Virus record (IMG/VR): IMGVR_UViG_3300035698_030975
Location: 1-62,510 of that record
Direction: 5' to 3' (one strand)
Length of the DNA: 62,510 bases
From: a virus
Part shown: positions 1 through 62,510 of the stretch, in pieces
Position numbering within the stretch: position 1 is the first letter of the stretch
Layout: each line of letters starts with the position of its first letter
Made by a program: the position numbers and the translations under genes
The notes under the pieces: model-generated
What the model was told of the DNA's origin: nothing
The model's input: the letters and a program-made list of their open reading frames with translations, nothing else
The model's database searches: none

Positions 1-1
1 A

Positions 2-1702
2 GATACTGACCGGTATCCATATGATGGATATCAAACCCATGCTTTGTGGGATTTCACTTCATCTTCCGATCTTGATATTAGAATCGTGATTGATGGAACT
101 GATAATGTAACCATTGACAACGTTGTCCAAAGTATTGATTTAGCAGACCTGGAAGGATTAGAAGTTTCAACTGCGAATGTTGTAAGTGAAATTAACACAC
201 AAATTTTAGCCGGAACTATTCCTGGTGGTTTTGAAGCTCTTGCAGTAGGAAATAACCTTTCTCTCAGAACTCTTCATCATGGAGAAGATGCGAGACTTTT
301 AGTAAAGGCTGACAGCACAACCTTTGAGATCTTTGGATTTAATACTCCTCATAGTGATCCAACAGACGCTACATCAACTACCTTAAATGATAATGTTACC
401 GCAGAAGGAGTTACTCCTTCTGGAATTAGTGGAGCAGCTAATATTGCCACTTTGGGATTAGTAACTGGCGATGAGAATGCCACCGGTGCTATAACTTTTT
501 CAATTGCAGCAGATTCGGCTGGAATTGAAGGTAATGAAACCCAAATAAAAATTACCAACGATATCCGTGAAGGAGTCTTTACTCTCGAAGTTTATAATAA
601 TGGAGTGCAAGTTGAATCTTGGGGAAATTTAACAAAAGACCAGACAAGTCGATATTATGTTGAAACTTTTCTATCTTTAGTTTCTGATTTTGCCAGATGT
701 GAAGACGTGACAACTATCGCAGCTTCTCCATTAGATGGAACTTACGATCTCGCAGGCGGAACTGATGGCATTCCTGCTGATCCTGATGACCAAGATGCTT
801 TAATTATTGGTAATAGTTTAGGATATACTGGCATATTTTCATTATCAGAACCAGAACAAATTGATATTGATGTGGTTGCAGCCCCAGGTCATGCATCGAC
901 CTCGGTTGTGGCAGCTCTTATTGAAATGTGTCGTGATTATCGAATGGATTGTATTGCCATTATAGATCCGCCATTCGGGTTGACGGTTAAAGAAATTGTG
1001 CATTGGCAGAATGGAACACACCCACTTAACACCACCCGGTTTGACAGTGATTTTGCTGCTCTATACTGGCCATGGCTTAAGTTAAGAGATACATTCAATA
1101 GAGTAGATGTGTGGGTTCCGCCATCTGGTTCGGTTATGGCTGTTTATGCCAGGAACGATCAATTGGCGGCACCTTGGTTCGCACCAGCCGGTGAAAACCG
1201 TGGCATAGTGCCTAGCATTACAGATGTTTATTCGCGTCCGACACTTTCCGAACGTGATTCAATGTATGGAAATCGCAACGCTGTGAATCCGATTATTTTT
1301 CCTGCTAGTCTTCAAGATTTTGCTGTCATGGGTCAAAAAACCCTACAACGAACGCCGACTGCGCTGGATAGAGTGAATGTTAGAAGGCTCTTATTTGTGC
1401 TTGAAAAACGAATCAGAGCAGCTTCTAGACGATTACTTTTCGAACCACATGATGAAATTTTCCGTCGTAACTTCATAGATCTTGCTACGGTAATTTTGCA
1501 AGAAGTTAAAACGGGCAGAGGTCTCACCGCTTTCATTATTCAAGCCGATGAGGAACTTAACACTCCTGACGTAATCGACAGAAATGAATTTAGAGCAAGA
1601 ATTGGAGTTCAACCAACTCGTGCGGTTGAATTTATATTTATTGAATTTAGCATTCACAGAACTGGCAGTTTCACTGAAAACGCCGATGCTATCACATTTT
1701 AG
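2..1702 (+). CDS. Phage tail sheath protein (5' partial)
   Basis: This is the contractile tail sheath, which surrounds the tail tube and shortens during infection. The reading frame is open to the first bases of the window with no stop, so the gene starts outside it; the first internal start-like codon is a TTG at 44. The C-terminal half carries the family hallmarks: a P-W-F-A-P-A-G-x-N-R-G segment, then a long basic helix region and a C-terminal beta domain rich in F-I-F-I-E-F. The visible part is 566 residues. It is followed by a hairpin at 1714-1739 and then by tail tube genes, the usual sheath-tube order in T4-like phages. Confidence 0.9.
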   Translation, partial: DTDRYPYDGYQTHALWDFTSSSDLDIRIVIDGTDNVTIDNVVQSIDLADLEGLEVSTANVVSEINTQILAGTIPGGFEALAVGNNLSLRTLHHGEDARLLVKADSTTFEIFGFNTPHSDPTDATSTTLNDNVTAEGVTPSGISGAANIATLGLVTGDENATGAITFSIAADSAGIEGNETQIKITNDIREGVFTLEVYNNGVQVESWGNLTKDQTSRYYVETFLSLVSDFARCEDVTTIAASPLDGTYDLAGGTDGIPADPDDQDALIIGNSLGYTGIFSLSEPEQIDIDVVAAPGHASTSVVAALIEMCRDYRMDCIAIIDPPFGLTVKEIVHWQNGTHPLNTTRFDSDFAALYWPWLKLRDTFNRVDVWVPPSGSVMAVYARNDQLAAPWFAPAGENRGIVPSITDVYSRPTLSERDSMYGNRNAVNPIIFPASLQDFAVMGQKTLQRTPTALDRVNVRRLLFVLEKRIRAASRRLLFEPHDEIFRRNFIDLATVILQEVKTGRGLTAFIIQADEELNTPDVIDRNEFRARIGVQPTRAVEFIFIEFSIHRTGSFTENADAITF

Positions 1703-1713
1703 TAATAAAAATT

Positions 1714-1739
1714 CTAGCCCGACATTAGAGTCGGGCTAG
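1714..1739 (+). terminator. Stem-loop between sheath and tube genes
   Basis: A perfect 10-bp stem (CTAGCCCGAC paired with GTCGGGCTAG) closes a 6-nt loop just after the sheath stop. No clear T-run follows, so it may be a weak terminator or an mRNA processing or stability element that sets sheath and tube levels apart. The tube gene's Shine-Dalgarno (AAGGAG, 1749-1754) comes right after. Confidence 0.6.
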
Positions 1740-1760
1740 GACTTATTTAAGGAGACTCAT

Positions 1761-2342
1761 ATGGGAATACAAATGGGAATGGGCGAATTAGGGACAGAAG
1801 GAATTATCCACAAACGTAAATTTAGGTGGACTTTTGAAGTCGTTGGACCTTGTTTCGCAGGAAATAAAATTGGCAGGCATTTTGTAAAAATAGCAAATCG
1901 ACCTAATTTATCAATTGAAGAAACAGAAATAAATTACCTCAATGCTAAAACTTGGATTCCTGGTAAAGCAACATGGGAAACTATTACTGTAACTTATTAT
2001 GATATTGCAGGTGACGCAAACATTGGTTTGTGGAGCTGGATTGCTGCTGTTTATGATTACACTACACCAGACGACCTTTATCAAGCATCAGCCAGAAAAG
2101 ATTATGCTGGAGTATGCACCTTGATTATGTATGATGGTTGCGGTAACGAATTGGAAATCTGGACATTGAGTGATTGCTGGCCGCAAGCCGTTAACTTTGG
2201 AGATCTTGATTATTCTTCATCTGAAGAGGCTACGATTGAACTTACTCTTCGTTATGGAAAAGTCAAGTATGATGGAAGCATGTGCGGTAGTAATCCTTCA
2301 GGCTGTTGCATAACAGGCTGTAGTGGCACCGCGATGGGTTAA
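1761..2342 (+). CDS. T4 gp19-like tail tube protein (copy 1)
   Basis: Inner tail tube subunit of the gp19 family, which stacks in rings through which DNA passes. The 193-residue length fits, and the typical pattern is present: K-R-K-F-R-W-T-F near residue 20, Y-D-G-C-G-N-E-L-E-I-W at mid-protein, then the G-D-L-D-Y-S-S-x-E strand and a closing E-L-T-L-R-Y. The ATG has a strong AAGGAG 6 nt upstream. A Cys/Gly-rich tail (C-G-S-N-P-S-G-C-C) follows the fold and is unusual. A paralogue lies directly downstream. Confidence 0.88.
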   Translation: MGIQMGMGELGTEGIIHKRKFRWTFEVVGPCFAGNKIGRHFVKIANRPNLSIEETEINYLNAKTWIPGKATWETITVTYYDIAGDANIGLWSWIAAVYDYTTPDDLYQASARKDYAGVCTLIMYDGCGNELEIWTLSDCWPQAVNFGDLDYSSSEEATIELTLRYGKVKYDGSMCGSNPSGCCITGCSGTAMG

Positions 2343-2384
2343 CAACCTGTATTGGTCATATCGTTTGTATTCTTTTGTATTCTT

Positions 2385-2410
2385 ACCTTCGGCTCCTAAG
2401 AGCCGAAGGT
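2385..2410 (+). terminator. Stem-loop between the two tail tube genes
   Basis: A perfect 10-bp stem, ACCTTCGGCT with AGCCGAAGGT, encloses CCTAAG. It lacks a T-run and resembles the hairpin before copy 1. It probably reduces readthrough or stabilises the upstream mRNA 3' end. Confidence 0.55.
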
Positions 2411-2435
2411 TATGGGTTTGCCCTTCTGAGGTTTT

Positions 2436-3002
2436 ATGATATCCGGCCGAATTAATCAAGAGAATCGTGGAGCAATACCTTCAAGTTCCAGCCTTCAACA
2501 GATGGGACTGGGAAAGCTAGGTAGCGATGCTATATGTTTTAAACGAAAATTTCGTTGGCAATTTCGCATACCAGAAATATCTGTAGAGGGAATAAATGCT
2601 TTAATGCCTGAAAAATCTGCGCGTCCTAGCATTAGTTTCAAAGAAATAGAAGTTCAGCACATAACTGAAACTATTTATTTTGCTGGAAAACCTGAGTGGA
2701 AACCAGTCAATCTCACCCTTTATGACACAAAAACAAAAAAAAATCCCATTTTTAAATGGCTCAAGGAACAATATAATCCTTGTGATGGAGTGTGGAAAGC
2801 ACCCTTGCCTGACACTTGGAAGAAGGCTCGGGCATATTTAGAGATGTATGATGGGTGTGGAAATATATTAGAGAAATGGGTTTTCGAAAACGTATGGCCG
2901 AATGCCATAGAATGGGGAAGTTTAGACATGGGGGACTCTGAGTACGCAACAGTAGATCTTACTTTACGTTATGACCGAGCATTTATTGAAGAAGAATGTT
3001 AA
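2436..3002 (+). CDS. T4 gp19-like tail tube protein (copy 2)
   Basis: This is a second tail tube paralogue of 188 residues. It shares with copy 1 the K-R-K-F-R-W motif, Y-D-G-C-G-N-I-L-E-K-W, the W-P-x-A-x-x-(F/W)-G-(D/S)-L-D strand and a terminal L-T-L-R-Y. Its N-terminus has about 20 extra residues. A GAGG Shine-Dalgarno lies 5 nt before the ATG. Two diverged tubes may form different tail segments, such as the main tube and the tip or connector; that is inference. Confidence 0.85.
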   Translation: MISGRINQENRGAIPSSSSLQQMGLGKLGSDAICFKRKFRWQFRIPEISVEGINALMPEKSARPSISFKEIEVQHITETIYFAGKPEWKPVNLTLYDTKTKKNPIFKWLKEQYNPCDGVWKAPLPDTWKKARAYLEMYDGCGNILEKWVFENVWPNAIEWGSLDMGDSEYATVDLTLRYDRAFIEEEC

Positions 3003-3235
3003 TTGCCTAATTCATTTTTAAGTATCTCGCGACATTCAGCTAGAGCATCTTCTAATTGTTTTGTTTTCCATCCCAAAACTCTACAAGCTCCACTCTTATT
3101 CAATCGACCTTTTTTAGTATAAACTTTACTTTCATTATCCAGAAGCATTTTTACAAGTTTTGTGTACCCGCGTGATGCTAATTTCTGAATCATTTCTTGT
3201 TGTTCTAAAATATCTGTTTCATTATAACTTTTCAT
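2999..3235 (-). CDS. Small helical protein, HTH-like C-terminus
   Basis: A 78-residue basic protein not recognised as a named family. The C-terminal half (G-A-C-R-V-L-G-W-K-T-K-Q-L-E-D-A-L) looks like a Fis-type helix-turn-helix. It lies just downstream of the late sigma factor gene on the same strand, so a role in transcription is possible. It converges on tail tube copy 2, whose stop codon it overlaps by 4 bases. Confidence 0.55.
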   Translation of the reverse strand: MKSYNETDILEQQEMIQKLASRGYTKLVKMLLDNESKVYTKKGRLNKSGACRVLGWKTKQLEDALAECREILKNELGN

Positions 3236-3268
3236 ATTTTGTATTGTAATATAAAAGGAACCTCTAAA

Positions 3269-3808
3269 TCAATAACTATTTTTCCAATTAGGAATTTCTT
3301 TACCATTTTTAATTATTAATTGATTTTCAACAACTTGAAGATATCGAAGATATTTCTTTTTTAATTCGTTATAATTTCGAGCTGTTCTATACAATTGTCG
3401 AAAGTGATTTAAAATACAAGTTGTCATGTAATTAAATGCTTTGCCTTTTCTTGGATCAAAACGATCTATTTTTTCAAAACATATCATAACACCTTCCTGA
3501 ACTGCATCATCTGCATCTATAAGATTAAATCGAGCATATCTGACTAGATTTTCAGACAAGGTATAGAAAGCCATTGCCAATTCTTGTTTTGACAAATTGT
3601 GTTCATTGTCTGCGGTCTTATATACTTGAAGGTTTTCTTCTAAAAGTTTTTTATCTAAACTTTTACTTACTTTACGACGTTGTTTCCTTTGATTCATATC
3701 CTCTAAATCTTCAATAATTAACTCATATCTAGATTTTTCTTTTTTTGTTTTTTGAAATCTGGATATCACACCCTCAAATTTTTTGTTATTGAGATATTCT
3801 GTTGCCAT
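3269..3808 (-). CDS. T4 gp55-like late-transcription sigma factor
   Basis: A small sigma factor that would direct host RNA polymerase to phage late promoters. The 179-residue protein contains the sigma region 2-like block D-A-D-D-A-V-Q-E-G-V, F-D-P-R-K-G-K-A-F-N-Y-M-T-T-C-I-L-N-H-F, as in T4 gp55. The ATG at 3808 is preferred to the TTG at 3820 because the segment between is not conserved-looking and a GGTGG lies upstream. No T4-like TATAAATA late promoter was recognised with confidence before structural genes here, so its target motif may differ. Confidence 0.82.
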   Translation of the reverse strand: MATEYLNNKKFEGVISRFQKTKKEKSRYELIIEDLEDMNQRKQRRKVSKSLDKKLLEENLQVYKTADNEHNLSKQELAMAFYTLSENLVRYARFNLIDADDAVQEGVMICFEKIDRFDPRKGKAFNYMTTCILNHFRQLYRTARNYNELKKKYLRYLQVVENQLIIKNGKEIPNWKNSY

Positions 3809-3911
3809 ATATACCACCAAGAGAAAGATAATGAGTTATAATATATTTGCATCAACTCATTTTTTTTGACGCAAATTTTGCCAATCGTTTCTTTCTTTCT
3901 CTTCTACTTCC

Positions 3912-4115
3912 ATGAAAGACCTTTCTGTGGCGATACATGCCTTGACTACTATATTAGAGAACCCTTTGATAGAAAAAGGATATAAACAATTACAAAATTT
4001 TTATTTAACAGAAGGTTTGAAGCACAAAGCAGATTCCATAAATCACTTAATAGAAAACAAATTCAATGTTGAAAATCCACTTACTAACCCAAAACAACGA
4101 GAAAATAATAGCTAA
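3912..4115 (+). CDS. Small hypothetical protein
   Basis: A 67-residue, mostly helical protein of unknown function. It is divergent from the sigma factor gene and overlaps the next gene by 50 bases. No clear Shine-Dalgarno is visible before the ATG, so it may be only weakly expressed or not a gene. Confidence 0.4.
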   Translation: MKDLSVAIHALTTILENPLIEKGYKQLQNFYLTEGLKHKADSINHLIENKFNVENPLTNPKQRENNS

Positions 4116-5001
4116 AGCATTACACTCTTTATTGCCATTAAAATCCGAAATTATTGTTGGAGACATGGGAAGTGGAGATAATACATTGCGAATCTGCAAA
4201 TCTTGTGGAGTAGAAACTATTCAACTAGGTAAAATTTCTGATTATTCGGTTGCCCGAAACAGATTGTTAGGTCCAGATATGAATTTTTACTTACATCCTT
4301 GGGAGGTATTGGTTGATGGACATGATTTTATTCGCAACACCTCTGAAAGTGCTTGTCAGATAACAATTTTTAACAACAATATTGTAACCTATGAAATCAG
4401 ACTTTGGAAAAATTCAAAATTTATAAACCCAGTTTATGAAACCATTAAACTTCAACATACAACTAGAATTGGAACAATTTATAGTGGGACTCCACAAAAA
4501 AATCTTAAAGACATCCTACAAATAACGAAAAGGTGGAGAGAAACTACGGGATCTATAGAGCCATATTATTATGAGGCGTTAACCTTGTTGTCTTCTTTTA
4601 ATTACGATCAATTTTTACCTATAGCTGAACACTATTTGTCGCTTGACAGGTCTTCTATTTCCGCCACTATGTTGCGTTACTATTTAGCTCAAATTTTACT
4701 CTACCAAGGAAATAGTCCTAAATCAGTTAGAAATATTTTAGTTTGTTTAGTGATGCACCCTTTAATGGCGGAGTTTTGGTGTTTGCTAGGAGATATTTTT
4801 TACAAGCAAGAAAAATACCTCAAAGCAAAAGCATTCTATGAAAATGCTATTATTTTAGGAGCCAGAAGAGAAAACAAAAGTGATTGGCCAATAGATTTAA
4901 ATAAATATAAGAAGTATCCTCAGAAAATGATTTCTAATGTTGAAGAAATTTTATCTAAGGAAACATATTTTGGTTCTAAAATTCCAAATCATTCACAATA
5001 A
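4066..5001 (+). CDS. Glycosyltransferase-like protein with TPR tail
   Basis: The N-terminal ~110 residues resemble a shortened GT-A family 2 glycosyltransferase: L-T-x-N-N-E-x-x-I-A-K-A-L-x-S-L-L-P, I-I-V-G-D-M-G-S-x-D-N-T and Y-S-V-A-R-N-R. The canonical DxD is replaced by a diverged Y-L-H-P-W-E. The C-terminal third holds tetratricopeptide-like helices (W-C-L-L-G-D-I-F-Y-K-Q-E-K-Y-L-K-A-K-A-F-Y-E-N). It may glycosylate a virion or cell-surface target, but the missing DxD leaves catalysis uncertain. The start overlaps the preceding small ORF. Confidence 0.6.
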   Translation: MLKIHLLTQNNEKIIAKALHSLLPLKSEIIVGDMGSGDNTLRICKSCGVETIQLGKISDYSVARNRLLGPDMNFYLHPWEVLVDGHDFIRNTSESACQITIFNNNIVTYEIRLWKNSKFINPVYETIKLQHTTRIGTIYSGTPQKNLKDILQITKRWRETTGSIEPYYYEALTLLSSFNYDQFLPIAEHYLSLDRSSISATMLRYYLAQILLYQGNSPKSVRNILVCLVMHPLMAEFWCLLGDIFYKQEKYLKAKAFYENAIILGARRENKSDWPIDLNKYKKYPQKMISNVEEILSKETYFGSKIPNHSQ

Positions 5002-5332
5002 CTGTAACTTGATCCTCGTAACGACTAAGGGCAAGCTGTTTCCTGCCTGGTGGTAGGGATTTAAGTTTTTTCTGAAGATCGTCGATTTGACAATTTATAA
5101 TAGTCCAGTTATTTTTAATAAGAGATGAAAGGTTTTCATTTTCATTTTCATCTACCTCACGATTTGGAAAATATTCTTTCAATTGCGTTTTGCAATCTTT
5201 TAAAACACTTCTATAAAGAGGAATGTTACAAGGGCATGTGGGATTTTCAAGGAATTTAGTTACGGCATCATGAAGAGTAGATGGTAACATTTTTCTGAAA
5301 CGAGAATCGTTTAAGGCAGATTTAACAGCCAT
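4976..5332 (-). CDS. Hypothetical protein
   Basis: A helical protein of 118 residues from the ATG at 5332 (an upstream in-frame start at 5377 would add 15 Lys/Asn-rich residues). No family was recognised. The gene overlaps the end of the upstream zinc-ribbon gene by a few bases, which suggests translational coupling, and converges on the glycosyltransferase-like gene. Confidence 0.55.
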   Translation of the reverse strand: MAVKSALNDSRFRKMLPSTLHDAVTKFLENPTCPCNIPLYRSVLKDCKTQLKEYFPNREVDENENENLSSLIKNNWTIINCQIDDLQKKLKSLPPGRKQLALSRYEDQVTVIVNDLEF

Positions 5333-5699
5333 CAAGTCGATCTTGTTCTTTTTCGTATTCTTCTTTAGATTCTTCATATGATTTTTTTCTCTCTTGATCT
5401 AAATTTTCCCATTCTATTTTTTTTCTCTCTTGTTCTAATTCTTCACAATGTTGGTCTATTTTTTCTTGAGGATTTGAAATTTTTCGAGGAATGACAACTC
5501 GTCCACAATTAGGACATCGGTATTTTTTAGGTTGTTTTATTGATTTTGGTGTAATTGTTTTTTTAGAAACCGGATCTAGTTTAGGAACGCCACCTGGGAT
5601 GTTTGATGTTTTTAATTTAAAAAGATCTGTATCTGCTCCATCTGTTATTTTTTTCCAATTACAAATTTCACAATAAAGCCGATAGAATTTTTTACTCAT
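5322..5699 (-). CDS. Zinc-ribbon protein with charged coiled-coil tail
   Basis: The 125-residue protein has two CxxC pairs (C-E-I-C near residue 10 and C-P-N-C near residue 62), which could bind one zinc ion. The C-terminal 45 residues are Glu/Lys-rich and likely coiled-coil. Function is unknown. It overlaps the membrane-protein gene upstream by 8 bases in a same-strand chain from 6428 to 4976. Confidence 0.6.
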   Translation of the reverse strand: MSKKFYRLYCEICNWKKITDGADTDLFKLKTSNIPGGVPKLDPVSKKTITPKSIKQPKKYRCPNCGRVVIPRKISNPQEKIDQHCEELEQERKKIEWENLDQERKKSYEESKEEYEKEQDRLDGC

Positions 5700-6063
5700 T
5701 GTCTAATCCCGCCACTACAGAATGGGCCTCTAAATAACTTAAATATGTTGCTCCCCAAGTTGCTATAAAACTTCCTCCCATTCCAAAAATGAAAATTAAA
5801 GACAACAAATCCCAAACAACATCATAAAAAGTAAATTGCCATGATGTTATAAATATCCCACAAAACATTCCCACCCAAAATCCAGTACATTGATAGCAAT
5901 CCATTAATTTATTCAACCACCCCCAGAACCATTTGCAACATTTGCCTTCGGCTAATTTTTCAACTTTCGAGCGTAAGGGGCGAGCGATTGTGGCTGGATC
6001 TACAATAATATTAGTAAATCCAATTACGGCAAAACAAAACAATAACAAACTTCCAAATGTCAT
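5692..6063 (-). CDS. DUF1360-like membrane protein
   Basis: The 123-residue protein has an N-terminal hydrophobic segment, then the D-C-Y-Q-C-T-G-F-W-V-G-M motif typical of DUF1360 membrane proteins, and a further membrane segment near residues 90-110. The ATG at 6063 is chosen over 6081 because a GGAG lies 7 nt upstream of it. DUF1360 proteins are common in T4-like phages and of unknown function; a role at the host inner membrane is inferred. Confidence 0.65.
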   Translation of the reverse strand: MTFGSLLLFCFAVIGFTNIIVDPATIARPLRSKVEKLAEGKCCKWFWGWLNKLMDCYQCTGFWVGMFCGIFITSWQFTFYDVVWDLLSLIFIFGMGGSFIATWGATYLSYLEAHSVVAGLDNE

Positions 6064-6065
6064 TT

Positions 6066-6428
6066 TTATCTCCAAAAACATATATATAGGTGGTCATTGT
6101 CTCTATGAAAGGCAAAATCAATAAACCCTTCTACTTCCTCAATATATTTTTTTACCTCGCCCAACTCACAATCAATGTTTTCAACTAAAGCACAATTTAT
6201 TTTTTTAAGAGTCATTTCACAACCAAAGTATTCACTGAGGATTTTTAAATGTTCGGGTTTTAGCTTATTTATGAATTCAAAAACTGCTCGTTTACCTAAT
6301 TGGCGCAATGTTTTGTCTATTTTGGACAATTTCCACTTGTTAATTATTTGAATGAGTTCGGGAAGTAATTTTGAGATATTTGGATCTCTCAAAATTACTT
6401 CCTCCACATTATGTAGATTTATTTCCAT
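6066..6428 (-). CDS. Hypothetical protein
   Basis: A 120-residue protein rich in helices and hydrophobic heptads, with no recognised motif. It ends two bases before the start of the DUF1360-like gene, so the two are probably co-transcribed. It is divergent from the baseplate-like gene at 6482. Confidence 0.5.
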   Translation of the reverse strand: MEINLHNVEEVILRDPNISKLLPELIQIINKWKLSKIDKTLRQLGKRAVFEFINKLKPEHLKILSEYFGCEMTLKKINCALVENIDCELGEVKKYIEEVEGFIDFAFHRDNDHLYICFWR

Positions 6429-6481
6429 TACACTAATATAAGACTAACTGATTGATAAAAAGATCACCCAAGGAGAAAAAT

Positions 6482-7552
6482 ATGGAAGACGAAACTTTCA
6501 AACCACAAAAAAAATCAATTGATACTTCTGAAATCCACCGAACCGCCGAAGAAAATAAGGCTGCTTTGGATAACATGTCTAAGATGCGAGAGACAATAGC
6601 TCGTGATAGCGGAAGAGAAGAAAATGATCCCAACTTAAATGCTCTTCCAAGAAATGCTCCTCCTCAATTAAGAGAAGCTATGTCAAGAATGAAAGGAAAT
6701 CCTAGGCCAACAGAAGACCCAATTCCTCCTATGCGAGTTACTGGCAGCAGTAAACTTGAAGAACTTTTGAAAGGAATTGAATCAAGTTCTCTTTATGAAA
6801 CCGTTAAATTACCTTCGAATGGAGTATTTTACAATGGCGTTGATGGTCCAACTGATGGGTTTATTAATTTACGCCCTATGACTGGAGAGGAAGAACAAAT
6901 TTTAGCAACGCCTAGATTTGTTAAAAAAGGACAAGCTATCAATATGATTTTTAATCGGTGTATGCAGGAAAAATTTAATGTTGAAAGTTTTTTAACGCAA
7001 GATAGAACTTATATGTTGATTTATTTACGTGGTATTTCCTACACGCCCGAATATGACGTAGAGGTGCGCGACCCCGAAACAGATCAACAATTTGCCACAG
7101 TGATTGATCTTAACTGTTTGTATGTGGATTATTGTCCTTCTGAATTTACTACAGAAAATCTTGTTGATGCGTTGCCAACAACTGGATATCAGTTCCAATA
7201 TCGCCTTGCTCGTGGAAGTGACGAACAAGATGTTCAAAATTATCGAGATCATCGCGTAAAGAATTTTGATACTGCTGGACAGGCTGATGATACTTTATTG
7301 TATAGAACTGCTTTATTGGTAGAAAATATTGAAGGGTTGACAGACAAGTTGGAAATTCGCACTTTGCTGAAAAAGTTACCTATCAATGATGTCGCTTTCT
7401 TAAGAACTGTTGTAAATGAACCGCCCTTTGGTGTAGATACTAAAGTATCTGTAACGAGTCCGTATACGATGCAGGAATTTGAAGTGGAGCTTCCGCTTGA
7501 AGCAAATTTTTTCTTCCCGCGAGCAAAAAGGGAAAAGAAGAATACGGGATAA
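6482..7552 (+). CDS. T4-type baseplate/hub assembly protein (zero-frame product)
   Basis: A 356-residue protein whose second half resembles T4-type baseplate hub proteins (PF12322-like): L-P-S-N-G-V-F-Y, L-R-P-M-T-G-E-E-E-Q, a Y-I/L-R-G-I-S-Y segment and a closing E-L-P-L-E-A-N-F-F-F-P. The first ~110 residues are charged and disordered. The ATG at 6482 has AAGGAG 6 nt upstream; an earlier TTG at 6452 is not supported. The 3' end holds overlapping slippery heptamers (A-AAT-TTT and T-TTT-TTC, 7504-7513) that could shift ribosomes into the -1 frame (see next entry). Confidence 0.7.
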   Translation: MEDETFKPQKKSIDTSEIHRTAEENKAALDNMSKMRETIARDSGREENDPNLNALPRNAPPQLREAMSRMKGNPRPTEDPIPPMRVTGSSKLEELLKGIESSSLYETVKLPSNGVFYNGVDGPTDGFINLRPMTGEEEQILATPRFVKKGQAINMIFNRCMQEKFNVESFLTQDRTYMLIYLRGISYTPEYDVEVRDPETDQQFATVIDLNCLYVDYCPSEFTTENLVDALPTTGYQFQYRLARGSDEQDVQNYRDHRVKNFDTAGQADDTLLYRTALLVENIEGLTDKLEIRTLLKKLPINDVAFLRTVVNEPPFGVDTKVSVTSPYTMQEFEVELPLEANFFFPRAKREKKNTG

Positions 7553-7746
7553 TAGATGCAAGTTTAGATCTTTGGTCTAATTTAATGGAAGAAACATTTT
7601 TCTTTATGTATCACCTTAAGAGAAGTCGCAATGATGTAATGGGTATGCCTATTAATGAAAGAAAATGGGTGATTGAAAGATTCATTCAGCAAAAAGAGCG
7701 TGAAAATGCAGCAATGGAAGCCGCTAAGAGAAAGGCTAAACATTAA
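7501..7746 (+). CDS. -1 frame extension of the baseplate/chaperone gene
   Basis: The -1 frame opens right after a TGA at 7498 and runs to the TAA at 7744-7746. It encodes a well-formed helical domain (L-W-S-N-L-M-E-E-T-F-F-F-M-Y-H, then I-N-E-R-K-W-V-I-E-R-F-I). An internal ATG at 7585 would give 53 residues alone but has no Shine-Dalgarno. The slippery A-AAT-TTT/T-TTT-TTC sits just inside the overlap, so a programmed -1 frameshift giving a fusion of about 420 residues is likely, as in lambda G/GT-type tail chaperones. Coding is well supported; the frameshift is inferred. Confidence 0.6.
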   Translation, partial: SKFFLPASKKGKEEYGIIDASLDLWSNLMEETFFFMYHLKRSRNDVMGMPINERKWVIERFIQQKERENAAMEAAKRKAKH

Positions 7747-8009
7747 TGAGAAAAAAGAAATACTACTCAAAACAATCTAAAAAAAATAAATATAATGAGT
7801 GTTCGGATAGTTTTTATTTTTATCAACAAACAGTTGCAAAAATGGACGAACATCGCCAAATGCTAAATACTGAATTGAATCAGATACTAAAAGAACTAGT
7901 GCCCAGGAAACGTCCGTCGATTAAAGTAGAAATTTCTGATCTCCCGATTTATAAAAAACCTTTATGGAGCAATGAATGGCCATTAAAGAACGATCCCAAA
8001 ACCCCGTAA
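7746..8009 (+). CDS. Small basic hypothetical protein
   Basis: An 87-residue protein with a Lys/Tyr-rich N-terminus and no recognised family. Its ATG overlaps the preceding TAA (TAATG), which suggests coupled translation with the baseplate module. It also overlaps the next gene by 34 bases. Confidence 0.55.
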   Translation: MRKKKYYSKQSKKNKYNECSDSFYFYQQTVAKMDEHRQMLNTELNQILKELVPRKRPSIKVEISDLPIYKKPLWSNEWPLKNDPKTP

Positions 8010-8722
8010 TTGGCAATCAAGTTAGATTGCGCCTGTATACTTATAACGGTAACAGTCGTCATGATGTGGTGGCTGTTAACAGTGTGAAAATATACTTTTT
8101 GGATGCCAACGCAATAACAGAAATTAATGAAGATGGTAGAACTCTATTTCAAACGGTTGACGCTGCAAATATAACACATGCAGATACAGGAGAATATTAC
8201 GTTACAATTACTTTGGAAGACCCTGTATATGTTATCGGACGATATTTAGATGTTTGGGAAATTGAAGTTGAACAAGACCAGCCCGTGGCAACCATTGAAC
8301 AAAAATGGCAAACTTACCCCGATCTTTGGTATACGGGTCCGGAACCCATCATTTATGATTTTAATTTTGGTTTTAGACCAAATAGAATGCGTGTTGGAGA
8401 AAAACGATATCTAACAGTGGATATTTTGCCCAGTGTGCCTAATCTCTCAGCAATGCAACGTTATTATGAGAATTTGGTGGCCATCTCTCCAATCAAAATT
8501 TCAATGGAAATGGCTTGCGGTGATTGTCTTCCAGCAGAACAAGATTTAAGATTGGTAATAGATGAGGAATCTGTTGAATTACGAAAAGCTAATGAAGGAT
8601 ACTATTTTTTAGACACAGAAACCTTGGACCTTGATTGTGGCATATACAACGTATGGTTTGAAATGGAAATAGGCGAAAGCAAATACATTAGCGAAAAACA
8701 ACAATTTGAGATTTTTGCGTAA
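7976..8722 (+). CDS. Probable virion structural protein
   Basis: A 248-residue, beta-rich protein of unknown family with two similar halves: each has V-x-x-Y/F-x-L/D, a D-x-G-x-Y-Y-V/F strand (D-T-G-E-Y-Y-V, N-E-G-Y-Y-F) and a closing E-I/M strand, like Ig-type domains. A GGAG 6 nt before the ATG supports the start. Its place at the end of the structural block, before a terminator, suggests a neck, baseplate or tail decoration component. Confidence 0.55.
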   Translation: MAIKERSQNPVIGNQVRLRLYTYNGNSRHDVVAVNSVKIYFLDANAITEINEDGRTLFQTVDAANITHADTGEYYVTITLEDPVYVIGRYLDVWEIEVEQDQPVATIEQKWQTYPDLWYTGPEPIIYDFNFGFRPNRMRVGEKRYLTVDILPSVPNLSAMQRYYENLVAISPIKISMEMACGDCLPAEQDLRLVIDEESVELRKANEGYYFLDTETLDLDCGIYNVWFEMEIGESKYISEKQQFEIFA

Positions 8723-8740
8723 CGATTCTGTCTTCCCAAG

Positions 8741-8784
8741 GCCCCGGCTTCGCTTTTCGCATGGCGTTGTCGGGGCATTTTTTC
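8741..8784 (+). terminator. Rho-independent terminator of the structural block
   Basis: GCCCCG (8741-8746) pairs with CGGGGC (8771-8776) around an inner GC-containing loop region and is followed by a T-run. It ends the structural block before the sigma-70 promoter at 8830. Confidence 0.75.
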
Positions 8785-8829
8785 TTACGACATAAGTCGT
8801 TGATAACAAATGACTTACAAAAAATACAC

Positions 8830-8858
8830 TTGACATTCTAAGAATCTTGACGTATACT
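8830..8858 (+). promoter_or_regulatory. Consensus sigma-70 promoter
   Basis: TTGACA (8830-8835), a 17-bp spacer and TATACT (8853-8858) form a near-perfect host sigma-70 promoter. A 7-bp hairpin (GGGTCAA/TTGACCC, 8869-8888) would sit at the very 5' end of the transcript. The layout matches the promoter at 23253, so both probably drive early expression by host polymerase. Confidence 0.85.
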
Positions 8859-8919
8859 ATTGGAGTCCGGGTCAAATTGTATTGACCCTTTCCGAAAATC
8901 CTTAAGACAAGGGGTAATA

Positions 8920-10062
8920 ATGTCAAAGGATTCTATTTTAGAGGCTCGTGATAAGCAAGTAGCTCAAGTAGCCGCCAAACTCAAAGCACTAGGGGTTGAA
9001 GTCGCAGACCCCAACACGGGAGAGATAAAGAGGACAGGGCGATTCAAACATGCATTACCCGCTCCTTTTCGCCAAGAAGACCAAAACCCCAACCAAAACT
9101 CTGAAGAGAAGATGCGACAACGAGCATGGGAACTTGGGATGGATAACCAGCGTTACTATCTTGAACAAGCTGCCAAAACTGACGATCCTTGGCATTTCCA
9201 CACCAAGGGAAACGATCAGTATAGTGAATGGATCGTTGTGACAGAAAAGATGATGGAAGAAATCATCGAACATTACAACACTCATGAGATCTGGGGCAGT
9301 AATCGCAGAAAGAAAAACAAGGCTATTCAATATTATTCCTCAGATATCATTAATAAAGTATGGTTCCCCACACCAGAAACGGTCGCATTTGATATTGACA
9401 ATTCTTTGGAAGATGGTCAAAATCGGTATTATGGTGGATTGACTGCGGCGGAAAAACTGCGTAAAAAAGGCATAGATTTCGACAAAGAATATGGAGGAGT
9501 GCTCTTCTGGCACACCTTCAACGCCCTCCCGCGTGCCAGACTGTTTATGGATCAAGGCGTTCGTCGCACGCCTATGGATCGTATCAACTTTACGATGGAT
9601 AATACCATCGGGCGTTCGTTGCCTAGTATCGCTGGGTCTATGATGAGAGGTATGCATGTGGGAAATACCTTTAGCGATACCGAAATTGTTGAATTTTGCA
9701 ATCAATACGGAGAGGTGATTGCTTGGACTTATCATGCTTTTAAACCAGCACGTTCAATTATGCGTGCAGCAGTAGCAAAAGCTGCACTTTGGTATGGTCC
9801 CGATGTTGTTGAAAACTTTTGTGAGCGGTTTTCAAAATTGGCTTTCACGACAGATAAGAACGATCCGGCTAAACGGTTGTATCTTTGGTACAAGAGTACT
9901 AAAAAATCAAGCCAAAATGGCGCTCTCGAAACTTATCAAAAAACTGTAGCAGCGTTAAGAGCCGAAGCAGAAGGACGAGGAATTGGTGGCTTGAGAGCCA
10001 CCATAAAAGATATTTTTGAGTGGGAACGTCACGAAAACCAATGGATCGTTCCTAATCACTAA
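8920..10062 (+). CDS. ParB-like phage protein
   Basis: A 380-residue protein similar in pattern to phage ParB/Srx-fold proteins: a Y-Y-S-S-D-I-I-N-K-V-W...S-L-E-D-G-Q-N-R-Y-Y-G-G block near residues 130-180 resembles the V-x-x-Y-x-x-D-M-x-x-G-x-W...D-G-Q-H-R-L-x-A signature. The distal part (R-R-T-P-M-D-R-I-N-F and a helical repeat) is typical of the same phage family. The ATG has AGGGG just upstream, and the gene sits directly behind a strong promoter with its own terminator, so it is likely abundant early. Its C-terminal half is paralogous to the gene at 11849. Confidence 0.5.
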   Translation: MSKDSILEARDKQVAQVAAKLKALGVEVADPNTGEIKRTGRFKHALPAPFRQEDQNPNQNSEEKMRQRAWELGMDNQRYYLEQAAKTDDPWHFHTKGNDQYSEWIVVTEKMMEEIIEHYNTHEIWGSNRRKKNKAIQYYSSDIINKVWFPTPETVAFDIDNSLEDGQNRYYGGLTAAEKLRKKGIDFDKEYGGVLFWHTFNALPRARLFMDQGVRRTPMDRINFTMDNTIGRSLPSIAGSMMRGMHVGNTFSDTEIVEFCNQYGEVIAWTYHAFKPARSIMRAAVAKAALWYGPDVVENFCERFSKLAFTTDKNDPAKRLYLWYKSTKKSSQNGALETYQKTVAALRAEAEGRGIGGLRATIKDIFEWERHENQWIVPNH

Positions 10063-10070
10063 AAATATAA

Positions 10071-10098
10071 GCCCCCACGCTCTCGCGTGGGGGCTTTC
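10071..10098 (+). terminator. Rho-independent terminator
   Basis: A perfect 10-bp GC-rich stem (GCCCCCACGC/GCGTGGGGGC) with loop TCTC is followed by TTTCTTTT. It closes the ParB-like gene. Confidence 0.9.
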
Positions 10099-10118
10099 TT
10101 TTCCTTTGTGGGTGTGCC

Positions 10119-11840
10119 ATGTTAGAATTACAATTCATCAAAGTCCCGAAAAAGATCTCGCCTAAAAACTTCAAGGCTACTGAGGATCTGATACGTAAAA
10201 TCTTAAAGACGCTTGGTTTTGGTGGGACGTGGCAAGTAAAATTGTGTCAGCACTTAAGACAAAAAGCTAATTTTAAATTTAAAGTTCTTCGACGTGATGG
10301 AAGTGCTATCAAAATTAGAACAAAAGGCGCCGGAAATGATTCGGCATGGGAATCTATGTTGATCCCCCCTCCAGGATACGTAGTTGGTGATGTGTTTAAT
10401 TCTCTTCGGCAAGTCCATCCTGAAAAATTGATTATACCAATTCCAGCAAAAGCCACAGTGACGGCAGCCACATATCGTTGTGGAACATACGGGTGTGGGT
10501 TTAATTCTAAAAACAATGACGTTTGTATAAATCCTCCTGTAGAGAGTGTTGTGATTGATGGAAACACTTATACGACATGTGCTAAGCACATGTCGTCTAG
10601 TGACTGGTTCGAAGTTACTGCCGCTGCAAGGAGTGTATTTAAACACGAAGAAATGGACACAAAAGAAGTAGTTATATTAAAAAAACGCATAGACGAGAGA
10701 AAACAAAGAAAAGCAAAAGAGAAAGAAAGTCCAAAACTAGAAGCGGCAAAGTCTCTCTTGCTCACGACGCTTGCCGATGGTCCGAAGAAGATCGGTGAGA
10801 TCCTCGTCGAATCTGAAGGTCTATGCGGCAAACGAACCCTGGATGACGCGAAAAAAGATATGGGTCTCGAAACGATTCGAAAAGGACAGGGTAAAACTCA
10901 TCAAGTTTACTGGGGATTGCCGCAGCATATTGAAGTTTGCAAAGAAATAGAAAAACCGCAATTTTCCCTTGAAATTGACCCATTGAGTGTTGAATTGAGA
11001 AACAACACTCAAGCATTACGATCTACCCTACTTACAATAAGTTCTCTTGTTGGATTTAGAATTGAAAAAGGAAAATGCCGACGCGACAAGCAAATGTATG
11101 TTCCGCGAATGCCTCTTTTTAAATCGGTTAAAGAACAATTAAATTTGAAAAAATTCGCTAAAGAATCACAACGAACAACTGGGCATTACAATACAGAGGT
11201 TGGCGCTTACCGCGAATTAATGTCTGGGGTGTGTGATCGAGGATGGGTCACCAGAAATAAAGATGCAAATGAAAGAACGCGAGGTTTTGAATTATCAGAC
11301 GAAGGCATAGAAGAATTAAATGTTATCTTTAAAATGATTGTGGCTCTTGGCAAAGGACGTGAATTCTTAGCTTTGGGATCTGACTATTTTTGGAATCGCT
11401 CCGAGCATTTTGCAACACCAATAACAACTTTTCCAACGCCATCAATAACACCACCGATAAAAACTCTACCGACACCACAAGCAACAACAATTGACACCAA
11501 CAAATTGGCGGCTAATATTGACAAGGTTGGTCCACTAGTTGATGAATTGGAAGCAACAATCAAAGCAACTAAAGAAATACCTCCAATCATCACAGAATTA
11601 AAATCAGATATAACAACTCATAATGACGCTGCCGAGGGTTTAAAAGGCAAACTTGAGGAACAGAGACTAAAAGTAAAAGAACTAGAAACCTACATGGAAG
11701 AGTGGAATGATAGAATTGTTGAACACGAATCCAAAGTAACTAAAATTCGTGAAGACATTCAAAATTGGGAATTGGAAATTCAATCCGGCAAGGAAAAGGA
11801 AATCCAATTAAAACAAAAAATCACAGAAGAACTACAGTGA
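10119..11840 (+). CDS. Large multi-domain protein with winged-helix-like regions and coiled coil
   Basis: A 573-residue protein not recognised as a known family. Residues 1-110 are basic. A Cys-containing segment (C-G-T-Y-G-C...C-I-N-P...C-A-K-H, about 128-170) may bind metal. Two stretches look like winged-helix domains (about 210-265 and 330-405: R-T-T-G-H-Y-N...W-V-T-R-N). A Thr/Pro-rich linker follows, then a long coiled coil from about 480 to the end. DNA binding is inferred. It lies between the ParB-like gene and its partial paralogue. Confidence 0.5.
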   Translation: MLELQFIKVPKKISPKNFKATEDLIRKILKTLGFGGTWQVKLCQHLRQKANFKFKVLRRDGSAIKIRTKGAGNDSAWESMLIPPPGYVVGDVFNSLRQVHPEKLIIPIPAKATVTAATYRCGTYGCGFNSKNNDVCINPPVESVVIDGNTYTTCAKHMSSSDWFEVTAAARSVFKHEEMDTKEVVILKKRIDERKQRKAKEKESPKLEAAKSLLLTTLADGPKKIGEILVESEGLCGKRTLDDAKKDMGLETIRKGQGKTHQVYWGLPQHIEVCKEIEKPQFSLEIDPLSVELRNNTQALRSTLLTISSLVGFRIEKGKCRRDKQMYVPRMPLFKSVKEQLNLKKFAKESQRTTGHYNTEVGAYRELMSGVCDRGWVTRNKDANERTRGFELSDEGIEELNVIFKMIVALGKGREFLALGSDYFWNRSEHFATPITTFPTPSITPPIKTLPTPQATTIDTNKLAANIDKVGPLVDELEATIKATKEIPPIITELKSDITTHNDAAEGLKGKLEEQRLKVKELETYMEEWNDRIVEHESKVTKIREDIQNWELEIQSGKEKEIQLKQKITEELQ

Positions 11841-11848
11841 GAAAAAAC

Positions 11849-12361
11849 ATGACCACACAAACGAATACCTGGGATGCCGCCGCGTCTAAATACATCGCTG
11901 CTTGGATGATTAGAGGGGTGGATAAAACTAAAATAAGCAACGGAGATATAGAAGAATTTCTTTATAGATGGCGAGAAATTATTGAAGATATAGCTCCTCA
12001 TGTACCGCGAGATCGAGCGGCTATCGGTGCTGCTGTTTGTAAATGTGCTATTTACTACAATCCAAGGCGAGCCATTCTGTTCCTAAAAAACTTTCGTAGT
12101 TTTAACTTTGAAGGAGAGAAAGATCCTTGCTTTCAATTCCGACAATGGTTTGATGGAACTTTACCAAAGTTTTCGGGAGATAATGCCCATAGAATATACA
12201 TGATTACTTTAGTTACATGTCGAGCTTTTTGTGAATATCGCACAAACTTGCCTCGACGAAACGACGGAAGTAACAGACTTAGAGTTGATAAAGTAAAAGA
12301 TCTTTTTGAGTGGACAGAAAATTGGTCTCCTTTAGGCTTAATCGAAAAAAAGGCTGTCTAA
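11849..12361 (+). CDS. Paralogue of the ParB-like protein C-terminal half
   Basis: A 170-residue protein of unknown function. It matches the distal half of the 8920 protein in order: W-M-I-R-G-V...I-S-N-G-D-I-E-E-F, a run of small and aromatic residues ending Y-Y-N-P, and a closing V-K-D-L-F-E-W-T-E (compare I-K-D-I-F-E-W-E). It therefore looks like a stand-alone duplicate lacking the ParB-like part. The ATG at 11849 follows the previous stop by 8 bases; the longer in-frame ORF start at 11765 lies inside that gene. Confidence 0.55.
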   Translation: MTTQTNTWDAAASKYIAAWMIRGVDKTKISNGDIEEFLYRWREIIEDIAPHVPRDRAAIGAAVCKCAIYYNPRRAILFLKNFRSFNFEGEKDPCFQFRQWFDGTLPKFSGDNAHRIYMITLVTCRAFCEYRTNLPRRNDGSNRLRVDKVKDLFEWTENWSPLGLIEKKAV

Positions 12362-12474
12362 ATCCGAAAATAAAACCCTTAATTTTAAGCCATTATTCGA
12401 ATTCTTCTTTGTTGTAACTTGCATTTTTTATTTTCTTTGCTTGTAAGCAAATGTTAATCTTTTAGGATTATTTG

Positions 12475-12951
12475 TCATAATATACCTTCTTGTTTTCTTC
12501 GATTGTATTCTGCAATGAGTAATGCGTCACATATTGCCAATGTAATTTTAATATGAGGAAATAATTGTTGTGCTTTAGATTTAAGTCTGTTTTTAAATTC
12601 TGTTTTGCTCTCTGTTTTCAACCTAGAAGATATCCCCATAGATTTTTGCCACATTCTAGGGGCAACCTCTTCAAAAGGAATCCCCGCAGCAACAAGTGCC
12701 ATTCTTAAACCACCATAACCTTTACCAAACTTAAATGTAGACGCAACACCCTGACCTGGCATGGAATGAACTTTTTCTATAATTGCAAAACAATTAGTTT
12801 GTTTGTTTAAAAACCAAGTCCAAATATCAAATTCGGTTGCAGGCATTTTAATTACATCTATTACTTCTGTTGTTACTTCTGTCGTTGTTGATTTAATTAA
12901 TGCTAGTCCGCCCGATTGTCCTGGATCTATTCCAATGTAAGTTTTAATCAT
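12475..12951 (-). CDS. RuvC-like Holliday junction resolvase
   Basis: An RNase H-fold resolvase of 158 residues that would cleave four-way DNA junctions during phage recombination or before packaging. The acidic residues are visible: D9 in G-I-D-P-G-Q-S-G, E59 in I-I-E-K-V-H-S-M-P-G-Q-G, and D142 in I-C-D-A-L-L-I-A-E-Y. Length fits the family. Its Shine-Dalgarno lies inside a 12-bp hairpin (12951-12987). Confidence 0.85.
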   Translation of the reverse strand: MIKTYIGIDPGQSGGLALIKSTTTEVTTEVIDVIKMPATEFDIWTWFLNKQTNCFAIIEKVHSMPGQGVASTFKFGKGYGGLRMALVAAGIPFEEVAPRMWQKSMGISSRLKTESKTEFKNRLKSKAQQLFPHIKITLAICDALLIAEYNRRKQEGIL

Positions 12952-12987
12952 TATTTTCCTTTACTATAGTAATAAAAAGGAAAATAA
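12951..12987 (-). promoter_or_regulatory. Hairpin sequestering the RuvC-like Shine-Dalgarno
   Basis: TTATTTTCCTTT (12951-12962) is perfectly complementary to AAAGGAAAATAA (12976-12987). In the minus-strand mRNA the helix covers the AAGGA ribosome site and part of the start codon of the resolvase gene. This would repress translation until the helix opens. The pairing is seen directly; the control role is inferred. Confidence 0.55.
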
Positions 12988-13056
12988 TTAACACTATTCT
13001 TCGACAAGTTGGTATTTCGGATTTGTTAGAATAGCAATTGAAGAAAAATTAGCTGA

Positions 13057-14130
13057 TTATTGCTCTAACATCCTCATAACTACTTTTAGTTCACCGTCGA
13101 TTGTTTTGAGTTTGGTAGAGATTTCATCAAATTGTCTTGAAGTTAATTCAGTTTTGTCAATCAAACCTTCGACATTTAATGCTTGCTCCTGTATTTGATT
13201 ACAGAGAGCAAGCATTTTTTTTGGATCAATCATAGGAAATTCCATAGAATCATCTAATTCTAGTTCGGTGATAATTTCATGTGTGGGCTTGATTTTTTCT
13301 GTCTTTAAAACATTGCGATCCCACACATGAGTTCCATTTGATAACATTTCAAACTTTTCAATACTCACCTTGTCTTGGTGACGTAATAACCAAACCTCTT
13401 CAGTTGGCAGTTCTATTATTGGAATTGCAGCTTTATTTAAGAAATTACGAACCTTTTGTGTTGAAGATGTTATTGCGTCTATCCAAATATCTTCAGTAGA
13501 AACAAAGAAAATTTGACCAAGTAATTCATTAAGATCTATTATCCATAGTGTGCGACGATGATTGCGAAACAACCAAAGACGCCTTTCTTCGGATAACTCT
13601 CCAATAGCCACTGCCATAGCTCTTGATGATTCAAGAGCTATACTAGACCAAATATCACAAATTCCAATTAAACCAGGATATTCGCTTTGCTCTCTGTTTT
13701 TTTCTTCCAGAAAGATATGCAATAAAATTTCTGAATCTGTGTCTGATTTTACATCAAATTTTTTGCGCAAAATATTATATTCAACTTCAGGAATTCTTCC
13801 ATTGTGAATTAAAGAAACGGTTAAATCTTCATTCACAAATGGATGATTGTTTTTATTAATATTAGGCGGTCCAACGTTGGGAGTTGCTGCCCGAGCATGG
13901 GCAATGAGAAGATCGGGATTTAAATCTTTTACTTTTTGCCAAATTGGTTTTTTGATTAATTTGGAGGCTCTTCCTGGTTCTTTATGATAAAGTATTTTCC
14001 CGTTACCAGTGCCCCAAAATCCAGCAGCATCTTCTCCACGGCTCTCAATTTTTTCAAAAAGATTAGTAATCAATTCAAAAGATATTTGAGGCTGTTTGGA
14101 CGAACCAATAAATCCACATATTCCACAGAT
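13057..14130 (-). CDS. Class II glutamine amidotransferase, apparent ATC start
   Basis: An Ntn-hydrolase amidotransferase that would take ammonia from glutamine. The N-terminal sequence is I/M-C-G-I-C-G-F-I-G, then R-G-x-D-A-A-G-F, I-A-H-A-R-A-A-T, N-N-H-P-F and L-I-H-N-G-R-I-P, all hallmarks of the domain. Catalytic Cys2 is kept only if translation begins at ATC (14128-14130). The first conventional start, at 14073, would cut 19 residues including that Cys, and an in-frame TAA lies two codons upstream of the ATC. GGAG sits 8 nt before the ATC. The last ~60 residues are a helical tail. The acceptor substrate is unknown. Confidence 0.75.
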   Translation of the reverse strand: MCGICGFIGSSKQPQISFELITNLFEKIESRGEDAAGFWGTGNGKILYHKEPGRASKLIKKPIWQKVKDLNPDLLIAHARAATPNVGPPNINKNNHPFVNEDLTVSLIHNGRIPEVEYNILRKKFDVKSDTDSEILLHIFLEEKNREQSEYPGLIGICDIWSSIALESSRAMAVAIGELSEERRLWLFRNHRRTLWIIDLNELLGQIFFVSTEDIWIDAITSSTQKVRNFLNKAAIPIIELPTEEVWLLRHQDKVSIEKFEMLSNGTHVWDRNVLKTEKIKPTHEIITELELDDSMEFPMIDPKKMLALCNQIQEQALNVEGLIDKTELTSRQFDEISTKLKTIDGELKVVMRMLEQ

Positions 14131-14145
14131 AGATTATTCTCCGTT

Positions 14146-14715
14146 TTACATTCCGGGCATAGGAGGCATTCCTGGCATGGGAGGCGTAGGAGCCCCTTGG
14201 ACGGCTCCAGGAGCCCCAGGTAAAGGAGTAGTGCCCTGTGGATTCATAGGAGCTTGAACTGGTTCTGTAGCCTGCTGCGGGGGTTGTGGAGCTTCTGGAG
14301 CTTCTTCGGGGGATTCGCTAGAACTAGTTGCACTTGTGTCGTCTTTAGGAGCTTCTTTTTCTCCTGATCCCAACTTATTAACAGGCATATCAAGACGACC
14401 CATCAAACCTTCGATTTCACTAGAGGCTGCTTGTAATGAATTTTCTAAATCCTCTTTTGTTTCGATTGCTCTCATAATGCCAACAGCTATTTTTTGTAGT
14501 TGTTGAAGATGCGGTTGTTCGCGGGGATTCCACCGAGTGTGAAGAATACGCCGCATCTGATTAACAACTCCCTCTGAATTGCTTACCAATTGGCGCGTAC
14601 CCAAACCGGCAGAGTTATCAGACAAATCCTGCAACGCATTAAGAATGTCTCCTAATCGTTGACCAAAATAAGCCCTATTTTCATTTAACAAAAATTCTTT
14701 AAATCCAATGTCCAT
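14146..14715 (-). CDS. Probable virion-internal protein with Pro-rich tail
   Basis: A 189-residue protein. The N-terminus (G-F-K-E-F-L-L-N-E) resembles T4 capsid-targeting peptides, followed by about 100 helical residues and then a Pro/Ala/Gln/Met-rich disordered tail from about residue 115. A similar start and tail appear in the protein at 22719. An internal capsid or scaffold-associated role is inferred. It lies 15 bases upstream of the amidotransferase start on the same strand. Confidence 0.5.
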   Translation of the reverse strand: MDIGFKEFLLNENRAYFGQRLGDILNALQDLSDNSAGLGTRQLVSNSEGVVNQMRRILHTRWNPREQPHLQQLQKIAVGIMRAIETKEDLENSLQAASSEIEGLMGRLDMPVNKLGSGEKEAPKDDTSATSSSESPEEAPEAPQPPQQATEPVQAPMNPQGTTPLPGAPGAVQGAPTPPMPGMPPMPGM

Positions 14716-14723
14716 ATTATTAT

Positions 14724-15101
14724 TTAGTAATCTGGGGTTAACTCTACTCTAGCATCTTTTGGTTTAGGGAATTTAACTCCTCTTTTAAGTTTGGCTTTTT
14801 TAATTGCCGCTCGAACTCCCGCAATAGATTTTTTAGCTCTAGGTAGCGTTTCTGCTTGTCCCATTTCTACCAATTCTTTAGCTTTATGTAGATAACGAGG
14901 AGAATAAGGCAATACAATAATCTCTTCAATAGATCCATCTTTATTATAAACTTCTCTCTCTGTTTTAGGAACATAGAAACAAGTAAAACAAAGTTTGGAA
15001 TAGGTTTTTCCATCCACAAAAGGAGTGTTTCTATTTCCAGTACAATATAAATCCATATATTGTCCGCATAAAGGACATAGATCTGATTTTTTCTTAGACA
15101 T
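14724..15101 (-). CDS. Zinc-ribbon hypothetical protein
   Basis: A 125-residue protein with a four-Cys zinc ribbon at the N-terminus (C-P-L-C near residue 9 and C-F-T-C near 38) and a basic Lys-rich C-terminus. Its ATG directly abuts the stop of the ribonucleotide reductase gene, so it is probably translated from the same mRNA. No function is recognised. Confidence 0.6.
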   Translation of the reverse strand: MSKKKSDLCPLCGQYMDLYCTGNRNTPFVDGKTYSKLCFTCFYVPKTEREVYNKDGSIEEIIVLPYSPRYLHKAKELVEMGQAETLPRAKKSIAGVRAAIKKAKLKRGVKFPKPKDARVELTPDY

Positions 15102-18100
15102 CTAGATTACCTCACACGCCCCGCCACCGCACGCAACGGTTTGAAGAATTTCTGTTACGTCTTCATCTTCTTTGAGTTGTGTGTAATCTACATCAACACA
15201 TTCGCGTTTAATATCCATCCAGTGTTTCCAACAATGAACGTGTTTCATTAAATAGGTGCATTTTCTAACATCCGAATCATAATATCTTTCGGCAAATTGT
15301 TTTACGCGCCTAACCCAATCAGTTTTCATTTTCCACTCATTGTGGTCTTTTTCCCATTGTCTATGGTCTTCTAATGTAGACTCTCCGTTAGGCTGTTCTG
15401 GTTCAACCAATGGATTGCTACGTTCCAAAACCACATCACACGCCACCCATAAATCATCATACGCATGGAATCCATCAACTATTAATCCACTAGCCATCAT
15501 AGAACCATCACCATATTGTTTAAGTATTTCTCGGGGCGTTAAAACATTTACCATGGGAGCTTGGGGATAATCTAAATCTCCAGAAGCAGACAAAAGAGTA
15601 ATGCCTGCAAAGTATTTTTTATTCTGATAGATGAAATCAGTTGCTTCTTCCCACTCATGTTCTCTTACGTTAATTGTGTTACTAACATTATGGGTTAACC
15701 ATTCTTGGGTGCATTTTTCTTTTCGTTTTCCTTGTGTTACCCAATTTTTTTGAGTAACAAGAACGAGCTTTAATAATTCTATTGCCGAAAGATCGTTTTT
15801 AGTTTTTGCCCCATCTGGAACTTCTACACAAAATGTAACTACATCATCGCTTTCGTTAGCACTCCAAACGCATTTTTCTGTTGCAATAGGATTTTTGCTT
15901 TTATAAAACTGAAATACGGGTTCTAATTGATTTGCTTGACTTCGACGAAAATATCTTCTTGCATGATGGGGGTGAATTCCACTAGCACTGCCCAAAACAC
16001 AACTGGAAGTTCCGCTAGGCTTAATACAGGTGCATCGGGCTGCTGGATTTATTCCTAATTTAGATGCCATCCATTCGTTGGTTTTAATCACCAAACGAGC
16101 CATTTTTTTCTGCATTTGGGGGTCAAATAATATTTCTGGATTATCCATCATTCCAGTAATACTGACGCCTAGCAAAGATTCTCGTCTAATAATTTTCTCT
16201 GTGGTTTGTCCCAAATACTCAAAATCAGTATATCCCGCTTGAAGAGTTCCCACTATAGCCGCAGCCCGTACAGCTAAAGCTAAATCTTCTTCACACTTAA
16301 CGCGACGACCATTAACTTCTGACAAATTACATACAGCCCATCCGGATTTTCCTGTTTCTGGATCTACTGGCCATGTAGAGATTTCGCCACAATTGCCAGT
16401 AACAATACCATTGGCAATCATGGTGTTGGTTTTATATTGCTTTAAGCAAAAAACATCATCATTGCCAACATAATCAATGCTTCTAATACGAGTTGAATAT
16501 TTTTCTATTTTTTTACACTGAACACCTCTTTGCTTTAAATAAACATTAGCAATGTCTTCTTTCCTTCCCAAAATTCCAATCTGTTCTTTAAAACGAATAA
16601 AATTTGGTCTATTTATAATTAATTCATAATTAGGTTTGCACCAATATTTTTTTACGCCCTCATTGCCATCTGGCAAAGATCTAAATTCGCCAGGGCGTCT
16701 AAAATAAACCCCACTAATTATGCCAAAATTAGTAAGTAATGTTTGAATTTCTTGCAGAAGTATTTCGTTGGATTGAGTAAGACGATAAGATAAAGTTGAT
16801 TTTGTGTGTTGTTTGCGCTCTTTATGTTGAACGCTTCCATCTCCAAAAAACATCCCTTGTAAATAACCAATTACAAACTCCTCCGATCCATTCCAAACAC
16901 ATTCTGGAAGGTTTTTCTTAATCGTAGATGGATTGTCAATAAGCAAAATCTCTTTTAACAATCTATACAGGCGTCTTCCTCCTATTCTTTTTTTATCACA
17001 ATCCCCACTCCAATCATTTTCAATATTTTCATTAAAATGTTGTTTGTCTAGAATTTTGATTTCAGAATTAACAATTTTTTTGATATAATCCAACTGCTCG
17101 AAATCATCTTGCCACATGTCAATAAACGCCGTTCCTGCTCCCGCTCTCGAAAATGTTCCATCAGATGTAATTAATCCAAGAATTAGACCTTGTTCGTAAG
17201 TACCACGCTCTCCAAAAGCTCCCTTTCCAGATTGTAAATAAATAACGTCACCTTCAGATAATTCATCTAATCGCTTTCTACCATTTGGAGTTGGAAAAAT
17301 ATGATTTTCAGTAGCTTTAATGGAATGCCCATGTTTAGTTCTAATTTCAAAAATGGGAACATTTTTTTGCGTTAATTTGGCATTAGAGGCTTCGACAAAT
17401 TCTATTCCCAACTCCGCGCATATTTTTTCTTTCCCAATTCTTTTATCAGCCAACAAAATATTAGAACTTTTTTGTAAATTTTCTATCTTTATTAATCCAA
17501 GATTTGTTGCAATACGGGTGTCTCTATGAAGGCACGGATTACATACGGCCTCTGTACTGTCTGTAAAATAAAAACCCGGTTCTCCGTATTGCTTCAAAAC
17601 CTCAATAAATTTAGTAAAATCTTCTTTTGTAAGATCATCTTTCAATAATACTACAGAGTTGTTGGATCTTGCTCGTTGTGGATTTTCATCGCGCCAATTA
17701 CCTGTTTTGGCATTCATCATTTCTTCATCATCTTTGCTAAACAAAGCAATTGTCGCAGATCGACGAACACCGCCTGAAAGAACGGCATCTGATGTATGCA
17801 TTGTGATGTCATATGCATCAATTGGAGATAATCTAGATTGTCCTTTTCCAACACAATCGTCTAATAGTTTTCTAATGATCTCTAATGATCTTTTTAATGG
17901 CTCTGGTCCTGGGGCTTTTCCTACGCCAGAAGAAACAGGAAATCCCTTGGGACGAATAACAGAATAATCAAAAACCACTTTATTGCCTTTCCAATCGGCA
18001 TAATTTGGATGAGGAATATAGGTGGCAAGAAGAACTCCTAAAGAATCAGCCCAACCTTCAATTGTATCGGGGATTACAAATATTTTTTCCGCAGCATCTA

Positions 18101-19442
18101 GGTTTTTATCTTTATTAAGTTTTAATTCTTTGTGGAATTTTGGAATTTTATTCACATGATGTTTTTGAACGCTAAACCCTGCACCACATCCACATAATAA
18201 AAGCCAAAAACACTCTTGGAAGAAACGAATTCTATCACAAAAAGTCATTGTACAATTTCCAGTAACTAATCCATTAGGCATAATAAATGATTGATCGTCA
18301 TCTACTTCCAGGCACCAAACTTCATCATAAATAGGTTCATCATCTATTTCTGATACAAAAAAATGAGACGCTGTTTTTCCTAATGAATTAAAAATTCTAA
18401 ACCTAATTGTATAGGGTCTGGTTCCAAAATTAGTTATTTCATTAGTAAAATCTTTTTCTGAAACAATATAAACTCCCGCTATTGGAAAGCAGTCTCGAAT
18501 AAATTTTATATGTTCTTTTTCGCTTGATTGAATGGTGACAAATAAATTTTTAGAAGGATATTTTGATTTTTTATGTGTACTTCTATTAACCTCTCCATCT
18601 GCATCTAAATAACCACGAACAAAAGCTCTAATAAGTCTTGGATCGTCTTTGTTGGGATCAGGTGATTTTTTCAAATAAGTTCCTGTATATGCCATTATAT
18701 CGCCTTGCAGAGAATTTGAAGCACTAGTTTTGAAACCAAGTTCTTCAAACCGATATGCAAATTTTCTGCTGCTACCGCAAAGACGTATTGCAGAATATTT
18801 TGGAGTTCCATCAGAATCTTGAATATTAGTTCCATCGCCATAAATAAGTCCATAAGCCCAATATAATCTTTCGTCCGGTTGTGCTTCATCATAATCAAAA
18901 TCATTAAAAATATCTGGGGCGTTTTGAAGATGGTCTCCCACATCAAGTCCTTGGCGAAATTCCCCGTGCTTTAAAAGCCAACGATGATCTTTTGTAGCCC
19001 AAACTTCACATTCGGCATTATTTCTTGTTATTTTATGTCGATATAACCAATCCTTTCCATAATCTCTAACTATTGCTCTTTTCCAATTGCCTTTATGAGT
19101 CAAAACCTCAACAATATCACCATCTTTAAAATCTTGAAAAGTTTTTACCCCTTGTCGGGTAATAAAAGATGTAGATTTAGATAAACAATTGTACATTCTC
19201 GCATGTTTCTTTTCGATAGGTACTCCGCCAAATTGAAGTGCCCTTTGAGACCCCAATGCCCTTTTTTGCTTTACAAGATCAAAGGCCCACTCAATATGTT
19301 CGGCAACATTTGGGTAGCGCCGTAGGTGCATTTGTTTGACTCTATCAACAGCTTCATTCCATGTTTCTCTGCGTTTTTCTTCACTATTATAACGGGCATA
19401 CTTTGAATAATAGGTATAATCTTGGAGAGCTTTAATCGACAT
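15102..19442 (-). CDS. Adenosylcobalamin-dependent ribonucleotide reductase (class II) with two inteins
   Basis: This enzyme reduces ribonucleoside triphosphates to deoxy forms for phage DNA synthesis, using B12. The 1446-residue precursor contains two inteins (residues 86-396 and 637-1017); removal leaves about 754 residues, close to monomeric Lactobacillus-type enzymes (about 739). Extein signatures are R-M-Y-N|C (redox Cys), N-P|C-G-E-I (thiyl-radical Cys), W-A-V-C-N-L-S-E-V-N (partner Cys) and the C-terminal A-C-G-G-G-A-C-E-V-I shuttle pair. AAGGA precedes the ATG. Each intein interrupts the chain just before a catalytic cysteine, so activity depends on splicing. Confidence 0.93.
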   Translation of the reverse strand: MSIKALQDYTYYSKYARYNSEEKRRETWNEAVDRVKQMHLRRYPNVAEHIEWAFDLVKQKRALGSQRALQFGGVPIEKKHARMYNCLSKSTSFITRQGVKTFQDFKDGDIVEVLTHKGNWKRAIVRDYGKDWLYRHKITRNNAECEVWATKDHRWLLKHGEFRQGLDVGDHLQNAPDIFNDFDYDEAQPDERLYWAYGLIYGDGTNIQDSDGTPKYSAIRLCGSSRKFAYRFEELGFKTSASNSLQGDIMAYTGTYLKKSPDPNKDDPRLIRAFVRGYLDADGEVNRSTHKKSKYPSKNLFVTIQSSEKEHIKFIRDCFPIAGVYIVSEKDFTNEITNFGTRPYTIRFRIFNSLGKTASHFFVSEIDDEPIYDEVWCLEVDDDQSFIMPNGLVTGNCTMTFCDRIRFFQECFWLLLCGCGAGFSVQKHHVNKIPKFHKELKLNKDKNLDAAEKIFVIPDTIEGWADSLGVLLATYIPHPNYADWKGNKVVFDYSVIRPKGFPVSSGVGKAPGPEPLKRSLEIIRKLLDDCVGKGQSRLSPIDAYDITMHTSDAVLSGGVRRSATIALFSKDDEEMMNAKTGNWRDENPQRARSNNSVVLLKDDLTKEDFTKFIEVLKQYGEPGFYFTDSTEAVCNPCLHRDTRIATNLGLIKIENLQKSSNILLADKRIGKEKICAELGIEFVEASNAKLTQKNVPIFEIRTKHGHSIKATENHIFPTPNGRKRLDELSEGDVIYLQSGKGAFGERGTYEQGLILGLITSDGTFSRAGAGTAFIDMWQDDFEQLDYIKKIVNSEIKILDKQHFNENIENDWSGDCDKKRIGGRRLYRLLKEILLIDNPSTIKKNLPECVWNGSEEFVIGYLQGMFFGDGSVQHKERKQHTKSTLSYRLTQSNEILLQEIQTLLTNFGIISGVYFRRPGEFRSLPDGNEGVKKYWCKPNYELIINRPNFIRFKEQIGILGRKEDIANVYLKQRGVQCKKIEKYSTRIRSIDYVGNDDVFCLKQYKTNTMIANGIVTGNCGEISTWPVDPETGKSGWAVCNLSEVNGRRVKCEEDLALAVRAAAIVGTLQAGYTDFEYLGQTTEKIIRRESLLGVSITGMMDNPEILFDPQMQKKMARLVIKTNEWMASKLGINPAARCTCIKPSGTSSCVLGSASGIHPHHARRYFRRSQANQLEPVFQFYKSKNPIATEKCVWSANESDDVVTFCVEVPDGAKTKNDLSAIELLKLVLVTQKNWVTQGKRKEKCTQEWLTHNVSNTINVREHEWEEATDFIYQNKKYFAGITLLSASGDLDYPQAPMVNVLTPREILKQYGDGSMMASGLIVDGFHAYDDLWVACDVVLERSNPLVEPEQPNGESTLEDHRQWEKDHNEWKMKTDWVRRVKQFAERYYDSDVRKCTYLMKHVHCWKHWMDIKRECVDVDYTQLKEDEDVTEILQTVACGGGACEVI
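16392..17534 (-). other. Intein 2 in ribonucleotide reductase (381 aa)
   Basis: The element starts at Cys637 (C-L-H-R-D-T-R-I-A-T) and ends I-V-T-G-N before Cys1018, the catalytic radical cysteine in N-P-C-G-E-I. Block B appears as H-S-I-K-A-T-E-N-H. Two LAGLIDADG-type motifs are visible (L-I-L-G-L-I-T-S-D-G near 755 and L-Q-G-M-F-F-G-D-G near 865). Like intein 1 it ends G-N rather than H-N. Confidence 0.88.
18255..19187 (-). other. Intein 1 in ribonucleotide reductase (311 aa)
   Basis: The element begins with Cys86 (C-L-S-K-S-T-S-F) and ends V-T-G-N before Cys397 of the extein. It has the splicing block with W-A-T-K-D-H-R-W (block B-like, with His) and a terminal G-N/C junction. A LAGLIDADG homing endonuclease is embedded (L-I-Y-G-D-G near 200 and G-Y-L-D-A-D-G near 280). 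The penultimate residue is Gly, not the usual His, so splicing chemistry may be of the His-less kind. Confidence 0.88.
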
Positions 19443-19547
19443 ATTTTTAATTCCTTCTTTCTTTCTGGATTCGTGCTTGAAAGGTTATCTAAGTGTTATG
19501 AAAAATAAAAATTACAAAGAAAAATTTACTAAATGAAATTTCCAATA

Positions 19548-21578
19548 TTAGTCGCCAACAACCCTTGTAAACCCCTCTTTTTTCTGAAGAATTATTTTTT
19601 CACTACCTTCTAACATATCCAAAAGTCCTTGATCGTGAGTAGTGATAAACACTTGTCTATCTTTAGAAAGTTCTAATATCATATTGTAAATTCCAACTAC
19701 GCCCATTGGATCTATATTAGTAGTAACCTCATCAAGAAAAACTAACGAAGGCAATACTCCAGTATTTAACATCATAACATGGGCAAATCCCTGTGATACA
19801 GAAAGGTTTAGGCGTCTTTGCTCGCCGCGTGACATTTGAGCATAGACAAACGGATCTCCGTCAATTGGGTTTCTTTCTATGGTTTCATCGAGTTCATCAT
19901 TAAAAATTAGTTTAATTTTTCCATCAATAAGAAACTGCAACCAATGAGCAATTTGATTATTCAGAGTAGGAATAATTCCATCAATTACATGTTTCCTAAT
20001 ACCAGAATCACCAAAAGCTATTACCCAAAATTCGTAATAAGGTAATTCATTTTCGGCAACATCTAATTCATCTCTTTTATTGTCGCATTCTTGATTCTTG
20101 TTTTCTGCATCATTGGCGGCTGAAATCAGAATTTGTTCATAAGGACTGGTTCCTTCAAATTCTTTTTTCTTAGTGATAAGTGCTTCCTTTAGGTTTGTAA
20201 TTTCATTCTCTAGGATGGTGTTAGTAACATTTTTGTTTTGAGGTTTTTGAATGTGATTCAAATCAGTTAATTCGGTTTGGGATTCTGAAACTTCTAAAAG
20301 AAGAGCACGTCGTTTTTTGCGGGCCAATCCAACTGCTTCAATAATCTTTTGGATGCCAGAATTTAATTTTTCCTGTTGCTTTTTGTCATGATTTAGGAGA
20401 TTGGTGTCTTTTTCTATTTCTCCGTTATAGTGTTCAATTTTATTTTTTAATTGATTTACAAAAACTCCATAATTTTCTTCTTCAACTATGCCATAACAAG
20501 AATCGCATCGCACTCCTTTTTTACTTTCTATTGTTTCTATTTTGTTGTCACCCTTTTGAATAAAATCATTTGCTTCTGTTATTCTTTCTTGAATTTTTCG
20601 GATTTGAGTATCCAAGTCAGTTTCTTTGGATTTAGCTGCTTTTACTTTTTCTTCGGCTTGTTCTAATTTGGCGTCAAAATCACTACGTTTTTTTTCTAAT
20701 TGAGGAATAATAGAAGTAAGATTTTTTATTTTTTCTTGTGCTTCTTGATAACGAGAAATTTCCCCACCTTCTTCAGTAGACTCTAATTTTTCTTGTTTTT
20801 GTTTTATCTGAAGCATAATTTTTTTGCATTCAGATTTTTTGTTTTCTAACCATGTGACCTTTTCTTTACGAGCTTCTTCTAAACGAACCAAAGCAGCATC
20901 TTTTGCATCAACTAGTTGTTGGTAATCTTTGGTAATGTTTTTGATTTGACTTTTAAAGTCATTTCGCATTTTTTTAGCTACATCGGCAAATTGTCGATAC
21001 CGATCAAGAGAAAGAAGATTTTCGATAATTTCGCGCTTAGTGGGGGTGTCGCACTCTAAAAAACAACCTGCATTATTGTCGGTAAAAACTGCTACGTTTA
21101 CAAAAGTTTCATAATTCAGACCAATTTTTTCTTCAATTAGTTTTTGAGTAGCTGGCATGCCTCCGACCGAGATTTCATGTTCTTCTTCCCACTCTTCATT
21201 TCCTAATTGACCCCAATCTCCTTCTTCACTTTCCCAAATTCTTAACGAGTCTGGCTTGCGTGTACGTACAACTCTAAAGTCTCCCCACCTTGTTTCTGTT
21301 CTGAGTTTTTTGCCAATTTGATTGTTGATTACATTTTTATGAGTTAACTTCTTAGGTTGTTTAATAGTTTTCCCATAGAGAGTATAAACCGGAATTTCTG
21401 GGCAACTGCTTTTTCCCACTCCATTAGAAGCAATCCTTTCTTCCTCTTCTTGTACATCGAGATTATCCCCACGAATCAAAACAATGTTGCCATATTCTGG
21501 TAATTTAATTTCAATTCCTTCGGGACCAAAACAAAGAAAATTCTTAGCAGAAAAATATGTAAAATTTAAATTTCTCAT
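19548..21578 (-). CDS. gp46-like (SbcC/Rad50-type) recombination ATPase
   Basis: ATPase subunit of the phage Mre11-Rad50-type complex, which processes DNA ends for recombination-dependent replication. The 676-residue protein has Walker A (N-G-V-G-K-S-S, 52-58), long coiled coils about 200-500, a zinc hook C-D-S-C at 358-361, the ABC signature S-R-G-E-Q-R-R and Walker B L-V-F-L-D-E-V with a downstream T-T-H-D-Q. The start overlaps the gp47-like stop by 4 bases (ATGA), so the two are coupled. Confidence 0.9.
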   Translation of the reverse strand: MRNLNFTYFSAKNFLCFGPEGIEIKLPEYGNIVLIRGDNLDVQEEEERIASNGVGKSSCPEIPVYTLYGKTIKQPKKLTHKNVINNQIGKKLRTETRWGDFRVVRTRKPDSLRIWESEEGDWGQLGNEEWEEEHEISVGGMPATQKLIEEKIGLNYETFVNVAVFTDNNAGCFLECDTPTKREIIENLLSLDRYRQFADVAKKMRNDFKSQIKNITKDYQQLVDAKDAALVRLEEARKEKVTWLENKKSECKKIMLQIKQKQEKLESTEEGGEISRYQEAQEKIKNLTSIIPQLEKKRSDFDAKLEQAEEKVKAAKSKETDLDTQIRKIQERITEANDFIQKGDNKIETIESKKGVRCDSCYGIVEEENYGVFVNQLKNKIEHYNGEIEKDTNLLNHDKKQQEKLNSGIQKIIEAVGLARKKRRALLLEVSESQTELTDLNHIQKPQNKNVTNTILENEITNLKEALITKKKEFEGTSPYEQILISAANDAENKNQECDNKRDELDVAENELPYYEFWVIAFGDSGIRKHVIDGIIPTLNNQIAHWLQFLIDGKIKLIFNDELDETIERNPIDGDPFVYAQMSRGEQRRLNLSVSQGFAHVMMLNTGVLPSLVFLDEVTTNIDPMGVVGIYNMILELSKDRQVFITTHDQGLLDMLEGSEKIILQKKEGFTRVVGD

Positions 21579-22681
21579 TCATTTTCCTCAACGATTGATT
21601 TTCCTATTTTAATGAGCTTATCTCTGTCTAAATTTTTCAAGTCTAGATCATCAACATAACTCTCTAGCATTTTATCTTGATTCAACAAAAATGCTTTGGC
21701 GTCCTTAATAACATGCTCTTCTTTTCTAGGGGCTTGGGACAAATGGAGTTCTTTGACTCCATTTTCAATAAGAGATTTTTGCATTTCGACTACACTAGCA
21801 GCAGAAAGATCATCTACAGCCACTCGAACAAATTGACCATTCAAGTTGTGCTTTCCTAACTGGTTTTCAGTCAGAATTAAATGCTGAGGACTGAAGTCAT
21901 TCTCAACATATTCCTTTTTCCCAGATTCCAAGTCATAGATGAGAATATGTTTTGTTTGCAGTGTTTCTCCAAAACTCAATTGCAAGGGAGATCCAATATA
22001 TTCCACTGCGGCATCTAATTGTTGCGCTGCGTGATAGTGTCCTAAAAAGACCCTATCCCAACCCTTAAAACTATCCATATCAACCTTAACCATGTCTCCA
22101 TCATGTTCCACAATTACTTCAGAGAAAGTCTGGTGTTTTGTGTTCCACATCGCTCCATCTATAGCAACGTGTCCGCATAAAATGCGAAATTTTGAATCAT
22201 TATCTATTTGTTCAAGAGTTTTGAGAGGATCATGAGTAAAGGGTATAAAACTAATTGGATAACCACCGATCATAATAGTGGTTGGTTCATCTACCACAAA
22301 AACTCCAGGAATAACACGAAATGGATTTACACTAGACACATCCCATTTATTTAAATGCCAAAGGTCATGATTGCCTAAAAGAAGATAAACATTAAACGGT
22401 GGAATTGTTATTGGATCGGTTCCAAGGGAATGATCTACATAGAATTCCCTTGCTTTGCCTACCAAATACTTCTCAAAAATCTCAAACGTTTTTTGATAAG
22501 TAAACACATCTATTTTTTGTCGATCATGAAACAGATCGCCAAGAAAAATTATATTTTTCACCTTTCGATCTATGGCTGTTTGAAAAATCCAATCCAAACA
22601 TTCAAGACAATCTTGAAGGCGCTCAGATGATCGCTTATGCGGATGTACGTGTAGATCGGCACACAGAAGAATTTTAGACAT
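21575..22681 (-). CDS. gp47-like (SbcD/Mre11-type) nuclease
   Basis: Metallophosphoesterase nuclease partner of the gp46-like ATPase. The motifs are A-D-L-H-V-H (D9, H11), F-L-G-D-L-F-H-D-R (D49), L-L-L-G-N-H-D-L-W-H, C-G-H-V-A-I-D and L-G-H-Y-H-A, which together bind two metal ions. The 368-residue length fits. It is the first gene of the pair on the minus strand. Confidence 0.9.
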   Translation of the reverse strand: MSKILLCADLHVHPHKRSSERLQDCLECLDWIFQTAIDRKVKNIIFLGDLFHDRQKIDVFTYQKTFEIFEKYLVGKAREFYVDHSLGTDPITIPPFNVYLLLGNHDLWHLNKWDVSSVNPFRVIPGVFVVDEPTTIMIGGYPISFIPFTHDPLKTLEQIDNDSKFRILCGHVAIDGAMWNTKHQTFSEVIVEHDGDMVKVDMDSFKGWDRVFLGHYHAAQQLDAAVEYIGSPLQLSFGETLQTKHILIYDLESGKKEYVENDFSPQHLILTENQLGKHNLNGQFVRVAVDDLSAASVVEMQKSLIENGVKELHLSQAPRKEEHVIKDAKAFLLNQDKMLESYVDDLDLKNLDRDKLIKIGKSIVEENE

Positions 22682-22718
22682 ACCTTCATCCTAATAATGA
22701 TTATTTAATTTCCGATGT

Positions 22719-23186
22719 TTACATCATCGGAGAACCCATCATGTGCTGCGGTTGCGGAGCAGCACTGGGCGGCCCAGCCATTGGAGGCTGCTCCATTCCA
22801 GGAACAGCCATCGGCGGGCCAGTAGGAGGAGGTTGTGGAAGTTGAGAAGGTTGACTAGAATTTACATTATCCTTCTCATCTTGTCCACCCGACTTTTTAT
22901 CAGTTATAGGTTTTCCTTCTAGAATTTTTTCTATAACCTTCCAAACATCTATAGGCTCTAGATTTTTAGGTTCTTCAGCAGGAGGAGGAGGAGCTTGTCC
23001 TGGCATCGGAGGTCCACCCATTGGAGGAGGAGGTCCACCCATCGGTCCAGGAGCAGCCATAGGAGGTCCACCCATTCCGCCGCCCATAGGAGGTCCACCC
23101 ATTCCGCCAGCCATAGGATCAGCGCCACCCATGCCCATAGCCATTGGATCTTGTTCTAACATCAAAAAGTTCCTAAAACTAATCAT
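22719..23186 (-). CDS. Gly/Met/Pro-rich protein with capsid-targeting-like N-terminus
   Basis: From the ATG at 23186 the product is 155 residues. It begins M-I-S-F-R-N-F-L-M-L-E, similar to T4 internal-protein leaders, followed by a low-complexity G-M-G-G-P-P-M repeat region (about residues 13-60), a short folded-looking piece (P-I-D-V-W-K-V-I-E-K-I-L) and another Pro/Met-rich tail. The longer in-frame ORF to 23294 would overlap the divergent promoter, so it is not used. A virion-internal role is inferred from likeness to 14146-14715. Confidence 0.5.
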   Translation of the reverse strand: MISFRNFLMLEQDPMAMGMGGADPMAGGMGGPPMGGGMGGPPMAAPGPMGGPPPPMGGPPMPGQAPPPPAEEPKNLEPIDVWKVIEKILEGKPITDKKSGGQDEKDNVNSSQPSQLPQPPPTGPPMAVPGMEQPPMAGPPSAAPQPQHMMGSPMM

Positions 23187-23202
23187 GACAGTATATATCT
23201 GT
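23186..23202. promoter_or_regulatory. AT-centred palindrome between divergent genes
   Basis: GACAG and CTGTC flank TATATAT, directly at the 22719-23186 start codon and upstream of the plus-strand promoter. It could be an operator for either gene. Only the symmetry is seen. Confidence 0.3.
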
Positions 23203-23252
23203 CGCAGCCTCAAATATATTTGGACTAAAACACAAAATTGTGAAAATTGTGG

Positions 23253-23281
23253 TTGACATACTATAATAGTTGTCGTATACT
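23253..23281 (+). promoter_or_regulatory. Consensus sigma-70 promoter
   Basis: TTGACA (23253-23258), a 17-bp spacer and TATACT (23276-23281). The hexamers, spacer length and the CG before the -10 match the promoter at 8830. The leader that follows (about 23288-23403) can form a 5' hairpin (GGCAC/GTGCC, 23290-23322) and is then purine-rich up to AAGGAG before the ATG at 23404. Confidence 0.85.
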
Positions 23282-23403
23282 TATGTGATGGCACTTCTCG
23301 TTAGAAGAGTCAATGCTGTGCCAGGACGGAAAACCTGGAGTAGAAGAGAGAAAAGAGTAAGAGTAAGAAAAACAAGCCTAAGCCTAGAAAAAGGAGAGAG
23401 CAA

Positions 23404-24273
23404 ATGAACGCTCAACCTAAGTTAGATGCTGTACGTGCCGCACTCGATGGCACCCAGGTCGATTTCGACCAATTTCTCAAAAAGTTCGCTACTAAATGCG
23501 ATCTTGATCCTAAAGATGTTACTGACGAACATCTTGCCAATGGTCGTTACGAAGATTTCGAAAATTGTGGATGTGGTTCAATTACGGCTCGTCGGATAGC
23601 TCGTGTAATTCGCGGCGATAAAGAAGCCACACCTCAACCACAAACGGTGGTCATTGACGTATCTAGTGATCCCGAAAAACATGCCGCCACATTGTCGCCC
23701 GTGAAACTTATCGAGCATTACGATCCCGACAATCACACCAATCCTTATGGAAAATCCCTTAAGGAAGCAACGGAAAATCGACGATGCATTGTTTTTAACA
23801 ATGATGGGTCACTCAATATAGAGTTATCTCAACAATTAGTCGATGAAATCGTTAATCTTCAATATCCCGAAAGAGATTCGGTTATTGTTGATGGCGTTCC
23901 AAGTCCTGTATTCAAAGTAGGACACCGACCAGATCGGTTTGCAGAGGAAAATCCTGTTAATCCAGGAACTCCGCTACGTCCTGATGGCGCTTCTGATGCT
24001 GGATGTGAATGGGGTAATTTGCCACTAAACATCCGTCAGTTGCTCTATCTGGCTTCTCATGATACCGGAGAAGTTAACGATGACGAATTGGATCTTTTTG
24101 ACAAAGTAGATGGTAAAACTTTTGCCCAAGTCGCCAAACGTTATCGTAAGGCATCTGTTCTGTTCCAAGAACGAGAAAAACTTGGAACACTGCCGCAATT
24201 AAGAATTCGGCTTGGTGATAACGGAACTGTTCGTAAAAACGATCCGTTTGCTAAGGGCAACAAGGTTTGGTAA
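23404..24273 (+). CDS. Hypothetical protein, first gene of VWA operon
   Basis: A 289-residue protein of unknown family. The N-terminal ~75 residues look like a small helical domain (F-D-Q-F-L-K-K-F-A...C-G-C-G-S-I-T-A-R-R-I-A-R-V-I-R). The rest contains N-L-P-L-N-I-R-Q-L-L-Y-L-A and a basic tail. It has a strong AAGGAG and sits right behind a consensus promoter, so it is probably highly expressed early. A 15-bp hairpin follows. Confidence 0.55.
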   Translation: MNAQPKLDAVRAALDGTQVDFDQFLKKFATKCDLDPKDVTDEHLANGRYEDFENCGCGSITARRIARVIRGDKEATPQPQTVVIDVSSDPEKHAATLSPVKLIEHYDPDNHTNPYGKSLKEATENRRCIVFNNDGSLNIELSQQLVDEIVNLQYPERDSVIVDGVPSPVFKVGHRPDRFAEENPVNPGTPLRPDGASDAGCEWGNLPLNIRQLLYLASHDTGEVNDDELDLFDKVDGKTFAQVAKRYRKASVLFQEREKLGTLPQLRIRLGDNGTVRKNDPFAKGNKVW

Positions 24274-24278
24274 TTAAA

Positions 24279-24313
24279 TAACTCAAGGTGGTCGCAAAGA
24301 CCACCTTGAGTTA
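24279..24313 (+). terminator. Long perfect stem-loop after the first VWA-operon gene
   Basis: A 15-bp perfect stem (TAACTCAAGGTGGTC with its complement) closes a GCAAA loop. No T-run follows, and the next gene's ribosome site (AAGGAAAAAAG) comes soon after. It likely lowers downstream transcription or protects the upstream mRNA rather than ending it fully. Confidence 0.65.
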
Positions 24314-24336
24314 TATTTAATAAGGAAAAAAGAAAT

Positions 24337-25377
24337 ATGTACAATTATACAAATAAATCATGGATGGAAGTAAATGGTCTGAAAGCTGCTATCAACACGC
24401 CCGCAGCATTAGAAGGAAAGGGCATGCATGATTTGCCGCCTCATGATCCAAGACCATCATATATCGTTGATGAATATCCAAACTGTCCAGAAGTATGGAT
24501 GCATGGTTCAGGAACGTCTGGATCATTTTTTACTCCTGTGGAAACCGGTCGTGGATTGTGGTTCGATTTCACACCTAATCAATACCACAAACATCATGTG
24601 GCGGTAGTTTCTAGCGTGCAGGGAATTAATCCTGTTACTGGTCATCCAACAAATCGTAAAGAATGGTTAGGTCTTCAGCAAATTAAAAATAAGTGTCCAA
24701 TTCACGATATAGAACTTCAACAAAATCGTTATTGTGAAAAATGTGGTTATGAATTGCCCGCTCAAAACTATATTGCAACCACAACTGGTCAAATACTCTG
24801 GCTAGATGGTTTTCGTAATGAAAAAGGACAAGTTCGTCAATACATCATCACCGAAGAAGAATCTCGTGGTGTAGCTTCTCAAATTATGGGTGATGATCGA
24901 GTGTGGGCAATTGGATTTGCTTTCTATCTTTCAAAAGAAGAAAAACCACAACCTCCTGTTCGTCAGAGACGATATGCTAGCATGTTTAGTACTAAACTTG
25001 AATTTAGTGATGCTGGTGGTCCAATAGCTGGTCAAAACTTAAATTGCAATGATGATGAAATTAATTACTGTTGTGGTGTTGATTCTATAGATAAATCTCA
25101 GCACGCTTCCGGAGAGCCTTGGATCTCGCCAGCAGGTTTAAATCGGTCATTGCGACCCACTCGCAAAAGCACCAAGCGACAGGAAATTGGAGCAGGAGCC
25201 CAAATAGATCAAGAAGTAGGCGTTGATCCAAAAGATATTGATTTCTGGCAACCGGAACCAGCGGCATTGATTTATGTCAATTACGTTCAGCCAGTAATTG
25301 CAGAGCAAATAATGAAAGCCGGAAAGCGCGAGGACAAAAAAGATGGTTTCCTCAATGGCTTGAAGGTGGGAAATTAA
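24337..25377 (+). CDS. Zinc-ribbon hypothetical protein in VWA operon
   Basis: A 346-residue protein of unknown function. It has a probable zinc ribbon near residues 113-138 (C-P-I-H...C-E-K-C) within a beta-rich core (W-M-H-G-S-G-T-S-G-S-F-F, I-L-W-L-D-G-F-R-N). Cys pairs recur near 235 (Y-C-C-G). It lies 12 bases before the VWA gene, so the two products may act together. Confidence 0.5.
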   Translation: MYNYTNKSWMEVNGLKAAINTPAALEGKGMHDLPPHDPRPSYIVDEYPNCPEVWMHGSGTSGSFFTPVETGRGLWFDFTPNQYHKHHVAVVSSVQGINPVTGHPTNRKEWLGLQQIKNKCPIHDIELQQNRYCEKCGYELPAQNYIATTTGQILWLDGFRNEKGQVRQYIITEEESRGVASQIMGDDRVWAIGFAFYLSKEEKPQPPVRQRRYASMFSTKLEFSDAGGPIAGQNLNCNDDEINYCCGVDSIDKSQHASGEPWISPAGLNRSLRPTRKSTKRQEIGAGAQIDQEVGVDPKDIDFWQPEPAALIYVNYVQPVIAEQIMKAGKREDKKDGFLNGLKVGN

Positions 25378-25389
25378 CAAGGAACAAAA

Positions 25390-26202
25390 ATGACAAAACC
25401 TAAAACTCATGTTGCAATTATTCTAGACCGTAGTGGTTCGATGTGGACTAATAGAGAAAAAACGGTAGAGGGATATAATGAATGGGTTCAACAACTCAAA
25501 GAAGATGCTAAAGATCAAGATATCACTTGTTCGTTATTTACATTTAATGGAAAAGTATATGAACATCTTTGGAAAATGGAAGCTGACGCCTTAGAAGAAT
25601 CTAATTATGAATCATATCAACCAAGTGGTTCAACTGCATTTTGCGATGCAGTTGGACACGTCATCGACAAAATGATGACTGAAGATGATGGCGATGAAAA
25701 TACAGCTTATTTACTTAAAGTTATTTCTGATGGAGACGAAAATAGTTCTAACCATTATCGCAATAGGTCTGATTCCGAGAACCAATATAAAATCATAACT
25801 GAAGTTTTTGATGGAGCTAAAACAAGTAAACGATGGTCGTTTGATTTTATGGGTTGTTCAGAAAAAGATTTAAAAAAAATCAATCAATATACGGGTGTGG
25901 ATTTGTCAAATATGGCTGTGTGGTCGAAAGATTCTGACGAAAAAATAAATCATGCATTTGCCGAAAATCGCCGTCGAACTAGTGAATATTTTGTTGGTCG
26001 ATCACAAGGATCACAACAGACAAATAACTTTCACTCAGAAATAGCACATACATGTGCTAGTTATGAGGAGCCAACACCGCAGCTTAACAATCCAGTTTCA
26101 ATTCCTAAGACGGTAATCCCAACCCTTGGGATGGCAGATGTTTTTAAGACTCAAAATTCAGTAGATGCGGATGCCAAAAACTATTCTGGATGGAGGTCGT
26201 AA
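25390..26202 (+). CDS. Von Willebrand factor A domain protein
   Basis: The 270-residue protein has a complete metal-ion-dependent adhesion site: D-R-S-G-S-M at residues 13-18, the conserved Thr in S-G-S-T-A near 80, and the Asp in S-D-G-D-E-N near 117. The VWA domain covers about 1-195, followed by a disordered tail. AAGGAACAAAAATG gives a good start. No transmembrane segment or signal is visible, so it probably acts in the cytoplasm as a protein-interaction module. Confidence 0.85.
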   Translation: MTKPKTHVAIILDRSGSMWTNREKTVEGYNEWVQQLKEDAKDQDITCSLFTFNGKVYEHLWKMEADALEESNYESYQPSGSTAFCDAVGHVIDKMMTEDDGDENTAYLLKVISDGDENSSNHYRNRSDSENQYKIITEVFDGAKTSKRWSFDFMGCSEKDLKKINQYTGVDLSNMAVWSKDSDEKINHAFAENRRRTSEYFVGRSQGSQQTNNFHSEIAHTCASYEEPTPQLNNPVSIPKTVIPTLGMADVFKTQNSVDADAKNYSGWRS

Positions 26203-26233
26203 ACTGGTTTACAAACAGAAAAATGAAGGTATA

Positions 26234-26968
26234 ATGATGATAATAGCCTCAGAAATTCAGTCTCTTTTTATGACGATGCTACTTGAAGAGGAAGTTCCTC
26301 CTGTTAGTCTTCGTTTTTCATTTGTTCCTACAATTGAAAAAGAAAGAAAAGATGCATTAGTTGAAAAACTGTTTCGTCTTAGCACGGGAATAGCAATATT
26401 TGAAAAAGGCTTTCTATTTTGTTTGATGGACCCACACAATCTAACAGAAGTTAAAAAAATACCTGGAATTGAAAGAATTGATAAAGATGAATACTTTTCA
26501 AATCGACGCACTTGTTCAGCGAATGGAAAAAATAGAAGATTACGTAATCGAGCCTCCTCAATGGACAGAGTATCATCGGATAATTCGACAATTGATGCCG
26601 ATGAAAAAGAAAACCAACATAAAAAGACTACAAAAAAGGTGTCTAAATCTTCTGGAAAGGGGCGAAAAAATACCAGCCATAAAATTGTATCGAAACGAAA
26701 CGGGGCACAGCCTTCGGGATTCAATAGATGCAATGGACAGCCTCTTGTCCGATCTCCACAACAACGCGCGAGCTTCTTTAAAATCTCGGAAGTCGATCAA
26801 ATCTCAGAGGTCTGTGAGGGTTTCCCAGCCAGTACAAGAGAAGAAAAAGAAGACTCGATTACGTCATCGACCGGCTCCAAAAGCAAAATGAACATTCTTC
26901 ATTTTGCTTTTTTAAAGAGGAGTTTTGTTGGGCGCAGATCGCTTACAGGAGTCAAACAAGGAATGTAG
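26234..26968 (+). CDS. Hypothetical protein with C-terminal part overlapping the L7/L12-like gene
   Basis: From the ATG at 26234 (GAAGG upstream) the frame runs 244 codons. Only the first ~85 residues look like a folded domain (S-L-R-F-S-F-V-P...I-F-E-K-G-F-L-F-C-L-M-D...I-P-G-I-E-R-I-D-K-D-E-Y-F). Beyond that the product is Lys/Ser/Arg-rich and shares its DNA with the 26487-26891 gene in another frame. Either the overlap is real dual coding, or a frameshift has extended this gene past its normal end. Confidence 0.45.
   Translation: MMIIASEIQSLFMTMLLEEEVPPVSLRFSFVPTIEKERKDALVEKLFRLSTGIAIFEKGFLFCLMDPHNLTEVKKIPGIERIDKDEYFSNRRTCSANGKNRRLRNRASSMDRVSSDNSTIDADEKENQHKKTTKKVSKSSGKGRKNTSHKIVSKRNGAQPSGFNRCNGQPLVRSPQQRASFFKISEVDQISEVCEGFPASTREEKEDSITSSTGSKSKMNILHFAFLKRSFVGRRSLTGVKQGM
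26487..26891 (+). CDS. L7/L12 C-terminal-domain-like small protein
   Basis: A 134-residue product whose middle (L-L-E-R-G-E-K-I-P-A-I-K-L-Y-R-N-E-T-G-H, then L-R-D-S-I-D-A-M-D) follows the pattern of the ribosomal protein L7/L12 C-terminal domain family, G-x-K-I-x-A-I-K-x-x-R-x-x-T-G-x-x-L-x-x-A-x-x-x-V. It has an N-terminal helical segment and a very basic C-terminus. Huge phages are known to carry L7/L12-like genes. It is in a different frame from the overlapping 26234 ORF. Whether it binds ribosomes is unknown. Confidence 0.55.
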   Translation: MNTFQIDALVQRMEKIEDYVIEPPQWTEYHRIIRQLMPMKKKTNIKRLQKRCLNLLERGEKIPAIKLYRNETGHSLRDSIDAMDSLLSDLHNNARASLKSRKSIKSQRSVRVSQPVQEKKKKTRLRHRPAPKAK

Positions 26969-26979
26969 ACTAATCTTCT

Positions 26980-27010
26980 AAAATAGCTCGCCCTTCAGGC
27001 GAGCTATTTT
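26980..27010. terminator. Bidirectional terminator between convergent operons
   Basis: A 13-bp stem (AAAATAGCTCGCC with GGCGAGCTATTTT) encloses CTTCA, with A-rich and T-rich flanks on both sides. It separates the plus-strand VWA operon from the minus-strand gene ending at 27010. Confidence 0.85.
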
Positions 27011-28221
27011 CATTCATCAATACGACCAGTAATCTCTTCTAATTGCAAATCTCGATTTTCAGGCCCCCCATAAAAGGATATTTCCCAATAGACAGCATCT
27101 AAAACATCTAGTAATGTAACAGGACAAGTTACTTTATCAATAGTCTTCAGTCCTTCTTTAATATTGCCTTTGCGACTATACACAGGCTTCTTGTGGATTT
27201 CCAATTTTTCATTGATATATAACGGCAATTGAGCATAAACATATACCCGATCAAAACCTATTCCATAAGATTCATATTTGGGAGGTTCTCCTCCAAATTT
27301 TTTATAATGATTAAGGGTTTCTTCGCTAACCTTTCCAGATGCACGAAAGTCCATAAAGTTGTCTATGTAACCATCTGATTTAACTCTAGGAGGTTGAATG
27401 TCGTAGAAACGCTCAATTTTCATGAGACAAAGACGTTCTTCATCATTTTCACTAGTTACATCATCAGGAGGAATATTTTTAGATTCCTTGTGAAATTCAT
27501 CAATTGTGCGACACCAAGAATACATCGAAATAAACAATTTTAAATCTTCATTCCCAGCAACGAGATCAAAAACATCTTGAACCACAATATCGCCATCTAC
27601 AGAGATGGGATTGAGAAGAAATCCAAGAGAATCTATACCTATTGGCAAAGACAATAGATCAATAGTTTGACGTTGTGCTCGCGGTCTTTGTCCTCCAAAT
27701 AGACCATCAAGAAGTTCTAGAAAACTTAAGTTATACTTTCCTTCGAAAACACAACCTTCATCGTCAAATACTTGACCGTCACCATATTGCAACAATCCAT
27801 CTTCGGTGGGTTCGCATTTAGTAGAAAGAAAAAGTTCACCATCTTTAATTACCGCATAATGAAAAACTTTACATCCATCAGGATGCTGCTGTTCCCATTC
27901 GGGGAACAGCAGATTGCATAAAACTCTAAGTTGTTCATTTTCTTTGATAACCGAGATTACGTTATTTACCGTGACCCCTTCTCCTAGTTCAACAAAATCT
28001 CGTAAATGAGCCCAGATTTGTTGTTCTTCTTTTACTTCTTTCCAAAAAATTGCTTCTGCCTGATTGCGCGTAGAAGCAGTGTGGATTATTTGTCCTGTTT
28101 CTTTCTCAATAACGAAAAACTTTCCGTCTTGTTGTTTTTTTATATTGGTATTGCTGCGATGTTCTCCATCCCATCGACGGAATTCCAAGCCATTTTTTGT
28201 TAACTTTGTTTCTGTCATCAT
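27010..28221 (-). CDS. Hypothetical protein
   Basis: A 403-residue acidic protein with no recognised domain. The N-terminal ~70 residues (F-R-R-W-D-G-E-H, K-F-F-V-I-E-K-E-T-G-Q-I-I) form a short beta module; the remainder is mixed alpha/beta with a Y-G-D-G-Q-V-F-D-D-E-G-C segment near 150. AGGAT precedes the start. It is last in a minus-strand run starting near 31.7 kb. Confidence 0.5.
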   Translation of the reverse strand: MMTETKLTKNGLEFRRWDGEHRSNTNIKKQQDGKFFVIEKETGQIIHTASTRNQAEAIFWKEVKEEQQIWAHLRDFVELGEGVTVNNVISVIKENEQLRVLCNLLFPEWEQQHPDGCKVFHYAVIKDGELFLSTKCEPTEDGLLQYGDGQVFDDEGCVFEGKYNLSFLELLDGLFGGQRPRAQRQTIDLLSLPIGIDSLGFLLNPISVDGDIVVQDVFDLVAGNEDLKLFISMYSWCRTIDEFHKESKNIPPDDVTSENDEERLCLMKIERFYDIQPPRVKSDGYIDNFMDFRASGKVSEETLNHYKKFGGEPPKYESYGIGFDRVYVYAQLPLYINEKLEIHKKPVYSRKGNIKEGLKTIDKVTCPVTLLDVLDAVYWEISFYGGPENRDLQLEEITGRIDE

Positions 28222-28233
28222 TATCCTGCGATC

Positions 28234-28509
28234 TTAGCCTTTAATTAATATTGCTCCACTATGCTCGCGATCAAATCCTGCTTCTGACAAAACTTCAAAA
28301 ATTTGTTCTTTAGACATCTTTTGTCCAACTTCGTGAACCAATCCCCAAAATTTTGTTTGTCCGCCATCTCTGTGTATTCCTTGAGCAATCTCTGTAACAC
28401 ACAATAATGGATTAAGTCGTTGCATCAAATGTCTAAATGCAAGCAGTTCATGTTCGTCACGAACCGAAAATGCCTTTGGAATAGTAATCTCTATGGAACT
28501 AGTGGTCAT
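28234..28509 (-). CDS. Small hypothetical protein behind a CRISPR-repeat-like leader
   Basis: A 91-residue protein with a helical core (E-L-L-A-F-R-H-L-M-Q-R-L) and no recognised motif. AAGGA precedes the ATG. Its special feature is the leader: a hairpin nearly identical to the core of the CRISPR repeat lies 13 bases upstream of the start codon (28523-28549). The gene could therefore be under control of the phage Cas proteins. That link is inference. Confidence 0.55.
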   Translation of the reverse strand: MTTSSIEITIPKAFSVRDEHELLAFRHLMQRLNPLLCVTEIAQGIHRDGGQTKFWGLVHEVGQKMSKEQIFEVLSEAGFDREHSGAILIKG

Positions 28510-28522
28510 TTTTGTTCCTTAA

Positions 28523-28549
28523 TTTTAATTAGCTCTGTAAAAACAGAGG
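28523..28549 (-). repeat. Orphan CRISPR-repeat-like hairpin in a 5' leader
   Basis: This 27-bp element matches the core of the array repeat (AATTAGCTCTG, A-run, CAGAGG), with one A fewer in the loop and T for C at one flank position. It lies about 17.5 kb from the array, alone, between two genes. Its stem is CTCTG/CAGAG. The T-for-C change is shared with the element before cas3 (45927-45951), and both sit just upstream of a start codon on the minus strand. Confidence 0.85.
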
Positions 28550-28568
28550 AATACGACCCCTTATAGCA

Positions 28569-29018
28569 CTATTTGACTATATCTGCGCTTTCAAATGGAA
28601 CAATAAAAAACCGATCTCCCTCGACAATTAACCACCCACGATTAGCTTCAACTCGTTCAAATGACAACTGTTCGCCTGGTTGGTGGATGTTGGAATTGAT
28701 TCCCTTCACTCCTTTTGTGAGACAAATATTTCCACCAGATTTGGATTTGTTAATTACTCTTTTAATTCTATTGGTTCTAACGGTTACTCGGTGACCTTTG
28801 TCGATAATTGGCTTTGGAAGTGTAATAGTGGCAATGCCTTCGTATTCTCCTGAATACTCTACTTCCAACCAACAACGAAAACCATCATCAAGCATTTGAA
28901 TGCTGTGTTGGGAAACAATTAATTCAAATTCGCTATCATCTTGAAGTTCACTTTTGAGTTTGACGTTATCATCTTTTCGATCTATTACATTGCAAAGTAA
29001 AAAAGCTCGTTCGTTCAT
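28569..29018 (-). CDS. Hypothetical beta-rich protein
   Basis: A 149-residue protein with alternating strands (F-R-C-W-L-E-V-E-Y-S-G-E-Y-E-G-I-A-T-I-T-L) and no recognised family. Its start overlaps the methionine aminopeptidase stop by 4 bases (ATGA), so the two are coupled. Confidence 0.55.
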   Translation of the reverse strand: MNERAFLLCNVIDRKDDNVKLKSELQDDSEFELIVSQHSIQMLDDGFRCWLEVEYSGEYEGIATITLPKPIIDKGHRVTVRTNRIKRVINKSKSGGNICLTKGVKGINSNIHQPGEQLSFERVEANRGWLIVEGDRFFIVPFESADIVK

Positions 29019-29779
29019 TTATTCTCCAGTGTTAAAATCTCGACACCATCATCGGTAACGAGAACAGTATGTTCATATTGTGCAGAAAGAGTTCCGTCTA
29101 TTGTCCGTGCTGTCCATCCGTTGCTTTCATCTATTATTGCTTCGGCTTGACCGATATTTATCATTGGTTCAATTGTAAAAATCAATCCAGGATTTAATAT
29201 AATTCCTTGATCTTTTTTAGCTGCATGTAGAATTTGTGGATTTTCATGAAATTCTATTCCTACGCCATGTCCACAAAATTGATGAACTACGGAATATCCT
29301 TTAGATTCAGCGTGTTTGGAAATGTAATATCCAATAAGTCCTGTTTTGTTTCCGGATTTTACTTGTTTAATGCCAATATCTAAACATTCTTTTGTAACAC
29401 GCAAAAGATCGGCACATTGTTTGGAAACATTTCCTACAGAAAACATTCTACTTGTGTCACCATAAAATCCATTAAGAATCGTAGTTACATCAATATTAAG
29501 AATATCTCCATTCTTTAAAACTGTTTCCTTGTCGGGAATACCATGACATATCACTTCGTTGAGTGACATACAAGTTTCTTTTGGGAATCCCAAATAATTT
29601 AACGGGGCGGCTACGGCTCCATTTTCTTTGATGAACTCTGCAATTCTTTGGTTTAATTCAAATGTGTTCGCGCCAACCACTACAAAAGGCTCGATCATAT
29701 TCAGTGTTCGTGCCGCTAATTGACAACTCTGCCGGATTTTGTCAATTTCTCGTTTACTTTTAATAATGATTGGTTTCAT
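29015..29779 (-). CDS. map: Methionine aminopeptidase (type I)
   Basis: Removes the initiator Met from new proteins. The five metal ligands are visible: D97 (L-N-I-D-V), D108 (G-D-T-S), H171 (G-H-G-V-G), E204 (F-T-I-E-P-M) and E236 (Q-Y-E-H-T), with substrate-binding H79 (I-C-H-G-I-P). The 254-residue length fits type Ia without a zinc-finger extension. It overlaps its neighbours on both sides by 4 bases. A phage copy may process phage N-termini when the host enzyme is limiting. Confidence 0.93.
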   Translation of the reverse strand: MKPIIIKSKREIDKIRQSCQLAARTLNMIEPFVVVGANTFELNQRIAEFIKENGAVAAPLNYLGFPKETCMSLNEVICHGIPDKETVLKNGDILNIDVTTILNGFYGDTSRMFSVGNVSKQCADLLRVTKECLDIGIKQVKSGNKTGLIGYYISKHAESKGYSVVHQFCGHGVGIEFHENPQILHAAKKDQGIILNPGLIFTIEPMINIGQAEAIIDESNGWTARTIDGTLSAQYEHTVLVTDDGVEILTLENK

Positions 29780-30102
29780 ACGTCTAGTAGAGTGTTTACT
29801 AAATCATTTATAAATAGCCCATCTGCTATCTGAACTGCTTTCAATGCAGAGAAACAAATAGCAATAGGAGCAGTAGGGGCCGAAACAACTACTTTATATC
29901 CACGATAAAAACAAGTAGTTACATAACCTCCAGAAACACTACGAACCAATCTTTGCGTGCCTTTCCAAAGCGATGATTCCCACACCTTCCATGCGTCGGT
30001 AAGATCAGAACTGGGATTCCAATCAGAATTCCCAATCTCCTCGGGACACCACACTTCAGCCACTAATGCATTAAGGGATTTGAGGGTATCTTCATGAGTC
30101 AT
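29776..30102 (-). CDS. Phage ABA-sandwich-like small protein
   Basis: A 108-residue protein whose end (Y-K-V-V-V-S-A-P-T-A-P-I-A-I-C-F-S-A-L-K-A) fits the phage ABA-sandwich family, which usually ends A-x-T-A-P-L-A-I-C-R-A-A-L. A D-A-W-K-V-W-E helix lies near residue 37. Function is unknown. It overlaps the membrane-protein gene upstream by 11 bases and the aminopeptidase gene downstream by 4. Confidence 0.6.
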   Translation of the reverse strand: MTHEDTLKSLNALVAEVWCPEEIGNSDWNPSSDLTDAWKVWESSLWKGTQRLVRSVSGGYVTTCFYRGYKVVVSAPTAPIAICFSALKAVQIADGLFINDLVNTLLDV

Positions 30103-30511
30103 GGTTCACCGTCTTTTTATTTTCTCGATAAGATTGTAGCATTAAAGCCAACCCAGCCGCAAACATTACAAAAATTCCTAATAAATGCGTTGTTTTCATA
30201 TTTATCAAGAATCTAATCTTACTCAAAATCTCTACAGCGATGATTGCTAATCCGGTATACATCAATGTCCAAGCCCATCGCTTCGTTGAATCATAAAATA
30301 GAATTAACACTCCAATAAAGAAGGGAATAAATATAATCCCCATTGATGTCGTTTCCCAAAGCCCATTTCCCCTTCCCAATCCTCCGAATAACCCAGAACC
30401 CATAGTGGATACGCGCACTGAGTCAAAGAAAAAGTATACTGCGGCTAGAGCTAACAAAAATCCCACAGAATATTTTCCTATACCACCTTCGGTGCCTCCT
30501 GAGCCTTGCAT
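30092..30511 (-). CDS. Four-helix membrane protein
   Basis: A 139-residue protein with four hydrophobic segments (about 13-30, 52-70, 78-96 and 108-125), so an integral inner-membrane protein. AAGGAAAAAAAATG gives a clear start. No holin or transporter motif was recognised. Confidence 0.6.
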   Translation of the reverse strand: MQGSGGTEGGIGKYSVGFLLALAAVYFFFDSVRVSTMGSGLFGGLGRGNGLWETTSMGIIFIPFFIGVLILFYDSTKRWAWTLMYTGLAIIAVEILSKIRFLINMKTTHLLGIFVMFAAGLALMLQSYRENKKTVNHDS

Positions 30512-30559
30512 TTTTTTTCCTTTCCGTGCCGCACCATCTACCTTTCCGTAGACGTTGCA

Positions 30560-30799
30560 CTATTTTTCAAATCCAAATAAACAAGCTGCTTCTTGTAATT
30601 TTTCCCAAGCGTATGGAGTTTCGATATGCGAACAAGTTGTGCATTTTCCGCTTTCAATCCAGTCTGCTCTTATTTCCCAATGGTCATTCTTCCAAATCCA
30701 ATATTGCTTCATAAATTTCTCTATTTCAGAGCAAAAAGGTTGGGGAACTTCTATGCGAGTAATCGGCATGGAAAAAGTGCGCAATATGTTCTTGTCCAT
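30560..30799 (-). CDS. Small hypothetical protein with CxxC
   Basis: A 79-residue protein rich in Trp and Glu, with a C-T-T-C-S-H motif near residue 54 that may bind zinc. A GGGGT lies just before the start. Plus-strand ORFs here lack ribosome sites and were judged shadows. Confidence 0.5.
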   Translation of the reverse strand: MDKNILRTFSMPITRIEVPQPFCSEIEKFMKQYWIWKNDHWEIRADWIESGKCTTCSHIETPYAWEKLQEAACLFGFEK

Positions 30800-30837
30800 A
30801 TTTTACCCCATAAAGATTAGATTGTAAAGCAAAATGC

Positions 30838-31275
30838 TTAACTTTTGTCTGATGCTTTAATGGCAAGATCAAGAGAAGATCCAATTAAGCAATAAAGAGT
30901 ATCTGGGTCATATCCTTCTACCCCCTTGCCAGTTTTAAGCCATTCTTCAGCTTTTTCATGACAAGTTCTTCCGTCATTGATGTTGGAATTAGCTTTGATT
31001 TCGTCTGCGGCTGCTCTTGGGAAAGACGGCAAATGAAGAGCTATCTTACAAAGGCAAATTCCATTTTCTTTTACATAACCACCATTTATCATATCAACGC
31101 GAGACACAATATGGTGAGCGTCTAGAGCGTCTAATATGGTTTTTATTCCATGTTTTTCTTGTTCTATTTGTCCACCAGTTCCGAAATGTAGTTTTCGACC
31201 ACATACCCTACATCGGTAATGATCTCGTTTGAAAACTTCCTGGCGAAACCGCTTTCTAATTTCTTTTTTATTCAT
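30838..31275 (-). CDS. HNH endonuclease-like protein
   Basis: A 145-residue protein with C-R-V-C-G (residues 22-26), D-A-H-H-I-V-S-R (the first His pair of an HNH site), E-N-G-I-C-L-C and a downstream C-H-E-K-A-E. This is a zinc-bound HNH nuclease layout. A roughly 23-residue insert follows the usual L-C position, so the final His of the motif is shifted. It may be a homing or packaging-type nuclease. The start lies only 5 nt from a -10 element (31281-31286), implying a leaderless mRNA. Confidence 0.7.
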   Translation of the reverse strand: MNKKEIRKRFRQEVFKRDHYRCRVCGRKLHFGTGGQIEQEKHGIKTILDALDAHHIVSRVDMINGGYVKENGICLCKIALHLPSFPRAAADEIKANSNINDGRTCHEKAEEWLKTGKGVEGYDPDTLYCLIGSSLDLAIKASDKS

Positions 31276-31280
31276 TCAAC

Positions 31281-31310
31281 ATTATACCCCAAAATCTGCC
31301 CATTTGTAAA
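31281..31310 (-). promoter_or_regulatory. Sigma-70-like promoter, leaderless HNH gene
   Basis: On the minus strand TTTACA (31305-31310), an 18-bp spacer and TATAAT (31281-31286) precede the HNH ATG by 5 nt. The predicted transcript would start at or within the start codon. Confidence 0.6.
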
Positions 31311-31556
31311 CTATTTCATTACTCCTGGAGGTTTCGTAGAGGGGTTGCTACCGTGGTCAAATCCATTTGAAAAAACCAGTTTTTTCAACTTCTCATTTTC
31401 CAAGCGCAATTTATTCATTTGTGTGTCATGATGATCTGCGATCTGTTCATACTCATACAAAGAAGGAAGAGCCGCAGAAACATACCACCAGACAACAATA
31501 TTGGCAAAAATGAACGGACAACACATCCACCAAACCAAAAGCCAACGCACTTTCAT
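31311..31556 (-). CDS. Single-span membrane protein with coiled coil
   Basis: An 81-residue protein with one N-terminal transmembrane segment (about 5-30, rich in Trp and Val) and then a short coiled coil (M-N-K-L-R-L-E-N-E-K-L-K-K-L). This resembles small spanin or Rz-like inner-membrane parts, but no partner gene is recognised. It overlaps the zinc-ribbon gene upstream by 4 bases. Confidence 0.5.
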   Translation of the reverse strand: MKVRWLLVWWMCCPFIFANIVVWWYVSAALPSLYEYEQIADHHDTQMNKLRLENEKLKKLVFSNGFDHGSNPSTKPPGVMK

Positions 31557-31750
31557 GAGAATCTCCTTGGAAAATTTGGGAAACTATATTCCTTTGGTGT
31601 GTGCTCTGAATGAGGGGCGTTAAGGGGTTGAGCACACTTATGACAAAGAAATTTTTTCTGAATGATGCGTTTCGCAGGAGCACCACAAATCACACAAAAT
31701 TTGTTTTCAAATACTTGCCTAAGAAGCTCGACAGTTTTTTTTTCAAGCAT
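31553..31750 (-). CDS. Small zinc-ribbon protein
   Basis: From the ATG at 31750 the product is 65 residues with C-V-I-C-G-A-P and C-H-K-C, a treble-clef-like zinc ribbon. AAGGA lies 9 nt upstream of this start, which is why it is preferred to 31789. Function is unknown. Confidence 0.55.
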   Translation of the reverse strand: MLEKKTVELLRQVFENKFCVICGAPAKRIIQKKFLCHKCAQPLNAPHSEHTPKEYSFPNFPRRFS

Positions 31751-31827
31751 GATTGCAATCCTTGCTAAATAACTCCGAAAAATGGACATATTGCAATATA
31801 CAATATCTGAGATGGTTTAGCAAGTCT

Positions 31828-32817
31828 TTATTGGACTCTTCCAAGAATCATGAATGTGTCACTGTTGGAGGGGGCTCCTGTAAATTCTGGTGATACCGTA
31901 ATTGTTTTTGTGCCGCCCACATATGCGCTTACGGGGCGAACTTGACCCAACAAATCTCCACTAGTAAATACAAAGGCAGATTGGGTGAAGTGTTCATCTG
32001 TAGCCTCAGTCAGATTTGTTATAAATGAGGTAGTAGTAGGAGAACCATCATTTACCGATCCTGATGTAATTGCATTATCATACATTATTTCTAAAACATC
32101 TGCTGCGGCACTAGAACCACTAACACTTATGACATCTGTATCTGCTAAATGCGTGCTTGGATCATAACCTGTATCTGCAAAATCTTTCAAATCGGTCATA
32201 GATTGAGCGTCACCATCAATTTTCTTTAAATCTGCTTCAAATTCTGTAGTGATACTTACTGCTGTACTATTTACATGAGTGACATTAGCATCAACAGTTG
32301 ATTCTAGACTTACTGGAGTCCCTGTAATATGTGTGATATTCGCATCAATTGATGATGCAAGACTTATCGCCACCCCATTTCCATATGTTATATCTACTTC
32401 AGGAACTCCGTCTACTGTTGGTGTTGCAACAGTAGAACTATTCCATTGTTGAGTATCGCCAACAGGAACGTCAAATAAATAAGCCGTAACATCTACATCA
32501 GCATCCGCATTTGGAGATTTAACTTTAATAACAACTTCTTGGTTGGCGACTACTGGGAATACAGTAGTCCAGACAGCGGTGCGTATTGCTGTGCTAAATG
32601 TAATAACTTGCGGATCTGGTTCTGCTGTTTGTCCACCAATTGTTACTGAAATTTCAAAATCCCCACCACCAGCAGTTAAATTTTTTACTCCATCTCCAAA
32701 CGCAATGTAGGCTTGGCATTGTCTGTTTTCAGTAGCACTCGGCGTATCTGTTAAAACAGTAATCTGTGATGTTAAATCAAGATCGGCATTTTCTGTGTCT
32801 AATTGAACTAAAGGCAT
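31828..32817 (-). CDS. Probable tail fibre or virion decoration protein
   Basis: A 329-residue Thr/Val/Asp-rich beta protein without Cys clusters, typical of phage surface proteins. It contains short repeats of the type I-T-G-T-P-V-S-L-E-S-T-V-D-A-N-V-T-H-V (about residues 165-205). It is the last gene of the minus-strand tailspike cassette, so it is probably part of the host-recognition apparatus. Confidence 0.55.
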   Translation of the reverse strand: MPLVQLDTENADLDLTSQITVLTDTPSATENRQCQAYIAFGDGVKNLTAGGGDFEISVTIGGQTAEPDPQVITFSTAIRTAVWTTVFPVVANQEVVIKVKSPNADADVDVTAYLFDVPVGDTQQWNSSTVATPTVDGVPEVDITYGNGVAISLASSIDANITHITGTPVSLESTVDANVTHVNSTAVSITTEFEADLKKIDGDAQSMTDLKDFADTGYDPSTHLADTDVISVSGSSAAADVLEIMYDNAITSGSVNDGSPTTTSFITNLTEATDEHFTQSAFVFTSGDLLGQVRPVSAYVGGTKTITVSPEFTGAPSNSDTFMILGRVQ

Positions 32818-32824
32818 ATTATAT

Positions 32825-34156
32825 CTACGTTGTTATAAGTAATATTTGCGCTGTTTGCACGGGAGGCACTGCTCCTTGATGAGTTGTTACTGCCGTCGCT
32901 GTGCCCTGTCCGACCGGACGTGGCTTACCTTGTGTATAGACTCCGTTTCCACTGGCTGGGGTGAAGTCGCCGCCGACTGTACTTACAAACGCGGGACTTG
33001 TTGTCGTAGCATTACTGCCCATCGCTACGGCAGGAACATCCGCACCATTGCTACTGTAATTATTATAATCAAGGCGTGCGCCATTTAAGTCTCCGCTATT
33101 CCAAACAATGGCAGTAGTATTAGAATCAAAGATATTATTTAGCACGGTCAAAGTATGAGACCCGACGTATATATAGAGTCCTGTTGTGCAATTGTAAATG
33201 GTGTTGTTTTTTGCGTTAGTGAATCCCTGTTGTGCCCCATCCATGAAGATTCCGGTACCACAGCTATCAATTGAGCACCCTGTAACATGTAGACTCTGGC
33301 GACCACTTCCACTCATCTGTAAGCCAGTAACCGAATCATGCACATAGCAATCAACACACGACCCATTCCCCTTGACTGTGTATCTACCATTGCCGTTTGT
33401 GGATTGTAGAATACAGTTCTCAAGATGAAGGGCATTATCATAACAATAGATGCTAGAACGATTTGAGGTTCCCGATGTATTTATAAACTCACAGTTCTCA
33501 TGCTTGTGGTCATATCCTTTGCCATGTACTACCGTATAGGACGCTGTTCCAGTATATTTTATATACTTATATTCGGCGTAATATCTAATGCTTATCCAAT
33601 ATGCTCCACATGCAAAAACTGGTTGATGTCCGCTATCTGGAAGTGGATTGTCTCCACGAGTTGCGTTGTATCCAAGCCAGCGGTCTGGACGGAGGTGTGT
33701 TGCGGGAAAAGTATCGTTAACAGCATTAGCCGTAAAAGTATATGTTCCAGAAGCTACATATTTAGTGTGTAAGGGAGAGGCTACTAAAAATGCAGTTGTG
33801 GGCAAGGCAACTGCTCCGCCGACATTCCCCGTTACTCCAGTCAATCCAATCCCAGCACTCCGGTCGATAACCACGTTATTCGTATCGGTATGAGTGATAA
33901 TTTCGTACCAACCATCAGTCGCTCCACCACCGGTTAAATAAATACCATTGCCAGCCATCGCGGCAGTGAATCCGCCTGTTACTGACGTTAGTGTTGTCCC
34001 TGCTCCATCGGTTGCAATATCAGAAAGAGAAAGCTGCGCAGCAGCTTGTTGAGAATAATCTACAGACGTACCGGGATCTCTATCATAAAAAAATCCACCA
34101 TTGGTGTTGTCACCAGTAGTCCTCATCTCCCAAACTGTATCAGCATGTAAAGCCAT
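32825..34156 (-). CDS. Beta-helix tailspike paralogue 1
   Basis: A 443-residue protein. The N-terminal ~125 residues are nearly the same in three tandem genes and probably form the virion-anchoring domain (V-W-E-M-R-T-T-G-D-N-T-N-G-G-F-F). The rest has the periodic Asn/Asp/Cys-rich strands of a right-handed beta-helix (pectate-lyase-like), fit for binding or cutting surface sugars. The receptor part differs from the other copies. Confidence 0.7.
   Translation of the reverse strand: MALHADTVWEMRTTGDNTNGGFFYDRDPGTSVDYSQQAAAQLSLSDIATDGAGTTLTSVTGGFTAAMAGNGIYLTGGGATDGWYEIITHTDTNNVVIDRSAGIGLTGVTGNVGGAVALPTTAFLVASPLHTKYVASGTYTFTANAVNDTFPATHLRPDRWLGYNATRGDNPLPDSGHQPVFACGAYWISIRYYAEYKYIKYTGTASYTVVHGKGYDHKHENCEFINTSGTSNRSSIYCYDNALHLENCILQSTNGNGRYTVKGNGSCVDCYVHDSVTGLQMSGSGRQSLHVTGCSIDSCGTGIFMDGAQQGFTNAKNNTIYNCTTGLYIYVGSHTLTVLNNIFDSNTTAIVWNSGDLNGARLDYNNYSSNGADVPAVAMGSNATTTSPAFVSTVGGDFTPASGNGVYTQGKPRPVGQGTATAVTTHQGAVPPVQTAQILLITT
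33926..34156 (-). repeat. 231-bp direct repeat, copy A (tailspike start)
   Basis: The first 231 bp of tailspike paralogue 1 recur at 35255-35485 and 36561-36791, ending in the same AAAGCCAT start-codon context. Near-identity at DNA level points to recent duplication or ongoing gene conversion. Confidence 0.85.
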
Positions 34157-34165
34157 TTTGCTCCG

Positions 34166-35485
34166 TTATGATGTAAATCCAAAAAAGTATCTATATGTAT
34201 CTGGAGAAACTGCTCCTTGATATGTTGAACGAGAACTTGCTACTCCAAGAAAGATTGGAGCCCCACCAACATCACAAGAATTATTGGCTGCAAGGCTAAA
34301 ATCACCATTTGTCGGATCAATAAATTGAGGATCATATGTTGTATCATGCAGACCAACTGCAACATTTACTCTATCTGTGCTATTGTTATGAAAATTATTA
34401 TAATCATAATAACATGTTGGATAATCGGCAGTGGTTTGTAATCCTGTTCCACAAGTATCAATAATATTATTTTCAATTTGAACAAAAGTATACGCCCCAC
34501 TTACAGAAATACCAACCAAACAGTCATAACATATACATCCCCTAATCATTTTTCCTGCTGTCCCGCCATAAATCCCAATAGAAGAACAATTATCAACAAT
34601 ACAATCTATCGCATGATGTCCACTTGAATAATAAAAATAAATTCCATATTTACAATCATAACAATAGCATCGCAAAGCCAAACTATTAGAGCCGTTATAA
34701 TAAAATTTAATGGCATGTCCATTAGCTGCTGTTGCTTTACAATCAATATATGCTGCTCCTACTCGGCCAGCGGCAGCAATGCGATTTATTGTGCCTGAAG
34801 TGTTGTTAAATTCACACTCCCAATAAGTAGACACATCTCCTGAATTAGTACCTGATGCGTGAGTGCCAGTAAACGAAATATATTTGCGAATCTGATAATC
34901 GTCTGCATAACTATGTCCAAATTGATAAGCAGCAAAATTGATTAGAGGTTGATTTCCACTGCCAATCCCAGGAGCATCTCCACGAGTTGTGTTGTATCCT
35001 TCAATATCTACTGGTTGTGTATTTGAACCACTAGCACTGGCTCCAGAAATATTTTCTGTAAAATTATAGGTGCCTCCTTTAATCCAAACTTTATGTCCGA
35101 TAGTAAGAGTTATCCACCAAGCATTAGTGAAACCTCCTACACATCCGCCCACATTACCAGTCACGCCACTCTTGGTTGCGCCTGCCGTGCGATCAATTAC
35201 CACTGTATTGGTGTTAGTGTAAGTAATAATCTCATACCAACCATCGGTAACGCCACCACCAGTTAAATAAATACCACTACCTGCCATAGCAGCAGTAAAA
35301 CCACCTGTTACCGATCCGACACCTGTCCCTGCTCCATCCGTTGTAATGTCAGAAAGAGAAAGCTGCGCAGCAGCTTGTTGAGAATAATCTACAGACGTAC
35401 CAGGATCTCTATCATAAAAAAATCCACCATTGGTATTGTCACCAGTAGTCCTCATCTCCCAAACTGTACCAGCCTGTAAAGCCAT
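34166..35485 (-). CDS. Beta-helix tailspike paralogue 2
   Basis: A 439-residue member of the same cassette. It shares the anchoring domain with its neighbours, then diverges into its own Cys/Tyr-rich beta-helix (G-I-Y-F-Y-Y-S-S-G-H-H-A-I-D-C-I). Many Cys residues recur about every 22 residues, as expected for stacked coils. It probably recognises a different receptor from copies 1 and 3. Confidence 0.7.
   Translation of the reverse strand: MALQAGTVWEMRTTGDNTNGGFFYDRDPGTSVDYSQQAAAQLSLSDITTDGAGTGVGSVTGGFTAAMAGSGIYLTGGGVTDGWYEIITYTNTNTVVIDRTAGATKSGVTGNVGGCVGGFTNAWWITLTIGHKVWIKGGTYNFTENISGASASGSNTQPVDIEGYNTTRGDAPGIGSGNQPLINFAAYQFGHSYADDYQIRKYISFTGTHASGTNSGDVSTYWECEFNNTSGTINRIAAAGRVGAAYIDCKATAANGHAIKFYYNGSNSLALRCYCYDCKYGIYFYYSSGHHAIDCIVDNCSSIGIYGGTAGKMIRGCICYDCLVGISVSGAYTFVQIENNIIDTCGTGLQTTADYPTCYYDYNNFHNNSTDRVNVAVGLHDTTYDPQFIDPTNGDFSLAANNSCDVGGAPIFLGVASSRSTYQGAVSPDTYRYFFGFTS
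35255..35485 (-). repeat. 231-bp direct repeat, copy B
   Basis: Second copy at the start of tailspike paralogue 2; slightly more diverged than copies A and C. Confidence 0.8.
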
Positions 35486-35495
35486 TTTTGCTCCT

Positions 35496-36791
35496 TTAAG
35501 TTATTTGTAATCCCAATAATTGAATGGTTTCTATTGGAGGGGCTAATCCTTGATGGGTTGTTACTACCGTCGCTACCCCTAGCGTTATTGGCATGCCTTG
35601 CGTCAGACAAGCCGAGCCAGCGGTTATTGTAAAATCGTCAGTAGCAGCATCAACAAAATCTGGGTCGGTTGCGGTTGCATTCGCGCCCTTGGTTACGTTG
35701 CTCACATCGGTGGTGTTGCCATGGTAGTTATTGTAATCGTTTATAATACTGACAGTACTCGCCGTGGCTGCGAGACCCGTTGTGCAGGAATCAAACAAAC
35801 AATTAAAAATGACTGGAGTCGCTTGAGTATCAACAAATACACCAGTGCCACAATTATAAAACACGCATTGTTTCATATGTACTGGATGGTCAGCCCAAAC
35901 ACCATAACGACTGCAATTAGATGCAATACAACAACTTAAAACCGACACATCTGTTTTCTGTTGAAAATAAAAACCATCATAAGAATCGTGGACGTAACAG
36001 TATGACAACTGGTTGGCTTCTTGACTTATCCAAATAGCTTTCCCGTTCGTGGAATTTGCCTCACAATTGTCTATACGGTCGTGACCGGGCATCATCAAAG
36101 CTGTTCTATATGCCGTTGCCGAAGTATTGGAAAATTTACAATTGGTGGCGTAATGTAAACTTGTGTACCAATCGAACCCATTTGTATGAGTAGAAGTCGT
36201 ACGGATATTATAAAACCACCAGCCAGGACGAAACTGTAAAATATAAGCCCCTGAATTTATAAGAGGTCTATCGTCGTCGTTGCATGTATCATCCCGTGCT
36301 GAAGTATAGCCATAGGTTAGTATGTAAGGATTGGTCCCCGACACTATCACGTCAATATTTGCCGTGGTGGTGTAGGTTCCTGATTTCATCCAGATTGTAT
36401 TGCCACTAACGCACGCCGAATAAAAAGCGAGCGACGGAACCGCTACGCACCCACCGATATTCCCCGTTACGCTAGTTTTACTTGCACCTGCCGTGCGGTC
36501 AATTACCACTGTATTAGTGTCGGTGTAGGTGACGATTTCATACCATGATGCCGTTGCACTACCACCGGTTAAATAAATACCATTGCCAGCCATCGCGGCA
36601 GTGAATCCGCCTGTTACTGACGTTAGTGTTGTCCCAGCCCCATCGGTTGCAATATCGGAAAGAGAAAGCTGGGCAGCAGCTTGTTGAGAATAATCTACAG
36701 ATGTACCGGGATCTCTATCATAAAAAAATCCACCATTGGTGTTGTCACCAGTAGTCCTCATCTCCCAAACTGTATCAGCATGTAAAGCCAC
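35496..36791 (-). CDS. Beta-helix tailspike paralogue 3
   Basis: A 431-residue member, first in the transcription order. The first ~80 residues match paralogue 1 almost exactly at the DNA level, and the distal beta-helix is again different. The gene begins at the last base of the 36791-37462 gene's stop region, so it is translationally linked to it. Confidence 0.7.
   Translation of the reverse strand: MALHADTVWEMRTTGDNTNGGFFYDRDPGTSVDYSQQAAAQLSLSDIATDGAGTTLTSVTGGFTAAMAGNGIYLTGGSATASWYEIVTYTDTNTVVIDRTAGASKTSVTGNIGGCVAVPSLAFYSACVSGNTIWMKSGTYTTTANIDVIVSGTNPYILTYGYTSARDDTCNDDDRPLINSGAYILQFRPGWWFYNIRTTSTHTNGFDWYTSLHYATNCKFSNTSATAYRTALMMPGHDRIDNCEANSTNGKAIWISQEANQLSYCYVHDSYDGFYFQQKTDVSVLSCCIASNCSRYGVWADHPVHMKQCVFYNCGTGVFVDTQATPVIFNCLFDSCTTGLAATASTVSIINDYNNYHGNTTDVSNVTKGANATATDPDFVDAATDDFTITAGSACLTQGMPITLGVATVVTTHQGLAPPIETIQLLGLQIT
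36561..36791 (-). repeat. 231-bp direct repeat, copy C
   Basis: Third copy, at the start of tailspike paralogue 3, almost identical to copy A. Confidence 0.85.
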
Positions 36792-37462
36792 TATTTAATC
36801 TCCTCAATTGACACTTTAGGTCTAACATCCATTTTCTTTTCGCCACGAATCAACCATGCTTTTCCGCGCACTTTTACTGTTTTGCCATCATTAGAAATAA
36901 CTTCTGGAACTTCTTTAAACCAAGCTCCTTTATTTTTAAGTGGCTTATTTCCTTTTTGTGTTTCTGCTTCCCAGTCTTCTTTTTTAAGTATTTCGTATTC
37001 TGCCACACTCATTTCTTCTTCCATAGTGTGCTTAAGAGGAATATCTTTAGGATGAATACTTCTGCCTTCTTCTTCAAATTTCTTTTTATCTAGGGGCTCT
37101 ACTGGTTTATGATTTTTATCTACAAACCAATCAAATCCACCATCTGCCGTGTCGTCTTTTTTTGGATTTGCTTTTGGAGTAGGAGGTTGTACTTTGATTC
37201 GTTTATTACAACAGCCTTTTCCTATAGTATTGCTTGATGAAACAAATACATTGTCTAAGTTGCATCTTTTAAATTCAACATCTTTCATGCTATTGGGAAA
37301 GATGTGACTATCAGGTTTATCTTCTTGATAAAAGCAACAATTTTTTATTTTTTTTCCATTAAACAACTTTGCTGGCCATTCTTCAAAGGACATACCGGTG
37401 CAGTCCAGACCATTACCACTAGTCATTTTTTCAATCATCATAACTTGTTCAGCTTCAGTCAT
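36791..37462 (-). CDS. Hypothetical protein heading the tailspike cassette
   Basis: A 223-residue protein. The first ~85 residues contain short C-x-F/M strands (L-D-C-T-G-M-S-F, K-N-C-C-F, F-K-R-C-N-L-D-N-V-F-V) like a short pentapeptide-repeat region. A Pro/Lys/Asp-rich linker and a small C-terminal beta part follow. It overlaps tailspike 3 by one base. A role in spike assembly is possible but not shown. Confidence 0.45.
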   Translation of the reverse strand: MTEAEQVMMIEKMTSGNGLDCTGMSFEEWPAKLFNGKKIKNCCFYQEDKPDSHIFPNSMKDVEFKRCNLDNVFVSSSNTIGKGCCNKRIKVQPPTPKANPKKDDTADGGFDWFVDKNHKPVEPLDKKKFEEEGRSIHPKDIPLKHTMEEEMSVAEYEILKKEDWEAETQKGNKPLKNKGAWFKEVPEVISNDGKTVKVRGKAWLIRGEKKMDVRPKVSIEEIK

Positions 37463-37559
37463 TGTTTTCCTCTTAGAATAGATGCCATACTATGTATGAT
37501 GATAAATAAGTAAAAATGGCATTGAGATTACAGATAGCTTGTGTTAAAATCTCAAAAGA

Positions 37560-37992
37560 ATGAGAAAAATCTACTATTCCCAACCTGAAATAGATGAGAT
37601 GATTAATAATCTCATCTTTCAAATAAAAGCTAGTGGACGATCTTTTTGGGGGTGTTGTTGGAATCGCCAATGGCGGACTCAATATCAGCCACAAAGTAGC
37701 CACTGCTTTAAACATTAATCATCATTCCATCAGAATAAGTTTCTACGAAGGCTCTAAAAAACAGAACAAAGCCATTGTGGAAGATGAAAATCCACTTATT
37801 TCTATAAAAAATTATTTAATTGTAGATGATCTTGTGGATACCGGTGGAACTTTGCGATTTTTCAACGATCTCTATAAAGCCAATAATGCAATCGCCGTTT
37901 TGTTTTGGAAAAAAGGATCTATCCCTGAACCAGAATTTTATATAGCGGAAAAACCACCCGAATGGATAGTTTTTCCTTGGGAAAAAGAATGA
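37560..37992 (+). pseudogene. Phosphoribosyltransferase with frameshift in a homopolymer
   Basis: Purine-type phosphoribosyltransferase of about 144 residues in two frames. The first frame (ATG 37560) gives K-I-Y-Y-S-Q-P-E-I-D-E-M-I, and the second (from 37633) gives G-V-V-G-I-A-N-G-G-L and the PRPP motif Y-L-I-V-D-D-L-V-D-T-G-G-T. They join without a break if one base is removed from TTTTTGGGGG (37643-37652). This may be a real mutation, a sequencing error or a +1 shift. It is followed, with an ATGA overlap, by GMP reductase, which suggests purine salvage. Confidence 0.7.
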
Positions 37993-38990
37993 ATATTATA
38001 GAAGAGAAAAAATTAGACTTTGATGATGTGACAATTAGACCCAGACCAACTGAGCTAAGTAGTCGTTCAGAAGTAAATTTAAATGTTTCTTATGTGTGTA
38101 AACACAGTCAATCTTTAATTACGGGCGTTCCTGTAATTGTTGCGAATATGAGTTGTGTAGCCACAATTCCTATGGCAACTGCTCTTTATCCGTATCGCTT
38201 TTTTGTAGCTTTGCACAAATTCATTAATGTTGATGTGTTGGTGAAGTTTTTCAAAAAAGAAGAAAGTAAATATAGTTTTTACACATTAGGAATGTCGGAT
38301 GGAGATTTTGAAAAATTACAATTCGCATCCAATCAATGTAATATAAACAAAATTTGTTTAGATACAGCAAATGGCTATATGTATAATTTTCTAGACAAAA
38401 TAAAAGTATTGAGAGAGTTGTATCCTAGAAGTATAATTTTGGCCGGAAACGTAGCAACGCCTGAAGGAGTAGAAAATATAATAAAAGCAGGAGCAGATAT
38501 AGCAAAGTGTGGAATTGCTAACGGCTCATTTTGTGATACTAAAAATAAAGCGGGAATCGGTTGCAAACAATTTTCTGTTGCAGCAGAATGTGGTCGTGCC
38601 GCTAACGAATTAAATGCTTTGTGTTGCTCTGATGGAGGATGTAGATCGCCAGCAGATATTTGCAAGGCACTGGGATCAGGGAGTCATTTTGCTATGTCAG
38701 GGAGTATGTTTGCGAGTTACAAACAATGCGAGTCCGAATGGAAGTGCGATGCCGATGGCAACAAACTAAAAATGCTAATGTATGGAATGTCATCTAAAAT
38801 AGCCAATGAAAAATATTGTGGCGGTCTAAAAGGATATAGAGCATCTGAAGGGAAGGATGGTTGGGTTGACTATAAAGGTGATGTGAAAAATTTAGCCATA
38901 GACATACGAGGAAGCATGGCAAGTTGTTGCACATACACAAACACAAAAAATTTAGAGAATCTTTGGAAAAATTGTGAATTTTTTATCTAG
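37989..38990 (+). CDS. guaC: GMP reductase (IMPDH/GMPR family)
   Basis: Converts GMP to IMP with NADPH. The 333-residue barrel protein has D-F-D-D-V-T-I-R-P at the start, I-L-A-G-N-V-A-T-P-E-G and the catalytic Cys loop K-C-G-I-A-N-G-S-F-C, then C-S-D-G-G-C-R-S and a flap Y-R-A-S-E-G-K. The loop differs from the usual G-P-G-S-x-C-T-T-R form, so IMPDH-like variants should be kept in mind. The start overlaps the phosphoribosyltransferase stop (ATGA). It would rebalance purine pools for DNA synthesis. Confidence 0.82.
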   Translation: MNIIEEKKLDFDDVTIRPRPTELSSRSEVNLNVSYVCKHSQSLITGVPVIVANMSCVATIPMATALYPYRFFVALHKFINVDVLVKFFKKEESKYSFYTLGMSDGDFEKLQFASNQCNINKICLDTANGYMYNFLDKIKVLRELYPRSIILAGNVATPEGVENIIKAGADIAKCGIANGSFCDTKNKAGIGCKQFSVAAECGRAANELNALCCSDGGCRSPADICKALGSGSHFAMSGSMFASYKQCESEWKCDADGNKLKMLMYGMSSKIANEKYCGGLKGYRASEGKDGWVDYKGDVKNLAIDIRGSMASCCTYTNTKNLENLWKNCEFFI

Positions 38991-38998
38991 GAGTAGAA

Positions 38999-39217
38999 AT
39001 GCCTGTTCATCGAAAAACATTTAAAGAATCAGATTTAATACAAATTAAATACGATAATCCAGTTGTTATAAATAGCGGTGGTCCCATAATGGAAATAGAG
39101 ACGATAGAAGATGGTCGAGCTTTATGTAAATGGCGCGATGGAAATAAAATAGCTAGAGCTACTTTTCCAATTGTCTGCTTATCTAGACTGGTTCCTCTAA
39201 TCGACAGCAAAATCTAA
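38999..39217 (+). CDS. DUF2158/YodC-like small protein
   Basis: A 72-residue protein matching the DUF2158 pattern: I-N-S-G-G-P-I-M-E-I-E, then L-C-K-W-R-D-G and F-P-x-x-x-L-x-x-L. GGAG lies 5 nt before the ATG. It is 8 bases after GMP reductase. The family is widespread and uncharacterised. Confidence 0.65.
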   Translation: MPVHRKTFKESDLIQIKYDNPVVINSGGPIMEIETIEDGRALCKWRDGNKIARATFPIVCLSRLVPLIDSKI

Positions 39218-39661
39218 AGTAAGCTCGTTCCAATCAACATCCTTCAGATCCACATCTCTGGTGTGGAATCTAATAAGTTCTTTTCTTTTCTCTGGCATAT
39301 GGCAAAAAATAGCCATTTTTTTGGGTCCATGTTTGCCTTTAGAAAGTTCTCTAAATACTGCGGTAGTAGTGGCACTATTTTTGGCCCACAAAGCTATTGC
39401 CCAAGTATCCCAATTCGTCCACCCTTCATACTCTCCTTTTGGTTTTGGATCAGGCTTATCCGGGACGCCAAACCACATATCATCATCAGGCGATGAAGAT
39501 GGATCATGTCGGAATTGTGCATTTCTTTTGCGTAAAGGGTCATATGGCTTTCGTTGAGGATCGGCAAATGGACCTTGAGACTGTTTTCCTCGCCAACCCG
39601 TAACAAAATCGCTATAATCTCCGGCGATTTCGTTCAACCAATCTTTAAATTCAAATCTCAT
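39197..39661 (-). CDS. Hypothetical protein with capsid-targeting-like N-terminus
   Basis: A 154-residue protein starting M-R-F-E-F-K-D-W-L-N-E, similar to T4 internal-protein leaders and containing an L-x-E site. The C-terminal half has G-W-T-N-W-D-T-W-A-I-A-L-W, a motif seen in small phage proteins of unknown function. It converges on the DUF2158 gene with a 21-base overlap. Confidence 0.5.
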   Translation of the reverse strand: MRFEFKDWLNEIAGDYSDFVTGWRGKQSQGPFADPQRKPYDPLRKRNAQFRHDPSSSPDDDMWFGVPDKPDPKPKGEYEGWTNWDTWAIALWAKNSATTTAVFRELSKGKHGPKKMAIFCHMPEKRKELIRFHTRDVDLKDVDWNELTLDFAVD

Positions 39662-39675
39662 AAAATTATATATGT

Positions 39676-40410
39676 TTAAATGATAATTATCCTGCCATCT
39701 TTTTTGCGCTTCTCCTTCCTTTCTTGTATGGCTGCGAATAGAACTTGATGTTGAGAATCATTGCTTGTTCTTAAATCTTTAACGAGATCTGGAAAATTCT
39801 CATTTTTAAATGCGAGAACATTAGTATCATATATGCCCCATTCATATCCTAAATTTTCCAAATATTCGCAAATACCTGCTGTCAGTTCAGAATGAACAGA
39901 TTTAAAGTAAATTAATGGAAAATGCCTGCGGATAGTTATGTCGCCGCCTCGAATTACATCCCATTCCATTCCTAGAACATCCATTTTTAACAAACGCAAT
40001 TTGTTTAAATTCAAATCATCAATTCGCATAGTGGTCACAGGCACAGGAGTTGGTGTAGTCGTGGGGTGAACCAATCCGTAATTTTGAGTCTTGGTATAAT
40101 CTATTTTTGGCATGTATGCTTTTTGACCAGAGACAACATATGCCGCGTGTGGAAACGCTTGAATTGTTTCGTGTAGATTGTTGAGAACCACATTTCCACA
40201 AAGAGCATAATAAATTGCTCTTTGGCATTCAAACGCAAAAACCTTCCCAGACCCAACCTTTTTAGCTAAAGGAATGGTTGTATCCCCAACATAAGCCCCT
40301 ACATCTATCACATAATCCCCTTCTTTAACCAAATTTGTCAGAAATTCAATTTCTGAACTTTCTGCCGTGTCGTGAACAGGAGAAATTATAGATTTTTTAA
40401 GTTCAAACAT
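39676..40410 (-). CDS. FkbM-family methyltransferase
   Basis: SAM-dependent methyltransferase of 244 residues. It has motif I V-I-D-V-G-A-Y-V-G-D-T-T, then K-V-F-A-F-E-C and the FkbM C-terminal signature L-L-K-M-D-V-L-G-M-E-W-D-V-I-R-G. Members usually O-methylate sugars, so it may modify phage-made or host surface glycans together with the glycosyltransferases at 4066 and 55092. Confidence 0.8.
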   Translation of the reverse strand: MFELKKSIISPVHDTAESSEIEFLTNLVKEGDYVIDVGAYVGDTTIPLAKKVGSGKVFAFECQRAIYYALCGNVVLNNLHETIQAFPHAAYVVSGQKAYMPKIDYTKTQNYGLVHPTTTPTPVPVTTMRIDDLNLNKLRLLKMDVLGMEWDVIRGGDITIRRHFPLIYFKSVHSELTAGICEYLENLGYEWGIYDTNVLAFKNENFPDLVKDLRTSNDSQHQVLFAAIQERKEKRKKDGRIIII

Positions 40411-40454
40411 ACTTTAATCTAGTTTGCCTACCGGCAATTAACTATATTATTAGT

Positions 40455-41228
40455 ATGAAACAAAAAATCATATGTGGTGATTGTATTGAAGAAATGCAAA
40501 AAATGCAGGACAACAGTATAGATGTTGCCTGTACTAGTCCTGTTTATAATCTCGGAATAGTTTATAAATCTTATCAAGATAATCTTCCACGCCAAAAATA
40601 TCTTAAATGGTTGGGTAAAGTTTTTGACGAAATTAAACGTCTTCTTAAAGATGATGGATCTTTTTTTCTCAATGTGGGATTCACCAACTCTCAACCATGG
40701 ATCGCACTAGATGTTGCTAATCAAGCAAGAGAGCTTTTTGTTCTTCAAAACAACATCTGTTGGGTTAAATCAATTTCAATTAATGAAACAAGTCATGGAC
40801 ACTTCAAGCCAATTAATTCAAAACGATACATACATGGAAATTGGGAGCATATTTTCCACTTTACACATCGGGGAGATGTGAAATTAGATCGACTCTCAAT
40901 AGGAGTTCCCTATCAAGATAAATCTAATATTAAAAGATGGAAACACACCGAGGGAGGAGATCTTCGATGTGGGGGAAATACTTGGTATATTCCTTATTCG
41001 ACAGTTCAGGCTAGAACCGAAAAAGGGAACCACCCAGCAGTATTTCCGGTAGAATTACCAGAAAAGTGTTTGCGGCTTCATGGTGTGCGCAAAAAAATGT
41101 GCGTTTTAGATATGTTTTCGGGAGTTGGAAGCACCTTACAAGCGTGCCAAAAATTAGATGTCGCAGGAATAGGAATTGATATAGATGAGAGTTATTGCGA
41201 AGAGGCTAGAAAAAGATTAAATCTTTGA
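40455..41228 (+). CDS. DNA methyltransferase (N4/N6, beta-type order)
   Basis: A 257-residue amino-methyltransferase with the catalytic motif T-S-P-V-Y-N (residues 27-32, SPPY-like) near the N-terminus and the SAM motif D-M-F-S-G-V-G-S-T near 216, followed by G-I-D-I-D. This order and the Ser-Pro start suggest cytosine-N4 or adenine-N6 methylation. No partner restriction gene is adjacent, so it probably protects phage DNA. Confidence 0.85.
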   Translation: MKQKIICGDCIEEMQKMQDNSIDVACTSPVYNLGIVYKSYQDNLPRQKYLKWLGKVFDEIKRLLKDDGSFFLNVGFTNSQPWIALDVANQARELFVLQNNICWVKSISINETSHGHFKPINSKRYIHGNWEHIFHFTHRGDVKLDRLSIGVPYQDKSNIKRWKHTEGGDLRCGGNTWYIPYSTVQARTEKGNHPAVFPVELPEKCLRLHGVRKKMCVLDMFSGVGSTLQACQKLDVAGIGIDIDESYCEEARKRLNL

Positions 41229-41534
41229 GTCTTCTATTTTATAAGTTGTCTTTTTCTTCTTCGTGACCTTGGTAATTTTCAACTCTACTTCATCTTTTTC
41301 TTCCAACAAATTCTTGATTTCAGCAAATTTAGCTAATTCTTCAGTGAGCTTGCCAATCTCTTTATTTTTCTTGTGAATATCTTTGGCTTGACGAAGTGTT
41401 TGTCCCAACAGATCTTTAATTACACCTTGAGGATTTTTAAAACAGCGCTCGTCAAAAGGATTGACAGCGGGTTTGATTTCTTCAGAAACCAGTTTTTCTG
41501 AAAACGAAGCAACTAATTCGTCAATTTCATTCAT
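41217..41534 (-). CDS. Small coiled-coil protein, leaderless
   Basis: A 105-residue helical protein with a basic tail (K-K-K-K-T-T-Y). The ATG at 41534 lies 6 nt from a perfect -10, so the mRNA would begin at the start codon. It converges on the methyltransferase gene with a 12-base overlap. No family was recognised. Confidence 0.5.
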   Translation of the reverse strand: MNEIDELVASFSEKLVSEEIKPAVNPFDERCFKNPQGVIKDLLGQTLRQAKDIHKKNKEIGKLTEELAKFAEIKNLLEEKDEVELKITKVTKKKKTTYKIEDSKI

Positions 41535-41540
41535 GCTTTC

Positions 41541-41568
41541 ATTATAAAACATGAATTTTGGTTGTCAA
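41541..41568 (-). promoter_or_regulatory. Consensus sigma-70 promoter, leaderless transcript
   Basis: On the minus strand TTGACA (41563-41568), a 16-bp spacer and TATAAT (41541-41546) lie immediately before the ATG at 41534. The predicted +1 coincides with the A of ATG. Confidence 0.75.
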
Positions 41569-41570
41569 GA

Positions 41571-42500
41571 TTAAAGCACACCTTTTGTTTTTGTTGGCAC
41601 AGCATTCTGTGGATAAGGAATATACCTATCGCCGTGATCTTCTGGTCCGTCTGGACCAACAATTGGAATTAAATTCGCCCAGTCAGCCCATCCAAAAATT
41701 GGTTCATCAGGAGATTTTGCGTATAGCAATCTGCCACGATTCCCTAAACCATCGAGAAAAGATGCGAGTTCTTTGGCTACAATTATTTCGTCTTGATTAG
41801 GGTCAATTTTCTTACTTCCAGATGCTAATGCCGAAAGCAATTGTTTTAAAATAGGATTTTGATCGCCCCAATAACTGGAGTGTTCTGCGTCAGAACTAGC
41901 CAACATAGAAAAAACCTCTTGCTGTTTTTTATTCATTTCTCCAATTTTAGGAAGACCAGCAGCCGCATAACAACTTGATTGCCACCATAATGTTTCTTGA
42001 TTGTTTTCCTCGGCTGCCTCTGCAAAAGCCTTTCCAAGAACTATTCTAGAACCAAGTATTTGCATGTAGCCTTCTGAACTGCCATGCCCCGTAGTGTAAA
42101 TAATAAGCGTATCCCCTTCCTCTGCATCTACTTTCATTTGCTTGCTGACAAACTTTTTTAATCCATCAATAGTAACTCGTGTGTAAACAAGACCAACTTG
42201 CCCATCTGTATCAACATGATAATTACCGATGTCTTGAATTCGCAATCCCTGTGATGCTGCAAGGTTTGCAATGTCTATCATTGCTTGCCCTTCTTCATTA
42301 GCAACACCCTCTCGACAATGCTTTAAGACCAATAATCTAATTACAAGTCTATCATTTAATCTTACTTTGCCAATGTAATGCTCCCTAACCCGTGGTGTCT
42401 CTACATAAAAAGTGGGCGCCTTCATTTCTGTAATAAAAATAACGCCAATAATTAACAAAGTAATAATAAAACCGCCTAATGAGTAAATAAAACGTGACAT
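41571..42500 (-). CDS. Membrane-anchored caspase-like (clan CD) cysteine protease candidate
   Basis: A 309-residue protein with one N-terminal transmembrane helix (about 7-25) and a soluble domain. The domain shows the clan CD dyad layout: a hydrophobic strand followed by His-Gly (L-I-I-Y-T-T-G-H139-G-S), and about 38 residues later a strand ending in Cys (L-W-W-Q-S-S-C177-Y-A-A). This matches C13/C14 families (H-G ... Q/E-x-C), but with one extra residue before the Cys. Substrate and orientation are unknown. It could act in lysis control, defence or virion maturation. Confidence 0.55.
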   Translation of the reverse strand: MSRFIYSLGGFIITLLIIGVIFITEMKAPTFYVETPRVREHYIGKVRLNDRLVIRLLVLKHCREGVANEEGQAMIDIANLAASQGLRIQDIGNYHVDTDGQVGLVYTRVTIDGLKKFVSKQMKVDAEEGDTLIIYTTGHGSSEGYMQILGSRIVLGKAFAEAAEENNQETLWWQSSCYAAAGLPKIGEMNKKQQEVFSMLASSDAEHSSYWGDQNPILKQLLSALASGSKKIDPNQDEIIVAKELASFLDGLGNRGRLLYAKSPDEPIFGWADWANLIPIVGPDGPEDHGDRYIPYPQNAVPTKTKGVL

Positions 42501-42536
42501 TTTGTCCTCCTGTCTTATTTACTCCTCTCAAGTAAT

Positions 42537-42568
42537 AAAAAACCCCACTTCCGCGAAGCGGAAGTGGG
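42537..42568 (-). terminator. Rho-independent terminator (minus strand)
   Basis: An 11-bp stem, CCCACTTCCGC with GCGGAAGTGGG, has a 3-nt loop; six T residues follow on the minus strand. It ends the homing endonuclease gene and separates it from the protease-like gene. Confidence 0.9.
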
Positions 42569-42583
42569 CTTTAATCCAACTCT

Positions 42584-43237
42584 TTAGATTAGATTGTGAT
42601 ATATGCTTTTAAATATTTCCCTTTTCCTTGGTAACCACCTCGGGCTGTGTGAATAGAGCCAGCGATAAATTTTCTCAACTTGATTAATGCCACCATAAAG
42701 AATTCTATAAGTCCCATTTCCAGGATGAATTGTTGCCAAATTAACATTGCAACAACCCTGTAATTTATTTCTAGTAACATTTAAAAAAGATTGTGTCCCC
42801 AAAAATTGCAGTCTTGGTTTTTTTGCAATATATTGAGGTTTTTCTAAATGAATACAACCATCTCCATCAAAATACCCCAACAAAAAACTACAATCATATC
42901 TTTCGTCAATATCCGGATAATCAAAATGATGACTTTTGTCTGAGCTAAATCCCCATTTAATCAAATCACAACCCATTTTCTTTCGACACACCCTCAATCG
43001 CACTTCTACATCATCTATCATTTTATAATAAACTTCCTTAATCGGTAAATTAGAATTTAGATCTGCTTTAAATTTTTTCAAGTGTCCAACATCACCCTTT
43101 TTTAACATCAAAGCAACGCCTACCACATTTTCACCATTCCTCATCAAACAACCATCTGCCGACAAAAACCCCAACCAGTACGCTTTAAGATGATTGTCTA
43201 TATCTTCAAAAAAGGATTCATCTACTATATATCTCAT
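42584..43237 (-). CDS. Free-standing LAGLIDADG homing endonuclease
   Basis: A 217-residue protein with two LAGLIDADG motifs, W-L-G-F-L-S-A-D-G near residue 22 and L-L-G-Y-F-D-G-D-G near 120, so a monomeric two-motif enzyme. It is not inside an intein or recognisable intron. Such enzymes cut an unoccupied site and spread their own gene. It has its own terminator. Confidence 0.85.
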   Translation of the reverse strand: MRYIVDESFFEDIDNHLKAYWLGFLSADGCLMRNGENVVGVALMLKKGDVGHLKKFKADLNSNLPIKEVYYKMIDDVEVRLRVCRKKMGCDLIKWGFSSDKSHHFDYPDIDERYDCSFLLGYFDGDGCIHLEKPQYIAKKPRLQFLGTQSFLNVTRNKLQGCCNVNLATIHPGNGTYRILYGGINQVEKIYRWLYSHSPRWLPRKREIFKSIYHNLI

Positions 43238-43279
43238 AATAATATAGTAGTGTGTTGACTTACCAATTTTATTATTATT

Positions 43280-43564
43280 TCAAGAAATTTGGACTTTCTT
43301 TGCAGCTAATGCTTCACAAATCTTACAAGGTCGCAAATTTACCATTCTATGACATCCTGTACATTTATAAGGATCAACAGTTGATACGGATTTATGTTCT
43401 ATTCTTATAGCATTTTTTCGAGGTTTGCCTCCTGAACGAATATATTGCCCCACAGTTTCCCGAGACATTTTTAATTCTTTAGCTATTTTGGTGTAACTAT
43501 ATCCTTGTGCTCTAAGATTAAGCATTTGTTGAACTTGTTGGGGAGGTTTAGGTTTTCTAGCCAT
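43280..43564 (-). CDS. HTH protein with C-terminal zinc ribbon
   Basis: A 94-residue DNA-binding protein. The helix-turn-helix G-Y-S-Y-T-K-I-A-K-E-L-K-M-S-R-E-T-V-G-Q-Y-I covers about 21-42, like resolvase-type HTHs. Two CxxC pairs (C-T-G-C and C-K-I-C) follow near 69-85. It lies downstream of cas3 on the same strand, so it may regulate the CRISPR locus or be unrelated. Confidence 0.65.
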   Translation of the reverse strand: MARKPKPPQQVQQMLNLRAQGYSYTKIAKELKMSRETVGQYIRSGGKPRKNAIRIEHKSVSTVDPYKCTGCHRMVNLRPCKICEALAAKKVQIS

Positions 43565-43664
43565 AATGTGTTTAAAAACTTTCAGGATAATGTTGTACGG
43601 TATTTTTCAACCGTGGATACTTTCATCTGTGTAGAACCGCATTTTTCAGCCGTCTTCTATGTTG

Positions 43665-43684
43665 CTCTGCTCTAAATTGCAGAG
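43665..43684 (-). repeat. CTCTGC/GCAGAG hairpin downstream of cas3
   Basis: CTCTGC (43665-43670) and GCAGAG (43679-43684) form a 6-bp stem just after the cas3 stop. The stem core equals that of the CRISPR repeat, though flanks differ. It could be a weak terminator or a decayed repeat. Confidence 0.4.
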
Positions 43685-43689
43685 AATAA

Positions 43690-45906
43690 TCAATTCCTCA
43701 TACGTATATCCGACATAATTCCTAGAGCAAAAGGATAGGGTAATGATGGCTCTTGGTATTCTCCTTGCCAAATCAAAATTCCTTCATCATTTTTTCTCGC
43801 TAAATTAGGACATTTTTCTAACTTATTTTCATAAATTGACACAGAATTTCTAGTTAAAGATTTATCAGAAAACTCTACTTCACCTATAACCACTGTTATT
43901 TTAGGATCTTTAATTACTCGACAGCATTCGCCTATCAATTCCATTTTCATTTCTCGCTCTAATTTAGCTAATCCTTCAATTGTAAAAGAGTGTTTTGCTC
44001 CTTTAATGCGAGAAAATCCTCTTTGTAATTCTCTCTCTATAGCGATATTTGCTAAATGAGGTTCAATTTCTCCGCCAGTTTCTCTCCATAAATCGCGGAA
44101 AATATTAGTCCCATTAGCAAATTGTGGATTCTTTGAAAAATGAAGGATGTCTCGAAGTTCTAAAACTGTTAGCGAGTCACAATCAAAAATATCATCCCTG
44201 TTAATTCTTCCAAGTAATTGTAATATGTTTATAACTGGACCTATTTCTCTAAAACCTTTTTTGAAAGAAAGATCGAGTCCAAATTCCACACAAGTTGTAG
44301 CAACTAAAATAAAAGTTTCATTTCGTTTAATTTTCTCTATTACTTCCTTAAGAATTATTTCTCGGTGTTCGGGAGTTAAACAAGTAGAAAGATGTAATAC
44401 TCTTTCTGATCCCAATTCATCTTTAAGAGCAAGAGCTATATTTGCAGTTGTTTTAATTGTATTAAAAACAGAAATTAAAGGCCCTTGGTCAAGAGATACT
44501 TCTTTGCATAATAAATTAACAACTCCTTTTAGATTTAAAGGGGTTGAATTATATTCAACTATAACCCTTTTTCTTTCTAGTTGTTTTGCTTTGTTAACAA
44601 ATTCTTCCGAAATTAAAGAAATTGGTTTTCCACTAAATCCGCTTACCTGTTTGATTCTCTTATTTTCCCAAAAGCGATGAAGAGATCCAGAAGCAAAAGT
44701 AACTTTACATCCCAATTCGGTTGTTAGAAACTCTAATCGTTGCAAGGCAAGAGGCCATAAATTCATAGGTATCGAAGCATGACATTCGTCTATAACTATG
44801 TGTGATCCAGCAAGTTGATAGTATTTTCTTAATTTGCTTGGATGATTAGAAAAAAGTGTTTCAAAAAATTGTACCGCTGTTGTCACAACAATAGGAGATG
44901 ACCATGTTTTTGAAAAAGTTTTAGCCAAATTTTGACCATTAACTTCTTTTTCTTTGTTAAATTTAAGCTGATGGTGATCTTCGGCAACTATAGGGTTTAA
45001 TTCCGAATCTTCATTAATTTGTAGACCTTCTCTAAGTTTCCTGACGTGTTGCGAAATAATTGTAATGTAAGGAGCTACACAAATCAATTTTCGAGGATGA
45101 GAAGATAAGCCATATGCTGTTGTGGCAAAAGTTTTTCCTAATCCAACCAAAGCGCCACAAAACGTATAAGGCGTCGATTCTGCTTGACGACAAGTAGAAT
45201 AAAGTTCATTTCTTAAATCTCCTCTTGGTCCTGGGGATGTTAGTGTTTCGAGATGCCCATCTAAATTAGCTAAAAATTTTGGATCAAGAGGGACTCCATC
45301 GGGAGGAGAAATGCCATAATGTTCAGATGTATTCCAATAATCTGCATCGGTCAAACAGGAAAATGCTAAACGAAGTAAATCAGAAGAAAATTTGTCAAAT
45401 TCGGGTTTGGGAGGAAGATCTAAATCAACACATTCTCGATGAATTGTTAGTAATTCATCGAGAATGCTATCTGTATATTCTGCCGTTGTTCCTTGAAAAG
45501 CCATATAAGGACAACGATCAATGATAAGATCGAAAATTCTATATTTTATTTTTGAACGCGTCCAATTTGACATGCCTATGTGGTGTCCAAAAACCATTAA
45601 AGCAGATAGATTATCTCCTTCTCTTAAAAAAGCTGCCGAACCTGCATCTGGGTGTATAGGCATCTTCCCTGCTATTTTTCCTTTTAAAACATCTTGAGAA
45701 GGAGGAGCTAATTTTCCTAAATCATGAAGAATAACAGAACGAATAACAATCTGTTCTAATTGTACAAAAAGTTCTTCTCTTAAATAAGGACGAATTATCT
45801 CCAAATTATGTAATGCTCTATTCCGCGAACCAATCACATGGTCTTCATATAATTGATGGGGTATAAGTTTATTTTTTACCAGTTTTTCTGAATGAGCAAT
45901 ATACAT
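43690..45906 (-). CDS. cas3: Cas3 HD nuclease-helicase (type I-C)
   Basis: Cas3 is recruited by the target-bound Cascade complex and unwinds and degrades the DNA. The 738-residue protein carries the HD domain (H61-D62 in L-H-D-L-G-K, H-P-D-A-G, G-H-H-I), then helicase motifs: Walker A G-A-L-V-G-L-G-K-T (251-259), D-E-C-H box (373-376) and motif VI Q-L-L-G-R-I-N-R. It lies downstream of the array rather than first in the operon. A CRISPR-repeat-like hairpin stands 20 bases before its ATG; the ribosome site itself is weak. Confidence 0.93.
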   Translation of the reverse strand: MYIAHSEKLVKNKLIPHQLYEDHVIGSRNRALHNLEIIRPYLREELFVQLEQIVIRSVILHDLGKLAPPSQDVLKGKIAGKMPIHPDAGSAAFLREGDNLSALMVFGHHIGMSNWTRSKIKYRIFDLIIDRCPYMAFQGTTAEYTDSILDELLTIHRECVDLDLPPKPEFDKFSSDLLRLAFSCLTDADYWNTSEHYGISPPDGVPLDPKFLANLDGHLETLTSPGPRGDLRNELYSTCRQAESTPYTFCGALVGLGKTFATTAYGLSSHPRKLICVAPYITIISQHVRKLREGLQINEDSELNPIVAEDHHQLKFNKEKEVNGQNLAKTFSKTWSSPIVVTTAVQFFETLFSNHPSKLRKYYQLAGSHIVIDECHASIPMNLWPLALQRLEFLTTELGCKVTFASGSLHRFWENKRIKQVSGFSGKPISLISEEFVNKAKQLERKRVIVEYNSTPLNLKGVVNLLCKEVSLDQGPLISVFNTIKTTANIALALKDELGSERVLHLSTCLTPEHREIILKEVIEKIKRNETFILVATTCVEFGLDLSFKKGFREIGPVINILQLLGRINRDDIFDCDSLTVLELRDILHFSKNPQFANGTNIFRDLWRETGGEIEPHLANIAIERELQRGFSRIKGAKHSFTIEGLAKLEREMKMELIGECCRVIKDPKITVVIGEVEFSDKSLTRNSVSIYENKLEKCPNLARKNDEGILIWQGEYQEPSLPYPFALGIMSDIRMRN

Positions 45907-45926
45907 GTTTGATTTTTACCATACCA

Positions 45927-45951
45927 TTTTAATTAGCTCTGCAAAACAGAG
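45927..45951 (-). repeat. CRISPR-repeat-like hairpin in the cas3 leader
   Basis: A 25-bp version of the repeat core (TTTTAATTAGCTCTG, short A-loop, CAGAG) stands 20 bases upstream of the cas3 start codon. A further decayed repeat piece (TTTCAACAGAGGTTGATAT) lies at 45969-45987. It may be an old array end, or a leader hairpin recognised by Cas5. It shares a T-for-C change with the orphan element at 28523. Confidence 0.75.
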
Positions 45952-46016
45952 ATTCGTCACTCAGTTGATTTCAACAGAGGTTGATATGTGAGATTCCGGC
46001 ACGCCACCGCCGTGGT

Positions 46017-47618
46017 GTTTCAATTAGCTCTGCAAAAAACAGAGGTTGTTATACTGTCGCCATTCGTGTCCGCGATGGGGCTGGTAGCCGTTTCAATTAG
46101 CTCTGTAAAAAACAGAGGTTGTTATACACGCTTGCTTCAGCACAAGTTGGCTGGTGGTGAGACGTTTCAATTAGCTCTGTTCAATTAGCTCTGTTCAATT
46201 AGCTCTGTAAAAACAGAGGTTGTTATTTTCAACGGTCGAGTCTACGACGACGGCTACTTACGCCGGTTTCAATTAGCTCTGTAAAAAACAGAGGTTGTTA
46301 TTGGTTTTTCGGTGCTGTTGCAGACCACCAAAGCTCAAGTTTCAATTAGCTCTGTAAAAAACAGAGGTTGTTATTTCCCAGGCATGTGGCGGTTACTGCC
46401 TTTAATGTCGAATGTTTCAATTAGCTCTGTAAAAAACAGAGGTTGTTATATGACTTGCACAGGGTAGCTGTGTGATTTTTACCCCCGTTTCAATTAGCTC
46501 TGTAAAAAACAGAGGTTGTTATAAGTGTAGAATAACAAACAAAACAAAGGAGAAGAATGTTTCAATTAGCTCTGTAAAAAACAGAAGTTGTTATTCAAAC
46601 CTATCCTGCTATATTCACGCCGAAAATGCGATTGTTTCAATTAGCTCTGTAAAAAACAGAGGTTGTTATGTCCACCTTGTCGGTGCTTTTGCCTTTGTTT
46701 ATCAAAGTTTCAATTAGCTCTGTAAAAAACAGAGGTTGTTATTATAAAACGGCTGGTGCGGTAACCTTCGCGTAATGGTTTCAATTAGCTCTGTAAAAAA
46801 CAGAGGTTGTTATATTTGCGAAGCAACCGTTACCAGCATCCACCACACGGGCGTTTCAATTAGCTCTGTAAAAAACAGAGGTTGTTATCGGGACGAAAAA
46901 ACAAACGATTTCGGGCTATTATGAGTTTCAATTAGCTCTGTAAAAAACAGAGGTTGTTATAACGGCAACTGTTGTTCACCACCTGGGGAAAGATGCAAGC
47001 GTTTCAATTAGCTCTGTAAAAAACAGAGGTTGTTATGTTTCGGGTGTGCCTTCGTCAGTGGTTCGGACATGGTTTCAATTAGCTCTGTAAAAAACAGAGG
47101 TTGTTATGCGGGTAATTTCGTAGTTGCCATCGACAACCCCCTGTTAGTTTCAATTAGCTCTGTAAAAAACAGAGGTTGTTATCAGAAATTGCGGCGTGGC
47201 TTGGCTTGCGTGGGTACTAGTTTCAATTAGCTCTGTAAAAAACAGAGGTTGTTATAAACGCGAAGCTGGGGACACTGAGAGGGTATAGAGAGTTTCAATT
47301 AGCTCTGTAAAAAACAGAGGTTGTTATGTTGGTGGATTGGAAATCGGCGAGTCTGCCCAACGATCGTTTCAATTAGCTCTGTAAAAAACAGAGGTTGTTA
47401 TAAAAAATGGATGCCCGAGACTTGGATTTTTCATCGAGTTTCAATTAGCTCTGTAAAAAACAGAGGTTGTTATGCTTGGCAAAGCGGCTGCCTTCGTAAA
47501 TGTATCGCTCGTTTCAATTAGCTCTGTAAAAAACAGAGGTTGTTATGCCGTCAAAGACGGCAAGGTTTCAAAAGGGGTTTCAGTTTCAATTAGCTCTGTA
47601 AAAAACAGAGGTTGTTAT
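46017..47618 (-). CRISPR. CRISPR array: 22 repeats of 36 bp, 21 spacers
   Basis: On the plus strand each repeat begins GTTTCAATTAGCTCTG and ends ACAGAGGTTGTTAT; read on the minus strand it ends in ATTGAAAC, the usual type I handle, and forms a CTCTGT/ACAGAG hairpin. Transcription is therefore on the minus strand, like the cas genes. Spacers are 35-40 bp. Repeat 1 (46017) and repeat 8 (46559) have single changes, and repeat 3 (46164-46226) is stretched by tandem copies of its first half. These variants lie at the leader-distal end, as expected for old repeats. Many spacers are more GC-rich than the phage. Confidence 0.98.
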
Positions 47619-47798
47619 AGCGTTGGTTATAACTCCTTACCAAAAAAGAGTTTACGACTGACAATTCGAGCGGTCCTACAAAATCTTACTAATTTGTTAA
47701 ATTGTAGAATTGCCATTCTTACAAATCCTTTAATGATAAGGAGTTACAACCGCGAGAGGTCGCAGTGATTTTTGCGTCACTGGACCTCTCGCAAAGAG
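47619..47798 (-). promoter_or_regulatory. CRISPR leader region with terminator-like hairpin
   Basis: The 180 bp between cas7 and the first transcribed repeat hold a strong hairpin next to the cas7 stop (GCGAGAGGTC 47752-47761 with GACCTCTCGC 47783-47792, plus an inner 6-bp CAGTGA/TCACTG stem), which probably ends or processes the cas mRNA. A 15-bp inverted repeat (47625-47639 and 47737-47751, one mismatch) brackets the AT-rich leader. No clear promoter hexamers were identified. Confidence 0.6.
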
Positions 47799-48698
47799 TT
47801 AAAACCTAGCCAGATCTTCTACAGCAAAATCAAAATCTGGTTGGGGTATATTATAGTCGCCCAGACAGGTGGGGTTTGGAACCTTAGCTGTCGGGGTGAG
47901 TTTTTCCCAAAACATATAGGGATCAAAGCTACAATTAGCGCTAGTGTGGTCTGCCCACCACCCGTTTAACCATCTAATAGAACCGCCAGGACGACTTGTT
48001 GACGTTGATGTTAACCACATGTGCTTCATGGTATTCTTAAAAACATCAATGTCTTCTTCTGTGGTCCAACATCGTTGTCCTAAATGAGGATTAACGTCCA
48101 TGCGCACAACGTAAAGTCCGTGTAGAACTCGTTTCTTGGCTTGGGGAGCCAATGTCCCTTGCTTTTCGGTCATGTGATAGTCTTGTATGGGAGCCATGCG
48201 ACTAATAGTATCTTCTTGGATACTCACCGGAGCAACAGATTGTCCACAGGTCATTGTAATACAACCTGTTTTCTTAAAATTAAGAGCCGCCTTATCGCCA
48301 TCTTTTTCTTCTAAGGCAGTAGTTCCAAAAAGACGAACATCTATGTAGCGATCACACCATCTTTCTTCACCACCTTTTTTCAGCAAATCAAAAGACATTT
48401 TAATTGCCTCTTGCGGAGTCTCGGCCTCTGGAAAACCTCTTTGAAAAGACTCAAAAATATGAAACCTTTCAGGATCAAATTGGAATTTTTCCATAAATTC
48501 CCCAAAGACTGGAGATTCATGATCCACGAATTGATCGCGTTCTTTTCGTTTCATGGATTCTGGGCTTATGATTCCATTCCCATTCATTGTGGTTCTGGGT
48601 CGTCCTTCAAAATCGGGATCGCCATTGCCATTACCTCCTTCAACCTCAACCAACCACAAACCACTACTTCGTCGAGTCAACAAATTTCTTCCACTCAT
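47799..48698 (-). CDS. cas7: Cas7 (type I-C, Csd2)
   Basis: Backbone subunit of type I-C Cascade that coats the crRNA spacer. The 299-residue protein begins with the family pattern V-E-V-E-G-G-N-G-N-G-D-P-D followed by G-R-P-R-T and a K-R-K-E-R segment, then L-F-G-T and S-V-A-P-V-S. AGGAT precedes the ATG. It is the third gene of the effector operon. Confidence 0.93.
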   Translation of the reverse strand: MSGRNLLTRRSSGLWLVEVEGGNGNGDPDFEGRPRTTMNGNGIISPESMKRKERDQFVDHESPVFGEFMEKFQFDPERFHIFESFQRGFPEAETPQEAIKMSFDLLKKGGEERWCDRYIDVRLFGTTALEEKDGDKAALNFKKTGCITMTCGQSVAPVSIQEDTISRMAPIQDYHMTEKQGTLAPQAKKRVLHGLYVVRMDVNPHLGQRCWTTEEDIDVFKNTMKHMWLTSTSTSRPGGSIRWLNGWWADHTSANCSFDPYMFWEKLTPTAKVPNPTCLGDYNIPQPDFDFAVEDLARF

Positions 48699-48744
48699 CT
48701 TTTCATCCTTTAAGTGAACAAAAACTTTAGTAAACTTTCATTCG

Positions 48745-48773
48745 CTCTGAGTTATTAGTCTAAGTTTTCAGAG
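48745..48773 (-). repeat. CTCTGA/TCAGAG hairpin between cas8c and cas7
   Basis: A perfect 6-bp stem with a 17-nt loop lies in the 85-bp gap between cas8c and cas7. Its stem core is that of the CRISPR repeat. It may be a processing or regulatory hairpin, or chance. Confidence 0.35.
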
Positions 48774-48783
48774 ATTAGATTTT

Positions 48784-49200
48784 TTATCCTTTTGGTTCGG
48801 GAATTTCTACTTCAATTTCATTTTCTTCCTTTTTTTCGTCTTTGGCGGTGTTAGCGGGTTTATAACTATAACCAGTTGCCAAGAGAATTATTTCTTGAGG
48901 ATTTAATTGCGTGGGATATTCTGCATTAGGAACAAGCACATTTAATCGTTCCACAAGTTCTCGATATACCTTACGTCCTATTGGTGATCTATTTGTGCTC
49001 TCTGCCCAATTTAGATATGTGTGGAATGAAGCAAGAAAACTTCGATATGCTTGCAATGGATTGATATAAGCCATTTTAGTGTGACGCATGCCAATCAATA
49101 TAAAAGGAGGTTTTCTATTGCCAGTGTTTTTATAGTAATTTTTCTGTATGGAGTCGGCAATAGAAAAAAGCCGACCTAAACAATAGCTCCAATTATCCAT
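48784..49200 (-). CDS. cas11c: Cas11c small subunit from internal start in cas8c
   Basis: In type I-C systems the small subunit is known to be made from an internal start in cas8c. Here AAGGAG (49207-49212) lies exactly 6 nt before an in-frame ATG (49198-49200) encoding M-D-N-W-S-Y-C-L-G-R-L-F, giving 138 residues of helical protein. Both the ribosome site and length support it. Confidence 0.8.
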   Translation of the reverse strand: MDNWSYCLGRLFSIADSIQKNYYKNTGNRKPPFILIGMRHTKMAYINPLQAYRSFLASFHTYLNWAESTNRSPIGRKVYRELVERLNVLVPNAEYPTQLNPQEIILLATGYSYKPANTAKDEKKEENEIEVEIPEPKG

Positions 49201-50601
49201 GAAAGTCTCCTTACGAATTTGTTGTTTGTGAAGAAGAATGTTTCCCAAGGCGACCAAATAACTTAGTTCACTAGGGTTTGTGACAAAACGAGAAACGCAG
49301 GTGGTTCGCATGTGAGCTACATTGTAGGCATAAAATTTAATCATCATTTCTACAACAGATTTATTTCCCAAAAATAACTCGTAAACATCGCCCATACTAA
49401 ATCTGGGAATGGTGTTTGCTTCAAACGATGTGCCATTTCTAAATGACCAAACGTTATTCAAACATCTAAAAAGTTTCTGAACATTTGGCGCTCGTAGTCG
49501 CTCTTCGCCTAAATTATTATGAATGCCATCTTGCCATTCTTTTAATTGTTTTATAAGGGTTTCTGATGAAACGCTTTGTGAATAAACCACAGAATGATTG
49601 GAGCCATGAAGTCCTTCGCGTATCAAAATAATTTTGCCCGGAGGAATATTGCCTCCCTGTTGGTTAAGAGCAGCAAGAAGATTATGAACTTCAATATCCC
49701 AATCTTCTTCTCCTTCACAATAGCCTTGGATAACTTTTTCTTGAAAAGGAAGTAGCGTACTTACAACTCGATATTTTCTACCTTTTTTATTGGACTTTCT
49801 TTTTATGTTTTTGGGCGGAAAATCATAAGACCACCACAACCCTCCTTCTTTGCCGAATATGTTTTCTTCGCTAAGAATAAAATTAACAACTTTGGCTAAT
49901 TTTTGTTTGGTTTGCTCTCCAACTTTAAAGGCGTCGGTGCCATTTAATCCAAACCGACAAAACGATTTTTCAGCTTTATTTCGCGTATAAAGACGTATTT
50001 GTCCAGAATAAGTCCTAGTAGCAAAATTCGTTTCTTCATATCCCGCAAGTGGATTTCCAAAACAATCTTTTTCTTCTTCTTCTGTATTTTCTCCTTTAAA
50101 AAGAACCTCATTCAACGCACGCAAAGTAATTTCACTTTGAACGGGATTTGGAAAAGAATAAGGATTGTGAACTTCTAAGGCAACATATGCTTTAGCTTTT
50201 GTTTTCTCTTTTAAAATTTCTATAAATTCTTCTATATTTATTTTGCTGATTCGTTCAGTTAAATTTTGTAAAGCCACAAACTCATCACTAGTTCCCATTT
50301 TTGCCAATATGCAAGTTCGCTCAAAGGTTTTGGTGATTTTGGTGGCGGACTTTTTGCCCTTTGGATCAAATAAAAATCCAAGACCATACTCCCAATTGCT
50401 TTGTTTATAATGACGAAGTTCAACGGGATCAATTTCCTCTACCGATTCAATTTGTCCTTCGTCATTAACTTTAACTTCGAATGTTTTCGCTTTCTTCGGG
50501 TCAGGATATTTACATAGTCTATAGTGCCACGATTCCTCATCCTCGGGAATTATTCCCCAAGATTCCAAACTATTAGCGATAGACATCATTTCATTTAGCA
50601 T
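48784..50601 (-). CDS. cas8c: Cas8c large subunit (Csd1)
   Basis: Large subunit of type I-C Cascade, involved in PAM recognition and Cas3 recruitment. The 605-residue length and the C-terminal signature (C-L-G-R-L-F-S-I-A-D-S-I-Q, then A-Y-R-S-F-L-A-S-F) fit Csd1. Its ATG overlaps the cas5 stop by one base (TAATG). An internal ribosome site before residue 468 would also produce Cas11c. A Lys/Glu-rich disordered tail ends the protein. Confidence 0.92.
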   Translation of the reverse strand: MLNEMMSIANSLESWGIIPEDEESWHYRLCKYPDPKKAKTFEVKVNDEGQIESVEEIDPVELRHYKQSNWEYGLGFLFDPKGKKSATKITKTFERTCILAKMGTSDEFVALQNLTERISKINIEEFIEILKEKTKAKAYVALEVHNPYSFPNPVQSEITLRALNEVLFKGENTEEEEKDCFGNPLAGYEETNFATRTYSGQIRLYTRNKAEKSFCRFGLNGTDAFKVGEQTKQKLAKVVNFILSEENIFGKEGGLWWSYDFPPKNIKRKSNKKGRKYRVVSTLLPFQEKVIQGYCEGEEDWDIEVHNLLAALNQQGGNIPPGKIILIREGLHGSNHSVVYSQSVSSETLIKQLKEWQDGIHNNLGEERLRAPNVQKLFRCLNNVWSFRNGTSFEANTIPRFSMGDVYELFLGNKSVVEMMIKFYAYNVAHMRTTCVSRFVTNPSELSYLVALGNILLHKQQIRKETFMDNWSYCLGRLFSIADSIQKNYYKNTGNRKPPFILIGMRHTKMAYINPLQAYRSFLASFHTYLNWAESTNRSPIGRKVYRELVERLNVLVPNAEYPTQLNPQEIILLATGYSYKPANTAKDEKKEENEIEVEIPEPKG

Positions 50602-51323
50602 TATTGCACCCTAACTCCAGTTTTGATTCTGCCGTAAATATATTCAAGTTGTTGTTGAAACTCTGGATTTGAAAATGTCAACAAATCATCCTTTAAGCAC
50701 ACGTCCACATCGGAATATTTCAACATGCCCTGTACTATGGGAACGTTGTTTTTGAACTTGCCACGTTTTTCTGGCGGCACATCTGTTCGGTAGATGAGAG
50801 CATCTAAAAAACTAGGAATGACATGAGAGTAATTAATTTCAACTGGGGTGGTGGGAATGGTAAGTTCTATTGCCATAAATTCCTTATGCCCTAGAGAAAC
50901 AGGATATCTTGATTGCCCTTTAGCAATTCGGCGGAAAAATTGGGATTGAAAAGAATGTGCCCTACCACCAATTTTGGATCTAACTAGAGCTAAAATTTGA
51001 AAACGAGGCTTGGACAAAATTCCCAAACACATTTGAAGAGGACTATCAAATTTAATACTAGAGCCTTTGCGCAGGTGTGTTTTTGAGTTGGTAGCCCAAA
51101 CTTCATAGGTGGGAAAATTACATGTGGCTACGGCAATTGGTTCTATTTGCAATCCAGTTTTTTCATCATCACCACCAATGATTGAGTTAATCATTCCATA
51201 ACAAGCTGTTTTAGGGGGTAATGGGTAACTTTTGGCTACAGGCAACCCATCAGCGGGATCGGCAAACATCCCAAAATCACCAGCAATTTCAAATGCAATA
51301 GGATACAATTCATGCTTTGTCAT
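50601..51323 (-). CDS. cas5c: Cas5c (Csd5-type) pre-crRNA endonuclease
   Basis: In type I-C, which lacks Cas6, Cas5c cuts the repeat hairpin to make crRNAs and caps the 5' handle. The 240-residue protein has F-E-I-A-G-D-F-G-M-F, S-Y-P-L-P-P-K-T-A-C-Y-G-M-I (a Tyr/Lys-rich catalytic region) and a C-terminal R-I-K-T-G-V-R. It is the first gene of the operon. Confidence 0.92.
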   Translation of the reverse strand: MTKHELYPIAFEIAGDFGMFADPADGLPVAKSYPLPPKTACYGMINSIIGGDDEKTGLQIEPIAVATCNFPTYEVWATNSKTHLRKGSSIKFDSPLQMCLGILSKPRFQILALVRSKIGGRAHSFQSQFFRRIAKGQSRYPVSLGHKEFMAIELTIPTTPVEINYSHVIPSFLDALIYRTDVPPEKRGKFKNNVPIVQGMLKYSDVDVCLKDDLLTFSNPEFQQQLEYIYGRIKTGVRVQ

Positions 51324-51410
51324 TGTTCTTTTCTCCGAATAAAACAGGTGAAACCAACACTATCGCCCACTCAAAAACTATGAATAAATCCTAAGTTGAA
51401 AACCTCTTTT

Positions 51411-51440
51411 ACTATACCAAATTTTTCATCAAATTGTCAA
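51411..51440 (-). promoter_or_regulatory. Sigma-70-like promoter of the cas operon
   Basis: On the minus strand TTGACA (51435-51440), an 18-bp spacer and TATAGT (51411-51416) lie about 88 bp before the cas5c ATG. The array and cas3 appear to be transcribed from elsewhere because of the hairpin after cas7. Confidence 0.75.
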
Positions 51441-51487
51441 TGAGAAAATTTCCACAACATTCAAAGTCAATTACTACAGGAGTTCTA

Positions 51488-51832
51488 TCACAACATCCTC
51501 TGAAAAGTAAACCACAAACACAGGAAATGAATGTATTGATCTAAACCGATTGTTGCGAAGAATAAATACATATCTTTTTTCTCATAGAAAAAAGAGGTTA
51601 CATGACATGAAATAAGATCTACACAAAAGTGCAGCAATCCATTAAGACCGGCAAAAGCAAAAGCTGATGTGCCATAGAACGGAGAGCAAAGTGCCCACAA
51701 TCCTGTCGTATAAACAAGCGCATGGGCAACAAGAGCAAATATATCTTTGCTCTTGTTTTCCGCCATCCAGCGACTTTGGAATAGAAAATCACAAATCCAG
51801 TGGAAAAATAAAATAAGAGCCATCATTCCCAT
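51488..51832 (-). CDS. DUF3307-like membrane protein
   Basis: A 114-residue integral membrane protein with the DUF3307 pattern: H-W-I-C-D-F-L-F-Q near residue 11, H-A-L-V-Y near 37, H-F-C-V-D near 67 and L-D-Q-Y-I-H near 96. It overlaps the upstream gene by 10 bases. Function is unknown. Confidence 0.7.
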   Translation of the reverse strand: MGMMALILFFHWICDFLFQSRWMAENKSKDIFALVAHALVYTTGLWALCSPFYGTSAFAFAGLNGLLHFCVDLISCHVTSFFYEKKDMYLFFATIGLDQYIHFLCLWFTFQRML

Positions 51833-52155
51833 CCAAATCTGGTTGTGATACTACGAAAAGCATACCATATGCTAGAGTCCCACGAATCATATGCCAAATC
51901 TTGTTTTCTGGTCCGCATTTTATGATCTTTTGGAAGTTCGGGGCATTTGGGAATGTTTGCACCAAAGACATCTAATGTAATCTCAATTACGTTCTTGCCA
52001 TCATTACTCAATTTTCCGGTCATACCACCGCTGTCAATGTCTATCCCTCGGTGTATCTCCATAAATGCAGACAAAAGTTCTTTATCTAGAACACCTTTGT
52101 TATATGTGGCGAGAACCGTTGCTTCAAAGTCCATAAATGCTTGATTATTGCCCAT
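51823..52155 (-). CDS. Hypothetical protein
   Basis: A 110-residue protein with a helical N-terminal half and a beta hairpin (N-V-I-E-I-T-L-D-V-F-G). No family was recognised. It is coupled to the DUF3307-like gene by overlap. Confidence 0.5.
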   Translation of the reverse strand: MGNNQAFMDFEATVLATYNKGVLDKELLSAFMEIHRGIDIDSGGMTGKLSNDGKNVIEITLDVFGANIPKCPELPKDHKMRTRKQDLAYDSWDSSIWYAFRSITTRFGWE

Positions 52156-52265
52156 TTTTACCTTTGTTTTAAGTTACATCCTATTTTACCCTAAAAACAT
52201 CAGTTGTAAAGAATCATTTTTTCAGAATACATACTTTAATAGGTTGGACATAAACCAAGGAACAA

Positions 52266-52724
52266 ATGTTACCACAATTTTACAAATTTATCGTCGTAAA
52301 CAATTCGGGACAAACACTAACCTTTAGCGCAGGCGGCGCAATTAATTTAAAAGTAACAGGGTGGTATAGGAATGTTTCTACAGGACTAGTGATTTATGGA
52401 CAATTAAGTGATGATGATTGTGGATTCGCGGGAGCGGATACGACAGTAGATGGTGGAGAAGATTTATCTAGTGAAATTAGCAATACAACTACTTTGTATC
52501 TTGGAGCACATATTCAACTTGAAATAACTCATGATGAAGGAACGGCAGCAGATGGCACATTTGACATTTATTTAGATAGCGGTGATGCAACGGGAGAATT
52601 GTCTAGTGATGCCAGTGGATATGACGATGCTGAAACTAACAAATTAGAATTTATTGGTTCATTAACATGGCATGCTTCTGGAGCCGACGATGAAGTGATG
52701 CGAAGCTCAGTGTTTGAAGTTTAA
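52266..52724 (+). CDS. Probable virion surface protein
   Basis: A 152-residue Gly/Asp/Thr-rich beta protein, isolated on the plus strand with AAGGAACAA before its ATG. The composition (no Lys-rich helices, many G-D and T-V strands) is like tail fibre or decoration proteins. It converges with a 4-base overlap on the beta-helix gene at 52721. Confidence 0.5.
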   Translation: MLPQFYKFIVVNNSGQTLTFSAGGAINLKVTGWYRNVSTGLVIYGQLSDDDCGFAGADTTVDGGEDLSSEISNTTTLYLGAHIQLEITHDEGTAADGTFDIYLDSGDATGELSSDASGYDDAETNKLEFIGSLTWHASGADDEVMRSSVFEV

Positions 52725-53986
52725 CGTACGAAAAACACATCTGCTGTTTGTCCTGCCCATCGCGTTTCAATAAAGGTCGGTGCGGCTTCATCTCCCAATT
52801 TAGCCTCCCCAGCAACTAAAATTCCGCCCGAACCTGTTTCATCATATTCTTTTTCTAAAATAAAGAGTGATGTTCCGCCAACTACAACACCACCAGAACC
52901 AACTTCGGTGATTGCACCAGACGCATCAATTCCCATGCTCCAAGGATCTGTTGCTGATCTATCCTCTCCATCACAATCTGTAGTAGGAGGATTAGGCACT
53001 CCATCATCAATTAAATTTAAACCAGTTTCAAAACAATCACCCGTAGAAAGCAAATGTAAATCAAGAGTTCCAAGAGTAGTGTCTTCAAACTCATTGGCTG
53101 GCGTGATATTGATAACTTCATGTGTTCCGCCACCAGCATTAGCAGTAGCATCACTGGATGCATTGTAATCCCATGTGAGATCTGTATTACTACTAACATA
53201 AAAACAATACGAAGTCGTTGCTGTCAGCGTACCTACGATGTTATTGTGAAAGAAAGAGTTTTTAGAACCATAGAGGTAGAAACCATAGATATTTGCATAA
53301 TCGGTAGCATCACATTCTAAACCTTCAGCTACATTATTATAGACATAAATATTATCAGTTGTACCACCATGTGCATATAACATAAACCCGTATATATAAC
53401 CTTCATCCCACCCACCACCTTTATGAGCCTCAGCAGAACAATTCCCCATGGCACAATTACGTATGACCGTGCCATCAGCATCACCAGTCATATATAAAAT
53501 ATATAAGTATGCGTAAGCGGTATTAGTGCCTGTATCTGCAATATGTATATCGTAAAAACCTATGGTGTCTAATAATAATCCCTTAGCGCCACTAGCATAA
53601 AATGCTATAATCTGAGGCATCTCAGAATCAGTAATATTAGTATCGCCTACCACAAAATGCTCTAATCGTGCATAGTCATCAGTGATATAGAGTACGGTGA
53701 GATAATCTGTAACAGTGGTATTTTTTATTACAGGATAACTGCCATCAAAGTCACCATCGAATTCAGCGCCCGACTGAGCACGTATATGAAAATAATGAGT
53801 ATCATTCGTAGTAGACGTACTCATATTCAGTGTATAATTAGACGCGCTAGAAAATACTTCCGCTGCCATTTCGCCAATATAAGGAGCATTCACATCGGAA
53901 GTGATATCGCCATCATGAGCATCATACCATGCTTGAGGTGTTGTATAATCGCCACCAGCAGCTTGAATTGATTCAATAGTTGACAT
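52721..53986 (-). CDS. Beta-helix tail protein (different N-terminus)
   Basis: A 421-residue protein with Asp/Asn/Tyr-rich, regularly spaced strands of a right-handed beta-helix, but without the anchoring domain of the 32.8-36.8 kb spikes. It starts S-T-I-E-S-I-Q-A-A-G-G-D-Y-T-T-P-Q-A-W, a pattern seen at the start of surface beta-helix proteins. As in the spike cassette, a 223-residue gene lies directly upstream. Confidence 0.6.
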   Translation of the reverse strand: MSTIESIQAAGGDYTTPQAWYDAHDGDITSDVNAPYIGEMAAEVFSSASNYTLNMSTSTTNDTHYFHIRAQSGAEFDGDFDGSYPVIKNTTVTDYLTVLYITDDYARLEHFVVGDTNITDSEMPQIIAFYASGAKGLLLDTIGFYDIHIADTGTNTAYAYLYILYMTGDADGTVIRNCAMGNCSAEAHKGGGWDEGYIYGFMLYAHGGTTDNIYVYNNVAEGLECDATDYANIYGFYLYGSKNSFFHNNIVGTLTATTSYCFYVSSNTDLTWDYNASSDATANAGGGTHEVINITPANEFEDTTLGTLDLHLLSTGDCFETGLNLIDDGVPNPPTTDCDGEDRSATDPWSMGIDASGAITEVGSGGVVVGGTSLFILEKEYDETGSGGILVAGEAKLGDEAAPTFIETRWAGQTADVFFVR

Positions 53987-54658
53987 TTATAAATATTCCG
54001 CAGATTCGTCAGCATCATTAGCTACAAATAACCATCCTTTATATTTTTGGTCCTCTTCACTACCTAATGCCAAAATTTTATCTTGTATGCTTTTGTCTAA
54101 TGCTCTAAAAGCTGTGCGAGTGTCAGCATATACTCCATATTTAACAGCTTCAATTAAATCTGTTATTCCCTTGTCTTTTCGACATTTCCAGTAATGTTTC
54201 ACCCAATATGATCGTTCATCAAGACCAACGGCTGCATCAGTCTTTTCATGAGGAGGCACATATTGTCCAACGTGACCCGCTCGAAGTGTAGAACAAGGAA
54301 TAAGAACATCAGTTCCCGTCAATAACGAAGCAAGGTCTTTATCTTTTTGATGCTTTTCTTCTTTGGTGCCGTGATCCTTTACTTTAGGAATTACATCATA
54401 TTTTTTATCAAACTCAATTTTTGGATCTTCTTTATGAACGAAAACTTCATTTTTAAAATCATACTTACACAAACGAAAAATCCAATTAGCTTCATCTCTT
54501 GTGCAATCGAATTCAATTCTCTCAAATTGTGGCGGAACTTCCTTCCTCCCCCATTGCGCATCTTCTTCTTTTTTTATCTCTTTCTTTGATTTGCAATCTG
54601 AGATTTTGCCTGTCTTATCGCCGCGATCACGACCAACAACTAAAAATGTAAATTTCAT
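53987..54658 (-). CDS. Hypothetical protein upstream of beta-helix gene
   Basis: A 223-residue charged protein with no recognised domain. Its stop abuts the beta-helix start, the same gene arrangement as 36791-37462 with tailspike 3. A V-K-H-Y-W-K segment lies near 155. A chaperone-like role for the spike is only a guess. Confidence 0.45.
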   Translation of the reverse strand: MKFTFLVVGRDRGDKTGKISDCKSKKEIKKEEDAQWGRKEVPPQFERIEFDCTRDEANWIFRLCKYDFKNEVFVHKEDPKIEFDKKYDVIPKVKDHGTKEEKHQKDKDLASLLTGTDVLIPCSTLRAGHVGQYVPPHEKTDAAVGLDERSYWVKHYWKCRKDKGITDLIEAVKYGVYADTRTAFRALDKSIQDKILALGSEEDQKYKGWLFVANDADESAEYL

Positions 54659-54693
54659 ATATCACTCCATATTTAGATTACTCTATCAGAGTG

Positions 54694-55065
54694 TTATTTT
54701 GATAAAGAAGCCTCATAAAAAGCCTTTGCTAAATCAAAATAATGTAAGGGAATATTTTGACCAAGCTCAAGTCCCTCGGCTATTTCTTTGAGTTTTCTAA
54801 TTGCTTGCTGATGTGCGTGTTCGGGGCTCATTACCCCATATCCGGGAACATGAACTTCTCCAGGTTGCGTCTCTTCCTGTAATCCGTGATGCTTTTGAAA
54901 TTCTTCATCTGTCATCTGTCCTAATTTTGTAGTATTTTGTCCATGCTTGGTATACCAATCCAATGCATCCTCAGCAGAAACAGTCTTCATGTCATCTGCG
55001 GTTAATGGCTTTAAGTCGCTTTCCTTGCCAGTAATTTGATTCATCATTTGATAAAAACTTTTCAT
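54694..55065 (-). CDS. Hypothetical protein
   Basis: From the ATG at 55065 (AGAGG 5 nt upstream) the product is 123 residues. The middle holds G-V-M-S-P-E-H-A-H-Q-Q-A-I-R-K-L and a C-terminal helix. The alternative start at 55110 would overlap the glycosyltransferase gene. Confidence 0.5.
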   Translation of the reverse strand: MKSFYQMMNQITGKESDLKPLTADDMKTVSAEDALDWYTKHGQNTTKLGQMTDEEFQKHHGLQEETQPGEVHVPGYGVMSPEHAHQQAIRKLKEIAEGLELGQNIPLHYFDLAKAFYEASLSK

Positions 55066-55091
55066 ATTGCCTCTGTTGGGGTTTATGGTAT

Positions 55092-55889
55092 TTAGATAAT
55101 TGTTCCCCATTCCCGTCCTTCATTTCTAACAATTTGTCCGAAACGAGCATCATACATTTTCTTATTGTAAACCCAATCTGGATTTTCATAGTGTGTTTGA
55201 GCATCGCAGGCATTCTCGTGATATAAGTGGAGAATCTCAGCAGGGACTCTTAAATAACGACATCTGTTTTGCAAAAGTCGATTTACTAAATCATTATCTT
55301 CTCCAGCATATCCTGTAAAGTCTTCATCATATCCGCCAATACTCACAAACTCTCGACGCCACATGCCCATGAAAAATGGCATTTCAACCGACATTTTACT
55401 TTTTTCATTTGTGTTGTCAAATATTTTTCTTATTTTGTCGCAAGGATCATCAGGAAATTGATTGGTAAATTTTCCATCTTCATCAAAATACATAAAGTTT
55501 GGTATGGTTATGCATTTGTCGTTATTCAATAACGGATCAACAACAAGATTGATACAATCATTCAAATGAAAAATTTCAGCACAAGATAAAATAATTATGT
55601 CGCCTGTAGATTGTTTCACTCCAATATTGTTAGGGATAGCAGGGTTTCTTCTTATGATGCCATTAATATTTCTTTGCCCAGAGAAAACATATTTAATATC
55701 AAAAACATCTCTATACTTTTCGCAAATTGTTTCCGTGAGATCGTCAGACAACCCATCATTCACAACCACAATCTCAAACGGAAAATCAAAATTATGTCTA
55801 ATAGAACCCAAACCAATATCAAGCAAATGGGATCTTTTAAATGATGATAATATAAGACTTGCTTTAAAAACCGAATTATTCAAAATCAT
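55092..55889 (-). CDS. Family 2 (GT-A) glycosyltransferase
   Basis: A 265-residue glycosyltransferase with S-S-F-K-R, I-V-V-V-N-D-G-L-S-D-D-L, a G-V-K-Q-S-T-G-D-I-I-I-L core and a C-terminal W-R-R-E-F-V-S-I-G-G-Y-D-E-D-F-x-G-Y-A-G-E-D-N-D as in galactosyltransferase-like enzymes. The usual DxD is diverged (C-A-E). It overlaps the phosphatase gene upstream by 14 bases. Likely substrate is a surface or virion glycan. Confidence 0.82.
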   Translation of the reverse strand: MILNNSVFKASLILSSFKRSHLLDIGLGSIRHNFDFPFEIVVVNDGLSDDLTETICEKYRDVFDIKYVFSGQRNINGIIRRNPAIPNNIGVKQSTGDIIILSCAEIFHLNDCINLVVDPLLNNDKCITIPNFMYFDEDGKFTNQFPDDPCDKIRKIFDNTNEKSKMSVEMPFFMGMWRREFVSIGGYDEDFTGYAGEDNDLVNRLLQNRCRYLRVPAEILHLYHENACDAQTHYENPDWVYNKKMYDARFGQIVRNEGREWGTII

Positions 55890-56583
55890 CTTCCATCCAT
55901 CTACGATGAGGAGGCTTCCATCGAGGGTTTTTTCTGGGTTTTTCTTGGGGACTTAACCACGTCGATAAATCTGTAGAAGGTTTCCAAATGGACTTGTTGG
56001 ACTTTTTATAAGAAGTGCCATCTTGACGAATTAAGTTGTTTGAGTTGCACTTCTCGCATTTTTCTTCATTGTTTTGCTCATTGTCACAATCTGAACAAAT
56101 ATATTCGAATGCCTTTGACATCATAGCCCCTATTATAGGAGCAACACCAGGACGACGAGTTCTTACATATTTAATTGATTTTAATAATGACATTTTTTTA
56201 AACCAATGCAAATACGCAACAGTTACCGTTGGCGACCGATTAATTCCAGAATTGCAATGCAAATAAACAATATGCCCTTGATCTAAAAGCTCTTTAAGGG
56301 TCTTTACGGCTTCAGGTAACGCCCAGCGAAGAGCAGTATCACTGTAATCTTCTATTGGATGACGACGAAATTCAATTTTTTTCCATTTGAAAAACTTCTC
56401 TAATGCAGAGAGATTGACTTTACGTTTTTTAATGTCGGCATCTGTCTGTAAATTTAATACAGCAGTATATCCGATCTTTTCATTTAGCCAATAAGCATCA
56501 TTAATTTCCAAAAGAAATTTACCAAGATATAAATTATCTAATATTTTGTTGTAATCTAATCTCTTTGAATAATCATAATCCAT
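55876..56583 (-). CDS. Dual-specificity protein phosphatase with zinc ribbon
   Basis: The phosphatase loop H109-C110-N-S-G-I-N-R116-S is intact, with a likely general-acid Asp in I-E-D-Y (about 79). After the catalytic domain (about 1-165) comes a four-Cys zinc ribbon (C-S-D-C...C-E-K-C) and a basic, Pro-rich tail. The domain would dephosphorylate proteins or possibly glycans. A phage-encoded version could alter host signalling. Confidence 0.85.
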   Translation of the reverse strand: MDYDYSKRLDYNKILDNLYLGKFLLEINDAYWLNEKIGYTAVLNLQTDADIKKRKVNLSALEKFFKWKKIEFRRHPIEDYSDTALRWALPEAVKTLKELLDQGHIVYLHCNSGINRSPTVTVAYLHWFKKMSLLKSIKYVRTRRPGVAPIIGAMMSKAFEYICSDCDNEQNNEEKCEKCNSNNLIRQDGTSYKKSNKSIWKPSTDLSTWLSPQEKPRKNPRWKPPHRRWMEDDFE

Positions 56584-56597
56584 GAAAGTATATATTG

Positions 56598-56628
56598 AAA
56601 AAAGCCCATTTCCCTTGGGGAAATGGGC
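56598..56628 (-). terminator. Rho-independent terminator after the release factor gene
   Basis: An 11-bp stem (GCCCATTTCCC/GGGAAATGGGC) with loop TTG and a T-run on the minus strand. The same stem recurs at 57458-57489. Confidence 0.92.
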
Positions 56629-56637
56629 TCATTAAAA

Positions 56638-57394
56638 TTATTCGCGCAACAAATCAAACCTTCCCTTCATTACCTGTTTGATCTGTTTTGTTTTGGTTTT
56701 TAAAATATGATCTACAACTCTATTGTTCATAAAATTGTATGTTCGTCGCTTATCAGAGCGATTTCCGCCAGCACGTTGTTTTTTGCGGTTCTCGCTGTAA
56801 TTTTCGTGTTCTAACTGTTGATGGTGTTCATTCACCCTTGTTGTTAGAATTCTCAAAGCCTCACGACGATTTACGTGTTGATCTCTTCCGTTAATAAATA
56901 CTTGCAACCCAGTTGGCTTGTGTTTCATCCTTACGGCAGAATCAGTCACGTTTTGATGCTGACCGCCTTTTCCATGACCACCTTGAGTTTTCACCTCAAG
57001 TTCGTCTTCTTTGAGTGGTTTTAAAGAACGTTCTGGTGGAAGGGGCAATACTACCACGCTAATTGTGCTGGTGTGCTTGCGCCCCTTAGTTTCAGTCGGC
57101 GGAATTCTTTGGACACAATGTTTTCCGCTTTCATGGCGAAACACATCCCAAACATTTTTGCCTTTGAATTTCAGAACAACATGCCCATTAGATGTGTGTA
57201 AAATCTCTTTCTTAAGATTTTTAAACTGGGCGTATTTGATGTAGGCGGCTGCTAGATCATGAACAAATAACTTACTGTCATCGCCACCTTCTCCGAATTG
57301 AATTTCAACAATAAGTTCTCTTGTCTTACTAAAGACACTCCTGCCCCTTCAACTTTGCATAATCTGCCCTCCTTTGTTTCATTTGAGTTTTCAT
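56638..57394 (-). CDS. RF1-like release factor requiring a +1 frameshift at UAG
   Basis: A short class I release factor. The zero frame starts at ATG 57394 (AAGGAG 5 nt upstream) and after 21 codons reaches CTT TAG (57329-57334). The +1 frame continues from AGT (57330) for 230 codons: V-E-I-Q-F-G-E-G-G-D-D, R-H-E-S-G-K-H-C-V-Q-R, the P-P-T tripeptide (near 98, RF1-like P-x-T), K-H-T-S and G-G-Q (about 143-145). That frame has no start codon before its conserved part. AGGAG lies 3 nt before CTT, exactly as in the prfB autoregulation site, but with UAG for UGA. The usual N-terminal domain 1 is missing. Confidence 0.8.
57329..57343 (-). promoter_or_regulatory. Candidate programmed +1 frameshift site (AGGAG-TGT-CTT-TAG)
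   Basis: The minus strand reads CAGGAG, TGT, CTT, TAG. An internal Shine-Dalgarno-like AGGAG is placed 3 nt before the slippery CTT and an in-frame stop, the same geometry as AGGGGG-TAT-CTT-TGA in prfB. Slow termination at UAG when release factor is scarce would favour the shift, giving autoregulation. Confidence 0.8.
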
Positions 57395-57457
57395 GACTTC
57401 TCCTTGGTTAAAATAATATGTACTATATTATATCCCAAAAATCGGTGTTTGTAAAGC

Positions 57458-57489
57458 AAAAAAAGCCCATTTCCCTTCGGGAAATGGGC
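57458..57489 (-). terminator. Rho-independent terminator after hsp20
   Basis: An 11-bp stem, the same as at 56604-56628, with loop TTC and seven T residues on the minus strand. Confidence 0.92.
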
Positions 57490-57501
57490 TTGCTATGAGC
57501 G

Positions 57502-58125
57502 TCATTCAGTTGTTACTTGGATTTTTGTCCAATTCTCAGCTTCTTCCTTTTTATTTTCGGGAAGAGCCCATTTTAATGTTAAAACTCCATCCCGCAGCAA
57601 AGCCTCTGGATTTCCCTCTACATCCGGAAGTAAATTTACCTCTCTAACAAAAGCGGATTTGCGCAATTCCCTATGGAAATGCTCCGCTTCTTCTGGAGAT
57701 TGATAATCTTCAGACATTTTTCCAGCGATTCTTACTTTACTATATGCTTCTTTCCCAGTTCCGCTATCGGAGGGTACAAGAATAACATCCACTTCCAAAT
57801 CTTCTGGCTTAACTCCTGGAATTGATGCTCTCATTACCCAGTATCCATCTTCAATTCCATCTTCAATTTTAGGATAACCACCCTTGGCTTTTGTGCTGTC
57901 GAGGGTTCCTTTATCAAAAAACCCACCCCAAAAATCATCGAAAACTTCTCGAAGAGGTTGGAAAAAATCGTCCCTAAGAATTAGGGAGTCACAAAAGCGT
58001 CTTCCAGTTCCACGCCTATGTCCCGACCCTTGTCCTGACTCGGGGCGAGACCCTTGTCCCGACCCTTGTCCCGATCCTTGTCCCGACTTTTGCCCTCGTC
58101 CTCGTCCACGTCCAAAATTACTCAT
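57502..58125 (-). CDS. Hsp20/alpha-crystallin small heat-shock protein
   Basis: A holdase chaperone of 207 residues. The alpha-crystallin domain (about 85-200) has S-I-P-G-V-K-P-E-D-L near its start and D-G-V-L-T-L-K-W near its end. The N-terminus is unusual: R-G-R-G-R-G then several G-Q-G-S repeats, coded by a 12-bp tandem DNA repeat. ATG 58125 is chosen because GGAG lies 6 nt upstream; the start at 58137 is TTG within that site. A consensus promoter (58202-58229) drives it. Hsp20 genes are common in T4-like phages. Confidence 0.88.
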   Translation of the reverse strand: MSNFGRGRGRGQKSGQGSGQGSGQGSRPESGQGSGHRRGTGRRFCDSLILRDDFFQPLREVFDDFWGGFFDKGTLDSTKAKGGYPKIEDGIEDGYWVMRASIPGVKPEDLEVDVILVPSDSGTGKEAYSKVRIAGKMSEDYQSPEEAEHFHRELRKSAFVREVNLLPDVEGNPEALLRDGVLTLKWALPENKKEEAENWTKIQVTTE

Positions 58126-58201
58126 AGCATTCTCCAAATTTGTAACTGTGGCGGAATTGCCTCCAGTTGTTGCCTAGCTCGATGGAGTCTAGGTCAATAA
58201 T

Positions 58202-58229
58202 ATTATAGCGTCACTACAATTATTGTCAA
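58202..58229 (-). promoter_or_regulatory. Consensus sigma-70 promoter of hsp20
   Basis: On the minus strand TTGACA (58224-58229), a 16-bp spacer and TATAAT (58202-58207). The predicted leader is about 70 nt. Confidence 0.82.
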
Positions 58230-58903
58230 GGTTTGTGACGTATTTTTACAACGATGTAAGCTATCACTTCATCAGCAAGTATTTCGGCAGATTTGCTACC
58301 AGCATCAAGAATTATTTCGGGATTCTCTGGAGTTTCGTATGGATCGTCAATTCCAGTAAATCCTTTAATCTCACCAGCACGAGCCCGTTTGTACATCCCC
58401 TTCGGATCGCGTGCTTCACAAACCTCTATTGGTGCATTAACGAAGATTTCAATAAAATCATTCTCTTTGACCATTGCTCGTGCTCTGTCTCGGTCTGCTC
58501 GATAAGGACTAATGAAAGCCGTAATCGCAATCACGCCTGCGTCACAAAAAAGTTTGGATACCGTACTAATGCGTCGAATGTTTTCTTCACGATCTTGGGC
58601 TGAAAATCCTAAACCAAATCGCTGAGCAAAATCTTCTCCATGCTGGTCGTTATTAAGCATAGCTGGTCCTGCGTTTAATCCATGACGAATGTTGTCGCCA
58701 TCAAGCACAAAACTATGAAGCCCCATAGAATGGAGCTTGTGGTCAACTAAATTAGCAATAGTGCTTTTTCCAGATGCACTCAATCCAGTAAACCATAAAA
58801 CACAACCACTATGTTTGTTAAGAACTTCTCTTTCTTCGCGGGAAACAGAATGTTGATGCCAAAAAACTTCGGGATTGTTCGATACGTCGTAGCCGATGCT
58901 CAT
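58226..58903 (-). CDS. cysC: Adenylylsulfate (APS) kinase
   Basis: Phosphorylates APS to PAPS. The 225-residue protein has Walker A G-L-S-A-S-G-K-S (40-47), L-D-G-D-N-I-R-H-G-L, and the lid region K-G-M-Y-K-R-A-R-A-G-E-I-K-G-F-T-G-I-D-D-P-Y-E. TAGGAG precedes the ATG. No sulfurylase or sulfotransferase gene is seen nearby, so the phage may supply PAPS for host use or for modifying surface sugars. Confidence 0.93.
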   Translation of the reverse strand: MSIGYDVSNNPEVFWHQHSVSREEREVLNKHSGCVLWFTGLSASGKSTIANLVDHKLHSMGLHSFVLDGDNIRHGLNAGPAMLNNDQHGEDFAQRFGLGFSAQDREENIRRISTVSKLFCDAGVIAITAFISPYRADRDRARAMVKENDFIEIFVNAPIEVCEARDPKGMYKRARAGEIKGFTGIDDPYETPENPEIILDAGSKSAEILADEVIAYIVVKIRHKP

Positions 58904-58921
58904 GGTATTCTCCTATAAACT

Positions 58922-59116
58922 TTACTTCTTAAGTTCTTCTTGCAATAACCTAAATCCTTCTTCGCACAAAGGATTAAGTTCCACAAATTCCCCTGTTTTG
59001 TCTTGAGTACAAGTGGGACAGGTTTTCATGTGCTTCTCAAAGGCTGATTGACGAAAATAGTGTTTGTAACAAAATACAACCACAATTATTAAAAATAATA
59101 TTATAATCCATTTCAT
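58922..59116 (-). CDS. Small membrane-anchored CxxC protein
   Basis: A 64-residue protein from ATG 59116: an N-terminal transmembrane helix (about 3-18), then a soluble part with C-P-T-C and a lone Cys. It is probably anchored in the inner membrane. The start at 59137 would put charged residues before the helix and is less likely. Confidence 0.5.
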   Translation of the reverse strand: MKWIIILFLIIVVVFCYKHYFRQSAFEKHMKTCPTCTQDKTGEFVELNPLCEEGFRLLQEELKK

Positions 59117-59189
59117 GTTGATATGTAGTAAAGACAAAACGAATTCGTGTTTTTTGCGCTTCTTTGGAAGCCGAGCAGAAGCATGGTTG

Positions 59190-59234
59190 AAGATGAATGA
59201 ACGTGACCATGAAGATAAATGAACATGACCAAGA
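59190..59234. repeat. Imperfect ~22-bp tandem repeat
   Basis: GATGAATGAACGTGACCATGAA is followed by GATAAATGAACATGACCAAGAA style copy, two units in tandem within the intergenic stretch 59117-59294. No gene was recognised there. Confidence 0.45.
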
Positions 59235-59294
59235 AAATATACATACTCATATTCGTCTTGTTTTTTGCGTCAGTCTAACTCGTCATTTTCCATA

Positions 59295-59468
59295 TTATTC
59301 ATTCATCAACCGATTAGCTTCTAATATTTTAGCGGAGCAGCGTCGTATATTAGTCATGTCAATACCATCTAACAAATGCTCATGCATTTCTTCCCTTTCC
59401 TTGGCTTCTTCTAGGTATCAACTGTATCGACGGTCTCGGTTATCTAAATCCAACCAATAATTACCCAT
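59295..59468 (-). CDS. Small gene interrupted by an in-frame TGA
   Basis: A strong AAGGAGG lies 4 nt before ATG 59468. The frame gives 16 residues (M-G-N-Y-W-L-D-L-D-N-R-D-R-R-Y-S), then TGA (59418-59420), and then stays open for 40 more codons with a plausible helical product (Y-L-E-E-A-K-E-R-E-E-M-H) to TAA. It may be a pseudogene, a case of UGA readthrough, or a short leader peptide followed by a second ORF starting inside. The opposite-strand ORF (59197-59460) is judged a shadow. Confidence 0.45.
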
Positions 59469-59498
59469 AATTCCTCCTTGATAAAATAGTAAAGTAAT

Positions 59499-59532
59499 AA
59501 AAAAACCCACCTCCCGAAGGGAGGTGGGTTTT
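59499..59532 (-). terminator. Rho-independent terminator
   Basis: A 10-bp stem (CCCACCTCCC/GGGAGGTGGG) with loop GAA and a T-run on the minus strand ends the 59543-60027 gene pair. TTTT also follows on the plus side. Confidence 0.9.
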
Positions 59533-59542
59533 GTCCCAAAAG

Positions 59543-59761
59543 TTAGACTAGCGATCTCATCTTTTCAAGCCAAATTTCCTTTTCGATTTCCTCTGTTGGA
59601 ATCTTCAGCCCACATCTGCTACACACAAAGGGAGCAAATTTAACTCCTGCATATCGCATTGCTCTGATACGATATTTACATAGTTTGCATCTGTGACCTT
59701 CTGTGAATCTAGCAATTGGTTGGTCTCTTTCTTTCTTTACGTGTATTCCGTACCAACTCAT
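59543..59761 (-). CDS. Zinc-ribbon protein
   Basis: From ATG 59761 the product is 72 residues with C-K-L-C and C-S-R-C, a zinc ribbon. Its ATG overlaps the upstream TGA (ATGA), a coupled pair. A longer ORF starting at 59908 runs out of frame through the upstream gene and is rejected. The pair is clearly GC-richer than its surroundings. Confidence 0.6.
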   Translation of the reverse strand: MSWYGIHVKKERDQPIARFTEGHRCKLCKYRIRAMRYAGVKFAPFVCSRCGLKIPTEEIEKEIWLEKMRSLV

Positions 59762-60027
59762 GATGAATCCCATGATTGTCGTAATGGAATCAATGTCGGA
59801 GAAACCAAGTCGGCTTCCGCCACTGATCCGTAGAAGTTGTCCACGTCCCTTCGCTGCGGAATCCAAATCTTCCCAGCGAAAGCGTTGTTTTCGATATGGC
59901 CCCGGCACATTTCGGCGGGCTCGTCACGCATCAGAATCGGACAGAAGAAGTGGTCAAAAGGCTCGCCCTTCACCAACCTGTAATCTGCCCGGTTATCCTC
60001 AATTCGCTTTGCGAGTTCTTTGTCCAT
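59758..60027 (-). CDS. Conserved small protein with C-P-I-L-M-R-D-E-P motif
   Basis: An 89-residue protein (D-N-R-A-D-Y-R-L-V-K-G-E-P-F-D-H-F-F-C-P-I then L-M-R-D-E-P and C-R-G-H-I). The Cys/His spacing suggests metal binding. Function is unknown. Base composition is GC-rich compared with neighbours, hinting at recent transfer. Confidence 0.6.
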   Translation of the reverse strand: MDKELAKRIEDNRADYRLVKGEPFDHFFCPILMRDEPAEMCRGHIENNAFAGKIWIPQRRDVDNFYGSVAEADLVSPTLIPLRQSWDSS

Positions 60028-60042
60028 ATCACCTCGATGACA

Positions 60043-60126
60043 GTGCGCCGGGACGGAATTGAACCGCCAAAGCCGTTAGGCGACAGATTTACAATCTGCG
60101 AGACTCACCAATGTCCAGCCGACGCA
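60043..60126 (-). tRNA. tRNA-Tyr (GTA)
   Basis: The minus strand folds into a class II cloverleaf: acceptor TGCGTCG with CGGCGCA, anticodon loop with GTA (CAGATT-GTA-AATCTG), a long variable arm (class II) and a normal T arm (GTTCAATTC). CCA is not encoded. The discriminator base would be C, unusual for Tyr. Confidence 0.88.
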
Positions 60127-60297
60127 TTATTTCATTTTTCTAATTCTTTCCACACCAGAACAATAAATGTGACCAAATACTTTTTTAGATGCCTCTCTTT
60201 TTGTTTTTGCTTCAACGATCTCCTTACATTTCCATTCAGGTTCGCCTTGATTGTATTCTGCTCGGTAATTCTTTTCTTCACAAATCCAAGTTGGCAT
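60127..60297 (-). CDS. Small hypothetical protein between tRNAs
   Basis: A 56-residue basic protein from ATG 60297 (AAGGAAGATTCC upstream). It contains C-E-E-K-N-Y-R-A-E-Y and a basic end. Its TAA directly abuts the tRNA-Tyr 5' end, so tRNA processing would cut right at the stop codon. Confidence 0.5.
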   Translation of the reverse strand: MPTWICEEKNYRAEYNQGEPEWKCKEIVEAKTKREASKKVFGHIYCSGVERIRKMK

Positions 60298-60319
60298 GGA
60301 ATCTTCCTTTTTATTTAAG

Positions 60320-60404
60320 TGCCGCAAACTGGATTCGAACCAGCACGCCCATAACGGACACGGGATTTTAAATCCCGGATGTCTACCAATTCCATCACTG
60401 CGGC
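60320..60404 (-). tRNA. tRNA-Leu (TAA)
   Basis: Class II cloverleaf: acceptor GCCGCAG with TTGCGGC, anticodon stem CGGGA/TCCCG and loop TTTAAAA (anticodon TAA), variable arm, T loop TTCGAAT and discriminator A. It reads UUA and UUG. Confidence 0.92.
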
Positions 60405-60418
60405 AAATTACAGATGAC

Positions 60419-61051
60419 CTACGTGGTTAATTGTTTAATTCTTTTTTTTATCTCTTGAAAAACTTCTACAACGTATTTTTTAGTAGAAACCAAATCTGAT
60501 ACAACTGCAAGTTCTATTTGTCTTTCCTCCGCTAATTTTTTCTTTTCTAAATCTCTTTGTTGTATGTTGTCTAATTTTTTTTGTCCATAAATCGGTTTAA
60601 AATGAACTATGCCATTCCACTCAATTGCAAAATTAATACTTGGTATAGCAATGTCTACTTCATATCCACCCAACAACTTTTTATCATTAGGAATGATTTC
60701 TAAATTAGGAAACTCCTCTTTTATCATTTCAAAAAGCATAATCTCCATTTTAGACCGACGACTTTTTCTTCGTTGTGTGTTGTTATAAGAAGCAGAACAT
60801 GAATTGTTGCAAAATACATTCCCTATTTTAGAGCGTTTGTATTGTCCAAGTTTTCTGTCCACTTCTTTTCCACACCAACCACAAGGCTTGTGAACAACCT
60901 TGTGTTCGTAATTATATTCATAATTGCATTTTTTGCTGCAAAACTCATGTTTTATATTCCACCCATCTCTTATCAATATAGCAGCGGGTCTTCTAGATTC
61001 CCATCTTCTAAATTTTTTTCCACAATGGTCACATATTACTTCGTGTTTCAT
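60419..61051 (-). CDS. Zinc-finger VSR/DUF559-like nuclease in the tRNA cluster
   Basis: A 210-residue protein from ATG 61051. The N-terminal half has three Cys-rich zinc modules (C-D-H-C-G, C-S-K-K-C, C-G-W-C-G, C-N-N-S-C). The C-terminal half has a restriction-endonuclease-like core: G-Y-E-V-D-I-A-I-P, A-I-E-W-N-G-I-V-H and Q-Q-R-D-L-E-K-K, as in VSR-type homing nucleases. It sits between tRNA genes, a common site for phage homing endonucleases. Confidence 0.72.
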   Translation of the reverse strand: MKHEVICDHCGKKFRRWESRRPAAILIRDGWNIKHEFCSKKCNYEYNYEHKVVHKPCGWCGKEVDRKLGQYKRSKIGNVFCNNSCSASYNNTQRRKSRRSKMEIMLFEMIKEEFPNLEIIPNDKKLLGGYEVDIAIPSINFAIEWNGIVHFKPIYGQKKLDNIQQRDLEKKKLAEERQIELAVVSDLVSTKKYVVEVFQEIKKRIKQLTT

Positions 61052-61103
61052 ACATTTATATAGTATGATTCGAAGTGTTTCGACTCCTTTTTTAAAAACA
61101 AAG

Positions 61104-61190
61104 TGCGGATGACTGGATTCGAACCAGTACGGGCGCTTACGTCCCACGAAATTCTCGGTCTCGCATGTCTACCTATTCCATCACACCCGC
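61104..61190 (-). tRNA. tRNA-Leu (GAG), C at position 33
   Basis: Class II cloverleaf: acceptor GCGGGTG/CATCCGC, discriminator A, anticodon stem CGAGA/TTTCG. The loop is CCGAGAA, so the anticodon is GAG and position 33 is C rather than the near-universal U. It would read CUU and CUC. Confidence 0.8.
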
Positions 61191-61194
61191 ATAG

Positions 61195-61267
61195 TAGCCC
61201 AGGTCGGATTCGAACCGACATACATCTGATCCTAAATCAGATCGCTTTGCCTTTTGCGTACCAGGCC
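61195..61267 (-). tRNA. Class I tRNA with Leu anticodon TAG
   Basis: Short 73-nt cloverleaf: acceptor GGCCTGG/CTGGGCT (with several G-U pairs, including the first), anticodon stem TCTGA/TCAGA with loop TTTAGGA (anticodon TAG), a 5-nt variable loop and T arm GTCGG-TTCGAAT-CCGAC, discriminator A. By codon it reads CUA (Leu), but bacterial Leu tRNAs are normally class II with long variable arms. The charged amino acid is therefore uncertain. Confidence 0.8.
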
Positions 61268-61271
61268 AAAG

Positions 61272-61345
61272 TAGTGAGGGTCGGAGTTGAACCGACAGAC
61301 ATCAAGTTTTGAACTTGATCGCTTTACCTATTAGCGTACCTCACC
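61272..61345 (-). tRNA. Class I tRNA with Leu anticodon CAA
   Basis: A 74-nt cloverleaf closely similar to its neighbour: acceptor GGTGAGG/CCTCACT with G1-U72, anticodon stem TCAAG/CTTGA with loop TTCAAAA (anticodon CAA, UUG codon), short variable loop and T arm GTCGG-TTCAACT-CCGAC, discriminator A. The two look like tandem duplicates with changed anticodons. Confidence 0.8.
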
Positions 61346-61354
61346 AAAGTCAAT

Positions 61355-61390
61355 AAAAAAAGCCCATCACGCCGTTTGGCGTGATGGGCT
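61355..61390 (-). terminator. Rho-independent terminator upstream of the tRNA cluster
   Basis: A 13-bp stem (AGCCCATCACGCC/GGCGTGATGGGCT) with loop GTTT is followed by seven T residues on the minus strand. It would end transcripts from the promoter at 61709 before the tRNAs, unless antiterminated. Confidence 0.9.
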
Positions 61391-61403
61391 TTAATCCCAT
61401 GGG

Positions 61404-61471
61404 TTTATCCCTAGCCAGACGGCGAGCGTAACCTGCTAAGCAGGCAATACAAGCTCAAGGATAGGGATAAA
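61404..61471 (-). ncRNA. Structured RNA candidate before the tRNA cluster
   Basis: A 10-bp outer helix (TTTATCCCTA 61404-61413 with TAGGGATAAA 61462-61471) encloses a 4-bp GAGC/GCTC helix, a CCTGC-TTA-GCAGG hairpin and a small GCC/GGC hairpin. It is not a tRNA: the T arm is missing. It lies just before a terminator, so it may form the 3' part of a small RNA started at 61709. No known RNA family was recognised. Confidence 0.45.
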
Positions 61472-61739
61472 TAAAATTTCATGGTTTTTCTTTCTCGGAT
61501 TTAACCGATCTAGCAATTGTTTCGTATAAGATCAGACGCGCTGAGGGTTCAAAAGGTTCACGGATTTCTCAAAATTGCGACAGAACCGAATTTACTGGCG
61601 GCATCTTCCCCCTGGTGAGTGGGGGGTCATTAGCGATATTTCAGCGGGCACGTCGCTCATGTCCAGCACGACGCCTTTCGGTTTGCCCCACTTCCGTCAC
61701 ATAAGTAGATTGTATAGATTTCGCGGGGTATGTCAAGGG
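61472..61739 (-). other. Gene-poor GC-rich stretch with possible 22-residue ORF
   Basis: This stretch has no convincing gene. A short minus-strand frame (ATG 61660 to TAA 61592; M-S-D-V-P-A-E-I-S-L-M-T-P) is protein-like and open upstream for another dozen codons, and may be the remnant of a gene. The middle is GC-rich compared with the phage average, and the left part is a plain leader. Confidence 0.3.
61709..61736 (-). promoter_or_regulatory. Sigma-70-like promoter
   Basis: On the minus strand TTGACA (61731-61736), a 16-bp spacer and TACAAT (61709-61714). The transcript would pass through the structured RNA (61404-61471) to the terminator at 61355. Confidence 0.65.
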
Positions 61740-61994
61740 TCATTTGCGTTCCGCTGAATCGCCACAATAGCGACAATTACCAAGGGTAAGCCTCATTGAT
61801 CCATGAACTTCAACGATTGGGAACAAACACATACCTATTGGTGACTTATCACACCCCCAAAACGTAGAGACTTGATAATCGAGAAAATGAAAATCGTCAA
61901 TGTGTTCCTTGGCAATATCATCAATCTCTGATTTAAGCTGGTCGATTGCCCGCTTCTTTTCCTTAATCTTTTTAGCACATTCTAAAGGTTTCAT
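61740..61994 (-). CDS. Small hypothetical protein
   Basis: An 84-residue protein with a helical N-terminus (K-K-I-K-E-K-K-R-A-I-D-Q-L) and a C-terminal C-R-Y-C pair. No family was recognised. Its C-terminal codons overlap the -35 region at 61731 by only a few bases upstream. It follows the 61998 gene after 3 bases, so the two are co-transcribed. Confidence 0.5.
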   Translation of the reverse strand: MKPLECAKKIKEKKRAIDQLKSEIDDIAKEHIDDFHFLDYQVSTFWGCDKSPIGMCLFPIVEVHGSMRLTLGNCRYCGDSAERK

Positions 61995-61997
61995 GTT

Positions 61998-62420
61998 TTA
62001 TTTTCGCGATTCATTTTCTATTTGTCGTAATTTAGCGTCAAGTGAATCCCATGATGCTGCCATGTGATTAGATATATTCTTAAGTTTTTCTGCAAGTTCA
62101 TCATATTTATCTGGTTTACGTTCATGTCGTGGAACTAATGCTTGAGCAGCCTTTTTAAAAATCGGAGAAAGCTCGGGTTTGCTATTTTGAAGAGCAATTT
62201 TAACTAATTCCCTTTTGTCGAGATCAATATCTTTTATCAACTCATCCATTTCTCCTTCTGTCAAATGCCTATCCTCTGGTCCACATTCATCTATTACCTG
62301 ATCCAATACATCGAAAGCCATAGCCGCCGCACTACCTTCCACACCTGATTCTGCTGGTGCTTCATTAAGTATGTCATATGCGGCGTTAATAGCTTTTTGC
62401 AGTCGTTTAATCTTACTCAT
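61998..62420 (-). CDS. Hypothetical helical protein
   Basis: From ATG 62420 (GGAG 6 nt upstream) the product is 140 residues, nearly all helical and acidic in the middle (E-C-G-P-E-D-R-H-L-T-E-G-E-M-D-E-L). No family was recognised. The longer frame to 62441 begins with a TTG in the upstream gene. Confidence 0.5.
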   Translation of the reverse strand: MSKIKRLQKAINAAYDILNEAPAESGVEGSAAAMAFDVLDQVIDECGPEDRHLTEGEMDELIKDIDLDKRELVKIALQNSKPELSPIFKKAAQALVPRHERKPDKYDELAEKLKNISNHMAASWDSLDAKLRQIENESRK

Positions 62421-62421
62421 A

Positions 62422-62508
62422 TCATTCTCCATAAGGAACAAAAGTCTTTTGAGGTGTTATTTTTAAATGTTGCACAGTACGAGACAGTCCATATCCACGA
62501 CGATTTTT
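62422..62508 (-). CDS. Partial CDS at the window edge (C-terminus only)
   Basis: The minus-strand frame from 62508 is open to TGA 62422-62424 and gives 28 residues (G-Y-G-L-S-R-T-V-Q-H-L-K-I-T, ending F-V-P-Y-G-E). It contains the ribosome site of the next gene, as in coupled phage genes. The rest lies beyond the window. Confidence 0.4.
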   Translation of the reverse strand, partial: KNRRGYGLSRTVQHLKITPQKTFVPYGE

Positions 62509-62510
62509 AG

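Follow-up and report, generated by a model that had tools for sequence, protein, structure and literature searches.

How is a release factor gene read when its start codon lies in one frame and its conserved sequence in another, and what would the ribosome sense on the way? The question is raised by a gene on the minus strand, complement(57394..56638), of IMG/VR virus record IMGVR_UViG_3300035698_030975; positions 1 to 62,510 of that record are the stretch of DNA analyzed here and are called the window. The gene has a 21-codon zero frame that ends in CAGGAG-TGT-CTT-TAG, followed by a factor resembling the bacterial release factor RF1 in the +1 frame. Judging from the sequence and its relatives, we think it quite probable that this is a working gene for an RF1-derived phage factor lacking domain 1, that synthesis of the factor depends on a programmed +1 frameshift, and that the site serves as a shifty-stop sensor of termination capacity of the type known from prfB.

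The Shift Signal

All of the elements described here are on the minus strand. The leader ORF has a Shine-Dalgarno (SD) sequence, AAGGAG, at 57400..57405, begins with ATG at 57394-57392 and encodes MKTQMKQRRADYAKLKGQECL in 21 codons (57332..57394). An internal SD-like sequence, CAGGAG (57338..57343; anti-SD duplex -7.4 kcal/mol), is located 3 nt 5' of the slippery codon CTT (57332..57334), and the spacer codon between them, TGT (57335..57337), would occupy the E site. The zero-frame sensor stop, TAG, is at 57329..57331, and a P-site tRNA-Leu would re-pair at UUU, 57333-57331. The +1 frame (56638..57330), with AGT at 57330 as its first codon and TAA at 56640-56638 as its stop, encodes 230 amino acids that Pfam, NCBIfam and a structure model assign to domains 2-4 of an RF1-like factor. 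The joined product would have 251 residues, MKTQMKQRRADYAKLKGQECL-SKTRELIVEIQFGEGGDD... The signal in E. coli prfB, which encodes RF2, is AGGGGG-TAT-CTT-TGA-C, and in the window the SD-like element, the spacer codon, the CTT and the stop are spaced in the same way; the base after its TAG (+4) is T and not the C that is favored in the family described below.

Re-reading the minus strand confirmed what the first-pass annotation had described, namely an AAGGAG start, 21 codons, AGGAG-TGT-CTT-TAG and a continuation in the +1 frame that has no ATG, GTG or TTG before the GEGGDD core. A stop located six codons 5' of the shift closes that frame. The annotation's interpretation, a prfB-style +1 shifty stop with prfB spacing, is likewise supported by the signal and by the CTT-stop in the relatives. 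As a check on chance, 17 CTT-stop sites in the window have a +1 ORF of 100 codons or more, and among these only the release factor site combines an SD-like element with a short upstream +1 frame.

The gene could be read without any frameshift if ribosomes used a rare start codon of the +1 frame, such as ATT, for internal initiation. ATT codons are present in the +1 frame of the window, and in seven of the 28 family genes with N-terminal-type sites this frame includes a TTG or GTG at some point. However, the other 21 have no common start codon there, the eight genes with a site inside domain 2 would be left unexplained, and internal initiation would not conserve the CTT, the C at +4 or the phase. 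We therefore consider it highly improbable, and recoding of the window gene from the zero to the +1 frame appears, from its sequence, near certain.

The Encoded Protein

Three NCBIfam profiles score the window product at 229 bits (RF1), 138.5 bits (RF2) and 58.5 bits (PrfH). The RF1 match falls short of the 400 bits of the full-length RF1 equivalog and begins at position 104 of 347, which means that domain 1 is absent, as the first-pass annotation had proposed. Pfam matches are PCRF (4e-25) and RF-1 (5e-22). The structure model (pLDDT 89) superimposes on domains 2-4 of ribosome-bound RF1 with TM scores of 0.85-0.88, and structure comparison and sequence search give identities of 36-40% to RF1 chains vs 22-30% to RF2. 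The codon-recognition tripeptide, located by alignment with solved RF1 chains and relatives, is PPT (57094..57102, minus strand), which is of the RF1 type PxT, and the catalytic GGQ (56959..56967, minus strand) is invariant in a 16-row alignment. Besides GGQ, the protein keeps the RF1-pattern residues QR-I-PPT (the Q of QR) and HTS (the T of HTS). In a maximum-likelihood tree all of the family factors form one clade on the RF1 side (100/99). The annotation's assignment to the RF1 type thus holds for residues, fold and phylogeny.

Three other identities were considered and rejected. RF2 does not fit, because the tripeptide is PPT rather than SPF and the RF2 score is the lower of the two. PrfH (RFH) does not fit either: its score is far below the curated cut-off of 166.65 bits, and the gene directly upstream is an HSP20-like gene and not rtcB. 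Finally, homology to the eRF1/aRF1 type of factor found in Mimivirus was not observed, since both fold and profile are those of bacterial RF1.

A Proposed Mechanism

We propose, by analogy with prfB, that a ribosome would read the 21-codon leader and pause with UAG in the A site and the P-site tRNA-Leu paired to CUU, while the internal SD-like sequence pairs with 16S rRNA. If a factor read the UAG fast, a 21-residue peptide would be released; if termination at UAG were slow, the tRNA-Leu would move from CUU to UUU, allowing the release factor to be made. Because a slip at the early UAG is needed to read the gene, synthesis of the factor should be confined to conditions of slow termination at that codon, and the quantity sensed by the window gene would be spare termination capacity at UAG. 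The slip of tRNA-Leu from CUU to UUU is established from prfB. The widest mutational work on the CUU site used UAG as the next codon and found CUU_U to be by far the most efficient, with efficient +1 shifting at CUU followed by UAG (reviewed in PMC5009743), and the CUU UAG C of Mimivirus has been shown to shift in E. coli (PMC3521657). The window signal should, therefore, work on a bacterial ribosome.

We infer slippage in vivo, codon specificity and feedback at the window gene. As the product looks like an RF1-type factor, which would read UAA and UAG, the loop should be one of negative feedback that also senses host RF1. Such feedback would require a product able to read UAG, an ability that its motif suggests.

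Relatives of the Window Gene

Relatives were collected by scanning viral contigs, phages from GenBank and genome contigs, and each upstream region was read. Including the window, 36 distinct genes have a total of 44 in-phase CTT-stop +1 sites; with gene L242 there are 37 genes and 45 sites. The carriers are the window, huge-phage contigs and five genomes of Candidatus Obscuribacterales. Many of the family contigs are 100-600 kb long, and one gene (L007) is in LR756511, a 595-kb phage record. A search with PF03462 found one such factor per record in 19 of 19 records, with a few shift-split genes giving two pieces.

The codon before the stop is CTT in 36 of the 36 tabulated genes vs five of 536 (0.9%) ordinary gene ends on the contigs that carry them. 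The sensed stops at the 45 sites are UGA (23), UAG (19) and UAA (3), and the spacer codon is TGT at 21 of 44 sites. Because the genes are related and CTT was used in recognizing the sites, p-values overstate independence and serve as guides only for three further features: the +4 base is C at 33 of 44 sites vs a background of 18% (p=2e-16), SD-like pairing is strong at 55% of the sites vs 7% 5' of ordinary in-frame CTT codons (p=1.4e-9), and UAA is avoided, being used at three of 45 sites vs 45% of gene stops (p=2e-8). UAA is the stop read by both RF1 and RF2. A clear SD-like element is absent at 19 of the 44 sites. Across the family, the CTT-stop and its phase are conserved, the identity of the stop as TAG is not, and a strong SD-like element is present at about half of the sites.

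These results also bear on whether the frame change in the window is a sequencing or assembly error, or a sign of gene decay. The record is a metagenomic contig without reads, and the first-pass annotation had raised a one-base assembly error at 57329-57334. However, retention of the CTT-stop device across 37 diverged genes, 36 of them other than the window gene and five of these on bacterial chromosomes, rules out such an error, and purifying selection acts on the +1 frame (see below). We regard error or decay as barely credible.

A recoded genetic code was rejected as the cause. The window ends its genes with TAA (40), TGA (17) and TAG (10), ten relatives also use all three stops, and no stop reassignment clearly raises coding density in any of these 11. 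A subclade (L008-L011 and L129), mostly from 600-735-kb phage records, displays another pattern; TGA seems to be read as sense, and its factors have an ATG start and no CTT-stop site. Two other relatives, L018 and L126, also start directly at ATG without the device, and in L118 (around 3990) the shift site is a variant with GTT TGA in place of CTT TGA.

Scans of viral contigs with the motif alone recovered the release factor genes L006, L016 and the new L242; most of the matches were chance ones, out of frame inside ordinary genes. Many matches in phage-collection records (OR84xxxx, OR85xxxx and MT83xxxx) looked, from their titles only, like stray bacterial RF1 or RF2 and were not used.

Arrangement of the Sites

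The sites occur in three architectures. In the first, as in the window, a single site precedes domain 2. In the second, which is present in eight genes, two in-phase tandem sites precede domain 2 and are separated by an open segment of 11-23 codons. The first and second stops of these genes are UAG/UAG in L006 and L017, UGA/UGA in L013 and L117, UAG/UGA in L014 and L130, UAA/UGA in L007 and UAA/UAG in L016. In the third, also present in eight genes (L012, L029, L030, L031, L033, L036, L127 and L136), the one site is inside domain 2; conserved residues on either side of it are in different frames, so a change of frame is demanded.

We found no description of tandem sites for prfB in the literature searched. 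The tandem sites of this huge-phage and bacterial RF1-derived family might be serial stop sensors that act multiplicatively or as an AND gate, in which UAG plus UGA would read a shortage of both RF1 and RF2, UAG plus UAG would sharpen a single response, and the sensed stop would be free to change between UAG and UGA. We put this forward tentatively, as a reading with almost, if not quite, an even chance of being correct.

L242 combines a CTT TAG shift with an in-frame UGA in domain 2. In-frame UGA codons without a change of frame are also present in the release factor genes L003 (about 2955-3000) and L019 (about 3965-4000), whose phages use the standard code, and in all three genes the sequence reads TGA AGA G. 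It is possible that these are readthrough sensors; a sensor scheme based on readthrough of an in-frame stop has been reported as unknown in bacteria. The RF1-type gene L120 has an in-frame TAG in domain 2 (AAT TAG CTG, around 4109), and TAG seems to end genes there too. ARAGORN predicts a tRNA-Pyl-like gene with a CUA anticodon, which would read UAG, at L016:8594-8671 (minus strand); the release factor sites of the same phage have UAA and UAG.

The Bacterial Branch

Five genomes in or near Candidatus Obscuribacterales (L131-L135) have a third, RF1-like gene without domain 1, in addition to full-length RF1 (5/5) and RF2 (found in three). By eye, these genes are located among chromosomal-looking, non-viral genes, and the L131 and L133 regions are syntenic. 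CTT TAG C is at the same place in all five copies, without a clear SD-like element, across about 40% protein divergence. Between L131 and L133, dN is 0.033 and dS is 0.85; on these sequences, the +1 frame is under purifying selection. A survey of 53 genomes of the order found the full gene in the five and a contig-end fragment in a sixth.

Which Stop Is Sensed

The same device in the relatives would sense UGA, rarely UAA, or two stops in series. On the protein tree there are at least 11 changes of stop at the last site and at least 10 switches between UGA and UAR, while the RF1-type recognition motif is mostly unchanged. UGA and UAG are sensed equally often among relatives that share the PPT/QR motif, and no correlation between sensed stop and tripeptide was seen across the family. 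Even close pairs differ, for example L114 (UAA) and L115 (UAG), or L007 (UAA) and L014 (UAG) at their first sites. The release factors of L114 and L115 are nearly identical (dN 0.014), and their leaders are mostly different, with TAA replaced by TAG and the CTT-stop and phase kept, as would be predicted if selection acts on the device and not on the leader. The first-pass annotation held that the sensed codon matches the specificity of the factor. This is true of the window and of the five bacterial copies; it fails as a rule for the family, given the UGA sites with the same motif and the switches between close pairs. With UGA sites in genes of RF1-type motif, feedback cannot hold everywhere unless those factors also read UGA; if they do not, their device would report host RF2.

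One alternative is a generic sensor that responds to an overall shortage of release factors (host RF1, RF2 or both), regardless of the stop that a lineage has, with no autoregulatory loop of the phage protein. The repeated switching under an unchanged motif agrees with this, as do tandem sites that mix UAG with UGA (L014, L130) or UAA with UGA (L007). However, the strong avoidance of UAA is what factor-specific sensing would predict, and the bacterial branch has UAG in five of five genomes, while the window, L006 and L017 use UAG only. We find this alternative plausible but lean against it. Another is that the phage factors are omnipotent and read UAG, UAA and UGA, so that all sites would be autoregulatory and it would be neutral whether UAG or UGA is used. 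Parts of the family depart from RF1 in the recognition loop, with HTS changed to QTS in many and PHL, PDN, PPN, PSN or PKG in some, and each phage record searched has one such factor; the window, though, retains the canonical RF1 residues QR, PPT and HTS, and we consider omnipotence unlikely. For the window gene itself we continue to favor a sensor of termination at UAG.

Surroundings of the Gene

The release factor gene forms a unit of its own, bounded by two strong terminator-like hairpins, each with a 13-bp stem and a T run, on the minus strand at 57463..57491 (upstream of the unit, after the HSP20-like gene) and 56602..56630 (downstream). A near-consensus sigma-70-like promoter, TTTACA-17-TATAAT (57427..57455, minus strand), has 11 of 12 consensus matches and is a pattern match only.

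Release factor genes are often within or beside phage tRNA arrays, as in L002, L004, L019, L123, L136 and the window (60043-61345). The window array includes a tRNA-Leu(GAG) of the CUU-reading type (61103..61190, minus strand; ARAGORN), which L004 carries as well. In prfB it is a tRNA of this type that slips (PMC13245932), and a link between the window tRNA and the frameshift is only suggested.

The window has some other features. At 45927-47624, a CRISPR array with about 22 repeats (GTTTCAATTAGCTCTGTAAAAAACAGAGGTTGTTAT) adjoins genes that resemble Cas3 and, weakly, Csd1, complement(43690..45906) and complement(48784..50601), which makes a type I-C-like system on a virus contig. The class II ribonucleotide reductase encoded by complement(15102..19442) contains a LAGLIDADG intein.

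Comparison with Known Systems

Programmed frameshifting was previously held to regulate only RF2. Among 8,164 prfB shift sites the stop is TGA in 98.6%, TAA in 1.4% and TAG in none; for prfA, the same survey, which covered bacterial genomes, found no such programmed shift (PMC12421855). The authors of PRFect note that all of the +1 CUU-stop cases in RECODE are prfB (PMC10885494), according to a major review no RF1 counterpart of the in-frame-stop scheme, acting at UAG, is known, and a huge-phage paper reports RF1 and RF2 genes and does not mention frameshifts. In the open-license literature searched, we found no description of an RF1-type frameshift sensor in phages. What is new here is a UAG shift in an RF1-type gene, present in many phages and as a bacterial chromosomal gene, in some cases with tandem sites. 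The family makes it testable why RF2, and not RF1, is normally autoregulated, and it provides natural sensors for UAG, UGA or both.

The device resembles prfB in its SD-like element, single spacer codon, CTT, early in-frame stop and factor in the +1 frame, and the family shares the preference for C at +4, which is favored but not obligatory. It differs from prfB in that the product is RF1-derived and lacks domain 1, that sites can be tandem or inside domain 2, and that the stop is UAG in the window and variable in the relatives, whereas the surveyed prfB sites have TGA or TAA only (PMC12421855). The product resembles RF1 in its PxT tripeptide, GGQ, domains 2-4 and best fold and profile match; unlike the window factor, prfA has domain 1 and reportedly no programmed shift (PMC12421855). 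PrfH (RFH), whose gene is associated with rtcB and whose tripeptide is distinct (PMC1586002), is likewise a class-I factor without domain 1; the window factor differs from it in having RF1-type recognition residues and a profile score below the cut-off.

The nearest precedent is the class-I release factor of Mimivirus, in which R726 has a +1 shift at CUU UAG C, and its Megavirus counterpart mg280, with CUU UAA C (PMC3521657). These, too, are viral release factor genes in which two stops are bypassed in one gene and the stop differs between relatives. However, the Mimivirus protein is an eRF1-like factor of a eukaryotic virus and not a bacterial RF1, and its second event is UGA readthrough, whereas here the second event is usually another shift, although L242 combines a shift with an in-frame UGA. 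The family described here shows convergence with the Mimivirus release factor.
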